The position numbers were made by a program, and so were the translations under genes. Below are positions 1 through 64,000 of a stretch of DNA of 64,000 nt, piece after piece (the first letter of the stretch is position 1; every line of letters starts with the position of its first letter). The stretch is from an uncultured Fidelibacterota bacterium (GTDB lineage: Bacteria; Fidelibacterota; Marinisomatia; Marinisomatales; TCS55). A model generated the notes under the pieces. That model did no database searches. It worked only from the letters and a program-made list of their open reading frames with translations, and was not told the origin of the DNA. The DNA is taken from assembly GCA_902581045.1 (NCBI GenBank), contig CACHMU010000001.1, positions 17,676-81,675 on the forward strand, read 5' to 3'.

Positions 1-1
1 A

Positions 2-454
2 TCTGATAAAATTTTTCATTCACTAATTGAAGTTCAAGATTCATTAAAATCAAAAAATCAAAAAATAAATATTATATCATATTTCGCTGAATGGTGTCCA
101 AACTGTCATTATGAAGCACTTACATTAAGAGATTTATATCAAGAATTTTCTACATTTGCTATTAAAATGACTTTAGTAATGAATTACTCTGATAAGAAAC
201 AATCTAGGGATTTTGTAGAATTATATGATTTAAAAATGAATATTCTATTTGGTGAGTTAAATTCAAAACAAGAATCGAAGCTTGATCAATTAATATTTAC
301 TCAATTTAGAAGAATGAACGATGATTTACGTAAATGGGGCACACCTTTTCATATTATAATTTTAAATGGGAATATTGAAAAAATTGGAATAGTTAAAGGG
401 GAATTTATATTAAAAGAAATTAAGGGGTTCTTAACTGACAAGTTAATAACTTAG
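2..454 (+). CDS. Thioredoxin-like protein (5' truncated by window edge)
   Basis: Frame of ORF 167..454 stays open to the window start; translation reads ...IISYFAEWCPNCHYEALTLRDLY..., a WCxxC thioredoxin-like motif upstream of the listed ATG. Confidence 0.7.
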   Translation, partial: SDKIFHSLIEVQDSLKSKNQKINIISYFAEWCPNCHYEALTLRDLYQEFSTFAIKMTLVMNYSDKKQSRDFVELYDLKMNILFGELNSKQESKLDQLIFTQFRRMNDDLRKWGTPFHIIILNGNIEKIGIVKGEFILKEIKGFLTDKLIT

Positions 455-463
455 AAATATTTC

Positions 464-799
464 TTATCCGCTAAGCTCAATGTCATATGTTTCTTCAAAT
501 TCTTCAGTTTTGATCATTCTGATAGCATCCCATGTTAGCTTTGTGCATGCCTTTGCACAGATTTGACAGCCTATGCATTCATCGTGTCTAACTTGTACAG
601 GAGGAATGGGTGTTCCATATTTTTCAGTGGGGACTGGTTCAATACAATCAACAGGACAAAAAGGAACACAAACCTGGCATCCTGTACAATTATCTTCATC
701 AACAACAGCAATTAATTTAGGTTTCTTCTTTTTATAGTTAACCTTATCAGCCGGTTCTGGAACTGTTTTATAGTGATCGTAATTATACTCTTTTGACAT
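464..799 (-). CDS. 2[4Fe-4S] ferredoxin-like protein
   Basis: Two Cys clusters, CTGCQVCVPFCPVDC and CIGCQICAKAC. Start probably the internal ATG (MSKEYNYDHYK) rather than 850. Confidence 0.85.
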   Translation of the reverse strand: MSKEYNYDHYKTVPEPADKVNYKKKKPKLIAVVDEDNCTGCQVCVPFCPVDCIEPVPTEKYGTPIPPVQVRHDECIGCQICAKACTKLTWDAIRMIKTEEFEETYDIELSG

Positions 800-925
800 A
801 TTGATGTATTGTTTATAGGCTTGGAAATTAATAGAAAAATAATTTTTCAACTAATACAAAAGGTTTTTTTAAAAATGGTAAAATTTTATAATTTTCGTGA
901 CGCTTTGAGAAACAAATAGGAGATA

Positions 926-1231
926 ATGATGACTTATATAATTGCAGAACCATGTGTCGGAACTTGCGATACAGCTTGTGTTGAAGTTTGCCCTGTTGAT
1001 TGTATACATGGACCTGATGACAAAAAAGGAGCAGGAGCAGAGGCTAAGGCTGATGGTTTTGATCCTGATGGTAAACAACTATATATTGATCCAGAAGAAT
1101 GTATTGATTGTGGTGCCTGTGAACCTGAATGCCCTGTTGAGGCTATTTTTGAGGAAAGTGAAGTTCCTGAAGAGTGGAGCAAATATACTAAAATTAATTA
1201 TGATTGGTTTGGGCGAGACTTCTCTGGATAG
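926..1231 (+). CDS. 4Fe-4S ferredoxin
   Basis: CVGTCDTACVEVCPVDC and CIDCGACEPECPVEAI motifs; GGAG SD-like sequence upstream. Confidence 0.9.
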   Translation: MMTYIIAEPCVGTCDTACVEVCPVDCIHGPDDKKGAGAEAKADGFDPDGKQLYIDPEECIDCGACEPECPVEAIFEESEVPEEWSKYTKINYDWFGRDFSG

Positions 1232-1255
1232 TAAAAAATAAAATAACTATTGAAA

Positions 1256-1289
1256 AACGGTCGTTGTTTTGCAATGGCCGTTTTTTTTG
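1256..1289 (+). terminator. Rho-independent terminator after ferredoxin gene
   Basis: AACGGTCGTTG-TTTTG-CAATGGCCGTT hairpin (G-U pairs allowed) followed by T8. Confidence 0.8.
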
Positions 1290-1297
1290 TAAAAGTA

Positions 1298-2416
1298 ATG
1301 AATAAAGATAAAATTCTTGAGTTATTAAAATCTATACAATACCCTGGGTTTAGCAGGGACATTGTGTCTTTTGGAATGGTACGTGATATAATTATTGATA
1401 ATGATTCAATATTGGTAATTCTAAATATTAAAACCCAACAAGAAGATAAGAAGCAAAATGTATTAAAAAAAATTAACGAAGTTTTAGAAGCAACGAACGT
1501 ATTTACAAAAATAAACGTCACTATTGGAGAGGATCCAGATCAACCATCAAAAACCCAACAGCCACAATCCTCTGAAAACCAACCCGCCCAACCGTTAGAT
1601 GGTGTAAAACATGTACTGGCTGTAGCAAGCGGTAAGGGAGGAGTTGGAAAATCCACTGTATCAACTAGTTTGGCACTTTCATTTAAAAATATGGGACTTC
1701 GGGTGGGTTTATTGGATTTAGATATTTATGGACCATCATTACCAATTATTTTAGGAATTGATCAGCAGCCTGATTTGACTCAAGATCGTAAACTTATACC
1801 ATTAGAGCATTTAGGAATGAAGGTTATGAGTTTTGGGTTTATAAGTGGTAACAAAACTCCAGTTATTTGGAGAGGGCCGTTAGTAGCTAGAATGACAGAA
1901 CAATTTTTTCGTGATGTCGTATGGGGTGATTTAGATGTACTGATTCTAGATCTCCCACCAGGGACTGGCGATGTACAGTTAACATTAACACAAAAATTAA
2001 AGATAGATGGCGCCATTATTGTAACAACACCCCAAGATTTGGCTCTTGCAGATGTCAAAAAAGGAGCAGATATGTTTAAGAAGGTACAAACTCCTATTTT
2101 GGGAGTTATAGAAAATATGTCTGGATTATTTATTAAAGGGAAAGTTGAAAAAACAAATAACCTTACTATTGAAGGACAGTCTATTGATATAAAGGATGAT
2201 GGAAGTTTTGCTTTTAGAATAGACCTTTTTAAGAAAGGTGGTGGTAGGAAGGAAAGTGAAAGATTAGATGTCCCATTATTAGCAGAAATTCCAATATCTG
2301 AGGAAATTATGGAAGCAACTGATAGTGGTAACCCCATTGTAGAAAATAACCCTGATTCATATGTAACTAAACAATATAAAGAAATCGCTGAGAAGGTATG
2401 GGATATCATTGATTAA
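1298..2416 (+). CDS. Mrp/NBP35-family P-loop ATPase with N-terminal MIP18/DUF59-like domain
   Basis: GKGGVGKST Walker A, DLDIYGPS, DLPPGTGD. ATG at 1298 chosen because the terminator occupies the upstream part of the 1250 ORF. Confidence 0.92.
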   Translation: MNKDKILELLKSIQYPGFSRDIVSFGMVRDIIIDNDSILVILNIKTQQEDKKQNVLKKINEVLEATNVFTKINVTIGEDPDQPSKTQQPQSSENQPAQPLDGVKHVLAVASGKGGVGKSTVSTSLALSFKNMGLRVGLLDLDIYGPSLPIILGIDQQPDLTQDRKLIPLEHLGMKVMSFGFISGNKTPVIWRGPLVARMTEQFFRDVVWGDLDVLILDLPPGTGDVQLTLTQKLKIDGAIIVTTPQDLALADVKKGADMFKKVQTPILGVIENMSGLFIKGKVEKTNNLTIEGQSIDIKDDGSFAFRIDLFKKGGGRKESERLDVPLLAEIPISEEIMEATDSGNPIVENNPDSYVTKQYKEIAEKVWDIID

Positions 2417-3207
2417 TGTTTACTTATTTTACAGAGACTATTGTTCTGATTTTTTTGGGATATTCGATGGTATATCCTCTTTTACTATTTATAACACCTT
2501 CAAACCAAATAGATAAAGGTTTTTATAGATTTAATCTTGGGAAATGTTGCATAATTGGCGCAATTGGTATAATTGGCTATCATTCCTTGTCTACCAACCT
2601 ATATGCAGAAATATATTTGCTGATTTGGTTCATCATGCTAATGTCAATAACAGCTATTTATTGGAACTCAAAACAAGCTAATAATTTTATTATATCTATT
2701 ATAAGTTTTTTTGGACTGCTTTCATTGAGACTTATAATACCGATTATTATTCCAAATATAAACCCGGACTCTGTTTTCTTAATTTCAATACTTAATTCAT
2801 TGATTACTTCAAGTGTATTTTTTGCTATGATACTTGGGCATTGGTATTTAAATGTAGTTGATTTACCTATAAATCTTTTAAAAAAAGCAACTTTGATTCT
2901 TTCATTTTTTTTATCAATTAGAATTTTGTGGGATAGTATTTATTTTTTTTATAATTATTTTATTGATAGCTATGGAATTAGCTACAATCTTTGGTCATTT
3001 TTATTTCAATTCGAAGGTTTTTTGTTAGGTATTGCTTTCTTTATAGGTAACGTTTTCCCTATTCTTTTAAATATTTTTATAATACGGACATTAAAATTAC
3101 AGGCTACACAGAGTGCGACAGGATTACTTTATGTATCAATAGTTTCAATATTATTCAGTGATTTAATTTTTAAATATTATTTAGTACAGTATGGGTTTAT
3201 AGTTTGA
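2416..3207 (+). CDS. Hypothetical polytopic membrane protein
   Basis: Multiple hydrophobic segments; no family recognised. Confidence 0.6.
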   Translation: MFTYFTETIVLIFLGYSMVYPLLLFITPSNQIDKGFYRFNLGKCCIIGAIGIIGYHSLSTNLYAEIYLLIWFIMLMSITAIYWNSKQANNFIISIISFFGLLSLRLIIPIIIPNINPDSVFLISILNSLITSSVFFAMILGHWYLNVVDLPINLLKKATLILSFFLSIRILWDSIYFFYNYFIDSYGISYNLWSFLFQFEGFLLGIAFFIGNVFPILLNIFIIRTLKLQATQSATGLLYVSIVSILFSDLIFKYYLVQYGFIV

Positions 3208-3587
3208 AAACAATTGATTGTGAACTTTGTAAAAAATCAAAATCATTTATAGAGGCAGTTGATTGTAAAGAATGTTATGCTTCAAAATATTTTAAGGAAG
3301 AGTTTAGTTTTACAATATGTCCTATTTGTGGATGTAAGGATTTATATAGTAAAAAAGACTTCAATCAGGCTATTGGATGTATAATTATTTTTATTGGTGC
3401 AATCTTTGTTCCTTGGACATATGGATTGAGTTTATTAGTACTATCATTGATTGATTATTTATTATATAAACGAGTTAAAGATTCTATAGAATGCTATAAA
3501 TGTAAATCTGAGTATAAAGGAATTATCGTGCCTGAGAATATTAAACCATTTGATCATCACATAGCTGAATTATATGAATATTCTTAA
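3204..3587 (+). CDS. Hypothetical zinc-ribbon membrane protein
   Basis: CELCKK, CKECY, CPICGC and CYKC pairs with a central hydrophobic stretch; TTG start overlapping the upstream stop. Confidence 0.5.
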   Translation: MKTIDCELCKKSKSFIEAVDCKECYASKYFKEEFSFTICPICGCKDLYSKKDFNQAIGCIIIFIGAIFVPWTYGLSLLVLSLIDYLLYKRVKDSIECYKCKSEYKGIIVPENIKPFDHHIAELYEYS

Positions 3588-3663
3588 TAATTTTTTATTC
3601 TAGCCATCTAAAAGAATATTTTTAATTCCTTTTATTTTAGTTATAGCTTCAATAAGATTTTAT

Positions 3664-4410
3664 ATGTCTAAAAAACTCAGAAAACAAATAGAAAAACATG
3701 GTGATTTACCAAATCATATCGCAATCATTATGGATGGAAATGGGCGTTGGGCTAAATCGCATAGATTTAAGCGTATTGCTGGACACAAAGAAGGGATTAA
3801 CTCTGTTCGTGAAATTGTTAGAGTATGTGGTGAAATTGGGGTTAAACATCTTACTCTATATACGTTTTCAAGTGAAAATTGGACTAGACCAGAATCAGAG
3901 GTTTCATCAATAATGAATCTTCTTTTTTCAACAATAAAAAAAGAAATAGAAAATCTTCATAAAAATAATGTCCGATTGTCTGCTATTGGGGAATTGGATG
4001 ATTTACCTAATAAATCTTATAAAGAAATAATGGAAGGAATTAATAAGACAAAAGATAATACGGGGTTAAATTTAATACTTGCTTTAAGCTATGGAAGTCG
4101 GCAGGAACTATTAATGGCTGTACGTCGTATTGTAGATAGATTTAAAGAAAAGGAAATAAATATTAAAGATATTTCAGAAAATATGATTAGTAAAGAATTA
4201 TATACATCTAAAATACCTGATCCAGATTTGTTAATTCGCACTGGAGGAGAAAATAGAATTAGTAATTTTTTATTATGGCAATCAGCATATACAGAGTTTT
4301 ATATGACAGATATACATTGGCCTGATTTTAGAGAGAAGGAATTACTTGACAGCATCATAGATTACCAAATGCGTCAACGACGTTTTGGCAAAATAAGTGA
4401 GCAAATTTAG
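3664..4410 (+). CDS. uppS: Isoprenyl (undecaprenyl diphosphate) synthase
   Basis: HIAIIMDGNGRWAK, TLYTFSSENW, DLLIRTGGENRISNFLLWQSAYTEFY. Confidence 0.96.
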   Translation: MSKKLRKQIEKHGDLPNHIAIIMDGNGRWAKSHRFKRIAGHKEGINSVREIVRVCGEIGVKHLTLYTFSSENWTRPESEVSSIMNLLFSTIKKEIENLHKNNVRLSAIGELDDLPNKSYKEIMEGINKTKDNTGLNLILALSYGSRQELLMAVRRIVDRFKEKEINIKDISENMISKELYTSKIPDPDLLIRTGGENRISNFLLWQSAYTEFYMTDIHWPDFREKELLDSIIDYQMRQRRFGKISEQI

Positions 4411-6851
4411 TGATGAAAAAAATTATTATATTTAATCTTGTAACATTTCTTTTTTCTCAGGCACCACCATCATTTACGTTAAATCAAATCAATGTTGAAG
4501 GTAATTCATCAACTAGTGATAATATGATTTTATATACTTCGGGGCTAAAAAATGGACAAAAAGCTTCAACAGAAGATTTTCGTCGAGCAGTTAAGCGATT
4601 ATGGGATCTAGGAGTATTTAATAATATTTTAATTCATTTTGATGGAGAAACACCTGAGGGGATTTTGATTACTATTGAAGTTGAGGAATCACCTGTTTTA
4701 GGTGATGTTATTTTTAATGGAAATAAAAAAATCAAAGATAAAAAGTTCGAAGAAGAATTGTCCTATCGCAGGGGTATGAGAATTAAGCCTAGTTTTACTA
4801 CTGATGCTATTAATGAAATGAAAAAACTATATTTAGAAGATGGTTATTTTTTGGCAAATATTTCAGCAGAATCACGCATTGTTGGTTCCGGCGAAAATCA
4901 AAAAAATGACATAGTTTTTACTATAAACGAAGGTAAAAAAGTAAAAATAAAAGATATAGTTTTTTCAGGACAAGAAAATAGCTTTGGATGGATAGCTACA
5001 AAATCATGGATTCCAATTCCTAAAGTCATCAGAAAAAAACTTAGTACCTACAAAATTCGCTGGCAAATGAAAGATACAAAAATTCGCTCTTGGTGGAGAT
5101 TTTGGGCTTCAGCATATGATCACAAAAATTTTGAAGCGGATTTAGATGAACTAAATAAGTTTTATCAAGATGAAGGATACAGGGATTTTAGTATACTATC
5201 TGATACTGTATACTATGATTTAAAGAAAGAAGGTCTTGTAGTTAAAATTGATTTAGATGAAGGCAGTAAATATAAGTTTAGAAATTTTACATGGGAAGGT
5301 AATTCCCTTTATGAAACTGAAATTTTAGATGAAACTCTAAATTTGAAAATTGGTGATGGGTATAGCAAATCAATTTTTGATGAAGCTGTATACCAAAATG
5401 TACAGAGTTTATATATGGACAGGGGATATTTATATAGCAGCATAGAACCTTCTTTCACTCCTATTGGTGATGATTCATTAGATGTGCATTTTTCTATAAC
5501 AGAAAACAATCAAGTTTATATAAGAAACATTAATATTTATGGGAATGACAAAACACGAGAAAATGTAATTAGAAGAGAATTAGATGTTTTCCCAGGAGAT
5601 TTATTTCGTAGAACATTAATGATGAGAAGTATGCAAAAATTGCATGTTTTAAATTATTTTGACCCAACATCATTAAGTCCAAATGTAGTGCCAGTTGATG
5701 AAGATGAAATTGATCTTGATATTACTTTAAGTGAAAAATCATCTGATAGAGCAAGTGCTAATATTGGATTTACTGGAATTTATGGAATGACAGGTGGAAT
5801 GAATCTTGAGTTTAACAATTTTTTGGGGATGGGTCAGGTTCTTTCATTGGGCTTTGATATTGGTACTCAACAACAAGTTGGTTTGTATAATAATTATGGC
5901 ACACCAGGTAAATATGAGAGTTTTCATATTAGATTTGCTGACCCCATGTTTAGAGATACCCCAAATCGTATTGGATTCTCACTGTTTTATACATTTAGAG
6001 GGCAAGGTAATTCCTATTATTTTTATCCCTTTGATATGCTTTCTCGAGGAGGATCAGTCCAATGGGGTCGTAGAATGAAATGGCCTGATGATTATTTTAG
6101 AGCTCGCTGGGAATTAACGATTCAACAAAGAGAATATATGGGAGATGAGGACGTATTAACTGATTATATTGGTAATGTTAGAAAAACTACAGGAATACAA
6201 ATATCTCAAATTATATCACGTGATAGTAGAGATAGGGCAGAATTCCCTACACAAGGTTCTACTGCGACATTAATTTCAACATTCTCAGGGGGGTTATTAG
6301 GGGGAGATGAAAATTATCATAAGCATGTATTAACTCTAGATTGGTATACTCCCACGTTTTGGAAATTTGTATTAACTAGTCAGCTAAAAATTGGTAATAT
6401 TAGAATGTTGGATGTTGGTGATGGAAAGTTTTCATATATTTCACCATATGAACGCTTTATTATGGGTGGTAATGGTATCCCGTATGGTACTATGCTCAGA
6501 GGATATCCTGATAATTCAATTGGTCCATTAACTTCTCAAGGTAGAGGGATTGGTGGAAACACTATTATTAAATACACCAATGAATTCAGGTTTCCCTTCT
6601 CAGAAAATCCAGTAGTTTATGCTATGTTATTTGCTGAAGCTGGAGGTGTTTGGAATGATACTCAGTTGATGAGTTCGTTAGGGTTTCCTAGGAGGACAGC
6701 GATTGATTTAAAGAGGTCTGCAGGTATTGGAATAAGATTTTTTATGCCAATGATTGGACAACTTGGATTTGATATGGGATATGGATTTGATGATATTAGT
6801 GGGGATGGTAACCCTCAGGGGTGGGAATACACAATTATTTTTGGTAGATAA
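4410..6851 (+). CDS. bamA: Outer membrane protein assembly factor BamA
   Basis: Repeated POTRA-like segments, C-terminal beta-barrel with a BamA-type lid (YERFIMGGNGIPYGTMLRGYPDNSIGP), adjacent to ompH. Confidence 0.93.
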   Translation: MMKKIIIFNLVTFLFSQAPPSFTLNQINVEGNSSTSDNMILYTSGLKNGQKASTEDFRRAVKRLWDLGVFNNILIHFDGETPEGILITIEVEESPVLGDVIFNGNKKIKDKKFEEELSYRRGMRIKPSFTTDAINEMKKLYLEDGYFLANISAESRIVGSGENQKNDIVFTINEGKKVKIKDIVFSGQENSFGWIATKSWIPIPKVIRKKLSTYKIRWQMKDTKIRSWWRFWASAYDHKNFEADLDELNKFYQDEGYRDFSILSDTVYYDLKKEGLVVKIDLDEGSKYKFRNFTWEGNSLYETEILDETLNLKIGDGYSKSIFDEAVYQNVQSLYMDRGYLYSSIEPSFTPIGDDSLDVHFSITENNQVYIRNINIYGNDKTRENVIRRELDVFPGDLFRRTLMMRSMQKLHVLNYFDPTSLSPNVVPVDEDEIDLDITLSEKSSDRASANIGFTGIYGMTGGMNLEFNNFLGMGQVLSLGFDIGTQQQVGLYNNYGTPGKYESFHIRFADPMFRDTPNRIGFSLFYTFRGQGNSYYFYPFDMLSRGGSVQWGRRMKWPDDYFRARWELTIQQREYMGDEDVLTDYIGNVRKTTGIQISQIISRDSRDRAEFPTQGSTATLISTFSGGLLGGDENYHKHVLTLDWYTPTFWKFVLTSQLKIGNIRMLDVGDGKFSYISPYERFIMGGNGIPYGTMLRGYPDNSIGPLTSQGRGIGGNTIIKYTNEFRFPFSENPVVYAMLFAEAGGVWNDTQLMSSLGFPRRTAIDLKRSAGIGIRFFMPMIGQLGFDMGYGFDDISGDGNPQGWEYTIIFGR

Positions 6852-6873
6852 AAATTAAATCAAGGAGGCTATT

Positions 6874-7425
6874 GTGATTCGGAGAATAATCACATTTATA
6901 AGTTTATTAATAATCATATTTCCAATTACTATTATTGCACAAAATAAAATTGGTTTTGTTCAATCTGATAGAATTCGCGCAGAATATGAAGAATTCAAGG
7001 ATGCAGAAGCTCAGCTTCAATTGGAATATCGCCAGGTAAATGCTCAATACAATTTAATGGTGGTTGAATTGGATAGTATTAGAAAGGCTTTTGAAACACA
7101 ACGATTAATGAGCAGTCCTGAATGGCGAAAAGAGAAAGAAGCAGAAATTGTTGCACGTGAACAGAATATTCAGAAATTTCAAGTTACAATGGTTGGCCCT
7201 GAAGGAGAACTTTATAGGAGACAAGCACAACTTGAGTTTGACATTTTATCTAAAGTTAAAAGAGCTGTTGATAAAATAGCTGCGGCAAAAAAGATTGATT
7301 TTATTCTGGATGGTTCAACATCACTCCTTTATGGAAATCCTACTTATGATTTAACCGATGATGTTTTATTTGAGCTACGTAAATATAGTGTCTCAGATAA
7401 AGACAAAAAGACTCAAGAAAAATAA
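6874..7425 (+). CDS. OmpH/Skp-family periplasmic chaperone
   Basis: Signal peptide, KIGFVQSDRIRAEYEEFKDAEAQL..., position after bamA; AAGGAGG SD and GTG start. Confidence 0.88.
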   Translation: MIRRIITFISLLIIIFPITIIAQNKIGFVQSDRIRAEYEEFKDAEAQLQLEYRQVNAQYNLMVVELDSIRKAFETQRLMSSPEWRKEKEAEIVAREQNIQKFQVTMVGPEGELYRRQAQLEFDILSKVKRAVDKIAAAKKIDFILDGSTSLLYGNPTYDLTDDVLFELRKYSVSDKDKKTQEK

Positions 7426-7445
7426 ACTAAATTAAGAAAAAAGTT

Positions 7446-8459
7446 TTGTCTACTCTTGGAGAAATTGCCAAGATCATTAATGGTTCGGTTATTGGTGATA
7501 ATAAAACTGTAATTAATGGTGTTTCAACTATAGACAATGGTATTTCAGGTACTATAACTTTTATATCTAATGGCAAATACGTTAAATATTTAGATAGTAC
7601 AAAGGCATCTGCTATTATTACTAATGATAAAGCTTTAATTGATAAAAAAAATGGAATACTAGTTGATAATCCACGTTTAGCAATAATTAAAGTAATTGAA
7701 CATTTTTCAATGAATGAAACTACAAAAATTGGTATACATGATTCAGCAGTTATTCATCCTAAAGCAGTAATTGGAGATCAAATTTGTATAGGTCCAAATA
7801 CAGTGATTGAAGAAGGCGCTTTTATTAAAGATAATGTTACTATTGGAGCTAATAACATTATTGGTAAGAATGTCACATTAGGTTCTTCAAGTAAAGTGTA
7901 TGGTAATGTTCATATTTATCAAGATAGCGAAATTGGTGAGGGTTGTATTATTCATTCTGGCTCTGTAATAGGAGCAGATGGATATGGGTTTGTAACTGAA
8001 AATGATATACATAATAAAATACCTCATCTAGGCAAGGTAATTATTGGTAATAATGTAGAAATTGGTGCAAATTGTACGATTGACCGTGGTACTATTGGAG
8101 ACACAATAATCGAGGATATGTGTAAATTTGATAATGGTGTACAGATAGGACATAATGTATATTTAGGTAAAGGATGTTTATTGACAGCTCATGTTACAAT
8201 AGCAGGTAGCACAAAAATTGGTGAGTTCTGCGTATTTGGAGGTCAGGCGGGTGCAATAGATAACATAACTATTGGAGATAGAGCTGTTTTTGCATGTTAT
8301 ACAGCGGTAACAAAAAATTTACCAGGGGGTAAGATATACTCTGGATCTCCTGCAAGAGAAATAAATGATAAAAATAAGAGAGATGCAGTTTATGTTGAAG
8401 TCCAACATTTAAAAAAACGTTTAAAAAAAATAGAAAAAGATTTTATTAATAAAAATTAA
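7446..8459 (+). CDS. lpxD: UDP-3-O-acylglucosamine N-acyltransferase
   Basis: Left-handed beta-helix hexapeptide repeats; LpxD N-terminal domain (LGEIAKIINGSVIGD); TTG start. Confidence 0.94.
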   Translation: MSTLGEIAKIINGSVIGDNKTVINGVSTIDNGISGTITFISNGKYVKYLDSTKASAIITNDKALIDKKNGILVDNPRLAIIKVIEHFSMNETTKIGIHDSAVIHPKAVIGDQICIGPNTVIEEGAFIKDNVTIGANNIIGKNVTLGSSSKVYGNVHIYQDSEIGEGCIIHSGSVIGADGYGFVTENDIHNKIPHLGKVIIGNNVEIGANCTIDRGTIGDTIIEDMCKFDNGVQIGHNVYLGKGCLLTAHVTIAGSTKIGEFCVFGGQAGAIDNITIGDRAVFACYTAVTKNLPGGKIYSGSPAREINDKNKRDAVYVEVQHLKKRLKKIEKDFINKN

Positions 8460-8461
8460 TT

Positions 8462-9868
8462 ATGGCACATATAAAATTTCAGAGAACAATAGCAAATCAA
8501 ACATCCTGTATAGGGGTTGGATTACATACAGGGGTTGAATCAAAAATTACTTTTAAGCCTGCTCCAGAAAATTATGGAATCCGATTTAAGAGAACAGATA
8601 TAGAGGGTGGATTAGAAATTAGAGCAGATATTGATCATGTTGTTGATATTTCTAGAGGGACAACGATTGAAGAAAATGGAGTAAGAATCCATACCGTTGA
8701 GCATGCATTGGCAGCCTGCGTTGGTATCGGTCTAGACAATGTATTAATCGAATTAACTGATAAGGAACCTCCAGTTATGGATGGAAGTTCAATTGATTTT
8801 GTTGAGGCTCTTTTAAAAGCAGGGATTGTAAAACAAGATGCCCCTAGAAACTATCTTCATATTGATGAGGCTGTAGGTTATTCAGATCCTTCAAGAGGCG
8901 TTGATATTCATATAATGCCATCGGATCAATTCAGAGTAACGTTTATGATTGATTATGAATATAAAACACTGGGTACGCAATTTACTACAATGGAAGAATT
9001 GGAGAAAAACTTTGCAAAAGACATAGCTCCAGCACGAACATTCTGTTTTTTAAGTGAGGTTGAAACTCTTAAAGAAGAAGGTTTAATTAAAGGTGGGAAT
9101 TTAGATAATGCGGTAGTGATTGTGGATAAAGAAATTGATCAACAAGAAGCTCAAAATTTAAAGAAGCTATTTGGTATAAATACAAAAATTAGTCTTGGTG
9201 CAAATGGAACATTAAATGGAAAAGAATTAAGATTTGAGAATGAACCTGTGCGACATAAGGCACTTGATCTTATAGGTGATTTAGCATTGCTAGGTATGCC
9301 ACTTCAAGGACATGTCATTGCTTCTAAAAGTGGACATGCAGCAAATGTAGAATTAGTAAAAAAGATTAAAAAAGTTTATCAGAAAAAAATTCTACAGCAA
9401 AAATATCAACATTTTGATAAAGGCGGTTTTATTGATATTAATTCTATTTTAAATCTTCTTCCGCACCGCTATCCATTTGTTTTGGTAGATCGTATTGTTG
9501 ATATTACCCCTGGAGAAAAATTAACAGCATTTAAAAATGTCACGATTAATGAACCTTTTTTCCAGGGACATTTCCCTACCCAACCAGTAATGCCCGGTGT
9601 TTTAGTTCTAGAAGCAATGGCGCAAGCCGGTGCATTTTTAGTATTAAATAGTATTGATAATCCAATGAAAAAGAATATGTTTTTCTCTGCTCTATCGGAT
9701 TCAAAGTTTCGTCATCCGATTATACCTGGTGACCAACTACGCCTTGAGATGTCAGTTGATAAATTTCGCTTAGGAACTGCATTACTTATAGGTAAGGGCT
9801 ATGTAGGGGACAAACTTGTTGCTGAAGGAAAATTAAAAGCAACGGTGGTGGACCGGGCAGGAGCCTGA
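8462..9868 (+). CDS. Bifunctional LpxC deacetylase / FabZ-type 3-hydroxyacyl-ACP dehydratase fusion
   Basis: N-terminal LpxC (TSCIGVGLHTG, HTVEHALAA, HKALDLIGDLALLG) and C-terminal FabZ (LLPHRYPFVLVDRI, GHFPTQPVMPGVLVLEAMAQ). Confidence 0.96.
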   Translation: MAHIKFQRTIANQTSCIGVGLHTGVESKITFKPAPENYGIRFKRTDIEGGLEIRADIDHVVDISRGTTIEENGVRIHTVEHALAACVGIGLDNVLIELTDKEPPVMDGSSIDFVEALLKAGIVKQDAPRNYLHIDEAVGYSDPSRGVDIHIMPSDQFRVTFMIDYEYKTLGTQFTTMEELEKNFAKDIAPARTFCFLSEVETLKEEGLIKGGNLDNAVVIVDKEIDQQEAQNLKKLFGINTKISLGANGTLNGKELRFENEPVRHKALDLIGDLALLGMPLQGHVIASKSGHAANVELVKKIKKVYQKKILQQKYQHFDKGGFIDINSILNLLPHRYPFVLVDRIVDITPGEKLTAFKNVTINEPFFQGHFPTQPVMPGVLVLEAMAQAGAFLVLNSIDNPMKKNMFFSALSDSKFRHPIIPGDQLRLEMSVDKFRLGTALLIGKGYVGDKLVAEGKLKATVVDRAGA

Positions 9869-9872
9869 TCCC

Positions 9873-10640
9873 ATTTCCATACATCAAACAGCAATAGTTT
9901 CACCAAAAGCCAACATAGGTCAAAATATTGATGTTGGACCATATACAATTATTGAAGAAAATGTAATAATTGGCGATAATACCTCTATTGGCAATCATAA
10001 TACGATTTGTTCTGGAACATCAATTGGTGCCAATTGTAAAATTTTTCATAATACATCATTAGGTGAAACCCCTCAGGATATGAAATATGATGGCGAAAAA
10101 ACTCAAACAATAATAGGCGATAATGTCACTATACGAGAATCTGTAACAATAAATCGAGGTACAGTAGCTTTTGGTAAAACACTTGTTGGAAATAATGTCT
10201 TATTGATGACAGGAACTCATATAGCTCATGATTGTATAGTGGGTAATAATGTGGTGATGGCAAATCTTGCTACCTTAGGAGGGCATGTAGAGATAGGTGA
10301 TTGGGCAAATATAGGTGGAGGAGTTATGGTACATCAATTTGTAAAAGTTGGTACACAATCACTAATTGGCGGTGGTTTTACAGCTAAACAAGATGTTCCT
10401 CCTTATATTATTGTATCAGGTGCACCATTACGTTTTGTTGGGATAAATAAAATTGGATTAGAAAGAAGAGGTTTTGGGAAAGAGACTAGAGAAATAATTA
10501 AGCAAGCATATAGAAAATATTTTGTATCTAAGTTTAATCGAGGTCAAGCAATCGACTACATTAAAAGAAGTCTGCCTCAGATTGAAGAAATAAAAAATAT
10601 AGTTGAGTTTATAGATTCAAGTGAACGAGGTATTATTTAA
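9873..10640 (+). CDS. lpxA: UDP-N-acetylglucosamine acyltransferase, probable ATT start
   Basis: Listed ORF starts at ATG 10080, but the frame is open upstream and encodes ISIHQTAIVSPKANIGQNIDVGPYTIIEENVIIGD, the LpxA N-terminus. No NTG codon between stop 9834 and 10080. AGGAG (9859-9863) lies 9 nt before ATT 9873. Confidence 0.88.
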   Translation: MSIHQTAIVSPKANIGQNIDVGPYTIIEENVIIGDNTSIGNHNTICSGTSIGANCKIFHNTSLGETPQDMKYDGEKTQTIIGDNVTIRESVTINRGTVAFGKTLVGNNVLLMTGTHIAHDCIVGNNVVMANLATLGGHVEIGDWANIGGGVMVHQFVKVGTQSLIGGGFTAKQDVPPYIIVSGAPLRFVGINKIGLERRGFGKETREIIKQAYRKYFVSKFNRGQAIDYIKRSLPQIEEIKNIVEFIDSSERGII

Positions 10641-11304
10641 ATTTATCAAACATTTGATTCGCTACTCAATTTTATTCATCCCAGGATCGATTTTATTTAC
10701 CCAATGGTCTTCATTTGAATTATCTAATGTAAATAAGAAATCTGAATCTATATTTAGATATGCTGGAATAATTTCAGCAAATGATTCCCCAATTGATATA
10801 AAAAGTGATCGTAGAGTATCTATTATGGGTACAATAAAGAAAGATCAATCACTTAATGGTTTAGTCCCTATTTTACAGGGTAAAATAAAAATCTCATGGA
10901 ATTTATCAATTAAAGGAAGAATGGCAAGTTTTGCTTCAAATGAGCGTTCCATACAAATGTATGGTTGGGGTTTGACTTTTAAGCCAGGATCAGTTGATGA
11001 GCCTTTACGGTGGAGGATTCTTTTTAATTCTGGCAGTTTGAATTCTCATAATCAACTAAAGGTTTCATCAATCAGTTCAACAGCTGTAAGATTAGTAAAA
11101 TGGAAAACTTTTCCCATTCATTATGGGTTTGGAACAAATATTATTAATGGAATTTCATTACAAGAATCAACTAATTTTAAACTTCATTATAATTTTATTT
11201 TATTTGGTTTATCAAAGAATTTTTCTGGGTTAGTAGTATCTCCCCAAATACTATTAGGTAGAAATAATAATTATTTTTCAATAAATATTTTAGCCTCCTT
11301 TTAA
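10621..11304 (+). CDS. Hypothetical protein
   Basis: ORF with GTG start between lpxA and dxr; no recognised family. Confidence 0.55.
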   Translation: MNEVLFKFIKHLIRYSILFIPGSILFTQWSSFELSNVNKKSESIFRYAGIISANDSPIDIKSDRRVSIMGTIKKDQSLNGLVPILQGKIKISWNLSIKGRMASFASNERSIQMYGWGLTFKPGSVDEPLRWRILFNSGSLNSHNQLKVSSISSTAVRLVKWKTFPIHYGFGTNIINGISLQESTNFKLHYNFILFGLSKNFSGLVVSPQILLGRNNNYFSINILASF

Positions 11305-11307
11305 AAC

Positions 11308-12462
11308 ATGAAAAACATTACTATTCTTGGATCAACAGGGTCAATTGGTGTAAATACTTTAAATGTTATAGATAATTTGGATCAAGATTATAATATTGTT
11401 GGTTTAAGTGCTAATACGAGTGCAAATACTATTCTAAGTCAGATAAAAAAATACAAACCTGAAGTTGTTGCAATTGCTGATTTAAATACAGCGGGATTTG
11501 TTAAAGAGCAATTAAAAGGTTATGATATTACAATTTTACCAGGTAGATCCGGATTATTAGAACTATCTAGTAGAAATGATGTAGATTTATTATTCAACGC
11601 ATTAGTTGGTTCATCCGGAATGGAGCCAACTCTATGTGCAATAAAATCATCAGTAGATGTTGCTTTAAGTAATAAAGAAAGCCTAGTAATGGCTGGTGAT
11701 ATTATTGAATCAGAAAAAATTAAATCTGGCGCAAAGATTTTCCCTGTCGATAGTGAGCATTCTGCGATTTGGCAATGCCTAGCTGGAGAAAAAATTGATC
11801 AAGTTGAAAAAATAATACTTACTGGAAGTGGTGGTCCATTTAGGAATAGAGATATTGATACTCTTATTGATGTTAAGGTTAGCGATGCATTAAATCATCC
11901 TAATTGGGAAATGGGTAAAAAAATTACAATTGATTCAGCTTCAATGATGAATAAAGGATTAGAAGTAATTGAAACTAAATGGCTTTTTGGAATAGACTGG
12001 GATAAAATAGAAATAGTTATTCATCCTGAATCAATCATTCATTCCATGGTAGAGTTCAAAGATAAATCAGTAAAAGCTCAAATGGGAGTCCCAGATATGA
12101 AAGTTCCTATTCAATATGCTTTAACCTATCCAGATCGCAAAGTAGCAGAGTGGGAATCATTAGATTTATCAAAAATTGGCTCTTTAAACTTTGAACCACC
12201 AAGTTTTAAGAGATTTCCATGCATAAGTTTAGCATATGAAACATTAAAAAAAGGAGGAAGTTATCCTGCTGTTTTAAATGTTGCAAATGAGCAAGCCGTT
12301 TATAGATTCTTAAATAATGAAATTAGTTTCATAGACATTCCTATTATCATTGAAAAAGCCTGTGAAAAACATGAATACATTAAACAACCATCATTAGAAG
12401 AACTGATATATATAGAAACTTGGACTATAAATTTTGTAAAATCATTTGAAGGAAAAAAATAA
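11308..12462 (+). CDS. dxr: 1-deoxy-D-xylulose 5-phosphate reductoisomerase
   Basis: ITILGSTGSIGVNTL, SNKESLVMAG, PVDSEHSAIWQCL, NHPNWEMGKKITIDSASMMNKGLE. Confidence 0.97.
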   Translation: MKNITILGSTGSIGVNTLNVIDNLDQDYNIVGLSANTSANTILSQIKKYKPEVVAIADLNTAGFVKEQLKGYDITILPGRSGLLELSSRNDVDLLFNALVGSSGMEPTLCAIKSSVDVALSNKESLVMAGDIIESEKIKSGAKIFPVDSEHSAIWQCLAGEKIDQVEKIILTGSGGPFRNRDIDTLIDVKVSDALNHPNWEMGKKITIDSASMMNKGLEVIETKWLFGIDWDKIEIVIHPESIIHSMVEFKDKSVKAQMGVPDMKVPIQYALTYPDRKVAEWESLDLSKIGSLNFEPPSFKRFPCISLAYETLKKGGSYPAVLNVANEQAVYRFLNNEISFIDIPIIIEKACEKHEYIKQPSLEELIYIETWTINFVKSFEGKK

Positions 12463-12474
12463 TATAAGGGAACT

Positions 12475-13644
12475 ATGACCACACTATTTGCAGCAATAAT
12501 ATTAATTGGTATAATTGTTTTCATTCATGAATTAGGCCACTATTTAGCCGCACGTTCAATTGGTGTTAAGGTTGAGCGTTTTTCAGTGGGTTTCCCACCA
12601 AGATTAATGACATTTACTTCTATTCCAAATGGATGGGAATTTCGATTATTTTTTTATAAAAAGAATAATGAAGGTAAATATTTATGGACAACAATTAAAA
12701 AATCAAAAATTACTATATCAGGACGAAAAGGTACTGGGACTGAATATTGTTTAGCGATTATTCCTTTTGGAGGCTATGTAAAAGTTGCAGGTATAATTGA
12801 TGAAAGTATGGATGTAAAATATGAAAATAAACCATATGAATTAATGAGTAAACCTAAATGGAAACAAATTTGGTTTCAAAGTGCTGGAGTTATTATGAAC
12901 TTGGTTTTAGCTTTTGTTATTTTTACAGGACTATCAAATTATAGTGGAAAAATTATTCCATCAGATGAACCGATAATTAATGAAATTATACCTGATTTTC
13001 CAGCATATAAATATGGTTTGCAGATTGGCGATAGAATTCAATCAGTTAATGGTAAAAACATCACATCTTGGGGTGATTTAACAAATGAAATTCATCAGCG
13101 TCCAAATCAAGACTTAGACCTAATAATATTAAGAAATGAAAAATCCTTAAATATTTCACTTACTTCAATCTCCCAAATTAACCCTTCAACAGGTGATTCC
13201 ATTGGAATTATAGGAATGCGTCCAAAATATGAATCCTTCCCTGTTAGTATGATTGAAAGTATGAATATGGGGTTTGGAGCTACTATCCGTGGGTTTGGGA
13301 TGGCTATTTTGACGATTAAAATGCTTACTTCAGGACAAGCTTCAATGAAAGAATTAGGTGGCCCAATCATGATTGCCCAGTTAGCGGGTCAATCTGCGAA
13401 AGCAGGTTGGATACCATTTCTAACTCTGATGGCATTAATAAGCTGTAATATAGCTTTTATAAATATATTACCTATTCCTGGATTAGATGGAGGACATATT
13501 TTTATGACACTTATTGAGGGAATTATAAGAAGGCCACTTACAATAAAAATGCGTTTAGCTATTCAACAAGTTGGAATGCTATTAATTTTGATGTTGATGA
13601 TTACAGTAATTGTAAATGATATAGGAAGATTATTTGGTAATTAA
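12475..13644 (+). CDS. rseP: RIP/RseP-family site-2 metalloprotease with PDZ domain
   Basis: HELGHYLAAR zinc motif, IPFGGYVKVAG, C-terminal NILPIPGLDGGH. Confidence 0.94.
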   Translation: MTTLFAAIILIGIIVFIHELGHYLAARSIGVKVERFSVGFPPRLMTFTSIPNGWEFRLFFYKKNNEGKYLWTTIKKSKITISGRKGTGTEYCLAIIPFGGYVKVAGIIDESMDVKYENKPYELMSKPKWKQIWFQSAGVIMNLVLAFVIFTGLSNYSGKIIPSDEPIINEIIPDFPAYKYGLQIGDRIQSVNGKNITSWGDLTNEIHQRPNQDLDLIILRNEKSLNISLTSISQINPSTGDSIGIIGMRPKYESFPVSMIESMNMGFGATIRGFGMAILTIKMLTSGQASMKELGGPIMIAQLAGQSAKAGWIPFLTLMALISCNIAFINILPIPGLDGGHIFMTLIEGIIRRPLTIKMRLAIQQVGMLLILMLMITVIVNDIGRLFGN

Positions 13645-14345
13645 CTAACTTTTTTTAATAAAAGTGTCATTGATCCAAACTTCATTTTAATTTGAATTTT
13701 GACTGGTAATCTATTCTGATCATCACTTATCCAAATTTGAATATCACCTTGATTTTTAAATAAATTTTTTCCTTCTTGATATGGGCGTATTACTGTACAA
13801 ATATAATTTCCTAGTTCAGTGCTGATAGTTTCTTTACCTTTAATTTGTAATTTGTAATCCACAATCCTTTTGCCCTCGAATGATGAAAAAGACATGATTT
13901 CATTTTCTTTTAGTGGTATTGTTCTTAAATAATAAAATAATGAAAAACTATCTCGTGCTTTAAAGTCAATAGGAACTTTCTCATTCGAAGTCGTGGCAAT
14001 AGATTTTTTATAATCAAATTTGACATTTATTTTATTTTTATAATTTCCTTGATTAATATCTTTTATTAATTGATGTGTAAAAAACTCTTCTTTATCTATC
14101 CAGATATCAATTTTATCTCTTATTTTAAATAATCTGTCTGCTAGGCCTTTAGTTTTAGCATAATAGGTAACATGATATGAGTCAATATTATTTATTTTTT
14201 CTATTTCAGATATTTTCAATTTTGCTTCACCAACTCGTACAAGATTAAATTCTGCATAATATTGTAAAGACTCTCCAACTTTAAATGGAATCTGACCAAC
14301 TACAAAATTTAAATAAAATAGGAAAAAATACTTTTTGTAATTCAT
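13641..14345 (-). CDS. DUF3108-like exported protein
   Basis: Signal peptide, VGESLQYYAEFNLVRVGEAKLKI, IWISDDQNRLPVKIQIKMKFGSMTLLLK. Confidence 0.75.
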   Translation of the reverse strand: MNYKKYFFLFYLNFVVGQIPFKVGESLQYYAEFNLVRVGEAKLKISEIEKINNIDSYHVTYYAKTKGLADRLFKIRDKIDIWIDKEEFFTHQLIKDINQGNYKNKINVKFDYKKSIATTSNEKVPIDFKARDSFSLFYYLRTIPLKENEIMSFSSFEGKRIVDYKLQIKGKETISTELGNYICTVIRPYQEGKNLFKNQGDIQIWISDDQNRLPVKIQIKMKFGSMTLLLKKVS

Positions 14346-14929
14346 TTTCTTATGGTTTTTAATTTATAATTTTCAAGTTTGTAAATAGTTGAGCCTTTTA
14401 AGTAATTATTTTTACCATCATCAATAAGTAAATCAAATTCTCCATTGAACAAATCAAATATTTTTTTTGGATCATTTAATGGTTTTTTTCCTGACCGATT
14501 TACAGAGGTAGTCGTAATTGGCCGGTCTATTATTTGACATATATTTTGTGCAAATTTATGATTGGGTAACCTAACTCCCAATGTTTCATCTTTTCCCATA
14601 ATTGACTTATCTACTACTCCACTTTTAACAGGTAAAATAATAGTAGTATATCCTTTCAAATTTTTTCTAATTATTTGGGCTTGATTATTATCTATCTTAG
14701 CGCAAGATATGACAGTTTCTATATCTTTCATAATAACACTAATTGGACCTTTTCTACCTTTTATTTTATTAAGCTTATTGATTGCTGATTTATTTTTTGC
14801 GTCAACACCAAAACCATATAATGTATCGGTAGGATAAACAATAATGCCTCCTTTTTGCACAACGTCAGCAGCATATAATGTAGATTTTTTGGAATTTAAA
14901 TTGAGTCTTTGCGTTATCTTAATGTTCAT
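14342..14929 (-). CDS. Sua5/YciO/TsaC-family threonylcarbamoyl-AMP synthase
   Basis: GGIIVYPTDTLYGFGVDA, KGRKGPISVIMKD, LGVRLPNH, TSVNRSGKKP. Confidence 0.9.
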   Translation of the reverse strand: MNIKITQRLNLNSKKSTLYAADVVQKGGIIVYPTDTLYGFGVDAKNKSAINKLNKIKGRKGPISVIMKDIETVISCAKIDNNQAQIIRKNLKGYTTIILPVKSGVVDKSIMGKDETLGVRLPNHKFAQNICQIIDRPITTTSVNRSGKKPLNDPKKIFDLFNGEFDLLIDDGKNNYLKGSTIYKLENYKLKTIRK

Positions 14930-15785
14930 ATATATTTGTTGATTTCCATTTGCGATGAAACCAAAAATAATGATCAGGATACCGTTTAATAATTTTCTCT
15001 AAATTATTTGTATAAATTTGCGAAATGTTTTCTACAGATAGATTAGATTTTATTTTTATTTCAGAAAATGAAATTACAATTGTACCATCAGGCTCCATAT
15101 AGCTGACAGAAAATATCATCGGTGCATCAGTTTTTATATGAAATTTAGCGGCACCCTTAGGGGTGTATGTAGGTTTATTAAAAAAATTAACCCTAACTCC
15201 ATTTTTTCTTGCATCTTGATCGCTAGCTAAAATAACTATTTTCTTTTTTTTAATTAATTCGTAGATCTTGTTAATTGAAGATTTTCTATAAATATGATTC
15301 ATACCATAAGATTCTCGAATTTCTTTAAAGAATAAATCTGCCCCCTTGTTAGCTTGTTTTTGAATAACTCCCCAAATAGGATAATTATTCATACCGAACC
15401 ATGCTCCCCACTTCTCCCATAAGCCGAAATGTGCCGTTAGAAGTATTAGTCCTTTCTCTTTTTTAATTGCCTTATCAAAAATGTCTTGGTTTTCTATTTT
15501 ATATTTAATTTTTTGATATGAATTAGGTAGTGACAAAAAATCAATAAAATTATTTATAACTATTTGATAACTGCGTTTTAATTGTTTGTTTACCCAATGA
15601 TGATTCATTTCAGGAAAAGCAGTTTTAATATTTTTAAAGGCTTCTTTCTTTCTAATTGGAACAAAATTGTAAACAAACGCGGCTAACTTAATAGCAAGTT
15701 TTCTTCTATCAATCTCTGAAATATTTCGTGATTTTTTAGATATTAATTTTAATAATATATATGTTAATTGATCTTTGAAATTCAT
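14919..15785 (-). CDS. LpxL/HtrB-like lipid A biosynthesis acyltransferase
   Basis: LLTAHFGLWEKWG (HxxxxE-like), ASDQDARKNGVRVNFFNKPTYTPKGAAKF. Confidence 0.85.
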   Translation of the reverse strand: MNFKDQLTYILLKLISKKSRNISEIDRRKLAIKLAAFVYNFVPIRKKEAFKNIKTAFPEMNHHWVNKQLKRSYQIVINNFIDFLSLPNSYQKIKYKIENQDIFDKAIKKEKGLILLTAHFGLWEKWGAWFGMNNYPIWGVIQKQANKGADLFFKEIRESYGMNHIYRKSSINKIYELIKKKKIVILASDQDARKNGVRVNFFNKPTYTPKGAAKFHIKTDAPMIFSVSYMEPDGTIVISFSEIKIKSNLSVENISQIYTNNLEKIIKRYPDHYFWFHRKWKSTNIYEH

Positions 15786-15813
15786 TATAGATAATTTGGA
15801 TAATGATATAAAA

Positions 15814-16407
15814 TCAAATTAGTTTTTTCATTATTAATTTGATATTTTGGCTTAGTTCTTTTTCAGTATTATCATTGTGAATTACAAAATCTGCCACATT
15901 TACTTTTTCTTCTTCAGGCCATTGGAATTCCATGCGTCTTAGAATATCTTCTCTAGTTAAAGTCTGACGATCCAGAGCACGTTCCATTCTATTTTTTAAT
16001 TGTGCAGTTACTACTATTATATAGTCCATATGAACATCATAACCAGACTCATAAATCATTGCGCCATCTACAATAAAAACCTCATGCTCTCCTTTTTTTA
16101 ATTTTTTATCGAATGATTTATCAAGCAAGTCAAATACATAAGGATGGACTACAGAATTTAATTGACGTTGATGGTCAACATCTTGAAAAGCAATCCGCGA
16201 TAATTTTTCTTTATTTATTTTACCTGAAGCATCAATTATATCTGTTCCAAATTCAGTTATTAACTCATGCTGCACTAAATCATTTTTGGATATTAAATTT
16301 TTTGCTTCACTATCAGCATCAAAAATAAAAGCACCTAATTTTTCAAAATATTTACTAGCAGTACTTTTTCCACTCCCAATCCCACCTGTTAATCCTACTT
16401 TAAGCAT
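15814..16407 (-). CDS. coaE: Dephospho-CoA kinase
   Basis: VGLTGGIGSGKSTASKYFEKLGAFIFDAD...HP. Confidence 0.94.
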   Translation of the reverse strand: MLKVGLTGGIGSGKSTASKYFEKLGAFIFDADSEAKNLISKNDLVQHELITEFGTDIIDASGKINKEKLSRIAFQDVDHQRQLNSVVHPYVFDLLDKSFDKKLKKGEHEVFIVDGAMIYESGYDVHMDYIIVVTAQLKNRMERALDRQTLTREDILRRMEFQWPEEEKVNVADFVIHNDNTEKELSQNIKLIMKKLI

Positions 16408-16969
16408 ATTGATTTACAATTTTTATTATTTCATCATTAATATATTTGATTTCACCAACGCCATTAATTTTAATCAATAAACCTACATTATGATAATAGC
16501 TTAGCAATGGAGAGGTTTGATCTAAGTATATTTTTTGACGATTTTTTATGATTTCGATGGATTCATCACTCCTACCAGAAGTTAATCCTCTTTTTATTAA
16601 ACGATTAACCAATTCATCTTCATTAGCATATAAACTGATGACCGAATCTATTTTATGACCAATTTTCTTTAAAATTAGATTCAATCCTTTTGCTTGTTCA
16701 ATTGTACGGGGAAATCCATCTAATAAATAACCATTTTGCGCGTCATCTAGACATAAACGATCTTTCATCATTTTTAATAAAGTATCATCAGGAACTAATT
16801 CTCCTTTGTCAATAAATTCCTTAGCAAAATTTCCAATTGTTGTTTTTTTAGATATTTCTAATCTTAAAATATCACCTGTTGAAAGATGTAAAATGCCGTA
16901 TTTATTGCATAGGAGCTTTGCTTGAGTTCCTTTTCCAACACCAGGTGGACCTAAAAAAATAAGATTCAT
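16400..16969 (-). CDS. adk: Adenylate kinase
   Basis: MNLIFLGPPGVGKGTQAKLL, STGDILR, GYLLDGFPRTIEQA. Start set at 16969; the longer listed ORF runs into nupC in another frame. Confidence 0.95.
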   Translation of the reverse strand: MNLIFLGPPGVGKGTQAKLLCNKYGILHLSTGDILRLEISKKTTIGNFAKEFIDKGELVPDDTLLKMMKDRLCLDDAQNGYLLDGFPRTIEQAKGLNLILKKIGHKIDSVISLYANEDELVNRLIKRGLTSGRSDESIEIIKNRQKIYLDQTSPLLSYYHNVGLLIKINGVGEIKYINDEIIKIVNQYA

Positions 16970-16989
16970 AACTAGAATAAATATTACTA

Positions 16990-18210
16990 TTAAATTAAAA
17001 CACCTGCAACTGAAGCAGTTAACCATGAAGCAAGAGCTCCACCGATCATAGCTTTGGTTATTAATTTTGCGATCTCTTTTTTCCTTTGAGGAGCAATGCC
17101 ACCGATTCCCCCAAGCTGTATTCCAATTGAACCAAAATTCGCAAATCCACATAAAGCATAGCTTGCAATAATGGCTGACCTTTCAGATAATTGATTTTTG
17201 CTGATCATTGATTGTAAATCACCAAAAGCAATTAATTCTGTGAATACAATTTTTTCTCCCATTAGAGTGCCAACGTAACCTGCCTCGGCCCATGGGATTC
17301 CCATTGTCCATGCGAGTGGTTTAAATATAATACTTAATATTTGTTCAATAGACGTGCCAAAAATGCCAAATATATAATTTAGTAATGCTACAATTGAAAT
17401 GAATGCTACTAACATCGCACCAACATTTGCTGCCAACTTTAAACCATCAGAAGCTCCATCGCCTAGAGCTTCCATCGCATTTGAGTTTCCATTTTTTATT
17501 TCCATATTTATATCACCAGAAGTTTTTGATTTTTCTACTTCTGGATATATAATTTTAGATACGACCAAAGCTGCAGGGGCTGACATAACGGAAGCTGCTA
17601 ATAGATGCCCTGCAATACCTGGAATATTTGATAACCATTTTACATATATAGCTAATACACCACCAGCAACAGTAGCAAATCCTCCAACCATAACTACCAT
17701 TAATTCAGATTTGGTCATTTGGCTTATAAATGGTCTTACCATCAATGGCGCTTCCGTTTGCCCAACAAAAATATTTGCACTAACACTTAATGTTTCAGCA
17801 CCACTAGTGTGCATAGTTTTTTGCATCACCCTAGCTATCCATTTTACAATTATTTGAATGATTCCAAAGTGATATAAAACAGCCATTAAGCTTGAAAAAA
17901 ATATAATCGTTGGTAGCAATCTAAACGCGAAATTCAAAAGAGCAGGGTGAAGCCCAACATCAGTCACATATGATGTAAATAAAAAGTCACTACCAGCATC
18001 TGAAAAACTAATTAGTCTTGTAATTATTTTATCTAAAAAGGAAAAAATAGGTTTTCCTATAGGTGTTTTTAATATAAAAACTGCAAAAATAAACTGAAGA
18101 CCTAATCCCCAATAAATAGTTCTGAAATTAATTTTATTTCTATTATTTGATATTGCGAATGCAATAGCCAAAAGTGTTAAGATACCTAATATGCCTTTAT
18201 AATGATCCAT
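16990..18210 (-). CDS. Concentrative nucleoside transporter (NupC/CNT family)
   Basis: NIFVGQTEAPLMVRPF, ALCGFANFGSIGIQLGGIGGIAP. Confidence 0.94.
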   Translation of the reverse strand: MDHYKGILGILTLLAIAFAISNNRNKINFRTIYWGLGLQFIFAVFILKTPIGKPIFSFLDKIITRLISFSDAGSDFLFTSYVTDVGLHPALLNFAFRLLPTIIFFSSLMAVLYHFGIIQIIVKWIARVMQKTMHTSGAETLSVSANIFVGQTEAPLMVRPFISQMTKSELMVVMVGGFATVAGGVLAIYVKWLSNIPGIAGHLLAASVMSAPAALVVSKIIYPEVEKSKTSGDINMEIKNGNSNAMEALGDGASDGLKLAANVGAMLVAFISIVALLNYIFGIFGTSIEQILSIIFKPLAWTMGIPWAEAGYVGTLMGEKIVFTELIAFGDLQSMISKNQLSERSAIIASYALCGFANFGSIGIQLGGIGGIAPQRKKEIAKLITKAMIGGALASWLTASVAGVLI

Positions 18211-18774
18211 TTAATCATTTACTGGGAGTTCAAAACAATTTCTGCACCGAGCTTCATACATATCTGTTTCACCGATAAGCACTTGTTTTGAATTTGAAAT
18301 AGTGCGTTGAGTGTATGATGCAGGATTACCACATATAACACAGATTGCTCTTAATTTATCTAAATAATCTGATTCACACATTAATTGCGGCATAAAACCA
18401 AACGGTTTTCCTCTATAATCTGTATCAAGGCCGGCAACAATAACTCGTATTTTTTTGTCAGCTAATCTTTTACAAACGTCCACAATTTTATTGTCAAAAA
18501 ATTGAGCTTCATCAATTCCGATAACATCCATTTCATTTGAATATTTAATTATTTCATTTGATGTTTTGACCATGACTGATTCTAGCTTTGATTTATTATG
18601 GGATACAACATGTTTAGAACTATAACGGTTATCAATAAATGGTTTAAATAGAACCGTGTTCATTTTAGCAATTTCCGCTCTTCGCATCCGCCGAATCAAT
18701 TCTTCAGTTTTTCCACTAAACATACTGCCAGTAATTACTTCAATCCATCCTGAATTTTTTGGGGATAAAGTCAT
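18211..18774 (-). CDS. tdk: Thymidine kinase
   Basis: EVITGSMFSGKTEELIRR, IGIDEAQFFD, zinc cysteines CVICGNPA..CRNCF. Confidence 0.96.
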   Translation of the reverse strand: MTLSPKNSGWIEVITGSMFSGKTEELIRRMRRAEIAKMNTVLFKPFIDNRYSSKHVVSHNKSKLESVMVKTSNEIIKYSNEMDVIGIDEAQFFDNKIVDVCKRLADKKIRVIVAGLDTDYRGKPFGFMPQLMCESDYLDKLRAICVICGNPASYTQRTISNSKQVLIGETDMYEARCRNCFELPVND

Positions 18775-18784
18775 AATTAATAAT

Positions 18785-19411
18785 TCATTTATTATTTAAA
18801 ATAGAATTTATTTTTGTTCGAATAAGGTCAATTGCAACTCTGTTCTTACTGCCTTCAGGTATTATAATATCAGCAAAATATTTTGAAGGTTCAACAAATT
18901 GTTCATGCATTGGTCGAACAGTTTTCAAATATTGATCAATTACTGATTCTACAGTTCTATTCCTTTTATCTATATCTCTAGATATACGACGTATAAAACG
19001 TATGTCATTTGGAGTATCCACAAAAACTTTTATATCCATTAATTCTCTAAGAATTGTATAATGTAATGTTAAAATTCCTTCAACTATTATAACACGATGC
19101 GGGTGAACTGTTTTTGTATCTTTTAATCTCGAATGAGTAGAAAAATCATAAATTGGTACTTCAACTATTTGTCCTTTAATAAGGCTAATTAATTGTTTAT
19201 TAAAAAATTCAATATCAATTGCATCTGGGTGATCAAAGTTATGAAGATGTCGATCTTCCATAGGGATATTAGAAATATCCCGATAATATGCATCCTGTTC
19301 TATCACAACAACATCACCATTTCCATATTCTTCTAACAATTTTTTTGCAATAGAAGTTTTTCCTGAACCAGTTCCACCTGCGATGCCGATTAAAATTGGT
19401 GATAGACTCAT
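18785..19411 (-). CDS. udk: Uridine kinase
   Basis: IGIAGGTGSGKTSIAKKL, QDAYYRD, NFDHPDAID, VEGILTLHY. Confidence 0.96.
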   Translation of the reverse strand: MSLSPILIGIAGGTGSGKTSIAKKLLEEYGNGDVVVIEQDAYYRDISNIPMEDRHLHNFDHPDAIDIEFFNKQLISLIKGQIVEVPIYDFSTHSRLKDTKTVHPHRVIIVEGILTLHYTILRELMDIKVFVDTPNDIRFIRRISRDIDKRNRTVESVIDQYLKTVRPMHEQFVEPSKYFADIIIPEGSKNRVAIDLIRTKINSILNNK

Positions 19412-19809
19412 TTTAAATCTTTAGCTTCAAACGGGTCAGGTAATAGCATCCCGCTAGTGGTTTCATTAACAACACCATTCATATCACAAATATATATTGG
19501 GATATCACCACATAGTTCCCAAATAACTTGCCTACATGATCCACATGGTGTTCCACCAGTTTCAGTTGCTATTGCCATAGAAACAAAATTTTTATAGCCT
19601 TGTGCTATCGCCCTAAATAGAGCAGTCCGTTCTGCACATATTGAAAGAGGATAGCTTGCATTCTCTATATTACAACCTCCAATAATTTCTCCTTCATCAA
19701 CCTTTACTGCTGCACCAACATTGTATTTTGAATATGGAGCGTGCGCTTTTTTTGTCATATGGATTGCTTTTGTAATTAAATTGTTCATTGTTTCATTGTG
19801 TTGAACCAT
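19408..19809 (-). CDS. cdd: Cytidine deaminase
   Basis: APYSKYNVGAAVKV, NIENASYPLSICAERTA, GTPCGSCRQVI. Start may be the ATG at 19788. Confidence 0.95.
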   Translation of the reverse strand: MVQHNETMNNLITKAIHMTKKAHAPYSKYNVGAAVKVDEGEIIGGCNIENASYPLSICAERTALFRAIAQGYKNFVSMAIATETGGTPCGSCRQVIWELCGDIPIYICDMNGVVNETTSGMLLPDPFEAKDLK

Positions 19810-20993
19810 TTAATTGAGTTAATCATACAATCCGCAGCTGCTCCACCATGATCTCCAGGATAGGATGTCATTTTGATGTCTTTTGCACCATTTGCTATTA
19901 ATTGATCTGCAGCTAATTTCATTAGAAAGTAAAATACTGTATTATCTTTTTCTCCATGCATAAAATGAATCGGGGCATTTGGTTTCCATCCATCATATAT
20001 AAAACTATTTTCTTTTAAATAGTGTTTAAATTCAGTTTCACCATCACCTAAAAAATCAGATAAAAATTTTGGTTCTAAAAGAACTGACATATTATTATTC
20101 AATGCATTATCAATTTGTGTACCTGAATAGTTTCCATCATACATTTTTAATATAGCATCTCTATATTTTGGTTTGACCCAACGATTTAATGCATCTTTAT
20201 CTCCAGTTGCCAGCATGTACCCCCATAAGGCAAATCCTAGATAGTAAGGAGTATTATAAACATTGTCAGAAAAAATTCTTTTTCCCATTTCATATAGTGA
20301 ATAGGGACCAGCTCCGGGAGAATTTGCTGTAATAGTAAATTCATCAGAATATTCTTGTTCAATAATTTGATGAAAAGCCATTGTTCCATATCCACCGGCA
20401 GAATAACCAGTTGTAAATAGTTGATCATTCAATTCAATATTTTTTTCGCAAGCAAACTCTTTCGAAGCTCGTAAGAGATCAATACCTGAAATTGCACTTG
20501 CCATTTTATTAACGTAAGAAGCTTGTTCAAGTGAAATTCCATAGCCAATTCCATCTGAATATATTGCAAAATAGCCCTGCATAGATCCTAAAAGACTCTG
20601 GGGTGATACATTAGGACTTACAGATGCAACGGCGCTTCTTTGCGTTATTGTATAATGAGAAATCTTAAGTGTCGGTAAAGATTTCTGTTTTTTTACTTGT
20701 GGAACATAAATTGCTCCAGAAAGCTGGGTAGGTTCACCATTAGCGCCCAGGGATTCATAAACAACTCTATAAATTTTTACATCATTTTCAATATTAAATT
20801 CTTCTGGATCAAATCCATATATATCTCTAATCAATATTTCAAATATTTCTTCATTATATTCAGTAATCAATTCAGATGAAACTAGATTTCCTCTACCAGT
20901 ATAAAGATCACAATTTTCTGTTTCATCTTCGCAAGCGAGTAAAAATAAAATAATTAATAATATCGATAAAAATTTTCCATTATATTTTTTCAA
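19785..20993 (-). CDS. Putative secreted alpha/beta-hydrolase (secretory-lipase-like) lipoprotein
   Basis: Lipobox-like LLACEDE, nucleophile elbow GYSAGGYG, late GDHGG. Confidence 0.78.
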   Translation of the reverse strand: MKKYNGKFLSILLIILFLLACEDETENCDLYTGRGNLVSSELITEYNEEIFEILIRDIYGFDPEEFNIENDVKIYRVVYESLGANGEPTQLSGAIYVPQVKKQKSLPTLKISHYTITQRSAVASVSPNVSPQSLLGSMQGYFAIYSDGIGYGISLEQASYVNKMASAISGIDLLRASKEFACEKNIELNDQLFTTGYSAGGYGTMAFHQIIEQEYSDEFTITANSPGAGPYSLYEMGKRIFSDNVYNTPYYLGFALWGYMLATGDKDALNRWVKPKYRDAILKMYDGNYSGTQIDNALNNNMSVLLEPKFLSDFLGDGETEFKHYLKENSFIYDGWKPNAPIHFMHGEKDNTVFYFLMKLAADQLIANGAKDIKMTSYPGDHGGAAADCMINSIKWFNTMKQ

Positions 20994-21004
20994 TTTTTTC
21001 CCTA

Positions 21005-21655
21005 CTAAATAATTTTAATGTTTTTAAAAACTTGGTTTAACATAATGCCAGTAATAAATCCACCTATATGAGCAAACCAAGCTACACCACCAGTTGTATC
21101 AAGTCCAAGTGCTCCCATTCCATTTGTTAATTGATTAAAAAACCAAAAACCTAAAACAACGATTGCTGGAACACGAAAAGTAGTAAAAAAAATAATAATA
21201 AAAGCAAATACATGTACACGCGCATTTGGGAAACGCATCATATAGAGTCCTAAAACTCCCGCAATGGCACCTGAAGCACCTACCATTGGAATCTGTGAAT
21301 CAGGATTAATAAGAATTTGAGTAATGGCTGCTATTGTACCGCATAGTAAATAAAAAATGGCATATTTTATATGTCCAAGAACACTCTCTACATTATCACC
21401 AAATATCCAAAGGAACCACATATTACCTATTATATGTGAAATTCCTCCATGAATAAACATTGAACTAAACATTGTAAGAATCGAGAATTGGGATGGAATT
21501 AATCCATAAGTGTAAACAAATATTGCTTCTGCTTCAGGATCATTCATCCCCATACTAAATTGAAATAAAAAAATGAAAAGATTAATCCCAATTAAGAAAT
21601 AAGTTACATAAGGTATAAGTATTCTTGGGTTGTCATCTTTATATGGGAAAAGCAT
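21005..21655 (-). CDS. Rhomboid-family intramembrane serine protease
   Basis: FIHGGISHIIGNMWFLWIFGDNVE, GASGAIAGVLGLY, HIGGFITG. Confidence 0.93.
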   Translation of the reverse strand: MLFPYKDDNPRILIPYVTYFLIGINLFIFLFQFSMGMNDPEAEAIFVYTYGLIPSQFSILTMFSSMFIHGGISHIIGNMWFLWIFGDNVESVLGHIKYAIFYLLCGTIAAITQILINPDSQIPMVGASGAIAGVLGLYMMRFPNARVHVFAFIIIFFTTFRVPAIVVLGFWFFNQLTNGMGALGLDTTGGVAWFAHIGGFITGIMLNQVFKNIKII

Positions 21656-23898
21656 TAGTAAACACTGAATCCAATGGATTTATTTGTTTTATTCCCAGCC
21701 TGATCGCGTATTATTATTTGCATAGTATGATCACCAATTGATAATGGTCTACTTAAATCAAATGATATAATTTTTAATTTTGGCTGATATGTATAAATTA
21801 ATGGTACATTATCAAGTAAGAGATCAAATGAACTCTCATTTGGATCAAAGCCAGATAATTTATCATCAATCATAATTTTAAATTGATTTAATTCTAGTGA
21901 AGGATATTTCCCATTATTGCCAGGATGAGTTGATAAAATTAAAGGTGGTGATTTGTCCTCAATGATTGCTATTGCATCAAGCTGTTTCACTTCTCCTGAA
22001 ATAACATTTCTTTCCTTATTATTTTCAGATGGAATAAAGGTCCAACCTTCTTTTTGATCATAATAATACAAATGTAATTTTTCTCGATCATTATATTTCT
22101 TTTTGTAGCGTATGGCAATATTCACTGGTTTAAGTAGTGGTCGTTCAAATGGTTGTAATTGATATACACGAGAAATTAGATTTCCATTCTTTATAGGAGC
22201 ATGCTTATGAACTGCTTCAATCCACATAAGGGTTGGACTCACTATAGAAGATTTTTTTGATCGTATAGAACAATATGTATCTGTAGATATTATCGTAGTT
22301 GATGTTTCAGGCTTAGCTACTGTGTATGGAAAATCAAATTGTATTTGACGTTCAATTTCCGATTTTAAAATTGATTCAATTTGTATAATATTTTCAAATT
22401 GTTCTGGTGATATTGGTTGTGACAAATAAACTGACGGCTGAATCTGGTTTATTGGAATATTAGTATATTTATATTTCCCTTTTAATCTTAATGATAATTC
22501 TGCATCAATTACTTGTTCTGGTTGAAATTGTATATAAACACCTGCTTCAGTATGTGAAATATCCATATTTACATTTACACTTAAAGGGTCTCCCGTAAAA
22601 TTTTTATCTATCCAATGAATAGGTTTTGACCTAGTGCCCAAAGCATTTTGTGCGATAAATTGAAGAGCTTTTCGTTTAATTTTTTGTTTATTAATTGTTA
22701 TTATTTTACCAGATTCAATCTTTTCTGAAGATTCTATCTCTAATTTCTCATCAGCAAAACCATATGGGGTAAATGAAAATGCATAGATAGTCTCAATTGG
22801 AATAGTAATGCTTTTTGGTTGAATAAGGAATGATACTAGTTTATTTGTTTCCCCAAGTTTGGTAATCATTATTTCAAATGGATCCATAACAAAAACCGTT
22901 CCATTTAACTCTCGTTTATTTTGTTGTGTATCCATTACGTGAATTTTTATATCATGATAGCCTTGAGACAGGTCAATTATGCCATCAGTTACTTCATTAT
23001 GAATAGGGACCTTTGGATCGTATTCATTTTGGTAAAGTTTTATAAAATTCCCAAAGTTTAATCGATAATTTCTATAATCATTAATATAATTTGCAGTGCT
23101 CTGCCATTTATAATCCAATCGTTCAAACTCAAGAGAATGAAATCTTTTTTCATTAATATATATTTCTATTTTATGAGGTTGATATATATTGTTTGCTCCT
23201 TGCCTTTTATCGTAGGCTTTAATTGAAATCCCCAATTCACCAGCTATATTGATAGTATCAGGGAAGTTATAATTGCCTTTTTTATCTCTAAATACGCGAA
23301 ATTTTTGTGGAAGCTGATTTCCATTAACCCAGCTTTCGTTATTAAGCGGAGTGAATGAAATTTCATCGATAAAAGGGGCTAAACGATCATCTTGAGAAAG
23401 ACCACTTGTTAATGGATTTAATGTTTGCCCTTTTTTATTTCTAATTTCAAAGTGTAAATGAGGCCCAAAGGAAAAACCTGTATTACCAGAATATCCAATA
23501 ACATCTCCTTTTTCAAATTGAAATTCTCCGGGTGACAAAAATATATTTGTTATATATGTTTGATTTTTTTCTTGTTGTTCAATTAAGCGATCTTCAAGTC
23601 TGGGTGTGAACTTACTTAGATGACCATAAACAGCTGTTTGCCCATCTTCTAATGTGAGGTATAATGCTCTGCCAAAACCTGAAAAATTTGAAACAATTCG
23701 TGATATATATCCATTTGAGACCGCATATACTGGATGGCCAATTGTTCCTTTAGTTTTCATGTCTAACCCTTGATGATAACCAGTTGGTCTAAATTCACCA
23801 AAGTTTGAAGATAAATGCTTACCAAGGTTTGTTGGCCAAGTATAATCTTGTGCGAGGATAGAAAGGTTTAATAATATTATAGATAAAGTTATTCGCAT
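21655..23898 (-). CDS. Large M23 (LytM) peptidoglycan endopeptidase
   Basis: YHQGLDMKTKGTIGHPVYAVSNG...GHLSKF...SFGPHLHFEIRN; long C-terminal region with Ig-like character. Confidence 0.88.
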   Translation of the reverse strand: MRITLSIILLNLSILAQDYTWPTNLGKHLSSNFGEFRPTGYHQGLDMKTKGTIGHPVYAVSNGYISRIVSNFSGFGRALYLTLEDGQTAVYGHLSKFTPRLEDRLIEQQEKNQTYITNIFLSPGEFQFEKGDVIGYSGNTGFSFGPHLHFEIRNKKGQTLNPLTSGLSQDDRLAPFIDEISFTPLNNESWVNGNQLPQKFRVFRDKKGNYNFPDTINIAGELGISIKAYDKRQGANNIYQPHKIEIYINEKRFHSLEFERLDYKWQSTANYINDYRNYRLNFGNFIKLYQNEYDPKVPIHNEVTDGIIDLSQGYHDIKIHVMDTQQNKRELNGTVFVMDPFEIMITKLGETNKLVSFLIQPKSITIPIETIYAFSFTPYGFADEKLEIESSEKIESGKIITINKQKIKRKALQFIAQNALGTRSKPIHWIDKNFTGDPLSVNVNMDISHTEAGVYIQFQPEQVIDAELSLRLKGKYKYTNIPINQIQPSVYLSQPISPEQFENIIQIESILKSEIERQIQFDFPYTVAKPETSTTIISTDTYCSIRSKKSSIVSPTLMWIEAVHKHAPIKNGNLISRVYQLQPFERPLLKPVNIAIRYKKKYNDREKLHLYYYDQKEGWTFIPSENNKERNVISGEVKQLDAIAIIEDKSPPLILSTHPGNNGKYPSLELNQFKIMIDDKLSGFDPNESSFDLLLDNVPLIYTYQPKLKIISFDLSRPLSIGDHTMQIIIRDQAGNKTNKSIGFSVY

Positions 23899-23991
23899 GT
23901 AATTTGAGTTATTAGCACTTGAATTTATCTCGCATTTTAAGTTTAAAAACAGGGGATTGGTAATAAATAAAGCTTAAGCGTAATATAGTAT

Positions 23992-24438
23992 ATGTTCCAT
24001 ATCATTTTATTTGAACCTGAAATCCCTCCAAATACAGGTAATATAATTCGATTATCCGTAAATATAGGTTGTGAATTACACTTAATTAGACCATTAGGAT
24101 TTTCGATTGATCAAAAAAGCTTACGTAGAGCAGGAATGGACTACATCAGTGAAAAACAATTTAATATTTGGGATAATTTAGATAATTGTCTAAATAAAAT
24201 CAGAATATCAACAATTTATTCAGTATCGACAAAAGGGAAAAAAAACTATACAGATATCAATTTTAGATCAGGCGATGCATTTATTTTTGGGCCCGAAAGT
24301 CGTGGGTTACCAAAAAAAATAAGAAATGATTATACATCAATATTTATTCCTATGCGGAGCAAGGGGCGAAGTATCAATTTAGCAAATGCTGTTTCAGTTA
24401 TACTTTATGAAGCTTGGCGACAATTAGACTTTAATTAA
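23992..24438 (+). CDS. trmL: tRNA (cytidine(34)-2'-O)-methyltransferase (SPOUT family)
   Basis: PEIPPNTGNIIRLSVNIGCELHLIRPLGF, FGPESRGLP, IPMRSKGRSINLANAVSVILYE. Confidence 0.94.
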   Translation: MFHIILFEPEIPPNTGNIIRLSVNIGCELHLIRPLGFSIDQKSLRRAGMDYISEKQFNIWDNLDNCLNKIRISTIYSVSTKGKKNYTDINFRSGDAFIFGPESRGLPKKIRNDYTSIFIPMRSKGRSINLANAVSVILYEAWRQLDFN

Positions 24439-25540
24439 TCATTTCTGCAATTTTGTTACCAATTGCCAATGACGCTGTTAGGCCAGGCGATTCAATCCCA
24501 ATTAAATTAATTAATCCAGGATATCCTTTCTCTTCTTCATGATTAATATAAAAATCTGGCATAGAATTTTTTTCATCCCATATTTTCGGTCTAATTCCAG
24601 AATAATCTGGTGAAAGATCATTTTTATCAAGATCTTTTATATATAGCTTTCCTTCATCATAGAATAAATCTATTAAATCATCATCAACCTTATAATTCTC
24701 TTTTTTATCTTCAATCCAATGGGCACTTGGCCCTAGTTTTACTGAGCCTGATTGATCAAGCGTAAGATGGATACCCAGAGTACCATGCTCTTTATCTGGA
24801 AGTGGATAAATCAATTTTTTGAAGGCCCCTTTCCATTTGGATGACAGCTTAAAATAACATCCTTTTACAAATTTTATTTTTGGGAAATCTTTATTTATAA
24901 GTTCAGCTATAAAATCACTTTCTAAACCGGCGGAATTAATTATCCAATTAGATGTAACCTGCTCTATATCCCCTAAACTATTTTCAATATCAATTATATA
25001 GCCTGATTCTAATTGTTTTAAACCAACAACTTTTGATTTGAAAAGGTAATCATGATTACTTTTTTGTGATTCACTATAAAATACTGACATTAGTTCATGC
25101 GTAGAAATAATTCCAGTACAACCAATATAAATTGCACTATCTGCAATTATTTTTGATTCAATTGATTCAATTTCTTTTTTCCCGATGATTTTCATATCAG
25201 GGATACTATTTTTTAATCCATTATTAAATAATTCTTCAAGTTCACTTATTTGATGTGCACTACCGACAATTAGTTTACCGCATTGTTTTGTCCATACATT
25301 ATGTCTTTTGCAATAATCATATAAAAGTTCGCGTCCTTCAGTACAATATTTTGCTTTTAAAGAATTAGGCTCGTAATAAAGGCCTGAATGAATTACTTCA
25401 CTATTCCTACTAGATATTCCACGACCAAAATCATCTTCCTTATCAATTATAAGGACAGATAAATTAGTTCGTTCTCCAATTGCTCTAGCAATAGATAGTC
25501 CTATGACTCCTGCGCCGACAATTACAATATTAAATATCAA
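24431..25540 (-). CDS. L-2-hydroxyglutarate dehydrogenase-like FAD-dependent oxidoreductase
   Basis: IVGAGVIGLSIARAIGER, SSRNSEVIHSGLYYEPNSLKA, SPGLTASLAIG. Confidence 0.88.
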   Translation of the reverse strand: MIFNIVIVGAGVIGLSIARAIGERTNLSVLIIDKEDDFGRGISSRNSEVIHSGLYYEPNSLKAKYCTEGRELLYDYCKRHNVWTKQCGKLIVGSAHQISELEELFNNGLKNSIPDMKIIGKKEIESIESKIIADSAIYIGCTGIISTHELMSVFYSESQKSNHDYLFKSKVVGLKQLESGYIIDIENSLGDIEQVTSNWIINSAGLESDFIAELINKDFPKIKFVKGCYFKLSSKWKGAFKKLIYPLPDKEHGTLGIHLTLDQSGSVKLGPSAHWIEDKKENYKVDDDLIDLFYDEGKLYIKDLDKNDLSPDYSGIRPKIWDEKNSMPDFYINHEEEKGYPGLINLIGIESPGLTASLAIGNKIAEMIN

Positions 25541-25542
25541 TG

Positions 25543-25851
25543 CTAATTTGAAAGCTTTTTAAGTAGTTCCGCTGTAAAAATACCAGTGCTATGTCCATCC
25601 TTCCAAAAAGGTCTTAAACCATAATAGCCAACAGGCTGAATTCCACTAACTATAAAGCTACTTTCATTTAATATAGGTTCTGGACCTTTATATATATTTC
25701 CTAAAGCATCTTTTTCACCTTCACATGAAGCGCATGGACATTTTTGACGCATATTTTTAAGTTTTACAATTGCTTCACTATCATCAGAAAAAATTATCAA
25801 CAGCAATTCGTTTACAACTTCAAAATTTTTTATTGATATATCACCGGTCAT
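25543..25851 (-). CDS. DUF971-family protein
   Basis: LRQ/RxxCPCASC-like motif (MRQKCPCASCEGE) and GYYGLRPFWKDGHSTGIFTAELL. Confidence 0.8.
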   Translation of the reverse strand: MTGDISIKNFEVVNELLLIIFSDDSEAIVKLKNMRQKCPCASCEGEKDALGNIYKGPEPILNESSFIVSGIQPVGYYGLRPFWKDGHSTGIFTAELLKKLSN

Positions 25852-25933
25852 ATTATTTCTAAAATTATAAGTAATTAATTTGGGCCAAATTAAAGATATG
25901 AGTAAATCTTTTTATCATGTTGTACTTTTAAGT

Positions 25934-27082
25934 ATGAAAAAATTTATTGTTCAATCCATTTTATTGATTTTTGTATTACATGAGTTTGCTTATTGCCAAA
26001 AAGATAGACCTAGGGACCTAGGCCTTCAAATTGGTTTATTTCAACCGGGTAAATGGAATGCAATTACAGATGTTGATGGAGTAGAAGTAGGACATGAAAC
26101 AATAATAATTAGTGATAATATTCGCACAGGAGTTACAATTATTAAACCACACGGTGGCAATCTTTTCAAAGAAAAAGTTATGGCAGCAGTGCATGTAGTC
26201 AATGGATTTGGAAAGGCTTTGGGTTTTACCCAAGTTGAAGAATTGGGCACTATTGAAACACCGATTGGTCTAACAAACACGCTGAATATATTTAATGTAG
26301 CAAATGCAATTATTGATTATATGATTTTGGATAATCCTAATATTAGATCGGTGAATCCTATTGTGGGTGAAACAAATGACAGTGGTTTAAATGATATACA
26401 AGGACGCCATGTAAAAAAAATTCATGTCTTAAAAGCAATTCAAAATACAAAAAGCGGTCCAGTTGGTGAAGGTTCTATCGGAGCAGGTACAGGTACAAGG
26501 GCATTAGGCTTTAAAGGTGGAATTGGGACATCATCAAGATTATTGCCTAAAGAAATTGGGGGATTTACTGTAGGTGTATTGGTGCAAACAAATTTTGGTG
26601 GATCTTTAATGATCAATGGTGCTCCTGTTGGGAGAGAATTAAAGAAATCCTCTTTTTCATCTAATATTCCTTATGATGGAGAAGAAGGCTCCTGTATGAT
26701 TGTGATTGCCACAGATGCACCTTTAGCAAACCGTAATTTAAAACGTATGGCAGAGCGAGTAAGTCATGCATTCGGTCGTGTGGGTGCTTATTCATCCAAT
26801 GGCAGTGGAGATTATGCAATTATTTTTTCAACATATAGACCTGAATACCAAGATGATAAAATGATATCTAGTAAAGAGTTAAAAAATAGTTTAATGAATG
26901 GTTTATTTATGGCTACAGTTGAAGCAACTGAAGAAGCAATTATAAATTCATTATTTATGGCAGAATCAATTTCAAGTAAATATGGCAAAAGTCAAGCTTT
27001 ACCTATAGATGAAACAATGAAAATATTAAAAAAATATAAAGCACTTAATTGGAATAATAAATTATATCCATGGGAAAAGTAG
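25934..27082 (+). CDS. Secreted P1/DmpA-family (S58) peptidase
   Basis: Signal peptide from ATG 25934; GSIGAGTGTRALGFKGGIGTSSR, MATVEATEEAIINSL. Confidence 0.88.
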   Translation: MKKFIVQSILLIFVLHEFAYCQKDRPRDLGLQIGLFQPGKWNAITDVDGVEVGHETIIISDNIRTGVTIIKPHGGNLFKEKVMAAVHVVNGFGKALGFTQVEELGTIETPIGLTNTLNIFNVANAIIDYMILDNPNIRSVNPIVGETNDSGLNDIQGRHVKKIHVLKAIQNTKSGPVGEGSIGAGTGTRALGFKGGIGTSSRLLPKEIGGFTVGVLVQTNFGGSLMINGAPVGRELKKSSFSSNIPYDGEEGSCMIVIATDAPLANRNLKRMAERVSHAFGRVGAYSSNGSGDYAIIFSTYRPEYQDDKMISSKELKNSLMNGLFMATVEATEEAIINSLFMAESISSKYGKSQALPIDETMKILKKYKALNWNNKLYPWEK

Positions 27083-27636
27083 CAGTTAATGATTTTGTGA
27101 GGCGCCAAATTAAGGGATCAGGGAAAACTTATTCCAAATCTCTTAGTTTTGAGGAAATTGCTGCTGATGCTGAATTTCAGATGATAAAGGGGCATTTTGA
27201 AGAAGGATACCGTGATGGTGTTCGAATTGTAATTGGTAGCCAAAATCTCCTAACTGAATTTATTTGTCCATTTGTAAAAATAGACAATGACATTGAATTA
27301 ATATCAAAGGTTGTTTGCAGACAAGAAGGAGAAGAGCCATATATTCAAATACGTGCGAAAACTGGCAAACCAGTGGAACCAGGGCGTATTGAATATATTT
27401 TATATCGGCATGATGTTTTAGCTGAAAACAATGAACAATCAACGAATGAAAATTGGGAATTAATTAGTGTTCATGCAATTCCTAAAGGTATTGATAAACT
27501 TCCAATGGGACCAGTAACAATGATGCGTAATCAGTTAGAACTTTTAGGAGGCACTAAGGCATATTATTCATCTGAAGAATGGGCAGAGTCAGTAAGGTTT
27601 TGGCAAGAATTTGCTGCATTAGATGATTCTAGATAA
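27070..27636 (+). CDS. Conserved hypothetical (DUF3228-like)
   Basis: ORF overlapping the end of the DmpA-like gene; family call from memory of the sequence pattern only. Confidence 0.55.
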   Translation: MGKVAVNDFVRRQIKGSGKTYSKSLSFEEIAADAEFQMIKGHFEEGYRDGVRIVIGSQNLLTEFICPFVKIDNDIELISKVVCRQEGEEPYIQIRAKTGKPVEPGRIEYILYRHDVLAENNEQSTNENWELISVHAIPKGIDKLPMGPVTMMRNQLELLGGTKAYYSSEEWAESVRFWQEFAALDDSR

Positions 27637-27664
27637 TAACGGTTATCTAGAAAAAGTTATTAAT

Positions 27665-27700
27665 AAAAAAACCCCCTCTTCACTAAGAGGGGGTTTTTTT
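27665..27700. terminator. Bidirectional rho-independent terminator
   Basis: Perfect 16-bp stem AAAAAAACCCCCTCTT-CACT-AAGAGGGGGTTTTTTT between convergent genes. Confidence 0.95.
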
Positions 27701-27725
27701 ATCAGTTATAATTTATTAACTAAAA

Positions 27726-30458
27726 TTAGAACCTTACAGAAATACCCATATTAAAGTATTGTGGTAATCCAAAGAATACTTCTGCACTATCTGCATCATG
27801 ATCTTTATCATAACTATTATACTGGCTATTATCAGTAGCATCTTGAATGTATAATGCATCAGTTAAGTTGAATATATGAGCAAATACTTGTAGGTCTGTT
27901 CCAGCAAACTGCATTGGAAGATTATAGTATGCATGAAAGTCCATTCTAGTATAGCCAGGTGCCATCCATACTTGCTCTCTATCAGCAGAGCTACCCTTTA
28001 TCTCACGTGCACCAGGGCTCCAATCAGCATAGTTCTTATCATATTTATGCATTATCAGTTGAGCTCTTAAACCACTAATTGGTGTAACAGTTGCACCAAG
28101 AACCATACCTGTTTGAGGCATATCACCAACCCATAGATCTTTTAATGCATATTCATACTGTGTTTGTGTTACAGTTCCTTTATCAGAATATTCAGTATAT
28201 GTTCCTTTTGCATCTTCTACGAATTTCCAATTTCCAAATGAAGCTGCAAAGTCTAAACGTAACATGTCTATAAGTTGCGCAGAACCCTCTAATTCAATCC
28301 CGCTGTGAGATTGATTAACGCCTCTTAAGAAGATAACATCTGTATCTCCACTTGAGCCTTGACCTGTTGTAACAGATTTTGTGAGGTTACGATCTTTCCA
28401 TTGTGTATTATAGTAATTTGCTTTCAATGCATATTGAGAAGTTCTATAATTCACACCAAATTCAGTACTTTGGAATTTTTCGTTAACTGGATCAGAAGCC
28501 TTCGTACCATCATAATAGATTACGTTATCCATAATTGGAGGCTTTTCAACAATACCAAAATTCACAAATCCTGCTAAGTTGTCATTTAGATCATAATTCA
28601 ATCCACCTTTTACTTGGAAAGTACCAATTGAACCTGATTCAATTTTTTCCTTAGCAACAGTGAATTCATCAATATAGGAATATGCAATACTTGATGTACC
28701 GACCATACCATAAGCATTTATTGGACCCTTAGTATAATTAGCTTGTCCATAAAATCCTATCCAATCAACAGTAGTATTATTATGATAAGCAACTATATCT
28801 CCAAGTCGTTTCATTTGTGATTGTGGAGTTGTATCATTTTTATTTCCTGTGTATACAAAATAGTCACCACCAAGTAAATCACGTACTTCGCGAGCATGCT
28901 CAATTCCAGCAGTACGCCAATCAACACCAACTTGAGTTCTTAGATCATCACTTATATCAAAATTAAGTTTTGATATAACTCCAATTGTACTTTGACGATT
29001 GATACTGTTTCTTAAAATACCTTTTGATCTATTCTCAGTTGTAGAATATTTTGAGTCTTTATTATTAGAATTAGCTGCAATTGCTGCATCCCAATCCCAT
29101 TTCCATGGCGCACTTGCATACCATTTGTTTCCTGCAACAGCTGGAGCACGGAAAGAACTACCATATGTTCCAGTTCCGCCGCCAGATCCTCCAGACCAGT
29201 ATACAATTGATGATAGTCTCATTTTATCATTAATTGTATAAAAATGGTTTAGATTAACCAGAGGCTTATGAAAGAAGTTTTCACGTTCATTTAAGAAATT
29301 TGCATTGTAACGTTTAACTGTTCGAGCACCATACATGTACCAGTATTGTTTACCGGTGTAGCTTGAGCTAACAGGTCCCCAATTCTGATTTAGGGTTCTA
29401 CTACCATTAGCAAATTTAGTAAATGCTTTCGTATCGTATTCAGACCCAAGGTCTTCAGCAAATTTTTTCGCATCTGGCCCATAAGACGCCATGTTTTGTC
29501 TATAAAGATTTTGTCCATGACGTTGTGGCGCTCCAATTGCATAAAGCTCAAATCGATTTTTATCGCTAACTGCATAGCTAGCACCAAAATAGTAAGCCCA
29601 CGCATCTGTCCAGGTCTTATCTATGATTCCATCACCTTTTTTTCTTACAACAGTTGCACTAAATGCTAACTTATCATTTATTAGACCGGTGTTGTAATTA
29701 AATGTAGTTTTCATAAAACTACCAGCACCGAGCTCTTGTTTGAATTTTCCGCCACGCTTTAATGCAGTGGGATCAGTAATAATGTTCATGGTTCCGCCAA
29801 TGGAAGGGGTAGCAAGATTTACAGCAGAAAGGCCACGTTGCATCTGAATAGATGATGTAGCATCTCCTACACCATCCCAGTTAGACCAGTATACCCAACC
29901 ATTCTCCATATCATTCTGAGGAACACCGTTAATCATTACTGCAACATTTCGCTGATTAAAACCGCGTACATTTATTCGAGCATCACCAGCACCACCACCT
30001 TGTTGAGTTGCATAAACACTTGGCGTTGTATTTAGTGCCATAGGAATATCTTGAGATCCCAAACGTGCTTCCATATCAGCTTTTGTTACCATTGAATATG
30101 CAACAGGCGTTTTTTCATCAGCACGGGAAGCAAGTACTTCTAGGGCTGATAATTCAACAGCAGAAACTGATAGAGCCAAGTTAACTGTTACGTCACCATT
30201 GACATTTACAGTTTTACTTGCATTTGCATAACCAATAACAGATGCTGTAACAGTATAAGATCCTGTAGCTACATTTGAAATGGAATAAGTTCCATCCGAA
30301 CCAGCCGCAGCACCCATGTTCGTTCCTTCTAGCACAACATTTGCACCTGGTAATACATCGCCAGTTGACGCATCAGTTACAGTACCAGATACAGTATTTT
30401 GAGCTAAAGAAAAAGCAGGTATTAGCAATAACAATATTGCCTTCGAGGTTTTTTTCAT
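27726..30458 (-). CDS. TonB-dependent receptor with N-terminal carboxypeptidase-like domain
   Basis: Signal peptide, VSGTVTDASTGDVLPGANVVLEGT, plug domain (INVRGFNQRNVAVMINGVPQND), C-terminal FNMGISVRF. Start at MKKTSKAI. Confidence 0.93.
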   Translation of the reverse strand: MKKTSKAILLLLIPAFSLAQNTVSGTVTDASTGDVLPGANVVLEGTNMGAAAGSDGTYSISNVATGSYTVTASVIGYANASKTVNVNGDVTVNLALSVSAVELSALEVLASRADEKTPVAYSMVTKADMEARLGSQDIPMALNTTPSVYATQQGGGAGDARINVRGFNQRNVAVMINGVPQNDMENGWVYWSNWDGVGDATSSIQMQRGLSAVNLATPSIGGTMNIITDPTALKRGGKFKQELGAGSFMKTTFNYNTGLINDKLAFSATVVRKKGDGIIDKTWTDAWAYYFGASYAVSDKNRFELYAIGAPQRHGQNLYRQNMASYGPDAKKFAEDLGSEYDTKAFTKFANGSRTLNQNWGPVSSSYTGKQYWYMYGARTVKRYNANFLNERENFFHKPLVNLNHFYTINDKMRLSSIVYWSGGSGGGTGTYGSSFRAPAVAGNKWYASAPWKWDWDAAIAANSNNKDSKYSTTENRSKGILRNSINRQSTIGVISKLNFDISDDLRTQVGVDWRTAGIEHAREVRDLLGGDYFVYTGNKNDTTPQSQMKRLGDIVAYHNNTTVDWIGFYGQANYTKGPINAYGMVGTSSIAYSYIDEFTVAKEKIESGSIGTFQVKGGLNYDLNDNLAGFVNFGIVEKPPIMDNVIYYDGTKASDPVNEKFQSTEFGVNYRTSQYALKANYYNTQWKDRNLTKSVTTGQGSSGDTDVIFLRGVNQSHSGIELEGSAQLIDMLRLDFAASFGNWKFVEDAKGTYTEYSDKGTVTQTQYEYALKDLWVGDMPQTGMVLGATVTPISGLRAQLIMHKYDKNYADWSPGAREIKGSSADREQVWMAPGYTRMDFHAYYNLPMQFAGTDLQVFAHIFNLTDALYIQDATDNSQYNSYDKDHDADSAEVFFGLPQYFNMGISVRF

Positions 30459-30717
30459 TATTAACTCCATATTTATTTTTTTGAAAAAATTATGATATAT
30501 AATATTAGATCCGAGCGTTTTCATAATTAAAGCTGTACTTCTATATAACTTTAACTATTAGATAAAATATTTATATTAAACAAATTCATTTATTTGAAGT
30601 CATTAGACTTGATTAAAATTGACATTTTTGTTGGAAAACATCAAGTATAAATTTGCAGTTTATGCAAATTTTATATATAGTTTAAAATGAAGTTAATTTG
30701 AATTTTTTTAGCAATTG

Positions 30718-30790
30718 TGGGCCCACCAGGATTTGAACCTGGAACCTACGCATTATGAGTGCGGTGCTCTAACCGTTGAGCTATGGGCCC
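30718..30790 (-). tRNA. tRNA with CAU anticodon (elongator Met or Ile2, unresolved)
   Basis: Minus strand GGGCCCA TA GCTC AACGGTTA GAGC A CCGCA CTCATAA TGCGT AGGTT CCAGG TTCAAAT CCTGG TGGGCCC A. Complete acceptor and T stems; CCA not encoded. Confidence 0.93.
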
Positions 30791-30825
30791 AAAAGGGAGA
30801 TAAAATTAAGTTAGTTGAACAATTA

Positions 30826-31797
30826 CTAGCTTAATAATTTTTTTGAATAAATGTTCCAACTAGTTTGAATTATTGATTTTAGTGAAGAATTATTAGGACT
30901 CCAATTTAATAAATCCTTTGCTATGGAAGATTTCGAATATAATTCATCTAAATCTCCTTCGCGTCGTTCAGTAAACTCATAATTAATATTTTTATTTGAA
31001 ATTTCTTTTGTCATATTTATAACCTCTAGTACAGAATGACTATCTCCAGTCGCAAGATTTAAAGTTATATTGCTATGGTTTAGTAAATATTCGATGGATT
31101 TAATATGTGCAGTAGCTAGATCTGTAACATGAATATAATCTCTACATCCTGTTCCATCTTTTGTATTATAATCGTTCCCAAATATTTTTACTTGTTTTCT
31201 TTTCCCTGATGCTACTTCCATTACAATAGGAATTAAGTTTTGAGGGTCCTTTTCAATATGATTTATTCTATTATTTGGATCATGACCCGCTGCATTAAAA
31301 TAACGAAGATTTGCAAATTTTAAATCTGTCAGTTTTCCATACCACCCTAGTATTCTTTCAATTTCTAGTTTTGTAAACCCGTAAAAATTAATTGGATTTA
31401 ACGGATGCTTTTCATCTAGAGGTAAATATTTTGGATTTCCATAAACTGCAGCTGTTGAAGAAAAAACAAAATATTTTATTCCTTTTTTGATCATTGAATT
31501 AATAAGTGTTATAGTGCCATTAATATTATTTTGTGAATATTTTATAGGGTTAGCCATTGATTCACCGGCTGCTTTGAATGCAGCTAAATGAATTACACAT
31601 TCAACATTATTCAATGCTTTCTCAACATCTTTTTTAACAAGCGTGGATCCTAATATAAATTCTGCGCGCTTATCAATTGACTCCTGATTTCCATTAGATA
31701 AATCATCCAATACAGCGACTTCATATCCACTATTGCAAAGTTCTAGAACGACATGTGATCCAATATATCCTGCTCCACCTGTTACTAAGATTTTCAT
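30826..31797 (-). CDS. galE: UDP-glucose 4-epimerase
   Basis: ILVTGGAGYIGSHVVLEL, SSTAAVYG, YGFTK, LRYFNAAGHDP, DGTGCRDYIHVTDLA. Confidence 0.94.
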   Translation of the reverse strand: MKILVTGGAGYIGSHVVLELCNSGYEVAVLDDLSNGNQESIDKRAEFILGSTLVKKDVEKALNNVECVIHLAAFKAAGESMANPIKYSQNNINGTITLINSMIKKGIKYFVFSSTAAVYGNPKYLPLDEKHPLNPINFYGFTKLEIERILGWYGKLTDLKFANLRYFNAAGHDPNNRINHIEKDPQNLIPIVMEVASGKRKQVKIFGNDYNTKDGTGCRDYIHVTDLATAHIKSIEYLLNHSNITLNLATGDSHSVLEVINMTKEISNKNINYEFTERREGDLDELYSKSSIAKDLLNWSPNNSSLKSIIQTSWNIYSKKLLS

Positions 31798-32673
31798 TTA
31801 TTTTATTTCTTTCTTAGGAATTATTCGCCTTTCAATAACTTTACCTTTATTATTGATCTGAGATATAATAATTCTAGCGTCATTAGGATATTCATAGCTG
31901 ATCGCATTTTTCATAATTCCATTTTCATTATAATATATAATTTTTAAAGGGTTTTTATTTTTGTTGAATTTCACAGTGTGACTTCCAACTAAAACAGAAT
32001 CTGAAAGAAAATATTTTGATTTAAGACCATTGGGGCCATAATCAAATTCATAGAAATAATAAATGTTTTCTAACGGATCCATTACTTTAACAGTTTTTGG
32101 AGTACCCTTATTATTTATTCTATATCTTGCAATCCAACCTGGCCTAATTGAGCTAAGATCAGGAGCAAATAATTCTTTATTTAAAACTGACAAATTTCTT
32201 TTTGAATAAAATTCAATATCATATTCATTTGATTTCCCATAATCATCCCAACGTAGATGAAATGTCCAAAGCATTTTCCCGAAACGATTGAAAAAATCTA
32301 CTTTTTTTACAAGTCCACCTTCATCCATTATAGCCCGGTAGTGCGGTTTACCTATTGTTTCTTTTTTTGTTAATCCTTGAAGTAGTTCTTGAGTCTTTGG
32401 GTTCCATTTTAAGTAGTATAGCTTTAATTTATTAGAAGAGCTGGGTTTTTTACGTTTACCTTTATCCCAATTTGCTGGGACGAATTCAATACTCTTTAAT
32501 TCACCTGACGGATAGTATTTTGCGAGAAAATGAGCTTCGTTTTTATTAATATTCTTTTCTGGTTTACCTTTTAGAATATTTGTGCGCATTATATTAGTAG
32601 AAAAATATTTTATTGTTGAATCCTGTTGGCTAAAAACAGAGCTAATTAATATAGTGTAAAAAATTATTTTCAT
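31798..32673 (-). CDS. Hypothetical secreted protein
   Basis: Signal peptide-like N-terminus (MKIIFYTILISSVFSQ); no recognised domain. Confidence 0.6.
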   Translation of the reverse strand: MKIIFYTILISSVFSQQDSTIKYFSTNIMRTNILKGKPEKNINKNEAHFLAKYYPSGELKSIEFVPANWDKGKRKKPSSSNKLKLYYLKWNPKTQELLQGLTKKETIGKPHYRAIMDEGGLVKKVDFFNRFGKMLWTFHLRWDDYGKSNEYDIEFYSKRNLSVLNKELFAPDLSSIRPGWIARYRINNKGTPKTVKVMDPLENIYYFYEFDYGPNGLKSKYFLSDSVLVGSHTVKFNKNKNPLKIIYYNENGIMKNAISYEYPNDARIIISQINNKGKVIERRIIPKKEIK

Positions 32674-33120
32674 CTACATTATTCCCCAAATCATAAAAGA
32701 AACAATTAAAAAAATCATACCAAAACCTAACCATCGACTACTTGAGATTCTTTTCTGATATTCTAAAGCTTGACTCTCAATGGTACGATAACTAAGCACT
32801 GCTCTTACTGTTGATCCTTCTTCAACTAGGATATCTTGACGTGCAAGATTTATCATATCACGCATAATTTTATTTTGTTTAACTGATCCTGTATCTATGG
32901 AAAGCTGTGGCGGAAAGTAGCTAATTTGATGCCAACCTGGTGCAACTTGTACTGGATCTTTAATTGGAGAAACCCCAATTTGAATACCATCTATAAAAAT
33001 AGGTATTCCTTCGGTATCACAGAAAATTTCAATAGCTGTAATTTGACCAGGTTTTTTATCCCAATCAATTTCTTGAGATTTTAATAATGATAAAAGAGCT
33101 ATTAAAATAACTTTAACCAT
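32674..33120 (-). CDS. PEGA-like domain protein with C-terminal transmembrane helix
   Basis: IFCDTEGIPIFIDGIQIGVSPIKDPVQVAPGWHQISYFPP; terminal hydrophobic segment. Confidence 0.6.
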   Translation of the reverse strand: MVKVILIALLSLLKSQEIDWDKKPGQITAIEIFCDTEGIPIFIDGIQIGVSPIKDPVQVAPGWHQISYFPPQLSIDTGSVKQNKIMRDMINLARQDILVEEGSTVRAVLSYRTIESQALEYQKRISSSRWLGFGMIFLIVSFMIWGIM

Positions 33121-34858
33121 TTAGCTGTTTTTCTAGTTTTACAATTTTTTTCATTAATACATTTGTATTTTCATCATTTGATTCCATTTCGCGAATTTTT
33201 AAACGTAATTGTTTAATTTTTTCAACTATAGAAACTTTTGAAAGGGTTGACAAACAATCGCTTGCTAGTTCTATGAAATCAGTTGTCTGATCATCTTCAA
33301 TTAATAATTTTGAGATAATTTCTCTTTCTTCTGCCTCTTCAAAATGAGATATTATATCGGCAGGGTTTTTTTCTTCAGTAGAAATTAAAATTTTTATTAA
33401 TTTTTTAATCATTGGATTCTCAATTTGACCAATATCTAATTTATTTTTTATTATTGATTTTGCTTCAAAATCATTTCCAACCAATACTTGTATAAGACCT
33501 AATTCAGCTTTGCTATTAACTGTTGAAAATGCTTTCAAGTTAATTTTTTGATTTTCGTTTGATTCGCGCGGAATCCTTTTTCCCTTTTGTTGAGAAAACA
33601 TATGAATAATTTCATTTTCTTCGACTCCTGCAGCTTGGGAGAGATCTTTAATGATACTGTGTTTTATAATTGGGTCATCTATATTTGTTATCATTGACAT
33701 AATATTTTTGATAATATTTGATTTATTTGATGATGATACATCAAAAAACTTTGAAGTTTTCAAATGAAAATTTAATAGACTAATTGCCTTTCCAATCCCA
33801 TGACTGATGAATTCTTCTGGTCCAATTTTTTTAATCCATTCATCTGGATCAACTCCATTAGGTAACAAAATTATCAGTGGTTCAACACCACCCTTAAGTA
33901 AAGAATATCCTGCTTTTAAGGAAGCATTTACTCCTGCTGTATCTCCATCATAGCATAAGTAAACTTTTGATGTTAGCCGCCTGATCTGATTTACATGACG
34001 ATTTGTAAATGCAGTACCTGAAACAGCAATTACATTTTTTATTCCCGATTGAAATAGTTGTATTAAATCTGTATAGCCTTCAACAATAATAGCATTATTT
34101 TCTTCGCGAATATATTTTCTAGTTATATTTAATCCATAAAATACTTCACTTTTACGATAAAGGGGTGTTTCGGGGGAGTTCATATATTTTGCAGGATCAT
34201 CACTACCAAATACACGGCCTCCAAATGCAATAATTTTCCCAGAGGAGTTAGAGATTGGAAATATTATCCGAGAACGAAATCGATCATAATATTTAGAATT
34301 AGATCTACCAAACAAACCTGACTTTTGAATGATTTCATCAGATAATTTTTTTGATTTTATTGCGTTTAATAAAAATGAAGAATTTTTTGGTGTAAATCCT
34401 ACCTTAAAAAGTTTTAATGATTCTTCACTTAATCCGCGATTTGTTAGATATTCTTTTGCTTTGATTGCTTGATTGGAAAATAATGTTTTATGATATAATT
34501 CTGCTGCAAACGTATGAAGGGAATATAATTCACTAAAAAAATCTTTTGATTTTGCATCACCAGAGAATTCTACTTTAATACCTAACTCTTTACCTATTTG
34601 TTGTAGAGCATCAACAAAACTAATTTTTTCGTATTCCATCACAAAATTAACTGCATTTCCACCTTGGCCACATCCGAAACAGTGATAAATACCTTTATCT
34701 GGAGCTACACTAAATGAAGGAGTTTTCTCATTATGAAATGGACAAAGACCAAAAAAATTTCTACCACGCTTTGTCAGGTCAACATGTTTTGAAACTACAT
34801 CAACAATATCTGCATTATCATTTACACGATCAATTGTTTCTTGAGGTATCCTAGCCAT
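33113..34858 (-). CDS. dnaG: DNA primase
   Basis: CHC2 zinc finger CPFHNEKTPSFSVAPDKGIYHCFGCGQGGNA, Toprim EGYTDLIQL and YDGDTAG. Confidence 0.97.
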   Translation of the reverse strand: MARIPQETIDRVNDNADIVDVVSKHVDLTKRGRNFFGLCPFHNEKTPSFSVAPDKGIYHCFGCGQGGNAVNFVMEYEKISFVDALQQIGKELGIKVEFSGDAKSKDFFSELYSLHTFAAELYHKTLFSNQAIKAKEYLTNRGLSEESLKLFKVGFTPKNSSFLLNAIKSKKLSDEIIQKSGLFGRSNSKYYDRFRSRIIFPISNSSGKIIAFGGRVFGSDDPAKYMNSPETPLYRKSEVFYGLNITRKYIREENNAIIVEGYTDLIQLFQSGIKNVIAVSGTAFTNRHVNQIRRLTSKVYLCYDGDTAGVNASLKAGYSLLKGGVEPLIILLPNGVDPDEWIKKIGPEEFISHGIGKAISLLNFHLKTSKFFDVSSSNKSNIIKNIMSMITNIDDPIIKHSIIKDLSQAAGVEENEIIHMFSQQKGKRIPRESNENQKINLKAFSTVNSKAELGLIQVLVGNDFEAKSIIKNKLDIGQIENPMIKKLIKILISTEEKNPADIISHFEEAEEREIISKLLIEDDQTTDFIELASDCLSTLSKVSIVEKIKQLRLKIREMESNDENTNVLMKKIVKLEKQLNG

Positions 34859-35396
34859 TATTAGATTTCATTTTGATTAAATAATCGCGAATTGATTTTT
34901 CACCAAAATCTATTGGGTCATCCCAATTGAATGTTGTTACGATCGATTTTCTAATTTTTATTAATTTTTGTGAAACATTTGATTTTTCAAAAAAAATAAT
35001 TGATACTTTGTTATCTGGCATTAATTCAAAAGTCCAAAAAAATATCATAATTGCAAGTAATCCTTTTGCAAACCCTAAAATAGTACCCATTATTTTGTTA
35101 ACCAATTTTGAACTTTTTGATAAAAATAATAATTGAATGAGTTTTGTAAACAATCTAATTAGAATAGTTGTAGCTGAAAATATTGTGATAAAGCTCAAAA
35201 CAAATGACACCCAAATATCAATCGAAACCCATTTAATTACTAAATTTCCAATTCCAATATAAAATTTTAGAGAAAAAATAGTGGCAAAAAAAACACTAAG
35301 AAAACGTCCTAATTCTTCAATAAACCCTCTTCGAAAACCGATGACACTGAAAGTGATTATAAAAAAAAATGCGAGAGCATCAAGAAATTGAATCAT
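34851..35396 (-). CDS. CvpA-family membrane protein
   Basis: Four hydrophobic helices, FRRGFIEELGRFLS near N-terminus, GFAKGLLAIMIFFW. Confidence 0.78.
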   Translation of the reverse strand: MIQFLDALAFFFIITFSVIGFRRGFIEELGRFLSVFFATIFSLKFYIGIGNLVIKWVSIDIWVSFVLSFITIFSATTILIRLFTKLIQLLFLSKSSKLVNKIMGTILGFAKGLLAIMIFFWTFELMPDNKVSIIFFEKSNVSQKLIKIRKSIVTTFNWDDPIDFGEKSIRDYLIKMKSNNG

Positions 35397-35419
35397 ATAA
35401 TTTCAATGGGGTTTTATAA

Positions 35420-35863
35420 TTAACCAATTATTTCATTAACAAATTTTTGGGCAGATTTTCCATCAATTAATCCTTTTCCTCTTTTCATCACTTCAGGCAT
35501 GATTTTACCCATATCAGCCATTGAAGTAGCACCAACCTCATCTATCACAGTTTTAACAATACTTTTTATTTCATTTTCATCCATCATTTTAGGTAAATAA
35601 TTATTTAAGATTTTCATTTCTTTTGTTTCTAGCTCAGCTAAGTCAAGACGATCGCCTTTTTCATATAATTCTATGGATTCTTTTCTTTGTTTTACTAGCA
35701 TTTGAAGAACTTTTATCTCATCATTTTCAGAAAGATCCTCTTGTTTATCAATTTTTTTATCTTTTAATTTTGCTAATGCAGTTCTAAGAGTGGCAGATTT
35801 GTTTTTATCACCTAATTTCATTGCTTTATACATATCAATTTGTATTTTTTCAAATAAACTCAT
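35420..35863 (-). CDS. GatB/YqeY domain protein
   Basis: KIQIDMYKAMKLGDKNKSATLRTAL, VLQMLVKQRKESIELYEKGDRLDLAELE. Confidence 0.92.
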   Translation of the reverse strand: MSLFEKIQIDMYKAMKLGDKNKSATLRTALAKLKDKKIDKQEDLSENDEIKVLQMLVKQRKESIELYEKGDRLDLAELETKEMKILNNYLPKMMDENEIKSIVKTVIDEVGATSMADMGKIMPEVMKRGKGLIDGKSAQKFVNEIIG

Positions 35864-35865
35864 TT

Positions 35866-36702
35866 TTACTCGTTATCTATTCGTTTCATAGCCATTAATA
35901 ATCTATCTTGATCAGATTCAAAACCGATAAATCTTCTACCCATTTTTTTTGTAATAACTCCAATGCCCCCAGTTCTAGCAAATGGATCTAAAACCCAATT
36001 TAATTTAAAACTAGATGCGGTCAAAATTCTTTGAATCAATTGTTCTGGTTTATCACCTTCCATTTTAGTTGTAGACCCAATTTGAACATCCATTATATCA
36101 CTCCATAGATTTGTTATACCGAGCTCTAGAGGACCGTTAGATTTTATATTATTTATTTCACTCGTTACAGCTTCTTGGTTAAACATAAATTCATCAGATT
36201 TTGTTGCAAACCAAATATCAGAAGTTCGATTAATCCAGGTCAATGGTGAAGTTTGATCTTTTGGCGAAGAATTACGCCAGGTTATTCTAGTTTGGATTTT
36301 AAAAAAACTATTTAATAATGACTGATACATCCCAGAATGTTTCCATCCACAAATTAAATATATTGCACCTGTTTGTTTTAGTATACGAGAACTTTCGCTC
36401 AGCCAATTTTTATTCCATTCAAAATATTTTTGGATAGTGATTGGTTTTTTACTGTTATTTATATCTTCTAAAGGTGATTCTGGAGGTTCAGTAATAATAA
36501 TATCAATTGAGTCGTCAGGTATTTTTTTTATACCATCAATGGCTAGACCTAAAAATAAACCATCCCTCATTTCATTAGCTGTCATAGATAGATCTTGAAT
36601 TTTATTAATTGCAGGCAAGTATTTATTCAGATCATCGATAGACAAACCATTATTTGATTCTATTGGATTTTTGAATAAAGGTTCTTTCTTATCTATTGAC
36701 AT
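35866..36702 (-). CDS. DNA methyltransferase-like protein (N4/N6-methylase family), orphan
   Basis: C-terminal DPFARTGGIGVITKKMGRRFIGFE (motif I-like) and IIITEPPESPL at the motif IV position. Confidence 0.8.
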   Translation of the reverse strand: MSIDKKEPLFKNPIESNNGLSIDDLNKYLPAINKIQDLSMTANEMRDGLFLGLAIDGIKKIPDDSIDIIITEPPESPLEDINNSKKPITIQKYFEWNKNWLSESSRILKQTGAIYLICGWKHSGMYQSLLNSFFKIQTRITWRNSSPKDQTSPLTWINRTSDIWFATKSDEFMFNQEAVTSEINNIKSNGPLELGITNLWSDIMDVQIGSTTKMEGDKPEQLIQRILTASSFKLNWVLDPFARTGGIGVITKKMGRRFIGFESDQDRLLMAMKRIDNE

Positions 36703-36775
36703 AGCTAAAATTTAGGATAAGACAAAGCTACATAACAGTGTTTACATTAAAAGACTTAATTTTTTATTTTGATCT

Positions 36776-37195
36776 ATGTTAACAAAGAAAAAGATTATTT
36801 TTATTTGTACAGGCAATGCTTGTAGATCACAAATCGCTCATGGTTTATTGGAAAACATGGCAAGAGATAAATTTGAAGTATTTAGCGCGGGTTCCCATCC
36901 TAGTCGAGTACATCCAATGAGTATAAAAATTATGGAAGAAATTGGTATTGATATTTCACATCACAGATCAGACTTCATTGATGATTATTTAAAAACTGGT
37001 ATAGAAATAGTAATAACTGTATGTGACAATGCGAATGAAATCTGTCCTATCTTTCCTGGTGATGTTGAAAGACTCCATTGGAGTATAGATGATCCTTTTA
37101 AAGGATGGAGCTTTGATGAAGGTCAAATCCAATCATTCCGAGATACCAGAGAAGAAATAAAACAAAGAATAATTAACTTTCTTCAAAATAGATAA
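36776..37195 (+). CDS. Arsenate reductase-like low-molecular-weight phosphatase (thioredoxin-type ArsC)
   Basis: FICTGNACRSQIAHGL P-loop, CDNANEICPIFPG, HWSIDDPF. Confidence 0.9.
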   Translation: MLTKKKIIFICTGNACRSQIAHGLLENMARDKFEVFSAGSHPSRVHPMSIKIMEEIGIDISHHRSDFIDDYLKTGIEIVITVCDNANEICPIFPGDVERLHWSIDDPFKGWSFDEGQIQSFRDTREEIKQRIINFLQNR

Positions 37196-37196
37196 A

Positions 37197-38075
37197 TTAA
37201 TTTGAATCTGCAATTTTTAAAAGATATTGACCATATTGATTATTTTTCATTTTATTAGCTAATATTTCAAGCTGATTCTTGTCAATATAACCCATTCTAA
37301 AGGCAATTTCTTCTATACAAGAAATTTTCATGCCCTGTCGTTTTTCTAGAGTCTGTACAAATTGAGAGGCTTCAAGCAAAGAATCATGAGTTCCTGTGTC
37401 AAGCCAAGCATATCCTCTAGCCATTTTTTTTACTTTTAATCTTTTCTTATCTAAATAAAATTTATTTGTGTCAGTAATCTCTAGTTCACCTCTTTCTGAT
37501 GGTTTTTGATTGTTTGCTACAGAAATAACATCATTTGGATAAAAATATAAGCCTGAAATAGCGTAATTACTTTTAGGTTTTTTAGGTTTTTCTTCAATTG
37601 AAAGAGCATTCCCATCATTATCAAATTCTACAACACCATATCTTTCTGGATCATTGACAAAATAACTGAAAACCACAGCATTATTGTTTGTGTTTACTTC
37701 TGATACTGTTTCTTGCAATTTTTTTCTAAGATTTCCTCCAAAAAAAACATTATCACCTAAGATTAAACATATATTGTCATTTTCTATAAAACTTTCTCCG
37801 ATAAGAAATGATTGAGCTAGCCCATCAGGTGATGGTTGTATTTTATATGAAAGTTTTATACCTAGGTGCTGTCCATTGCCTAATAGTGATTGATATTTTG
37901 AAGTATCTTCAGGAGTTGAAATAATTAATATATTTTTGATTCCTGCTAGCATAAGTGTTGATAGTGGGTAATAAACCATTGGTTTATCATATATTGGCAG
38001 TAATTGTTTACTAGCCACTTTAGTAACTGGATAAAGTCTTGAGCCACTACCACCTGCTAGTATAATACCTTTCAT
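37197..38075 (-). CDS. rfbA: Glucose-1-phosphate thymidylyltransferase
   Basis: [44 protein letters not shown]. Confidence 0.96.
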
Positions 38076-38149
38076 GATTTCCTCAGATCTTTTTAATTAA
38101 TTAAAATATAAATTAACAAATATGTTCCATTATTAATTGTTAATTAAAA

Positions 38150-38899
38150 CTAATTAGATTTCCCTTGAGATACAATATTTGCTAACTTTTCTTGCAAATC
38201 ACTTGAATTACCAAGATAATAATTTTTTGTAGGACTTAGCTTTTTATCCAATTCATATACAAGAGGAATTCCTGTTGGTATATTTAATTTTATTATATCT
38301 TCATCAGAAGTTTGATCTAAAATTTTTATTAACGCTCTTAGTGAATTTCCATGCGCAACTATTAAAATTTTTTTTCCTGAAATAATTTCTGGTAAAATAG
38401 TATCTTGCCATGAAGGCATGACTCTCTTAACAGTATCTTTTAAGCATTCGCCTCTTGGCATCTCGCTTTTTTGAAGGTTTTTATATTTTTTGTCAAATTG
38501 TGGATGACGATTATCTTCTAGTTCTAGTAAGGGTGGAGGAGTCTCGTAGCTCCTTCTCCATAAAAAAACCTGTTCATCTCCATATTTTTTAGCTGTTTCG
38601 GATTTATTCAAGCCTTGTAATGCTCCGTAGTGTCGTTCATTTAAGCGCCAATCATATTGAATAGGAATATCATGAATATCCATTCTTTTTAAGCATATTT
38701 TCATTGTTTGAATTGCGCGATTTAATAAAGAAGTAAAAACTAAATCAAATGAAAATAATTCTTTGCGAAGCAAGTCTCCAGCTTTTTTTGCTTCTTTTAT
38801 CCCATCAGTGGTTAATTTAACATCAGTCCAGCCCGTAAAACGATTTTTTAAGTTCCATTGGCTTTGTCCATGACGTAGTAGAACTATTTTATAATTAAT
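38150..38899 (-). CDS. gpmA: 2,3-bisphosphoglycerate-dependent phosphoglycerate mutase, probable ATT start
   Basis: Listed ORF starts at TTG 38773 and lacks the catalytic motif. The upstream frame encodes INYKIVLLRHGQSQWNLKNRFTGWTDVKLT; in-frame stop TAA at 38914-38912; only non-NTG codons available. Confidence 0.88.
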   Translation of the reverse strand: MNYKIVLLRHGQSQWNLKNRFTGWTDVKLTTDGIKEAKKAGDLLRKELFSFDLVFTSLLNRAIQTMKICLKRMDIHDIPIQYDWRLNERHYGALQGLNKSETAKKYGDEQVFLWRRSYETPPPLLELEDNRHPQFDKKYKNLQKSEMPRGECLKDTVKRVMPSWQDTILPEIISGKKILIVAHGNSLRALIKILDQTSDEDIIKLNIPTGIPLVYELDKKLSPTKNYYLGNSSDLQEKLANIVSQGKSN

Positions 38900-38944
38900 T
38901 ATTAACTCTCTTTAATTATTATAATAGTTTTTTAATGAATATTA

Positions 38945-39955
38945 TCATTTTTTAATTTTTTCCCACCAGTCTTCGTTTTCTATATACCATTCAATTGTTT
39001 TAGTTATACCTGAGTCAAATGTTTCTTTTGGATTCCACCCTAATTCATTTCTTATCTTCGAAGCATCGATTGCATATCTAAAGTCATGCCCTGGGCGGTC
39101 TTCAACATATGAAATTAAACTTTTATAAGATTTTCCATTTTTTCTTGGTTTTATTTTATCTAAAATTGAGCAAAGTTTCATTACTACATCAATATTTCTA
39201 ATTTCGTTATTTCCGCCTATATTATAAGTTTCTCCTATTACACCTTTATTTAAAACTGTATGAATTGCCTCACAATGATCTTCAACGAAAAGCCAATCTC
39301 TTACATTATCTCCCTTTCCATATACAGGAAGTTCTTTTTCATTTAAACAGTTATCGATTATAACTGGAATTAATTTTTCAGGAAATTGAAAAGGACCATA
39401 ATTATTTGAACAGTTTGTAATCAATGTTGGCAAACCATATGTATTATGCCAAGCTCTAACTAAATGGTCCGCACCTGCTTTAGATGCAGAATAAGGTGAG
39501 CTGGGATTCAAGGGGGTTTTTTCTGTGAAAAAATCTCCTTCATCAATAGATCCATATACTTCATCTGTGCTAATCTGTAAAAATTTAAACGATTTATTAG
39601 AATTTTCTCGCCAATAGTTTGTTGATGCAGTTAGAAGAACAGCAGTTCCAAGAACATTTGTTGAAATAAAGTCAAGTGGTTTGTCGATTGATCTATCCAC
39701 ATGTGATTCAGCAGCAAAATGTATGATAGCGTCAGGTTCAAATTTATCTATTGAATTAGTGATTAATTTATAATCACAAATATCTCCCTTAATAAATTTG
39801 TAGTTTGGATGACGGGAAACATCAGATACATTTTCTAATAAGCCAGCATATGTGAGCTTATCGATATTTAAGATTGTATTATTATAGGAAAATATTTGTT
39901 TTACAAGAAAGTTACTTCCTATAAATCCACAACCTCCGGTAACAAGTAATTTCAT
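38945..39955 (-). CDS. rfbB: dTDP-glucose 4,6-dehydratase
   Basis: LVTGGCGFIGSNFLV, HFAAESHVDRSI, STDEVYGS, YSASKAGADHLVRAW. Confidence 0.96.
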   Translation of the reverse strand: MKLLVTGGCGFIGSNFLVKQIFSYNNTILNIDKLTYAGLLENVSDVSRHPNYKFIKGDICDYKLITNSIDKFEPDAIIHFAAESHVDRSIDKPLDFISTNVLGTAVLLTASTNYWRENSNKSFKFLQISTDEVYGSIDEGDFFTEKTPLNPSSPYSASKAGADHLVRAWHNTYGLPTLITNCSNNYGPFQFPEKLIPVIIDNCLNEKELPVYGKGDNVRDWLFVEDHCEAIHTVLNKGVIGETYNIGGNNEIRNIDVVMKLCSILDKIKPRKNGKSYKSLISYVEDRPGHDFRYAIDASKIRNELGWNPKETFDSGITKTIEWYIENEDWWEKIKK

Positions 39956-40178
39956 TAATTAATTCTTTTATATTTTATATTAAAAATTATGAAAAATATA
40001 TCTGTTTTAATCGACAAATTATTATTAATAAAAATTTAATCATAATACAAAAATCTATGTAAATTTTAATACACGTAATATTTATATTTTATTATATATA
40101 AGTTTATAAATGTGTATATTTTATTAATTATTTGTTTAATTATATCATAAATATAGGGAATTTATGTATGTAATAGTA

Positions 40179-40237
40179 TGTTAGAGCTTTGTTGGTGACA
40201 TTAGTTGATGTGACTCACCTGGCGGAGCCGTTCGTAC
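40179..40237 (+). promoter_or_regulatory. JUMPstart/ops-like leader element (candidate)
   Basis: GC-rich island in a very AT-rich intergenic region: GTTAGAGCTTTGTTGGTGACATTAGTTGATGTGACTCACCTGGCGGAGCCGTTCGTA, about 35 nt upstream of the Wza-like gene. Confidence 0.45.
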
Positions 40238-40270
40238 ATATTAATTATATAATTATATCTGAAATTTTAA

Positions 40271-42337
40271 ATGAGAACCTTTAATATGACAAAAAATAAT
40301 TTTAAGCATAGTATCTATATTTTATTTTTTACTTTTTCGGGTTTAGCTTTTGGGCAGTCTTTGCAAGAACTTCAAAAACTAAAAGCTGAATACGAGAAAT
40401 TTAAAGAAAATCAAAATCAAACTATTATTCCAGGAGCTAATTTAGACCAAATGGATCCTTCTATTAGTTCGCCTCGCACTGCAACGATAACTCCTTTAAA
40501 TAACCAATTTACTCTAGTTGATACAGCAGATAATTTTCTCAGTCATTTTGGTTATGATTTTTTTGTTAGAAGAGACACCATTTCATTTTGGGAGAACCTT
40601 CCTATTCCTTCAGGATATTTATTAGGCCCCGGGGACGAAGTTATAATCTCAATATGGGGTGAAACAGAATTTCAACTTGATTATGTGATTTCCAGAGATG
40701 GCACGATTTATGATGAAAAAGTTGGTCGGCTGAATCTGACAGGCAAAACACTTGACGAGGCTAATGATTACTTAAAATTACAGTTTGGTCGAGTCTACTC
40801 AACTTTAAAAGGTAGGACTCCAACGACTTTTATAGATATTTCTATTGGAACACTCAGATTAATTAATGTAAATATTGTTGGAGAGGTAGCGTATCCAGGG
40901 GTATACCCTGTTCACCCATTTTCTAATATTATAACAGCACTTATTCAAGCTGGGGGGGTAGATACAACGGGTAGTCTAAGAAAAATTAAATTAAAACGTG
41001 CTAAAGAAAATGATATTTATTTTGATTTATATGATTATTTATTAAAAGGTAATATTCCAAATGATATTCAACTTCGGGATCAAGATATAATAGTTGTCCC
41101 AACAAGGAAATCAACTATTACCATTGATTCTTCAGTAGTTAGGCCTGGAATTTATGAGTCCATTGTTGGTGAATCAGTAAAAGAACTTATTGATTATGCT
41201 GGCGGACTAAAGCCAAGCGCTTCACCTGTAATTACATTAAAGAGGATTCAGCCTATTAAAAAAGACCCAACTTCTGAGCCAAATATTGAAAATTATTATA
41301 TTAATTATCAAAATAGTGACTTAACTCGCATAGAAAACGGTGATAGCCTGATAGTTAGAAATATGTTTTATAGCTCAAAGCAGGTTGAAATAATTGGGCA
41401 AGTTAAAAGACCGGGTATCTATCCCTTTTATAAAGGAATGACTTTGAAGAATTTAATAAAGTTAGGTGGTGGTTTCGGTGACACTACTTTTGTTAAGTCA
41501 ATTTATATGAAAAGCGCTGAAATAGTTAGACGTGATCCAAACAGTCCTTATGAACAGGTCATTAATATCAACTTGGAAAAGTTCATCGTTGGGAATGATG
41601 ATTTAGAATTACAAAATTTAGACAGATTCGTCGTTCATGCAAATCGAAATTTTTTTGAAAAGAAAAATGTCCAAATTCTTGGTGAAGTTAATATTCCCGG
41701 CTCATATCCTTTAATACGTGAAAAAGAGACTTTAAGGTCATTAATTGATCGTGCAGGCGGTATGACAAAAAAAGCTCTTAAAGATGGTGTTTCTATATAT
41801 CGAGATAAAAAATATGTTGAAAAAGGACTGTCAAAAGATCCAACTAGTCAAACTTATCAGCCATTTATGCAGGCCAATCCTAATATTATTCCGAACACTC
41901 CCTTAGAGCTTGATGATGGTGAAATTGAAGAAAAATGGATTAGGGTAGCTTGGGAAAATGAAAATGTTAGATTAATGCCAGGCGATAGCGTTATAATTAG
42001 AGAAGAAACAGGGACTATAAATATTTCTGGAGAAGTTTATAACCCAGGATTAATAGAATATCAAAAAGGAAAAAGTCTTCGTGAATATATTAATTTAGCT
42101 GGAGGAGTTACATTATCTGGTGATAAAAATGATGTGATTGTTATTTATGCAAATGGAGTTGTAATCCCCAAAAAATTCATGAGATCCCCTAAAGTATTAG
42201 ACGGCTCTACTATAATTGTAAATCAGAAAGAACTTAAAGAGCCTTTTGACATAACTGGGTTTGCATCATCGCTACTATCAATAATTTCAACTACAGTAAC
42301 TATTTTAGTTTTATCAAAACAACTTGAATCAGGATAA
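40271..42337 (+). CDS. Wza-like polysaccharide export protein with multiple SLBB domains
   Basis: LLGPGDEVIISIWGETEFQLDYVISRDGTIYDEKVGRLNLTGKTLDEA, then repeated SLBB-type segments (ILGEVNIPGSYPLIREKETLRSLIDRAGG). Confidence 0.92.
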   Translation: MRTFNMTKNNFKHSIYILFFTFSGLAFGQSLQELQKLKAEYEKFKENQNQTIIPGANLDQMDPSISSPRTATITPLNNQFTLVDTADNFLSHFGYDFFVRRDTISFWENLPIPSGYLLGPGDEVIISIWGETEFQLDYVISRDGTIYDEKVGRLNLTGKTLDEANDYLKLQFGRVYSTLKGRTPTTFIDISIGTLRLINVNIVGEVAYPGVYPVHPFSNIITALIQAGGVDTTGSLRKIKLKRAKENDIYFDLYDYLLKGNIPNDIQLRDQDIIVVPTRKSTITIDSSVVRPGIYESIVGESVKELIDYAGGLKPSASPVITLKRIQPIKKDPTSEPNIENYYINYQNSDLTRIENGDSLIVRNMFYSSKQVEIIGQVKRPGIYPFYKGMTLKNLIKLGGGFGDTTFVKSIYMKSAEIVRRDPNSPYEQVININLEKFIVGNDDLELQNLDRFVVHANRNFFEKKNVQILGEVNIPGSYPLIREKETLRSLIDRAGGMTKKALKDGVSIYRDKKYVEKGLSKDPTSQTYQPFMQANPNIIPNTPLELDDGEIEEKWIRVAWENENVRLMPGDSVIIREETGTINISGEVYNPGLIEYQKGKSLREYINLAGGVTLSGDKNDVIVIYANGVVIPKKFMRSPKVLDGSTIIVNQKELKEPFDITGFASSLLSIISTTVTILVLSKQLESG

Positions 42338-42346
42338 AATTGTTAA

Positions 42347-43786
42347 ATGAAATTTAGTGACTTTGAACAATTAATGTCTGAAAAGGGTGTTTTTACATTA
42401 GCTGAAATTGCCCGCAAATTAAATACTACCCCACAAGCAGTATCTAATTGGAAAGCGCGCAATCAAGTGCCATTTCATATTGTTGCTAGAATTAAAGAAA
42501 AATCAATAGAAGCAGTAGGCACATCTCAATTAAATAGTCCTAGTTCACTGGCATTAATCCAACAAGAATCAATAAATTTTTCTCAAATTCTGTTAATTAT
42601 CGCAGAGCAATTAAAATTAATTGCAATTATTTGTTTTATATCGGTTTTTATAACTTTTACTTATGTTAAGTTTATTAAGCAGCCTCTATATGTTAGCAAA
42701 GCTACAGTTTTGTTGCCGGAAGAGAATAATATGAATCTGGGAGGATTGGCGGGTTTAGCTTCACAGTTTGGTGTCCAAGTCCCATCTGGAATGCAAGCCG
42801 ACTTATCTAGCCCAACATTATTCCCTGATTTGGTTAAAAGTAGAACTTTTGCAGAGAAAATTCTTGATAAAGAATTCTATGTTGCGAAGCATGATACCGT
42901 TAAATCTCTAATTGAGATATTGTCGGGAGGGAGTTACTCGAAAAAGGCGGATAAAAATATACTAATAGTAAATTCTATGGCTAGACTAAGTAAAATACTA
43001 AAATATGAAAAAAAGCTTACATCTCCATTTAGTATTTTAAGAGTAACCACCCCTGATGCATCATTTTCAAAGGCGCTTGCAGATACTGTCCTGATTGAAT
43101 TGGAAGCATTAAACTTATTTTACAAAAGTAAAGCAGTTAATGAAAAAATAAACTTTATTGATAACAGAATAAAATCAGTAGATAACGATTTAAAATTATC
43201 AGAGCAACGTCTCAAAATATTCAATGAGCGAAATCGTCAGATTTCGTCGCCTTCATTGCAGTTAGAGCAAGATCGTTTATCACGAGGATTAGAAATACAA
43301 AAGGGAATTTACTTAACTCTGCAGCAGCAGCTTGAGCTAGCCAAGATAGAAGAAATTCGTCAGACATCAGTGATGCAAATATTAGATTATCCACAATTAG
43401 CAATTGATGCAGATAATATTAATACAAGAATGAATTTAATCTTGGCAGTGATTATAGGGGTTTCACTTGGTGTTGGGATGGCTTTTGCAAGAAACTATAT
43501 TAATAATGATGATATCAGCGAAAGAAAACGAATTCGAAAAATTAAGTTGTTATTAAATGCAAAATTTAAAGATTTATTTAAAGATTATAGGGTCTCAGGA
43601 ATAATAAGTGTTTTCTTTTTAATTGGTTTACCGATAATATTAAGTAATCAATCTATCGATCCAGATTATTTTGGGATGTATTCAAAAAGGATTATGTTTA
43701 TTAATTCTATTTATGTTATTGTTTTTATTTTTTCATCTTGTCTTTATTTTTATTTGAAAACAAAGAATAAAAAACCAAAAAATTGA
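42347..43786 (+). CDS. Wzz-like chain-length determinant with N-terminal helix-turn-helix domain
   Basis: N-term FTLAEIARKLNTTPQAVSNWKARNQVPFHIVARIKEK (CI-repressor-like HTH), then a TM helix and Wzz domain (KQPLYVSKATVLLPE), coiled coil, TM helices; no Walker motifs. Confidence 0.85.
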   Translation: MKFSDFEQLMSEKGVFTLAEIARKLNTTPQAVSNWKARNQVPFHIVARIKEKSIEAVGTSQLNSPSSLALIQQESINFSQILLIIAEQLKLIAIICFISVFITFTYVKFIKQPLYVSKATVLLPEENNMNLGGLAGLASQFGVQVPSGMQADLSSPTLFPDLVKSRTFAEKILDKEFYVAKHDTVKSLIEILSGGSYSKKADKNILIVNSMARLSKILKYEKKLTSPFSILRVTTPDASFSKALADTVLIELEALNLFYKSKAVNEKINFIDNRIKSVDNDLKLSEQRLKIFNERNRQISSPSLQLEQDRLSRGLEIQKGIYLTLQQQLELAKIEEIRQTSVMQILDYPQLAIDADNINTRMNLILAVIIGVSLGVGMAFARNYINNDDISERKRIRKIKLLLNAKFKDLFKDYRVSGIISVFFLIGLPIILSNQSIDPDYFGMYSKRIMFINSIYVIVFIFSSCLYFYLKTKNKKPKN

Positions 43787-43796
43787 TTTACTTACT

Positions 43797-45101
43797 ATGA
43801 AAAATTTTAAGGAATACTCAAACATAAATTTAGCAATCATAGGCCTAGGTTATGTTGGTTTGCCACTTGCTATTGAATTTAGCAAAAAATTTCAAACTAT
43901 TGGATTCGATATAAATGATAAAAGGATTGATGAATTAAATAAAGGTTTTGATAGAACATTGGAGGTAACCAAATCTAATTTAACCAATTCATCAATTAAT
44001 TTTTCATCTAACAAAGATGATTTAAATAATTCTAATGTATATATTGTCACTGTGCCAACGCCAGTCGATAAATTTAATAATCCTGATATGTTGCCACTTG
44101 CTAAAGCCAGTGAAATGGTAGGAAAAGCATTATCTAAAAATGATATTATTATTTTCGAATCCACTGTTTATCCAGGGGCTACTGAAGAATTTTGTGTGCC
44201 AATATTGGAAAAGAATTCAAACTTAAAATATAATATAGATTTTTATTGTGGATATAGTCCAGAAAGAATTAACCCAGGTGATAACAATCATACGCTTACA
44301 AATATAATTAAAATTACTTCTGGCTCTAATGCTGAGATTGCCAATTTTGTTGATGAATTATATAAAAGTATAATTACAGTTGAGACTCATAAAGCGTCGT
44401 CAATTAGAGTTGCAGAGGCGGCAAAAATAATTGAGAATATTCAAAGGGATGTAAATATTGCTTTAGTTAATGAATTGTCAATGATTTTTGATAAATTAAA
44501 CTTAGATACAGGTGAAATCTTAAATGCAGCTGGCACTAAATGGAATTTTTTAAAATTTTCTCCAGGTTTAGTGGGTGGACATTGCATAGGGGTTGATCCA
44601 TATTATCTAACCCATAAGGCTAAAGAGATTGGCTATAATCCTGAAATGATTTTAGCAGGCAGAAGAATAAATGATGGAATGGGAGAATATATTGCAAATT
44701 CAACAATTAATGAGATGGTTAAGCATGGAATAAATCCAATTAATTCAAAAGTTGCGGTATTTGGCTTAACTTTTAAAGAAAATTGCCCTGATTTAAGAAA
44801 TACAAAAGTAACAAGCATCATTGACCATCTAAAAAAATATAAATGTGATATTGTTATTACGGATGAATTTGCTGATAAGAAAGAAGCAAAAGAAGAATAT
44901 GGTATTGATTTATTAGATTTACAAAAAATTAAGAATCTTGATGTAATTATTTTATCTGTTGCCCATGAGAATTATTTAAATATCAAAAAATCTGATTGGG
45001 AAAATTTCTTTAAAGGCAAAGGTGTCTTAATAGATGTTAAATCTATTTTTGAAAAGGATTTTTTTGTTAACTCTAAGATGCTTAAACATTGGAGATTATG
45101 A
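43797..45101 (+). CDS. UDP-N-acetyl sugar 6-dehydrogenase (UDP-glucose/GDP-mannose dehydrogenase family)
   Basis: LAIIGLGYVGLPLAIEFSKKF, ESTVYPGATEEFC, GGHCIGVDPYYLTHKA, FGLTFKENCPDLRNTKV. Confidence 0.93.
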   Translation: MKNFKEYSNINLAIIGLGYVGLPLAIEFSKKFQTIGFDINDKRIDELNKGFDRTLEVTKSNLTNSSINFSSNKDDLNNSNVYIVTVPTPVDKFNNPDMLPLAKASEMVGKALSKNDIIIFESTVYPGATEEFCVPILEKNSNLKYNIDFYCGYSPERINPGDNNHTLTNIIKITSGSNAEIANFVDELYKSIITVETHKASSIRVAEAAKIIENIQRDVNIALVNELSMIFDKLNLDTGEILNAAGTKWNFLKFSPGLVGGHCIGVDPYYLTHKAKEIGYNPEMILAGRRINDGMGEYIANSTINEMVKHGINPINSKVAVFGLTFKENCPDLRNTKVTSIIDHLKKYKCDIVITDEFADKKEAKEEYGIDLLDLQKIKNLDVIILSVAHENYLNIKKSDWENFFKGKGVLIDVKSIFEKDFFVNSKMLKHWRL

Positions 45102-45141
45102 TAGATAAACTTTTTAATTTATTTAATTATTTGGGGTTGCT

Positions 45142-46095
45142 TTGAGAGTTTTAATTACGGGTGTAGCAGGATTCATTGGTTATCATTTAGCTAAATCCTT
45201 TTTAAGCGAGGGGATTGAAGTATGTGGTATCGATAATATTAATAATTATTATGATATAAATTTAAAAAAAGATCGTTTAAAGAATTTATCATCATATAAA
45301 AACTTTCTCTTTAAAAAGATTGATATGATTAATAAAGAATTACTTTCTAATACTTTTATTGATTATAAACCAACAAAAGTTATCAATCTTGCTGCGCAAG
45401 CTGGCGTACGTTATAGTATTGAAAACCCGTATGCTTATTTAGAATCAAATTTAATTGGATTTTTGAATATTATTGAATTATGTCGCCATAACAATGTAAA
45501 AGGATTGATTTATGCATCAAGCTCATCAGTTTATGGTTCAAATAAAAAAATACCCTTTTCAGTTGAAGATAGAGTTAGCAAACCTATTGCACTATATGGA
45601 GCAACAAAGCGAGCAAATGAGTTAATTGCTCATTCCTATTCGCATCTATATGATTTGCATACTACTGGCTTGAGATATTTTACTGCTTATGGCCCCTGGG
45701 GAAGACCAGACATGGCAATGTTTATTTTTGCAAGAAAAATTTTAAAAAATGAACCTATACCGATTTTCAATCATGGTAAAATGAGAAGAGATTTTACATA
45801 TATAGATGATATTATATCAGGAACCCGTAAAGCAGTAGAAAAAAATTATGAATGTGAAGTTTTTAATATAGGAAATAATAAAAGTGAAAAACTTATGGAT
45901 ATGATAGCGTTAATTGAAAAAGAGCTTGGACTTCAAGCAAAAAAAAGACTGTTACCAATTCAGCCTGGTGACATTCCTGAAAGTTTTGCAAATATTGAAA
46001 AATCAAAAAAAATGCTGGGATATAAACCTACCACAAATATAAATGAAGGAATTCAGCACTTTATTAGTTGGTATAAAGACTACTATAAAATATGA
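45142..46095 (+). CDS. NAD-dependent epimerase (UDP-glucuronate 4-epimerase-like)
   Basis: VLITGVAGFIGYHLAKSFL, LAAQAGVRYSIENPYAY, GLRYFTAYGPWGRPDMA; TTG start. Confidence 0.92.
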   Translation: MRVLITGVAGFIGYHLAKSFLSEGIEVCGIDNINNYYDINLKKDRLKNLSSYKNFLFKKIDMINKELLSNTFIDYKPTKVINLAAQAGVRYSIENPYAYLESNLIGFLNIIELCRHNNVKGLIYASSSSVYGSNKKIPFSVEDRVSKPIALYGATKRANELIAHSYSHLYDLHTTGLRYFTAYGPWGRPDMAMFIFARKILKNEPIPIFNHGKMRRDFTYIDDIISGTRKAVEKNYECEVFNIGNNKSEKLMDMIALIEKELGLQAKKRLLPIQPGDIPESFANIEKSKKMLGYKPTTNINEGIQHFISWYKDYYKI

Positions 46096-46123
46096 TAGAT
46101 TTTTTTATTAGTAAGGAGAAAAT

Positions 46124-47068
46124 ATGAAAGTATTAGTTACAGGGGGAAATGGCCTGATTGGGAAATCTGTTATAAATGAATTATTAAGTCAGAACATTTC
46201 AGTTAGATCAATGGATCTGTCAAAAAATAATTCAGAAAATATTGAAAACTTTGTTGGAAGTATTCTAGATGTAAATAATGTTAATGAAGCAGTTAGAGGG
46301 TGTGATGCTGTAATTCACCTTGCCGCTAAGTTAGGAGTGAAAAGAACCGAAACACATAGATTGGAAACTTTGAATTTAAATATTCAAGGTACTGTAAATA
46401 TTTTAGAAGCAGCAGTGAAAAATAATATTGATAAAGTAATTTTTACATCCTCATCAGAGATCTATGGTGATCAATCAGTTGATTTTATATCTGAAACATG
46501 TCCAAGAAACCCTAAATCTATATATGGCGTTACAAAGTTGGCATCTGAGGAGTATATGGAAGCATATTATGGATATTATAATCTTAATTATTCAATATTG
46601 CGATATTTTAATGTTTATGGACCAGGGCAAGTTGCAGAATTTGTTTTGCCAAGGTTTATTAAAGCTGCTATGGATAATAAATCACCTATAATTTATGGAG
46701 ATGGTAGCCAGGTAAGGAGTTTTTGTTATGTTGATGATATTGCTCGAGGAACAGCTTTGGCGCTTTTAAGTGATAAAGCAAACTTTGAGGTTTTCAATTT
46801 AGGAAACGACAAGGATAAGGTTACTATTTTAGAAGCAGCAAAAAAAGTGATTAAAGTTTCTGGTAAAGATTATTTGATTCCGGAGCTTATTTCATTTAAA
46901 GAGGCAGATAGAAGTACTGATAGAGATATTAGCAAAAGGGTTCCCGATATATCAAAAGCAAGGGAATTATTAGGTTACGAACCTATAGTATTTTTAGAAG
47001 AAGGAATTAAAAGAGTCATGGAAGATGGGGAAATACCACCAAGTTGGATAGATCCCATGGAGTATTAA
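46124..47068 (+). CDS. NAD-dependent epimerase/dehydratase
   Basis: VLVTGGNGLIGKSVI, HLAAKLGVKRTE, SSSEIYGD, YGVTK, LRYFNVYGPGQ. Confidence 0.9.
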   Translation: MKVLVTGGNGLIGKSVINELLSQNISVRSMDLSKNNSENIENFVGSILDVNNVNEAVRGCDAVIHLAAKLGVKRTETHRLETLNLNIQGTVNILEAAVKNNIDKVIFTSSSEIYGDQSVDFISETCPRNPKSIYGVTKLASEEYMEAYYGYYNLNYSILRYFNVYGPGQVAEFVLPRFIKAAMDNKSPIIYGDGSQVRSFCYVDDIARGTALALLSDKANFEVFNLGNDKDKVTILEAAKKVIKVSGKDYLIPELISFKEADRSTDRDISKRVPDISKARELLGYEPIVFLEEGIKRVMEDGEIPPSWIDPMEY

Positions 47069-47087
47069 TAGAATCAAAAAAAACTAT

Positions 47088-47753
47088 ATGCAGCCTCTTG
47101 TTTCTATTATTATACGCACATTTAATAATGAAAAAACTATCTTAAAAACAATAAATAGTGCTTTACTTCAGTCATACAAAAATTTAGAAATATTAGTTAT
47201 AAATGACGGGAGTACGGACAAAACTGATGAAATAATTAAATCTATTTCTGATAAAAGAATAAGTATAATTAACCAAGATAATTTAGGGCCTATTGATGCG
47301 GCCTATTCTGGAATTAATGCTTCTAAGGGAGAGTATCTTACATTTCTTGATGCAGATGATGAGCTTTCCCCAGATTTAGTTAAACTTTTGTGCATGCCAT
47401 TGTTTGATAGTAATTATGGATTTTCATATTGTGATTATTTTGAAGTTAATAGAGAGAAAAAAACCAAGAAAAAAATTTCATTATCTAATTTTTTTAATAT
47501 TTTGGCTTGTGGGGTAGTATTTAAAAGAGAATTAATTAATACCATAGATTTTTGGGATAAAAATTTTACTCTGCCTGAGTATGATTTTATAATTAGGGTA
47601 TCAAAACACTTTGATGGTTTGCATGTTAGTGAGCCACTATATATTTATAATCGACATTCAAATTCAATGACAGCGAATAAAGATTTAGTTAAAAGAGCGA
47701 GGGGCGAGATTTTTGAGAAATATGGATATATTGATGGATTCAAAGATTACTAA
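47088..47753 (+). CDS. Family 2 glycosyltransferase
   Basis: VSIIIRTFNNEKTILKTINSALLQSYKNLEILVINDGSTDKT, TFLDADDELSP. Confidence 0.93.
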   Translation: MQPLVSIIIRTFNNEKTILKTINSALLQSYKNLEILVINDGSTDKTDEIIKSISDKRISIINQDNLGPIDAAYSGINASKGEYLTFLDADDELSPDLVKLLCMPLFDSNYGFSYCDYFEVNREKKTKKKISLSNFFNILACGVVFKRELINTIDFWDKNFTLPEYDFIIRVSKHFDGLHVSEPLYIYNRHSNSMTANKDLVKRARGEIFEKYGYIDGFKDY

Positions 47754-47778
47754 TTTTTTATAAAGATAGGGACTATTA

Positions 47779-48942
47779 ATGATTTCATATGGTAAACAAA
47801 CAATAGATAATTCAGATATAGAAGCGTTAATTAATATTTTAAACGGCGATTGGCTTTCGTCAGGACCTGCTGTAAGCAAATTTGAAGATGATTTAAATAA
47901 TTATTTTGGCTCTAACTCTGCATGTGCTGTCTCTAGTGGTACCGCAGCATTACATTTAACTGGCATGGCATTAGGATGGGAAGAAAATGATATAGTTCTT
48001 ACTTCTCCACTTACATTTTTGGCAACTGTAAATTCAATTATTTATTCTAATGCGACTCCTGATTTTATTGATATAGATCCTGCATCATTTACAATTGATT
48101 TAAATATTTTAGAAAAAAAAATCATTTCACTTAGAAAAGTTGGGAAGAATATCAAGGCTATAATAGGTATTGATTTTGCAGGTCATCCTTGTAATTGGGA
48201 GGGACTAAGATTTTTAGCTGACAAATATGAATTACAACTTGTAAATGATAATTGCCATGCGATGGGTGCCAAATATTGTTCAAAAAAAGAATATGCAGTT
48301 AGTTTTGCTGATGCTGTAACTCAGAGCTATCATCCTGTCAAGCATATTACAACAGGAGAAGGTGGTTGTATCCTTACAAATAATCAAGTTCTTGATGAAA
48401 AAGTAAGGAGATTGAGGAATCATGGTATGACCAAAGATAAGAATCAGTTAACAAAAAATGACGGGCAATGGTATTATGAAATGCCAGAACCAGGATTTAA
48501 TTATAGAATAACAGATTTTCAATCAGCTTTAGGTTCTAGTCAGTTGAAAAAATTAGATGATTTTGTAAAAAGAAGAATAGAAATCGCAACACAATATAAT
48601 GATTTATTTTCTCATCTTGAGCTTATTTCAACGCCTATAGTTGACAATAAAGTATCTCACGCATATCATCTTTATCCATTGTTAATAGATTTTCAAAAAT
48701 TGAAAATAAATAAAAAAACATTATTTGATAAATTACTCAAGAATAAAATAAGTCTTCAGGTTCACTATATACCGGTTCATCTTCAACCATACTATCAAAC
48801 TAATTTTGGGTTTAAATATGGAGATTTTCCAGTTGCTGAAGACTATTATTTTAGAGAAATATCATTACCGATTTATCCTAAGCTATTAGATGATGAAGTA
48901 AGCTTCGTAGCAAAAAAAATTATAGATATAATAAATATATGA
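47779..48942 (+). CDS. PseC-like UDP-sugar aminotransferase (DegT/DnrJ/EryC1 family)
   Basis: MISYGKQTIDNSDIEALINILNGDWLSSGPAVSKFE, SYHPVKHITTGEGGCI. Confidence 0.9.
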   Translation: MISYGKQTIDNSDIEALINILNGDWLSSGPAVSKFEDDLNNYFGSNSACAVSSGTAALHLTGMALGWEENDIVLTSPLTFLATVNSIIYSNATPDFIDIDPASFTIDLNILEKKIISLRKVGKNIKAIIGIDFAGHPCNWEGLRFLADKYELQLVNDNCHAMGAKYCSKKEYAVSFADAVTQSYHPVKHITTGEGGCILTNNQVLDEKVRRLRNHGMTKDKNQLTKNDGQWYYEMPEPGFNYRITDFQSALGSSQLKKLDDFVKRRIEIATQYNDLFSHLELISTPIVDNKVSHAYHLYPLLIDFQKLKINKKTLFDKLLKNKISLQVHYIPVHLQPYYQTNFGFKYGDFPVAEDYYFREISLPIYPKLLDDEVSFVAKKIIDIINI

Positions 48943-49637
48943 ATGTGGCCGTAATACCAGCTCGAGGTGGCAGCAAGCGAATTAAGCGAAAAAATATAAA
49001 AAATTTTTGCGGTCAACCAATGATTTATTGGCCAATTAAAAAAGCAGAAAAAAGTAATATTTTTGAAAAAATAATTATTTCAACAGATGATTCAGAAATA
49101 GCAAAAATATCTGAATCTTTTGGAGCTGAAGTCCTTTTTAAAAGACCAAAAGCTTTATCAGATGATAATACTGAAATTTCTGAAGTATTGTCACATGCTG
49201 TCACATGGATGACTGAAAATAAGTTGAATCCTAAAGCAGTATGCTGTATTTATCCAACTTCAGTATTTTTTTCAACTGAGGATTTATCCAAAGGATTTGA
49301 TATGCTAAATACTGGTAAATGGGAATTCACTTTCTCGGTAACTGATTTTGATTATCCAATTTTTAGATCTTTTGAACACAGTTCTAAAAAAGGAATACAA
49401 ATGTTTTTCCCTCAACATTACCATTCTCGATCTCAAGATTTACCCGTAGCCTTGCATGATGCTTCTCAATTTTATTGGGGGACAGCTAATGCTTGGATAA
49501 AAAAGTTAAAAATTTTTGAAAAACATTCTTTTCCTATAAAAATTCCAAGATGGAGAGTTCAGGATATTGATACACATGATGATTGGAAAAGAGCCGAATT
49601 TATTTTTAATTCGCTTAAGAGTAATTTGACAGCATAA
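48939..49637 (+). CDS. PseF-like CMP-sugar (pseudaminate) cytidylyltransferase
   Basis: VAVIPARGGSKRIKRKNIKNFCGQPMIYWPIKKA, CCIYPTSVFFS, DIDTHDDW. Confidence 0.9.
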   Translation: MNVAVIPARGGSKRIKRKNIKNFCGQPMIYWPIKKAEKSNIFEKIIISTDDSEIAKISESFGAEVLFKRPKALSDDNTEISEVLSHAVTWMTENKLNPKAVCCIYPTSVFFSTEDLSKGFDMLNTGKWEFTFSVTDFDYPIFRSFEHSSKKGIQMFFPQHYHSRSQDLPVALHDASQFYWGTANAWIKKLKIFEKHSFPIKIPRWRVQDIDTHDDWKRAEFIFNSLKSNLTA

Positions 49638-49656
49638 AGCTTCTTGCAGTGATCTA

Positions 49657-50124
49657 ATGGATACTCAGTTTTCATTAAGGAAAGTCTTAATTAAAGATGA
49701 AAAATTAATATTAAGTTGGGCTAACGACCCAGTTGTTAGAAAAGGTTCATTTAATCATTCTGTCATTACTGAAAATGAGCATCATAATTGGTTTATTAAT
49801 AAGCTAGAGGATGAAAATGTTTTAATGTGGATTTTTGAGGTTAATCAGAAACCATCTGGCCTAGTACGATTTGAAAAAAGTTCTAAAGAGAAAGCTGTCA
49901 TTAGTTATCAGATTGCTAAATCTTCAAGAGGTAAAAAACTTGCCTCTGTGATGTTAAAGCTATCAATAAAAGAATTAAAAAAGTTTTGGGGAGACATAAA
50001 AATATTAGCATTTACTCTACCAAAAAACTTAGCTTCAGTTAAATCCCTGGAAAAGGCTGGCTTCAAAATAATAAGTAAATTAAAAAATCAAATTTCTTTA
50101 GAATATAAAAATCAGGCTATATAA
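49657..50124 (+). CDS. GNAT N-acetyltransferase (PseH-like position)
   Basis: LRKVLIKDEKLILSWANDPVVRKGSFN, ISYQIAKSSRGKKLASVMLKLSI, AGFK. Confidence 0.8.
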   Translation: MDTQFSLRKVLIKDEKLILSWANDPVVRKGSFNHSVITENEHHNWFINKLEDENVLMWIFEVNQKPSGLVRFEKSSKEKAVISYQIAKSSRGKKLASVMLKLSIKELKKFWGDIKILAFTLPKNLASVKSLEKAGFKIISKLKNQISLEYKNQAI

Positions 50125-50127
50125 TCC

Positions 50128-51171
50128 ATGAAAATAAATAAAACAGCTATTGGTTTAGATCATAAGCCTTTTATTATAGCAGAAATGTCGGGTAATCATA
50201 ATCAATCTTTAGAAAGAGCATTAAAAATTGTTGAAGCTGCCGCGAAAGCAGGGGCAGATGCTTTAAAATTACAAACATATACAGCCGACACAATAACCCT
50301 TGATATAAATAAAGCAGAATTTTTAATTACTGATCAAAAAAGTTTATGGAAAGGAAAAACACTTTATCAGCTTTATTCAGAAGCCTATACACCTTGGGAA
50401 TGGCATAAGCCAATTATGGAATATGCGAACAAGCTTGGAATGATTTGCTTTAGCTCTCCTTTTGATAATACGGCTGTAGATTTTTTAGAAGATTTAAATG
50501 TGCCTGCTTACAAAATTGCATCTTTTGAAAACTCTCATATCCCATTATTAAAAAAAGTAGCTAGCACAGGAAAGCCGATGATTATTTCAACTGGCCTAGC
50601 ATCTATATCACAATTAGATGAAACAATAAAAGTTATTAGGTCAAGCGGATGTAAAGACTTCATGCTGCTCAAATGTACAAGCACATATCCTTCTCCACCA
50701 AAAAACACTAATGTTATCACTATCCCACATATGCGCCAACTTTTTGACTGTGAAATAGGATTGTCAGATCATACGATGGGTATTGGTGCCGCATTAGCTG
50801 CTATTGCACATGGAGCGACTGCTATAGAAAAACATTTTACATTAAATAGAAATGATGGAGGTGTAGATTCTGCTTTTTCTCTAGAGCCCGATGAATTAAA
50901 AAAACTTGTGATTGAAAGTAAAAGATCATGGGAGTCAATTGGTATTGTTCATTATGGGCCAACGCAAGATGAAAAAAAGTCACTAGTCTTTCGTCGGTCA
51001 TTATATATATCTTCAAACATACAAAAAGGAGATACTATTAATAAAAATAATTTAAAAGTTATTCGTCCAGGTTTAGGATTAGAACCAAAATATTATAGTA
51101 TTGTAATGGGTAAAAAAGTTTCTAAAAATGTAAAAGCAGGAACCCCATTTTCTTGGGATTTAATAAAGTAA
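50128..51171 (+). CDS. Pseudaminic acid synthase-like NeuB family protein with SAF domain
   Basis: PFIIAEMSGNHNQSLERALKIVEAAAKAGADALKLQTYTADTITL, GLSDHTMGIGAALAAIAHGATAIEKHFTLNR. Confidence 0.92.
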   Translation: MKINKTAIGLDHKPFIIAEMSGNHNQSLERALKIVEAAAKAGADALKLQTYTADTITLDINKAEFLITDQKSLWKGKTLYQLYSEAYTPWEWHKPIMEYANKLGMICFSSPFDNTAVDFLEDLNVPAYKIASFENSHIPLLKKVASTGKPMIISTGLASISQLDETIKVIRSSGCKDFMLLKCTSTYPSPPKNTNVITIPHMRQLFDCEIGLSDHTMGIGAALAAIAHGATAIEKHFTLNRNDGGVDSAFSLEPDELKKLVIESKRSWESIGIVHYGPTQDEKKSLVFRRSLYISSNIQKGDTINKNNLKVIRPGLGLEPKYYSIVMGKKVSKNVKAGTPFSWDLIK

Positions 51172-51189
51172 TATTTAACTAAATTATTT

Positions 51190-52251
51190 ATGCCAGAAAT
51201 AAATGTATTAATTATTGGCGCTGGTTCAATTGGTAATCATTTAGCAAACGCAGCCAGACAAAAAAAATGGCTTGTTTCAATGTATGATAAGGACCTAGAG
51301 GCCTTAAGAAGAACAAAAAATCAAATTTATCCTGATAGATATAAAAAATGGGATGATTCTATTAAGCTATTAAATGAATTTCCATCAAAGAAAAATTATA
51401 ATGTTGTTTTTATAGGGACTCCGCCGAATACCCATATAGAAATAGCAATTAAAATTATTGAAGATGTCAACCCACAGGTACTTATGATTGAAAAGCCTTT
51501 ATCTCCTCCCTTTTTTGATCTTTCACCTTTCTTAGAAAAATGTAATATAAGCAATACCAAAGTACTCGTTGGTTTTAATCATAATTTAACTGAAAATACA
51601 AATTTTGCTGAAAATCTTATTGATGAAGGAGTTGTTGGTTATCCAATTTCATTACATGTTCGTTGGCTTGAGCATTGGGGTGGCATTTTTGGTGCTCACC
51701 CTTGGCTTTCTGGTCCAAAAGATAGTTACTTAGGTTATTATAAAAAAGGGGGCGGAGCTTGTGGAGAGCACTCGCATGCTATAAGCATTTGGCAACACTT
51801 CTCATCATATATGGGTTGCGGATTAATTGATGAAGTTTCTGCAACTATGGATTTATTTGAAAAAGATGGCTTAGAATATGACCAATCCTCAGTAATCAAT
51901 GTTAGGTCTAGAGATGGTCTTTTCGGCACAATAATACAGGATGTGATTACTGAACCAGCTCAAAAAACTTTAAGAATTCAAGGCTCTAAAGGTTTTATAG
52001 AATGGTATGTAAACTTTGATCATAATAATGATGCTGTTAAATATGGTGATTTAAATGGAAAATTTAAATTAAAACTTTTTAAAAAATCACGGCCAGATGA
52101 CTTTAAAGGTGAAATTAATCATATTGAAAAATTGCTTAAAGATTCATCAATAGATTCACCACTAAGTCTTGAAAGGGGAATTGAAACAATGAAGGTTATT
52201 GAGGCAGCTTTTAAGTCGCAATCTACTTTTACATCAACTAAAATAAATTAA
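51190..52251 (+). CDS. Gfo/Idh/MocA-family oxidoreductase
   Basis: VLIIGAGSIGNHLANAARQK, IGTPPNTHIEIAIK, IEKPLSPP, GGGACGEHSHAISIW. Confidence 0.88.
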   Translation: MPEINVLIIGAGSIGNHLANAARQKKWLVSMYDKDLEALRRTKNQIYPDRYKKWDDSIKLLNEFPSKKNYNVVFIGTPPNTHIEIAIKIIEDVNPQVLMIEKPLSPPFFDLSPFLEKCNISNTKVLVGFNHNLTENTNFAENLIDEGVVGYPISLHVRWLEHWGGIFGAHPWLSGPKDSYLGYYKKGGGACGEHSHAISIWQHFSSYMGCGLIDEVSATMDLFEKDGLEYDQSSVINVRSRDGLFGTIIQDVITEPAQKTLRIQGSKGFIEWYVNFDHNNDAVKYGDLNGKFKLKLFKKSRPDDFKGEINHIEKLLKDSSIDSPLSLERGIETMKVIEAAFKSQSTFTSTKIN

Positions 52252-52269
52252 AAGAATAGGAAAAATAAA

Positions 52270-53775
52270 ATGGAAAAATATGACTTTAATGATTTATTCA
52301 TCCTTGACCTTGCAAATAACCATCAGGGCGATCTAAAGCATGGGATAAATATTATCCGCACTTTAGGTGAAATTGTAAATGAGCTTCAAGTAAAAGCAGC
52401 TTTAAAATTTCAATTTAGACAACTTGATACATTTATACATCCAGATTTTAAAGAACGTGATGATGTCCCTCACATCCCAAGATTTTTTGATACAAAGCTA
52501 GAAGTTAAAGATTATGAAAAATTAATTCTTGAAGTTCGGAATCAAGGAATGATACCCATGTGCACGCCATTTGATGAGGAGTCTGTTGCCGTTATCCAAA
52601 AGCTTGATATAGAAATCATGAAAATTGCAAGTTGTAGCGCTATGGATACACCATTAATTGAAAGTGCTGCATCAGCAAAATTACCTACTGTAGTTTCAAC
52701 TGGTGGAGCTACTATATCACAAATTGACCACATGGTTCAAATTTTAGAAAAAAATAAGCTTGATTATGCTATTCATCATTGTGTCTCAATATATCCCACT
52801 CCAAATGACAAATTAGAATTAAATCAAATTGGTTTACTAAAAAATAGATATAGTGGAGTTCCAATTGGTTGGTCAACCCATGAAGACCCAGACGATACCC
52901 TAATCGTTCAGCTTGCTGCAGCAAAAGGTGCAGTTCTTTTTGAAAGGCATGTTGGTATGGAAACTGATGTTCATAAATTAAATAAGTATTCATCTTCTCC
53001 ACGGCAAGTAAAAAAGTGGATTAAATCTTATAAAGAAGTTAAAAATATATTAGGAACACCAAATCGATCACCTTCTACATCTGAAGAAAAAGAAGCATTG
53101 TTAACATTGATGAGGGGTGTGTATTCAAGGAAACAATTGAAAAAAGGTAGTGAAATTAAAAGAAATGATATTTTTTTTGCGATGCCACCAATGGAAAATG
53201 GTTTGATTTCTGGGAATTGGCGAGAGGGTATTATTGCAGATAAAGATTATAAAGTTAATCAACCATTAGATGCAAAACTTGCGAAATTTAATCTTTCAGA
53301 TAAACAAAAAGTCAATGAAATTATGTTGCAGGTTCGAGGGATGCTAAATGATGCAAGAATTACAATAGGAGATAAAAGTAATATAGAAATTTCACATCAC
53401 TATGGAATAGATAGATTTAGAGAATTTGGTGCTGTGATAATTGATGTAATTAATAGAAAATATTGTAAAAAACTTCTTGTCCAATTACCTCGTCAAAAAC
53501 ACCCATATCATTTTCATAAAAAAAAGGAAGAGACTTTTCAAATTTTGTATGGAGATTTGGAGGTTGAAAAAAATGGTGAGCCTTTTTACCTAAAAAAGGG
53601 AGATCTTTTTCTTGTTGAACCAAATAATTGGCATAAGTTTTCTACATTAGATGGTGTGATTTTTGAAGAAATTTCAACAACACATTATAATGATGATTCT
53701 TTCTATCAAGATGAAAAAATTGCAAGCTTGCCAAGAGATGAAAGAAAAACAAAAGTTGAAAACTGGGAGATGTAA
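52270..53775 (+). CDS. NeuB-family nonulosonate synthase with SAF and C-terminal cupin domain
   Basis: FILDLANNHQGDLKHGINII, ALKFQFRQLDTF, GWSTHEDPDDTLIVQLAAAKGAVLFERHVG; C-term HPYHFHKKKEETFQILYGDLEVEKNGEPFYLKKGDLFLVEPNNWHKF. Confidence 0.9.
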   Translation: MEKYDFNDLFILDLANNHQGDLKHGINIIRTLGEIVNELQVKAALKFQFRQLDTFIHPDFKERDDVPHIPRFFDTKLEVKDYEKLILEVRNQGMIPMCTPFDEESVAVIQKLDIEIMKIASCSAMDTPLIESAASAKLPTVVSTGGATISQIDHMVQILEKNKLDYAIHHCVSIYPTPNDKLELNQIGLLKNRYSGVPIGWSTHEDPDDTLIVQLAAAKGAVLFERHVGMETDVHKLNKYSSSPRQVKKWIKSYKEVKNILGTPNRSPSTSEEKEALLTLMRGVYSRKQLKKGSEIKRNDIFFAMPPMENGLISGNWREGIIADKDYKVNQPLDAKLAKFNLSDKQKVNEIMLQVRGMLNDARITIGDKSNIEISHHYGIDRFREFGAVIIDVINRKYCKKLLVQLPRQKHPYHFHKKKEETFQILYGDLEVEKNGEPFYLKKGDLFLVEPNNWHKFSTLDGVIFEEISTTHYNDDSFYQDEKIASLPRDERKTKVENWEM

Positions 53776-53777
53776 AT

Positions 53778-54416
53778 ATTAAATATGACATTTATATTTT
53801 TGACTTTGATGGAACTTTAGTGCAATCAAATGAAATTAAAAAAAATGCTTATTTTACAGTGACTAGTAAAATTGAAAATTCTAGAAAAATTATAAATGAA
53901 ATAATCAATCATCATCCAAACTTTACAAGAGAAGAAGTTTTCAAGTGTTTTATTTCAAAGATTCCAAATCCAGATAGCTTAAATTTTTCAGTTGATGATT
54001 TAGTTAATTCTTATTCAAGAATTTGTCAAAATGAAATTGCCTTAGCTAAAGAAATACCTTTAGCTGAAGAAACTTTAATTTACCTAAAAAAAAAATCGAA
54101 ATCTTTATACATAAGTTCTGCAACACCTTTCAAACATCTTAAAAGACTTCTTCATTTAAGAGGTATTCTAAAATATTTTAATGGATTTTATGGACATCCA
54201 AAAACAAAACATGAACATATACAAGAAATTAAAAAGAAGGAGAAAATAGATTTAGATAAAATTATATATATAGGAGATTCAGAGATAGACCGATTTTCTG
54301 CTGCTCAAGCTGGTTGTGGTTTTATTGGAATAGGAAATGATAATTCTAGATTTAATAAAAATCCAAAAATTTTAATTAATAACTATAAATATTTTCTAAA
54401 ACATATAAGCTCCTAG
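53778..54416 (+). CDS. HAD-superfamily hydrolase, probable ATT start
   Basis: Listed ORF starts at GTG 53820, after the catalytic motif. Upstream frame reads IKYDIYIFDFDGTLVQSNEI (HAD motif I). GGGAGA (53765-53770) lies 7 nt before ATT 53778. Later IYIGDSEIDRFSAAQAG (motif IV). Confidence 0.87.
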   Translation: MKYDIYIFDFDGTLVQSNEIKKNAYFTVTSKIENSRKIINEIINHHPNFTREEVFKCFISKIPNPDSLNFSVDDLVNSYSRICQNEIALAKEIPLAEETLIYLKKKSKSLYISSATPFKHLKRLLHLRGILKYFNGFYGHPKTKHEHIQEIKKKEKIDLDKIIYIGDSEIDRFSAAQAGCGFIGIGNDNSRFNKNPKILINNYKYFLKHISS

Positions 54417-54420
54417 AAAA

Positions 54421-55131
54421 GTGTTTAAAAACAAAAGAATAATTGCAGTCGTACCTGCTCGTGGAGGCAGTAAGGGAATTAAGCTGAAAAACCTTAGGAA
54501 GATTAATGGTAAATCATTAGTTGAATTAGTTGGAGAAACCATTTCCCAATTAGATTTTATTGATTACGCAGTAGTCTCTACTGACCATAAAAAAATTGCT
54601 AAAGTTGCATCTGATTGCGGTTTAAGGGTACCATTTATGAGACCGAAAAAAATTTCTGGAGATTTGATTTCTGATATAGCTGTATTAACACATACAGTCC
54701 GTGAAGTAGAAAAACAAGAAAATGTAAAATTTGACATAATTGTAATGCTTCAGCCGACTAGCCCTTTTAGACGAGCTAAGGATGTGAAAGATACTATTTT
54801 TAAACTAATTGAAGGGGGCTATGATTCTGTAATAACAGTTAGTATAACAGATACAAAAGCACACCCTTTAAAGCAGTTAATAATTAAATCAGATAGGCTC
54901 AATTATTATGATAAAAATGGTAAAAATATAATTGCACGTCAGCAGCTTGGAAAACTTTATCATAGAAATGGAGTCGCATATGCAATGACTAGGAATTGTT
55001 TATTTGACCAAAAGACTTTAATTGGGAGTAACTCATCAGCAGTTATTATTGAGGACTATATGGTGAATATTGATACGGAAGAAGATCTGCAATATGCTCA
55101 ATATTTATGTAATAAGGAAATTATAAAATGA
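54421..55131 (+). CDS. NeuA-like acylneuraminate cytidylyltransferase
   Basis: IIAVVPARGGSKGIKLKNLRKINGKSLVE, MLQPTSPFRRAKDV; GTG start. Confidence 0.92.
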   Translation: MFKNKRIIAVVPARGGSKGIKLKNLRKINGKSLVELVGETISQLDFIDYAVVSTDHKKIAKVASDCGLRVPFMRPKKISGDLISDIAVLTHTVREVEKQENVKFDIIVMLQPTSPFRRAKDVKDTIFKLIEGGYDSVITVSITDTKAHPLKQLIIKSDRLNYYDKNGKNIIARQQLGKLYHRNGVAYAMTRNCLFDQKTLIGSNSSAVIIEDYMVNIDTEEDLQYAQYLCNKEIIK

Positions 55132-55910
55132 GAAATGAAAAATATAATAAAAATATTGAAGAAATTTTCACATTCAAATACAACCCTAGGATTTATTTAT
55201 ATCATAACATCCTTAGAAAGCCCATAATATTGTTTAGATTAATTTGCTGTTATTTTCATAATATAAAAAAGGGTAAAAAACTTAATATTAAAATTAAAGA
55301 CTTAACTGAATTCGAATCTGAATTCCAAAAAAAAGGATATTGTTTTGTTGAAAACTTTTTAGATGATGAATCATATTTACACTTGTTGAATTCTTGGCCC
55401 TCAAAAATATATTTTAAGCCTATGACCACAATTTTTAAATCATATGATATTGCTTTCAAATGGATAAGGCCGAATAAAACACCTAGGTTTCTAAATAGAA
55501 ACAAAACTCTAAATTCTTTTTTTAAATATATTAAAACAGATGACTTTATTAAAAAAATAAATAAGTTAACAGGATATACAGAAAAACTCTCAGCATACTC
55601 ATTTCTAATTTCTTGGGCTAAGCCTGGATCAGCTCTTATACCTCATATGGATGGTATTGCAGATAAGCCAGGTGGCGAATCCTTTTACAATATTATTTAT
55701 TTTCTTGATGGTAAAGGTAAGCCAGAGGAATGTGGAGCAACTGCAATTTTTAAATCAAACAATTATGATGAGGCATTACTTAGGCCGAGCGGAGTAAAAA
55801 ATTCCGCACTAATATACAAATCCGATAATACTTATCATGGTTTTGAACCAATGAAAAATAATACCTATAGGTACACAATTAATTTTCAAATTAATTCAAA
55901 AAAATATTAA
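55128..55910 (+). CDS. Putative 2-oxoglutarate/Fe(II)-dependent oxygenase
   Basis: LIPHMDGIADKPGG (HxD) and distal TYHGFEPMKNNTYRYTINFQ (H...R) pattern. Confidence 0.6.
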   Translation: MRNEKYNKNIEEIFTFKYNPRIYLYHNILRKPIILFRLICCYFHNIKKGKKLNIKIKDLTEFESEFQKKGYCFVENFLDDESYLHLLNSWPSKIYFKPMTTIFKSYDIAFKWIRPNKTPRFLNRNKTLNSFFKYIKTDDFIKKINKLTGYTEKLSAYSFLISWAKPGSALIPHMDGIADKPGGESFYNIIYFLDGKGKPEECGATAIFKSNNYDEALLRPSGVKNSALIYKSDNTYHGFEPMKNNTYRYTINFQINSKKY

Positions 55911-55925
55911 TAAATAAGAAAATAA

Positions 55926-57671
55926 ATGAGAGAAAAAAATCATTTTAAAGGTTACTATAACTTATTAATAATTATTTTTTCTTTACTTGGAAAAAATAAA
56001 AAAAAGATTCCTTTTCTTATAGTATCATTTGTTTTTCTATCATTATTAGAGTTTGTAGGCTTAGGTTTAATTGGACCTTTTATTTCAATTCTAAGTGATC
56101 AACAAAATCCATTAATTCTAAATATAGATAAATTATTTATTTATATTGGTTTTAATCCCCAAAAATATGATATGTTGATTTTACTTTGCATTTTATTGAT
56201 TGTGGTTTTTCTTATAAAAGGAATCTTATCTATTCTAATTAATAAATCGGTAATACGTTTTATCTACAAACAAATAAACAGTTTACGTATACAGTTAATC
56301 AAAAAGTATCAACTTATGAACTATAGTGATTATATAGAGCGGAATAGTTCAGAATATATTCAAGCAGTTCAAGTATATACACTTCAGTATATTGAGGCAC
56401 TTAAAAAAATACTTTTTATTTTTAGTGATATTATTATGATAATAGGAATCATCTTTCTTTTATTAACAATAAATTTTAAAATTTTAATAAGTTTGGTATT
56501 ATCACTTTTCATTTTTACGAAATTTTATGATTTAATATTTAGTAAAAAATTACAAATTGCTGGAGAAAAATCTAATTTTCATAATAATCTTATCATCAAA
56601 TTATATAGTGAAGCAATGGAAGGACTTAAAGAGATTAGAGTATTAAGAAAAGAAAACTTCTTTCAGGATCAAATTTCAAATAATGGAATAAAGTATGCTA
56701 AAAACAAAATTTTTTCTGACGTTGTAAATATTCTTCCTAAAAGTATCTTAGAAGTAATTTATATAATTTTTATATGTTCAATAATAATTGTGATGCTTTT
56801 ACTGAATTATGAAAAAAGTTCTTTGCTGCCATTAATTAGTATTTTTAGCATAGCCACGTTACGTTTAATTCCCTTGGCAAATAAAACAATAGGTAGCCTA
56901 ACAAGATTAAAGTTTTTAAGTCATTCTATTGAACAATTATCTAATGAATTACAAATTGATTATAAATATAAATCAATAAACAAGGCTCCTAAAAACAGTA
57001 GTGATTTTGAAAAATTTGAATTGTCAAATATTGATTTTAAATATTCTGATATGGAGTCATTATTGTTTTCAAAATTAACCCTAAAGATTAAAAGAGGAGA
57101 TGCAATTGCTATAATTGGGGATTCAGGAATAGGTAAAACCACTTTGATAGATTTGATTTTAGGATTATTGGAACCCTTAGCTGGCGAAATTAGCGTTAAT
57201 GGTAAAAAATTAACAAAAAAGCTTAGTCATTGGTATTCTGCAACTTGTTATTTACCACAGCAGTCTTTTGTTATCGATGACACTTTAAGAAAAAATATAA
57301 CTTTAACAAATGACAATTCTGAAGCTATTGATAAAAAAGTGATTAAAGCTTTAAAAAAGGCTAAGCTTGAAAATTTCTTTAAGGCTTTGCCAGAAGGTTT
57401 AGATTCAAAGATTGGTCAAAGAGGTATGAAAATATCAGGTGGTCAAAAACAGCGACTATCTTTAGCTAGAGCCTTCTATTTTAATAGAGAAGTTCTTATT
57501 TTAGACGAAGCAACAAACGCCTTAGATAAAAAAACTGAAAAAGATATTATATCTAGAATTAAGCATTTAAAAGGGGAAAAAACTTTATTAATTATTGCAC
57601 ATAATTTACAGTCTGTAAATTTTTGTGATAAAATTTACAGACTCGTTAATGGGAAATTAGAATTAACATAA
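55926..57671 (+). CDS. ABC transporter, fused TMD-NBD (MsbA/PglK-like exporter)
   Basis: Six-helix N-terminal region, Walker A GDSGIGKTTLID, LSGGQ variant ISGGQKQRLSLARAF, LILDEATNALD. Confidence 0.93.
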   Translation: MREKNHFKGYYNLLIIIFSLLGKNKKKIPFLIVSFVFLSLLEFVGLGLIGPFISILSDQQNPLILNIDKLFIYIGFNPQKYDMLILLCILLIVVFLIKGILSILINKSVIRFIYKQINSLRIQLIKKYQLMNYSDYIERNSSEYIQAVQVYTLQYIEALKKILFIFSDIIMIIGIIFLLLTINFKILISLVLSLFIFTKFYDLIFSKKLQIAGEKSNFHNNLIIKLYSEAMEGLKEIRVLRKENFFQDQISNNGIKYAKNKIFSDVVNILPKSILEVIYIIFICSIIIVMLLLNYEKSSLLPLISIFSIATLRLIPLANKTIGSLTRLKFLSHSIEQLSNELQIDYKYKSINKAPKNSSDFEKFELSNIDFKYSDMESLLFSKLTLKIKRGDAIAIIGDSGIGKTTLIDLILGLLEPLAGEISVNGKKLTKKLSHWYSATCYLPQQSFVIDDTLRKNITLTNDNSEAIDKKVIKALKKAKLENFFKALPEGLDSKIGQRGMKISGGQKQRLSLARAFYFNREVLILDEATNALDKKTEKDIISRIKHLKGEKTLLIIAHNLQSVNFCDKIYRLVNGKLELT

Positions 57672-57696
57672 AATTAATTATTTTAGGAATATTAAA

Positions 57697-58893
57697 ATGA
57701 ATACATATGATTTAAGCTTTGAGGTCATCGATAATATAAATAAATCAAATATTATAAAAATTAATGAAAATGAAAATAGCTTATGGATAGAAAACACTAG
57801 ATGTCCTGCTTGTGATTCTGATGATTTACATCTACTAACATCTGTAGAAAACTCTTCCAAAGTTAAATTTTTGCAAAAAAGTTTTTGCAAAGAATGTTGT
57901 CATATTTTTTTTACTAGATTACCTGGCCAAGAATTTTTAATTGATTACTATAAAAAAGAGTTTTCAACAAAAAAAAAGACTCCAACAGTAACAAAAAATT
58001 ATAATTATTCTGCCATATCTGATATAGTAGTAAATAAAATAAATAAAAACTCTAAAATATTAGATGTTGGTTGTGGCTATGGTTCTGCAATAAAACATTT
58101 TAATTCGATTGGATATAAAGATATAATTGGATTAGAACCTTCTAAGCTAAGATCTAAAATTGGTAAAGAATCAAATCTAAATATCATTAATATTCCAATT
58201 GATAAACTAAATAAAAATGAGCATGGATTATTTGATTTAATTTATTCATGGCATGCAATTGAGCATATATATGATTTATATACAGCATTAAGTAACATAA
58301 GAAATGTTTTAAAAACTGATGGTTATATATTTATTGCTGTTCCACATTTTAACGCGGAACATTATTTTGAAATAGCAAACTTTTTACCTCATGTTCATAA
58401 TTTTAACACAATTAGCATGAAAGCAATTTTGCATAGAACTGGATTTGAGGTTGAATATATTGATGATTCATTAAGAGTGCTTGCTAAGAAAGTAGATAAT
58501 CCGAAAGATTTTAATATCAAGTCTGAAGATAGAAAAAAAATAATTAATGATATTAGTTTAAAAGTTATACGTGATTTTGATTTATTACGAAGAATACCAA
58601 AAAATCACTCCCAATTAAGTTTTCATATATCTACTACTAGAGCGTCAAACCAAATTTTGGAACCAAGTTATGGGGCTTCACGAGTTTTAAAAAATAAATT
58701 TAATCTTAAAAATATGATTCTTATCATTTCAAAAAAACTAAAAGTTTTAAGAACAAAAAAAATAAAACGTATTCTTAAAGGTCTTTATGGGCAATATTTT
58801 ATAGCGAATTTATCAATAAAAAATGCGACAAAATCCTTACCTTTATTAACTTATGTATATCCTAAAAAATCTATTAAAATTTTAATGAAATAA
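57697..58893 (+). CDS. SAM-dependent methyltransferase with N-terminal Cys zinc-binding segment
   Basis: CPACDSDDLHLL..CKECCHIFF, ILDVGCGYGSAIKHFNSIGYKDIIGLEPS, WHAIEHIYDLYTALSNIRNVLKTDGYIFIAVPH. Confidence 0.88.
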   Translation: MNTYDLSFEVIDNINKSNIIKINENENSLWIENTRCPACDSDDLHLLTSVENSSKVKFLQKSFCKECCHIFFTRLPGQEFLIDYYKKEFSTKKKTPTVTKNYNYSAISDIVVNKINKNSKILDVGCGYGSAIKHFNSIGYKDIIGLEPSKLRSKIGKESNLNIINIPIDKLNKNEHGLFDLIYSWHAIEHIYDLYTALSNIRNVLKTDGYIFIAVPHFNAEHYFEIANFLPHVHNFNTISMKAILHRTGFEVEYIDDSLRVLAKKVDNPKDFNIKSEDRKKIINDISLKVIRDFDLLRRIPKNHSQLSFHISTTRASNQILEPSYGASRVLKNKFNLKNMILIISKKLKVLRTKKIKRILKGLYGQYFIANLSIKNATKSLPLLTYVYPKKSIKILMK

Positions 58894-58975
58894 CTTTTTT
58901 CCTTCTAATAATTAAAATACTAGTAAAAATTCATCCTTTGAAAACTTTTATAAAAAATAAATAAATATATTTCAA

Positions 58976-59917
58976 TTGAGAATAAAATCAATTATTTCTA
59001 AATGTTACAATTTTTCAGGGATACATTTCCTATTACATAAAATTTGCAACCGACTTTTTGGTGGTTATATTTTAGCTTTTCACAATCTTCCAGCTTCGCT
59101 TTTCGAATCTCAAATTGACGCATTATTGCCTGATAAACCTGTTCATTTATCAGAAATAGTTAACAGAAAAATACAGGGGGAGTCAACCTCGGGATTATTT
59201 GCAATTACTGTTGATGATGGAGTCGGAGAAACTGTCAAAGAGTTATCAAAAGTTTGCATTAGAAGAGGATGGCCGATAACATTTTTTGTTCCAGTTGGTT
59301 ATTTAGATAAAACTCATACAATGGCTTTTCAGCTTAAAGATAAAATAAAAAAATTTTTACCAATGCAAGATATCTCATTTAATAACAAAAAGTATAATTT
59401 GAAAAAAAAGACTGATAGAAAAAACTTGTTATCATCAATTAGTAAATCATTATATACAAAAAATGAAAAACATTATCTGCCATTTCTTAATGAATTAAAA
59501 AATATTATTTTAGATGAAGGCATAGCAAAAGAGAAAGATTTTAATCCTCCAGATCCAATTACCTGGAGTGAAATTAGTGAATTAAGTAATAATTCTTTAA
59601 TTAGCTTTGGGAGTCATGGAGTTAGTCATATTGCTTTATCTGCATTGACTTCAAAAAAAATAAAAGAAGAAGCTTTAAAAAGTCAAAAAACTATATCTCA
59701 AAATACTAATAAACCTTGCGAGCATTTTTGTTATCCATTTGGCCAGAATGAAAGTATCGGAAATTTATCACCTAAAATTATTGGTGAAACTTATCTTTCA
59801 GCAGTCACAATGAATAGGGGAAGGCTTAATGGTAAAAATTTATTATCATTGCCAAGAATACCAATCCATGACATTGATACGATAAATGAAGCCCGCTTAA
59901 AAATAATTACAAGTTAA
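58976..59917 (+). CDS. Polysaccharide deacetylase (NodB-like)
   Basis: FAITVDDGVGETVKEL, WPITFFVPVGYL, SFGSHGVSHIALS; TTG start. Confidence 0.86.
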   Translation: MRIKSIISKCYNFSGIHFLLHKICNRLFGGYILAFHNLPASLFESQIDALLPDKPVHLSEIVNRKIQGESTSGLFAITVDDGVGETVKELSKVCIRRGWPITFFVPVGYLDKTHTMAFQLKDKIKKFLPMQDISFNNKKYNLKKKTDRKNLLSSISKSLYTKNEKHYLPFLNELKNIILDEGIAKEKDFNPPDPITWSEISELSNNSLISFGSHGVSHIALSALTSKKIKEEALKSQKTISQNTNKPCEHFCYPFGQNESIGNLSPKIIGETYLSAVTMNRGRLNGKNLLSLPRIPIHDIDTINEARLKIITS

Positions 59918-59918
59918 T

Positions 59919-61670
59919 ATTTCAATTTTAAGAGAAAATCATAATTCTAATTTAGATATTATTCTTCTTGGCTTCCCAGAAAGAGCAGGCATCGCACTAT
60001 TAAGGAGCTTATGTAAATTAGGCAATAAACCAAAAATTACAATTATTACTGATGACAAAGATAATATTGCAAGATTATCTAATAATAAATCAACTATTCA
60101 TTATCATAGTCCATTGGAAATTGATTTTAAAAAAGGGTCTGCTGAACTATTAAATCTTATTAATTGTAATAGAAAATTTTTAATCCCAACAAATGATAAA
60201 TATTTGAAATGGTTAGAGCTTAATTTTAAGCATTTAGACTCAAAACATGTTTTACCGTACAATGATAAAATATCAATTCAAAATATAACAGATAAGTTTA
60301 AAATATTGAAAATTGCGAATGAAATAAATATAAAAATCCCTAAATCAATTTTAATAAAGAGTGAAGAAGAAATTTATAAATATAAAAAAAATATTTCTTT
60401 TCCATGTATAATTAAACCAATTTATTCTATATCAATAAAAAATAATCAGTTTTGTAAATTAAATGTCGAAAAAGCAAATTCGTTTAAAGAATTAGAAATG
60501 CTCATTTCATTAAAACTTCCTCAAAGCCACTTACTTATTCAAGAGTTTTTATCCGGTACGGGTCAAGCTGTAAACATTTTTTCATATAATGGTGATCTTA
60601 CACACTATTTTGAATATCGTAGATTGCGTGAGCCAGGATTTGGTGGTCCTAGTTCCCATAGAGAAAGCTTGAAGCCCAACAAAAAGACTTTAAAAAAATG
60701 TAAAGCTTTAATAAAAGCTTTTAATTACACTGGTGTTGGCATGGTTGAGTTTAGAAAAAGTAATGGCAATTTGTATTTAATGGAATTTAATGCTCGATTT
60801 TGGGGTTCATTATCATTACCCATTTTTTGTGAAATGGATTTTCCTAAAATTTTATATAGTAAGTTTTTAAATAACACTGAATCAAATCTTAATGTGATCG
60901 ATACAAACTATAGAGTAGGTTTAAAAGCTAGAAATTTAGTCTCAGATATACAATGGCATCAAAAAAAAGGTATATTTAAATGTATAAGATTATTTTTTGA
61001 CATAATCTTTTTATTGCCATTTAGGATATTATTTAAAAAAGAGATATTAGATATTGAAAGTATATATGATCCTAAGCCCTCTTTAGAAATATATAAAAGA
61101 ACTATTAAGTATTTTATAAAGAAATTTTATATTTTTTTTTATAATGCTTATTTTACAATATTAAAGATAAGATATAGAAATGAATGTAAAAATATCATCA
61201 GTGATATTAAGAATATACATTTTGTTTGTTTAGGGAATATTAATAGAAGTGTTTTTGCAGAACGTTATTTAAAGAAACAAATACATTCAATTAAAAGTAG
61301 TATCATCAATGATTATAATATTGAATCAAGTGGAACACACATTTTAACTAACAGACCTTCACCATATTTAGCTATAAGTGCAGCAAAAGAATTGAAAGTT
61401 TCCTTAAAAAATCATAAATCTAAAAGCATCTATAGACAAAATATTAAAGATAGTAAAAAAACTTTGTTTTTTGTTATGGATTCAAATCAGTATATAGATT
61501 TAAAAAAGATATTTTTTAAATGTAAAATATATCCGCTAGGTATTTTTTCATCGAAGAGTATAAATATACCTGATCCATATAAAAAAAATAATGAAGATTA
61601 TAAAAAGAGTTTTTTAAAAATTGTTGATTCACTAAATAATTTTATCAGCTTTACCCAAACAAAATTCTAA
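59919..61670 (+). CDS. ATP-grasp domain protein fused to a C-terminal low-molecular-weight protein phosphatase, probable ATT start
   Basis: Listed ORF starts at TTG 60114. Open frame upstream encodes ISILRENHNSNLDIILLGFPERAGIALLRSLCKLGNKPKITIITDD with no NTG. ATP-grasp: FPCIIKPIYS, GVGMVEFRKSNGNLYLMEFNARFWGSL. LMW-PTP: FVCLGNINRSVFAERYL and IPDPYKK. Confidence 0.85.
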   Translation: MSILRENHNSNLDIILLGFPERAGIALLRSLCKLGNKPKITIITDDKDNIARLSNNKSTIHYHSPLEIDFKKGSAELLNLINCNRKFLIPTNDKYLKWLELNFKHLDSKHVLPYNDKISIQNITDKFKILKIANEINIKIPKSILIKSEEEIYKYKKNISFPCIIKPIYSISIKNNQFCKLNVEKANSFKELEMLISLKLPQSHLLIQEFLSGTGQAVNIFSYNGDLTHYFEYRRLREPGFGGPSSHRESLKPNKKTLKKCKALIKAFNYTGVGMVEFRKSNGNLYLMEFNARFWGSLSLPIFCEMDFPKILYSKFLNNTESNLNVIDTNYRVGLKARNLVSDIQWHQKKGIFKCIRLFFDIIFLLPFRILFKKEILDIESIYDPKPSLEIYKRTIKYFIKKFYIFFYNAYFTILKIRYRNECKNIISDIKNIHFVCLGNINRSVFAERYLKKQIHSIKSSIINDYNIESSGTHILTNRPSPYLAISAAKELKVSLKNHKSKSIYRQNIKDSKKTLFFVMDSNQYIDLKKIFFKCKIYPLGIFSSKSINIPDPYKKNNEDYKKSFLKIVDSLNNFISFTQTKF

Positions 61671-61678
61671 ATGAAATA

Positions 61679-62995
61679 ATGATACATAATTTAGCATATA
61701 ACCTTTTATGGATGACTCTACAAATTCCATTTATAAATAAAATAACCCTTTTTTTCTACATTCAATTCAGCCGTTATCAAAGAGAGAAAAACTTTTGGAT
61801 ACAAAAATCTCTTTGTAAATCAGTAATGATTTATGAACCTAGGTTTAGCAATATTTTATCTGAACTACATAAGCGCGATATTCATGTCGCTCTTTTACCT
61901 CGAGGAATTTTTGATTATTTATTTTCAAAATATTTAGCAGTTTATAAATCAAAATCATCATTTTTTCAAGAATTTGCATTGGAAAAATATTTTCCATACA
62001 AAAAAGAGCGACTTCATTTTTTTAACGCATGCAAGTTTGTTATTAAAATATTAGGAAAAACTTTTCCAACAAAAACAATTATTTTACCAAAATATAATGA
62101 TGATTTTACTCTTGAATTAATAAAAGCTTTTGATTCATTAAGCTGGAAAACAATAGTTTATGATAGAGAAGGAACTGTTAATGAAAATAGATTAAGAAAA
62201 GTTCCACCTATAGTTGCAAAAATGGCTGTTAATTGTAACTACCTGATAACATATAATGATAGACATAAAATGTTTTTTGATAGAGTTTTTAAATTATCAG
62301 ATTTAAAAAAACCCGTAATAAAGATAATTGGCAATCCAGCCTCAGATGAATGGTTTAATAGATTTGTTCCTAAAAACTCATTTGATAAGTTAATTTTAAA
62401 AAATAATATTATATCTTTTTTTGCTTTTGGTGAGTTTAGTTATGTTTATGACTCAGATTATTTAAAAGGGAAACGTGAGGTTTGGAAGTCACTTTTAACA
62501 GAAATACATAATGTTCTTTCTAATCACCTAGACTCTAACAAAGAAAAAAAAATATTATATAAAAGGGGGCCTAAAGGCAATAGAGATTATTGGCATGGAA
62601 GTTTGGATTTATTAACAAGATCCAATGCGGAATTAATGTTGAATACGGCTAATTCAAATCAAATTATTTTAAATAGCGATATTATTATAGCTTTCCAAAC
62701 GACCGTTATTATTGATGCAATGCATACTGATAAAATAATTATTTATTGTGCATGGGGTGAAAACTACAATGAAATAAAACATGAAATGTTAGATTTTGAA
62801 AGTTATGCCGAAATGGGAGCGATACTTCATGCTAAATCAGCAAAAGATTTAAAAAACTATCTTGAAATAAATCCAAAAAATATAAAAATTAATTTTAAAG
62901 CTAGAAAAGAAATACGTGAATTGTTCACTAACAATCCTGATGGTAGTGTAGCAAGTAGATTTGTTAATTGGTTTGAAAAAGAGTGCTTAAAGTAG
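61679..62995 (+). CDS. Putative surface-carbohydrate biosynthesis protein (GT-B-like)
   Basis: Locus context; C-terminal IIIAFQTTVIIDAMHTDKIIIYCAWGENY resembles CDP-glycerol or epimerase-fold proteins. Confidence 0.5.
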   Translation: MIHNLAYNLLWMTLQIPFINKITLFFYIQFSRYQREKNFWIQKSLCKSVMIYEPRFSNILSELHKRDIHVALLPRGIFDYLFSKYLAVYKSKSSFFQEFALEKYFPYKKERLHFFNACKFVIKILGKTFPTKTIILPKYNDDFTLELIKAFDSLSWKTIVYDREGTVNENRLRKVPPIVAKMAVNCNYLITYNDRHKMFFDRVFKLSDLKKPVIKIIGNPASDEWFNRFVPKNSFDKLILKNNIISFFAFGEFSYVYDSDYLKGKREVWKSLLTEIHNVLSNHLDSNKEKKILYKRGPKGNRDYWHGSLDLLTRSNAELMLNTANSNQIILNSDIIIAFQTTVIIDAMHTDKIIIYCAWGENYNEIKHEMLDFESYAEMGAILHAKSAKDLKNYLEINPKNIKINFKARKEIRELFTNNPDGSVASRFVNWFEKECLK

Positions 62996-63088
62996 TTTGT
63001 GTTTATATGGCTTAAAAATGTTTTGGGTTTTTATAAAATGATTATTATTAAATAAAAAATTGGTTGCTGAAATAATAGGAAATTCAGT

Positions 63089-64000
63089 TTGAAAAATTTT
63101 CATATTTTATTTGTAGGATATTCAAATCACATATTTTTGGATATTACTAATCATGTTAAAAATCAATGTGGATATCGTACCTCATTTATTGTTAGATCAA
63201 AAAAAGAAATTAATAGACTTATATCAAAAGATATTCCTATTGAATCTATTTATTGTTTAAATGATGAAAAGGTCAACGAATTTTCTCATCAAGATTTAAA
63301 AAATTTACAAATTTTAGAGAAAGAAAATGTTTCAACAACACATAATATGATATTAGGTGAACCGCTTTTAAAAAATTTACCATATAATAAAGCTTTAAAC
63401 TATGCATCTTATTTACACAAAAAATTTGATTCATATTATAATAAAATAAAACCTGATGTTATAATTGGCTCACATGATGGAATACATTCTGCTTTGGGAT
63501 GTGCTATCGCGAGATCAAAAAAAATACCATGGTACGCCTTAACATTTTGTCCTCTTCCATCTGGATATGTAGCATTGAGGGAAGGATTGGTCCCTGATAA
63601 ACTGGTAACACTTAGGAATCAAAATGCTAAAGACTTAGATGAAAGTGTTGAAAAAATCCTATCTGAGTTTGAATCAAACCAAATAAAACCTCCATTATAT
63701 GTATCATCTCATAATTTAAATTTACTTTCAAAGCGATTACCAAATCATATTAAACAAGGAATCTTAGCTTTTAAAAAATCATATTTTGGAGGCCTAGATT
63801 ATTTTAGTGATTTTAGATTCCAATATTTATTAAAACAATATTTTAGAAAAAGAAAAAACTTAATAACCTTTCCCAAAAAACTTTTTTTAAAAAATATTCC
63901 AGATAAACCATATATTTTTTTCGGTTTACATATGCAACCAGAATCAACAATTGATGTTTATGCGTCATTTTTTAGTAATCAAATATCAATTATTGAATCA
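63089..64000 (+). CDS. Capsule polysaccharide biosynthesis-like protein (3' truncated by window edge)
   Basis: Open frame from TTG 63089 (MKNFHILFVGYSNHIFLDITNHV...) to the window end, not in the ORF track; KPYIFFGLHMQPESTIDVYASFFSNQISIIES near the edge. Confidence 0.72.
   Translation, partial: MKNFHILFVGYSNHIFLDITNHVKNQCGYRTSFIVRSKKEINRLISKDIPIESIYCLNDEKVNEFSHQDLKNLQILEKENVSTTHNMILGEPLLKNLPYNKALNYASYLHKKFDSYYNKIKPDVIIGSHDGIHSALGCAIARSKKIPWYALTFCPLPSGYVALREGLVPDKLVTLRNQNAKDLDESVEKILSEFESNQIKPPLYVSSHNLNLLSKRLPNHIKQGILAFKKSYFGGLDYFSDFRFQYLLKQYFRKRKNLITFPKKLFLKNIPDKPYIFFGLHMQPESTIDVYASFFSNQISIIES

Follow-up and report, generated by a model that had tools for sequence, protein, structure and literature searches.

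How does translation of gpmA begin? This gene (38150..38899, minus strand) lies in the 64,000-nucleotide stretch of DNA that we analysed, hereafter the window, and encodes a 2,3-bisphosphoglycerate-dependent phosphoglycerate mutase (dPGM). A first-pass annotation had reported that no NTG start precedes the catalytic RHG motif and that the ATT at 38899 fits instead. The first claim was borne out by direct reading of all three frames. After an in-frame TAA (38912..38914, minus strand), the minus-strand codons are AGA GAG TTA ATA ATT AAT TAT AAA ATA GTT CTA CTA CGT CAT GGA. The frame listing holds no NTG, in any frame, from this TAA to the CAT of the RHG motif. In the gpmA frame, NTG first occurs as TTG 38773, beyond the catalytic histidine, as had been claimed. 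Translation from the proposed ATT (38897..38899, minus strand), a near-cognate codon adjoined by ATA 38902, yields 249 amino acids. The purine-rich AAAGAGAG (38906..38913, minus strand), a putative weak Shine-Dalgarno (SD) element, ends 6 nt upstream of the ATT. Both details are as the annotation gave them. The upstream neighbour is rfbB (38945..39955, minus strand), encoding dTDP-glucose 4,6-dehydratase (TIGR01181, E 3e-147). Its stop is at 38947-38945 and 45 nt separate this from the ATT, confirming the gap of about 45 nt and the intervening in-frame stop described previously. ATT codons are common in a genome of 30% GC. Hence, finding an ATT close to where the start should be is, alone, weak evidence. 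The real anomaly is that a conserved catalytic motif has no NTG upstream.

The identity of the gene is clear. Its product is a full-length match to NCBIfam NF010713 (E 2e-114; 380.9 bits against a cut-off of 305), matches TIGR01258 (E 2e-108) and also matches solved dPGM structures in the PDB. The 63 columns invariant among 44 homologues are all kept (63/63), RHG motif included. Compared with known GpmA proteins, the window copy is full-length with every invariant residue, but its NTG start codon is missing. The first-pass annotation would have given way to an intact second gpmA with decay of this copy. No second gpmA was found in the 943-kb assembly, which is 58.5% complete, and the invariant columns argue equally against decay. 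This gpmA sits on a long branch (0.9 against a median of 0.16). In the same genome, lpxA (0.37 against 0.08) and rfbB (0.59 against 0.093) are lengthened about as much, so fast evolution is lineage-wide. We rejected pseudogene decay, since there is no lesion, the invariant residues are intact and the long branch is a property of the lineage.

The window genome groups with Candidatus Neomarinimicrobiota. Three g7 genomes share the order rfbB-gpmA, with more DNA between the two genes, and this conserved order is consistent with vertical inheritance of gpmA. No exact DNA match was found in viral contigs. In two congeners, with assemblies 77% and 67% complete, gpmA was not found, and the gene could be dispensable in the genus. 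Neither gpmI nor apgM scored above cut-off in the genus, for which all three assemblies are incomplete. Among family orthologues of gpmA with a readable start, all use ATG and none ATT. The orthologous ATG is mostly at codon 2, directly after the ATT position, and falls within codons -1 to 3 overall. Hence, the position of ATT 38899 matches orthologous starts while the codon itself is not conserved. Because relatives use ATG, the AUU appears to be lineage-specific, belonging to the window genome or to unsampled close kin.

The same anomaly, absent from the first-pass annotation, occurs elsewhere in the window. We screened the window for ORFs whose first NTG comes only after a long open stretch and kept those in which a conserved domain begins in that stretch. 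Three genes beyond gpmA were recovered: lpxA, a HAD-family hydrolase and an ATP-grasp/low-molecular-weight phosphatase. From ATT 9873-9875, lpxA (9873..10640, plus strand; TIGR01852, E 1e-93) has no NTG until 10080. In the stop-to-stop frame, the TIGR01852 alignment begins at residue 15, two residues past the ATT. Upstream is an lpxC-fabZ fusion gene (8462..9868, plus strand; Pfam LpxC and FabA-like). Its TGA stop precedes the lpxA ATT by 4 nt and its end contains AGGAG.

The lpxA start region was read in 76 genomes, 65 of the class and 11 of other classes in the phylum. An AUH codon (AUU, AUC or AUA) without any NTG was found in 60/65 class members, mostly 1-4 nt past the lpxC-fabZ stop. By group, this arrangement was seen in 30/30 members of the family, 27/31 in the rest of the order and 3/4 in the rest of the class. 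The other classes had AUH in 0/11, and all 11 carry ATG, GTG or TTG at the corresponding position (Fisher p 7.6e-10, a descriptive value since related genomes are not independent). Variation between T, C and A at this codon does not prove a start, as an isoleucine codon varies likewise. However, the AUH position is that of the outgroup ATG, and an SD-like motif precedes the codon in 49 of the 60 genes. Several genomes have an in-frame stop only 3-5 codons upstream and lack an NTG in the interval. All three frames are represented in the distance from the lpxC-fabZ stop to the AUH codon, and in some genomes that stop is in the same frame as lpxA. These four observations together point to the AUH codon as the start. 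We rejected the idea that LpxA is made by fusion to, or by a (programmed) frameshift from, lpxC-fabZ, because the relative frame varies between genomes. AUG, though one substitution away, is present in 1/65; hence, we infer selection against AUG at this position. Separately, genome L292 (order f8) has GTC at the lpxA start position, where relatives have ATC or ATT, and NTG is absent. The class-wide lpxA start is firmer, and more surprising, than the lone lineage-specific case of gpmA. In the non-subscription literature searched, we found nothing relevant on an lpxA gene with a non-AUG start or on class-wide use of one.

The HAD-family gene (53778..54416, plus strand) has no NTG before its catalytic DFDGT, and its Pfam HAD_2 match begins at residue 12 of the stop-to-stop frame. 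The candidate start is ATT 53778, which closely follows the upstream stop and has GGGAG 8 nt before it; a CTG start is also possible. The gene for the ATP-grasp and low-molecular-weight phosphatase protein (59919..61670, plus strand) has a candidate start, ATT 59919, one nucleotide past the upstream stop. Its NCBIfam match runs from residue 43 and the first NTG (TTG 60114, residue 70) is inside that match. A search of 81 genomes at E 1e-12 found no close relatives of the two genes, which makes it less certain exactly where they start. The start of infC, which encodes IF3, is AUU in E. coli and AUA in S. aureus, a conserved near-cognate codon with a strong SD. In both congeners (L112 and L113, around base 1490), infC similarly has no upstream NTG and an ATC follows AAAGGAG. 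Hence, the known infC case is present here too, and our method detects it. Judged from these genes, AUU/AUC initiation is evidently in real use in the window lineage.

Such use is not general. Among confidently paired starts of the window genome and its congeners, 117/128 were ATG in both; genome-wide use of AUU as a rule was rejected on these counts. AUU use is a minority device and there is no recoding. No unusual initiator tRNA was seen, and the methionine tRNAs found carry only CAT anticodons. Elsewhere in the genome (G000), three long genes have a signal peptide upstream of the first NTG: C10:20207-22714(-), C7:49599-50735(+) and C2:18598-19467(-). Their candidate starts are ATT, ATA/ATC and CTG. 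A separate set of genes has TGA directly before a conserved stretch, where Cys or Sec is expected: C5:50044-51039(-), C7:43216(+), C20:8391(+), C12:16150(+) and C6:47715(-). Named from sequence, with no family search, these are selD, two Bcp-like peroxiredoxins and two others. All five are likely selenoproteins; no tRNA-Sec scored above cut-off in the incomplete assembly.

We then compared ribosome-binding sites, computing SD duplex dG with a generic anti-SD. Values were -7.5 for lpxA, -7.4 for the HAD gene, -4.4 for gpmA and -0.2 for the ATP-grasp gene, against a median of -0.9 for the 42 ATG genes of the window. The gpmA site beats 36 of these 42, yet its core is only the three bases GAG. 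SD strength tended to be greater at these AUH-start genes than at ATG genes (one-sided p 0.045). This comparison is only suggestive because the lpxA SD is itself part of the lpxC-fabZ coding region and the median dG at random positions in the window is -1.5.

In this assembly gpmA is a single undecayed gene with no NTG start, and lpxA and infC are precedents. We consider that translation probably starts at AUU 38899 and that the gene is functional. The proposal of the first-pass annotation is thereby supported by the orthologous start position, the single intact copy, the ribosome-binding site and the other genes without NTG. The ATG of an intact, vertically inherited dPGM gene would have been replaced by AUU in the window lineage. 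The weak AAAGAGAG element would place the 30S subunit at this codon, where ordinary fMet-tRNA(CAU) would initiate to give (M)NYKIVLLRHG.... The yield of GpmA would presumably be reduced, and some regulation might attach to this step. In this Neomarinimicrobiota lineage, AUU/AUC starts would serve several genes, with lpxA the clearest.

Could the ATT be an artefact? The gene is known from one assembly, possibly derived from a single cell, and a sequencing or amplification error could have turned ATG into ATT. With congener ORFs as queries, 0/325 orthologue-like ORFs were frameshifted across 106,451 aligned residues. The core of 182 long alignments (~69,600 codons) contained one stop and no genuine nonsense codon; this stop sits at a junction, with N in the reference and a new ATG after it. 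Internal stops were taken from the trimmed count, as untrimmed ones are mostly in end regions or shadow ORFs. We estimate that errors destroying start codons are rare, well under one per genome, although one site could still be affected. Furthermore, the anomaly recurs in two other window genes that are non-conserved, and it is very unlikely that errors struck independently three times. Hence, an error at the gpmA start is improbable. An indel fares no better. The two other frames carry stops at 38897/38891 and at 38904/38901/38886, and NTG is absent from every frame, so no single upstream indel can supply a start and this explanation was rejected. Six single substitutions could create an in-frame NTG, ATT to ATG at 38899 among them. 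As a separate observation, a possible CcmH-like gene (a guess from sequence; G000 C6:23899-24321(-)) does not share the frame of an ATG that overlaps the upstream stop. The offset equals one base of an A8 run and may reflect homopolymer error, slippage or decay.

If a real, recent point mutation destroyed the start, gpmA would be a newly silenced allele with decay yet to come. The ATT is one substitution from ATG, relatives have ATG and a search of the two congeners (77% and 67% complete) turned up no gpmA. Conversely, gpmA has no other lesion and retains every invariant residue, the genus has no replacement mutase above cut-off in its incomplete assemblies, and lpxA points to working AUU starts in the lineage. 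We therefore regard silencing as unlikely. Equally, translation might begin at a different non-NTG codon, ATA 38902 or 38887, or by coupling from a 9-codon ORF (38919..38948, minus strand) at the rfbB stop. An ATA adjoins the ATT, and S. aureus provides known examples of AUA starts (PMC13009471). The ORF, a possible candidate coupling element in the frame listing, has an ATG at 38948 overlapping the rfbB stop (ATGA) and ends ~20 nt before the ATT. However, ATA 38902 is just 3 nt from the purine run and a start at ATA 38887 would remove part of the first beta strand. We give this set of alternatives little credence and favour AUU 38899.

Non-AUG starts are already known, and gpmA and lpxA add new examples. 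AUU or AUA starts are established for infC, pcnB, cvfC1, ccpN and citZ (PMC13009471), and IF3 suppresses non-canonical starts (PMC2268962). In S. aureus, the AUU of cvfC1 and the AUA of ccpN and citZ were mapped experimentally, the citZ AUA is confined to the NCTC 8325 lineage, and the non-canonical starts measured in poor medium gave ~10% of AUG expression (PMC13009471). These S. aureus genes, like ours, are linked to metabolism, while our cases are known from sequence alone; lpxA and the HAD gene have a good SD, and gpmA a weak one. The gpmA case resembles citZ, being lineage-specific and in central carbon metabolism. According to Binns and Masters (2002), as summarised in PMC13009471, the AUU of E. 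coli pcnB limits expression of an enzyme. Here too an AUU start is on an enzyme gene, although the gene is unrelated and the summary reports no class-wide conservation for pcnB. The infC start is likewise AUH in the window genome's congeners, as in E. coli and S. aureus. However, gpmA and lpxA encode metabolic enzymes and not, as infC does, an initiation factor able to regulate itself through codon choice. The infC codon is also non-canonical among relatives, which is true of lpxA (60/65) but not of gpmA, whose relatives use ATG.

By default, gene finders take only ATG, GTG and TTG. Hence, AUH-start genes are truncated or missed in annotation; gpmA would be left without its catalytic histidine, and the first 69 residues of lpxA would be lost. 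In lpxA, the class-wide AUU/AUC start offers a natural and apparently old example of an enzyme gene with low-efficiency initiation. This fixed non-AUG start probably limits how much LpxA is made after termination at lpxC-fabZ. Two ideas become testable: that the ratio of LpxA to LpxC-FabZ is set by the choice of start codon, and that IF3 level tunes lipid A synthesis. More tentatively, this Neomarinimicrobiota class might use AUU/AUC initiation as a standing regulatory device, with lpxA limiting commitment to lipid A after lpxC-fabZ. The fast-evolving window genus might then have extended AUU to more genes, including glycolytic gpmA, perhaps via relaxed initiation-codon discrimination.
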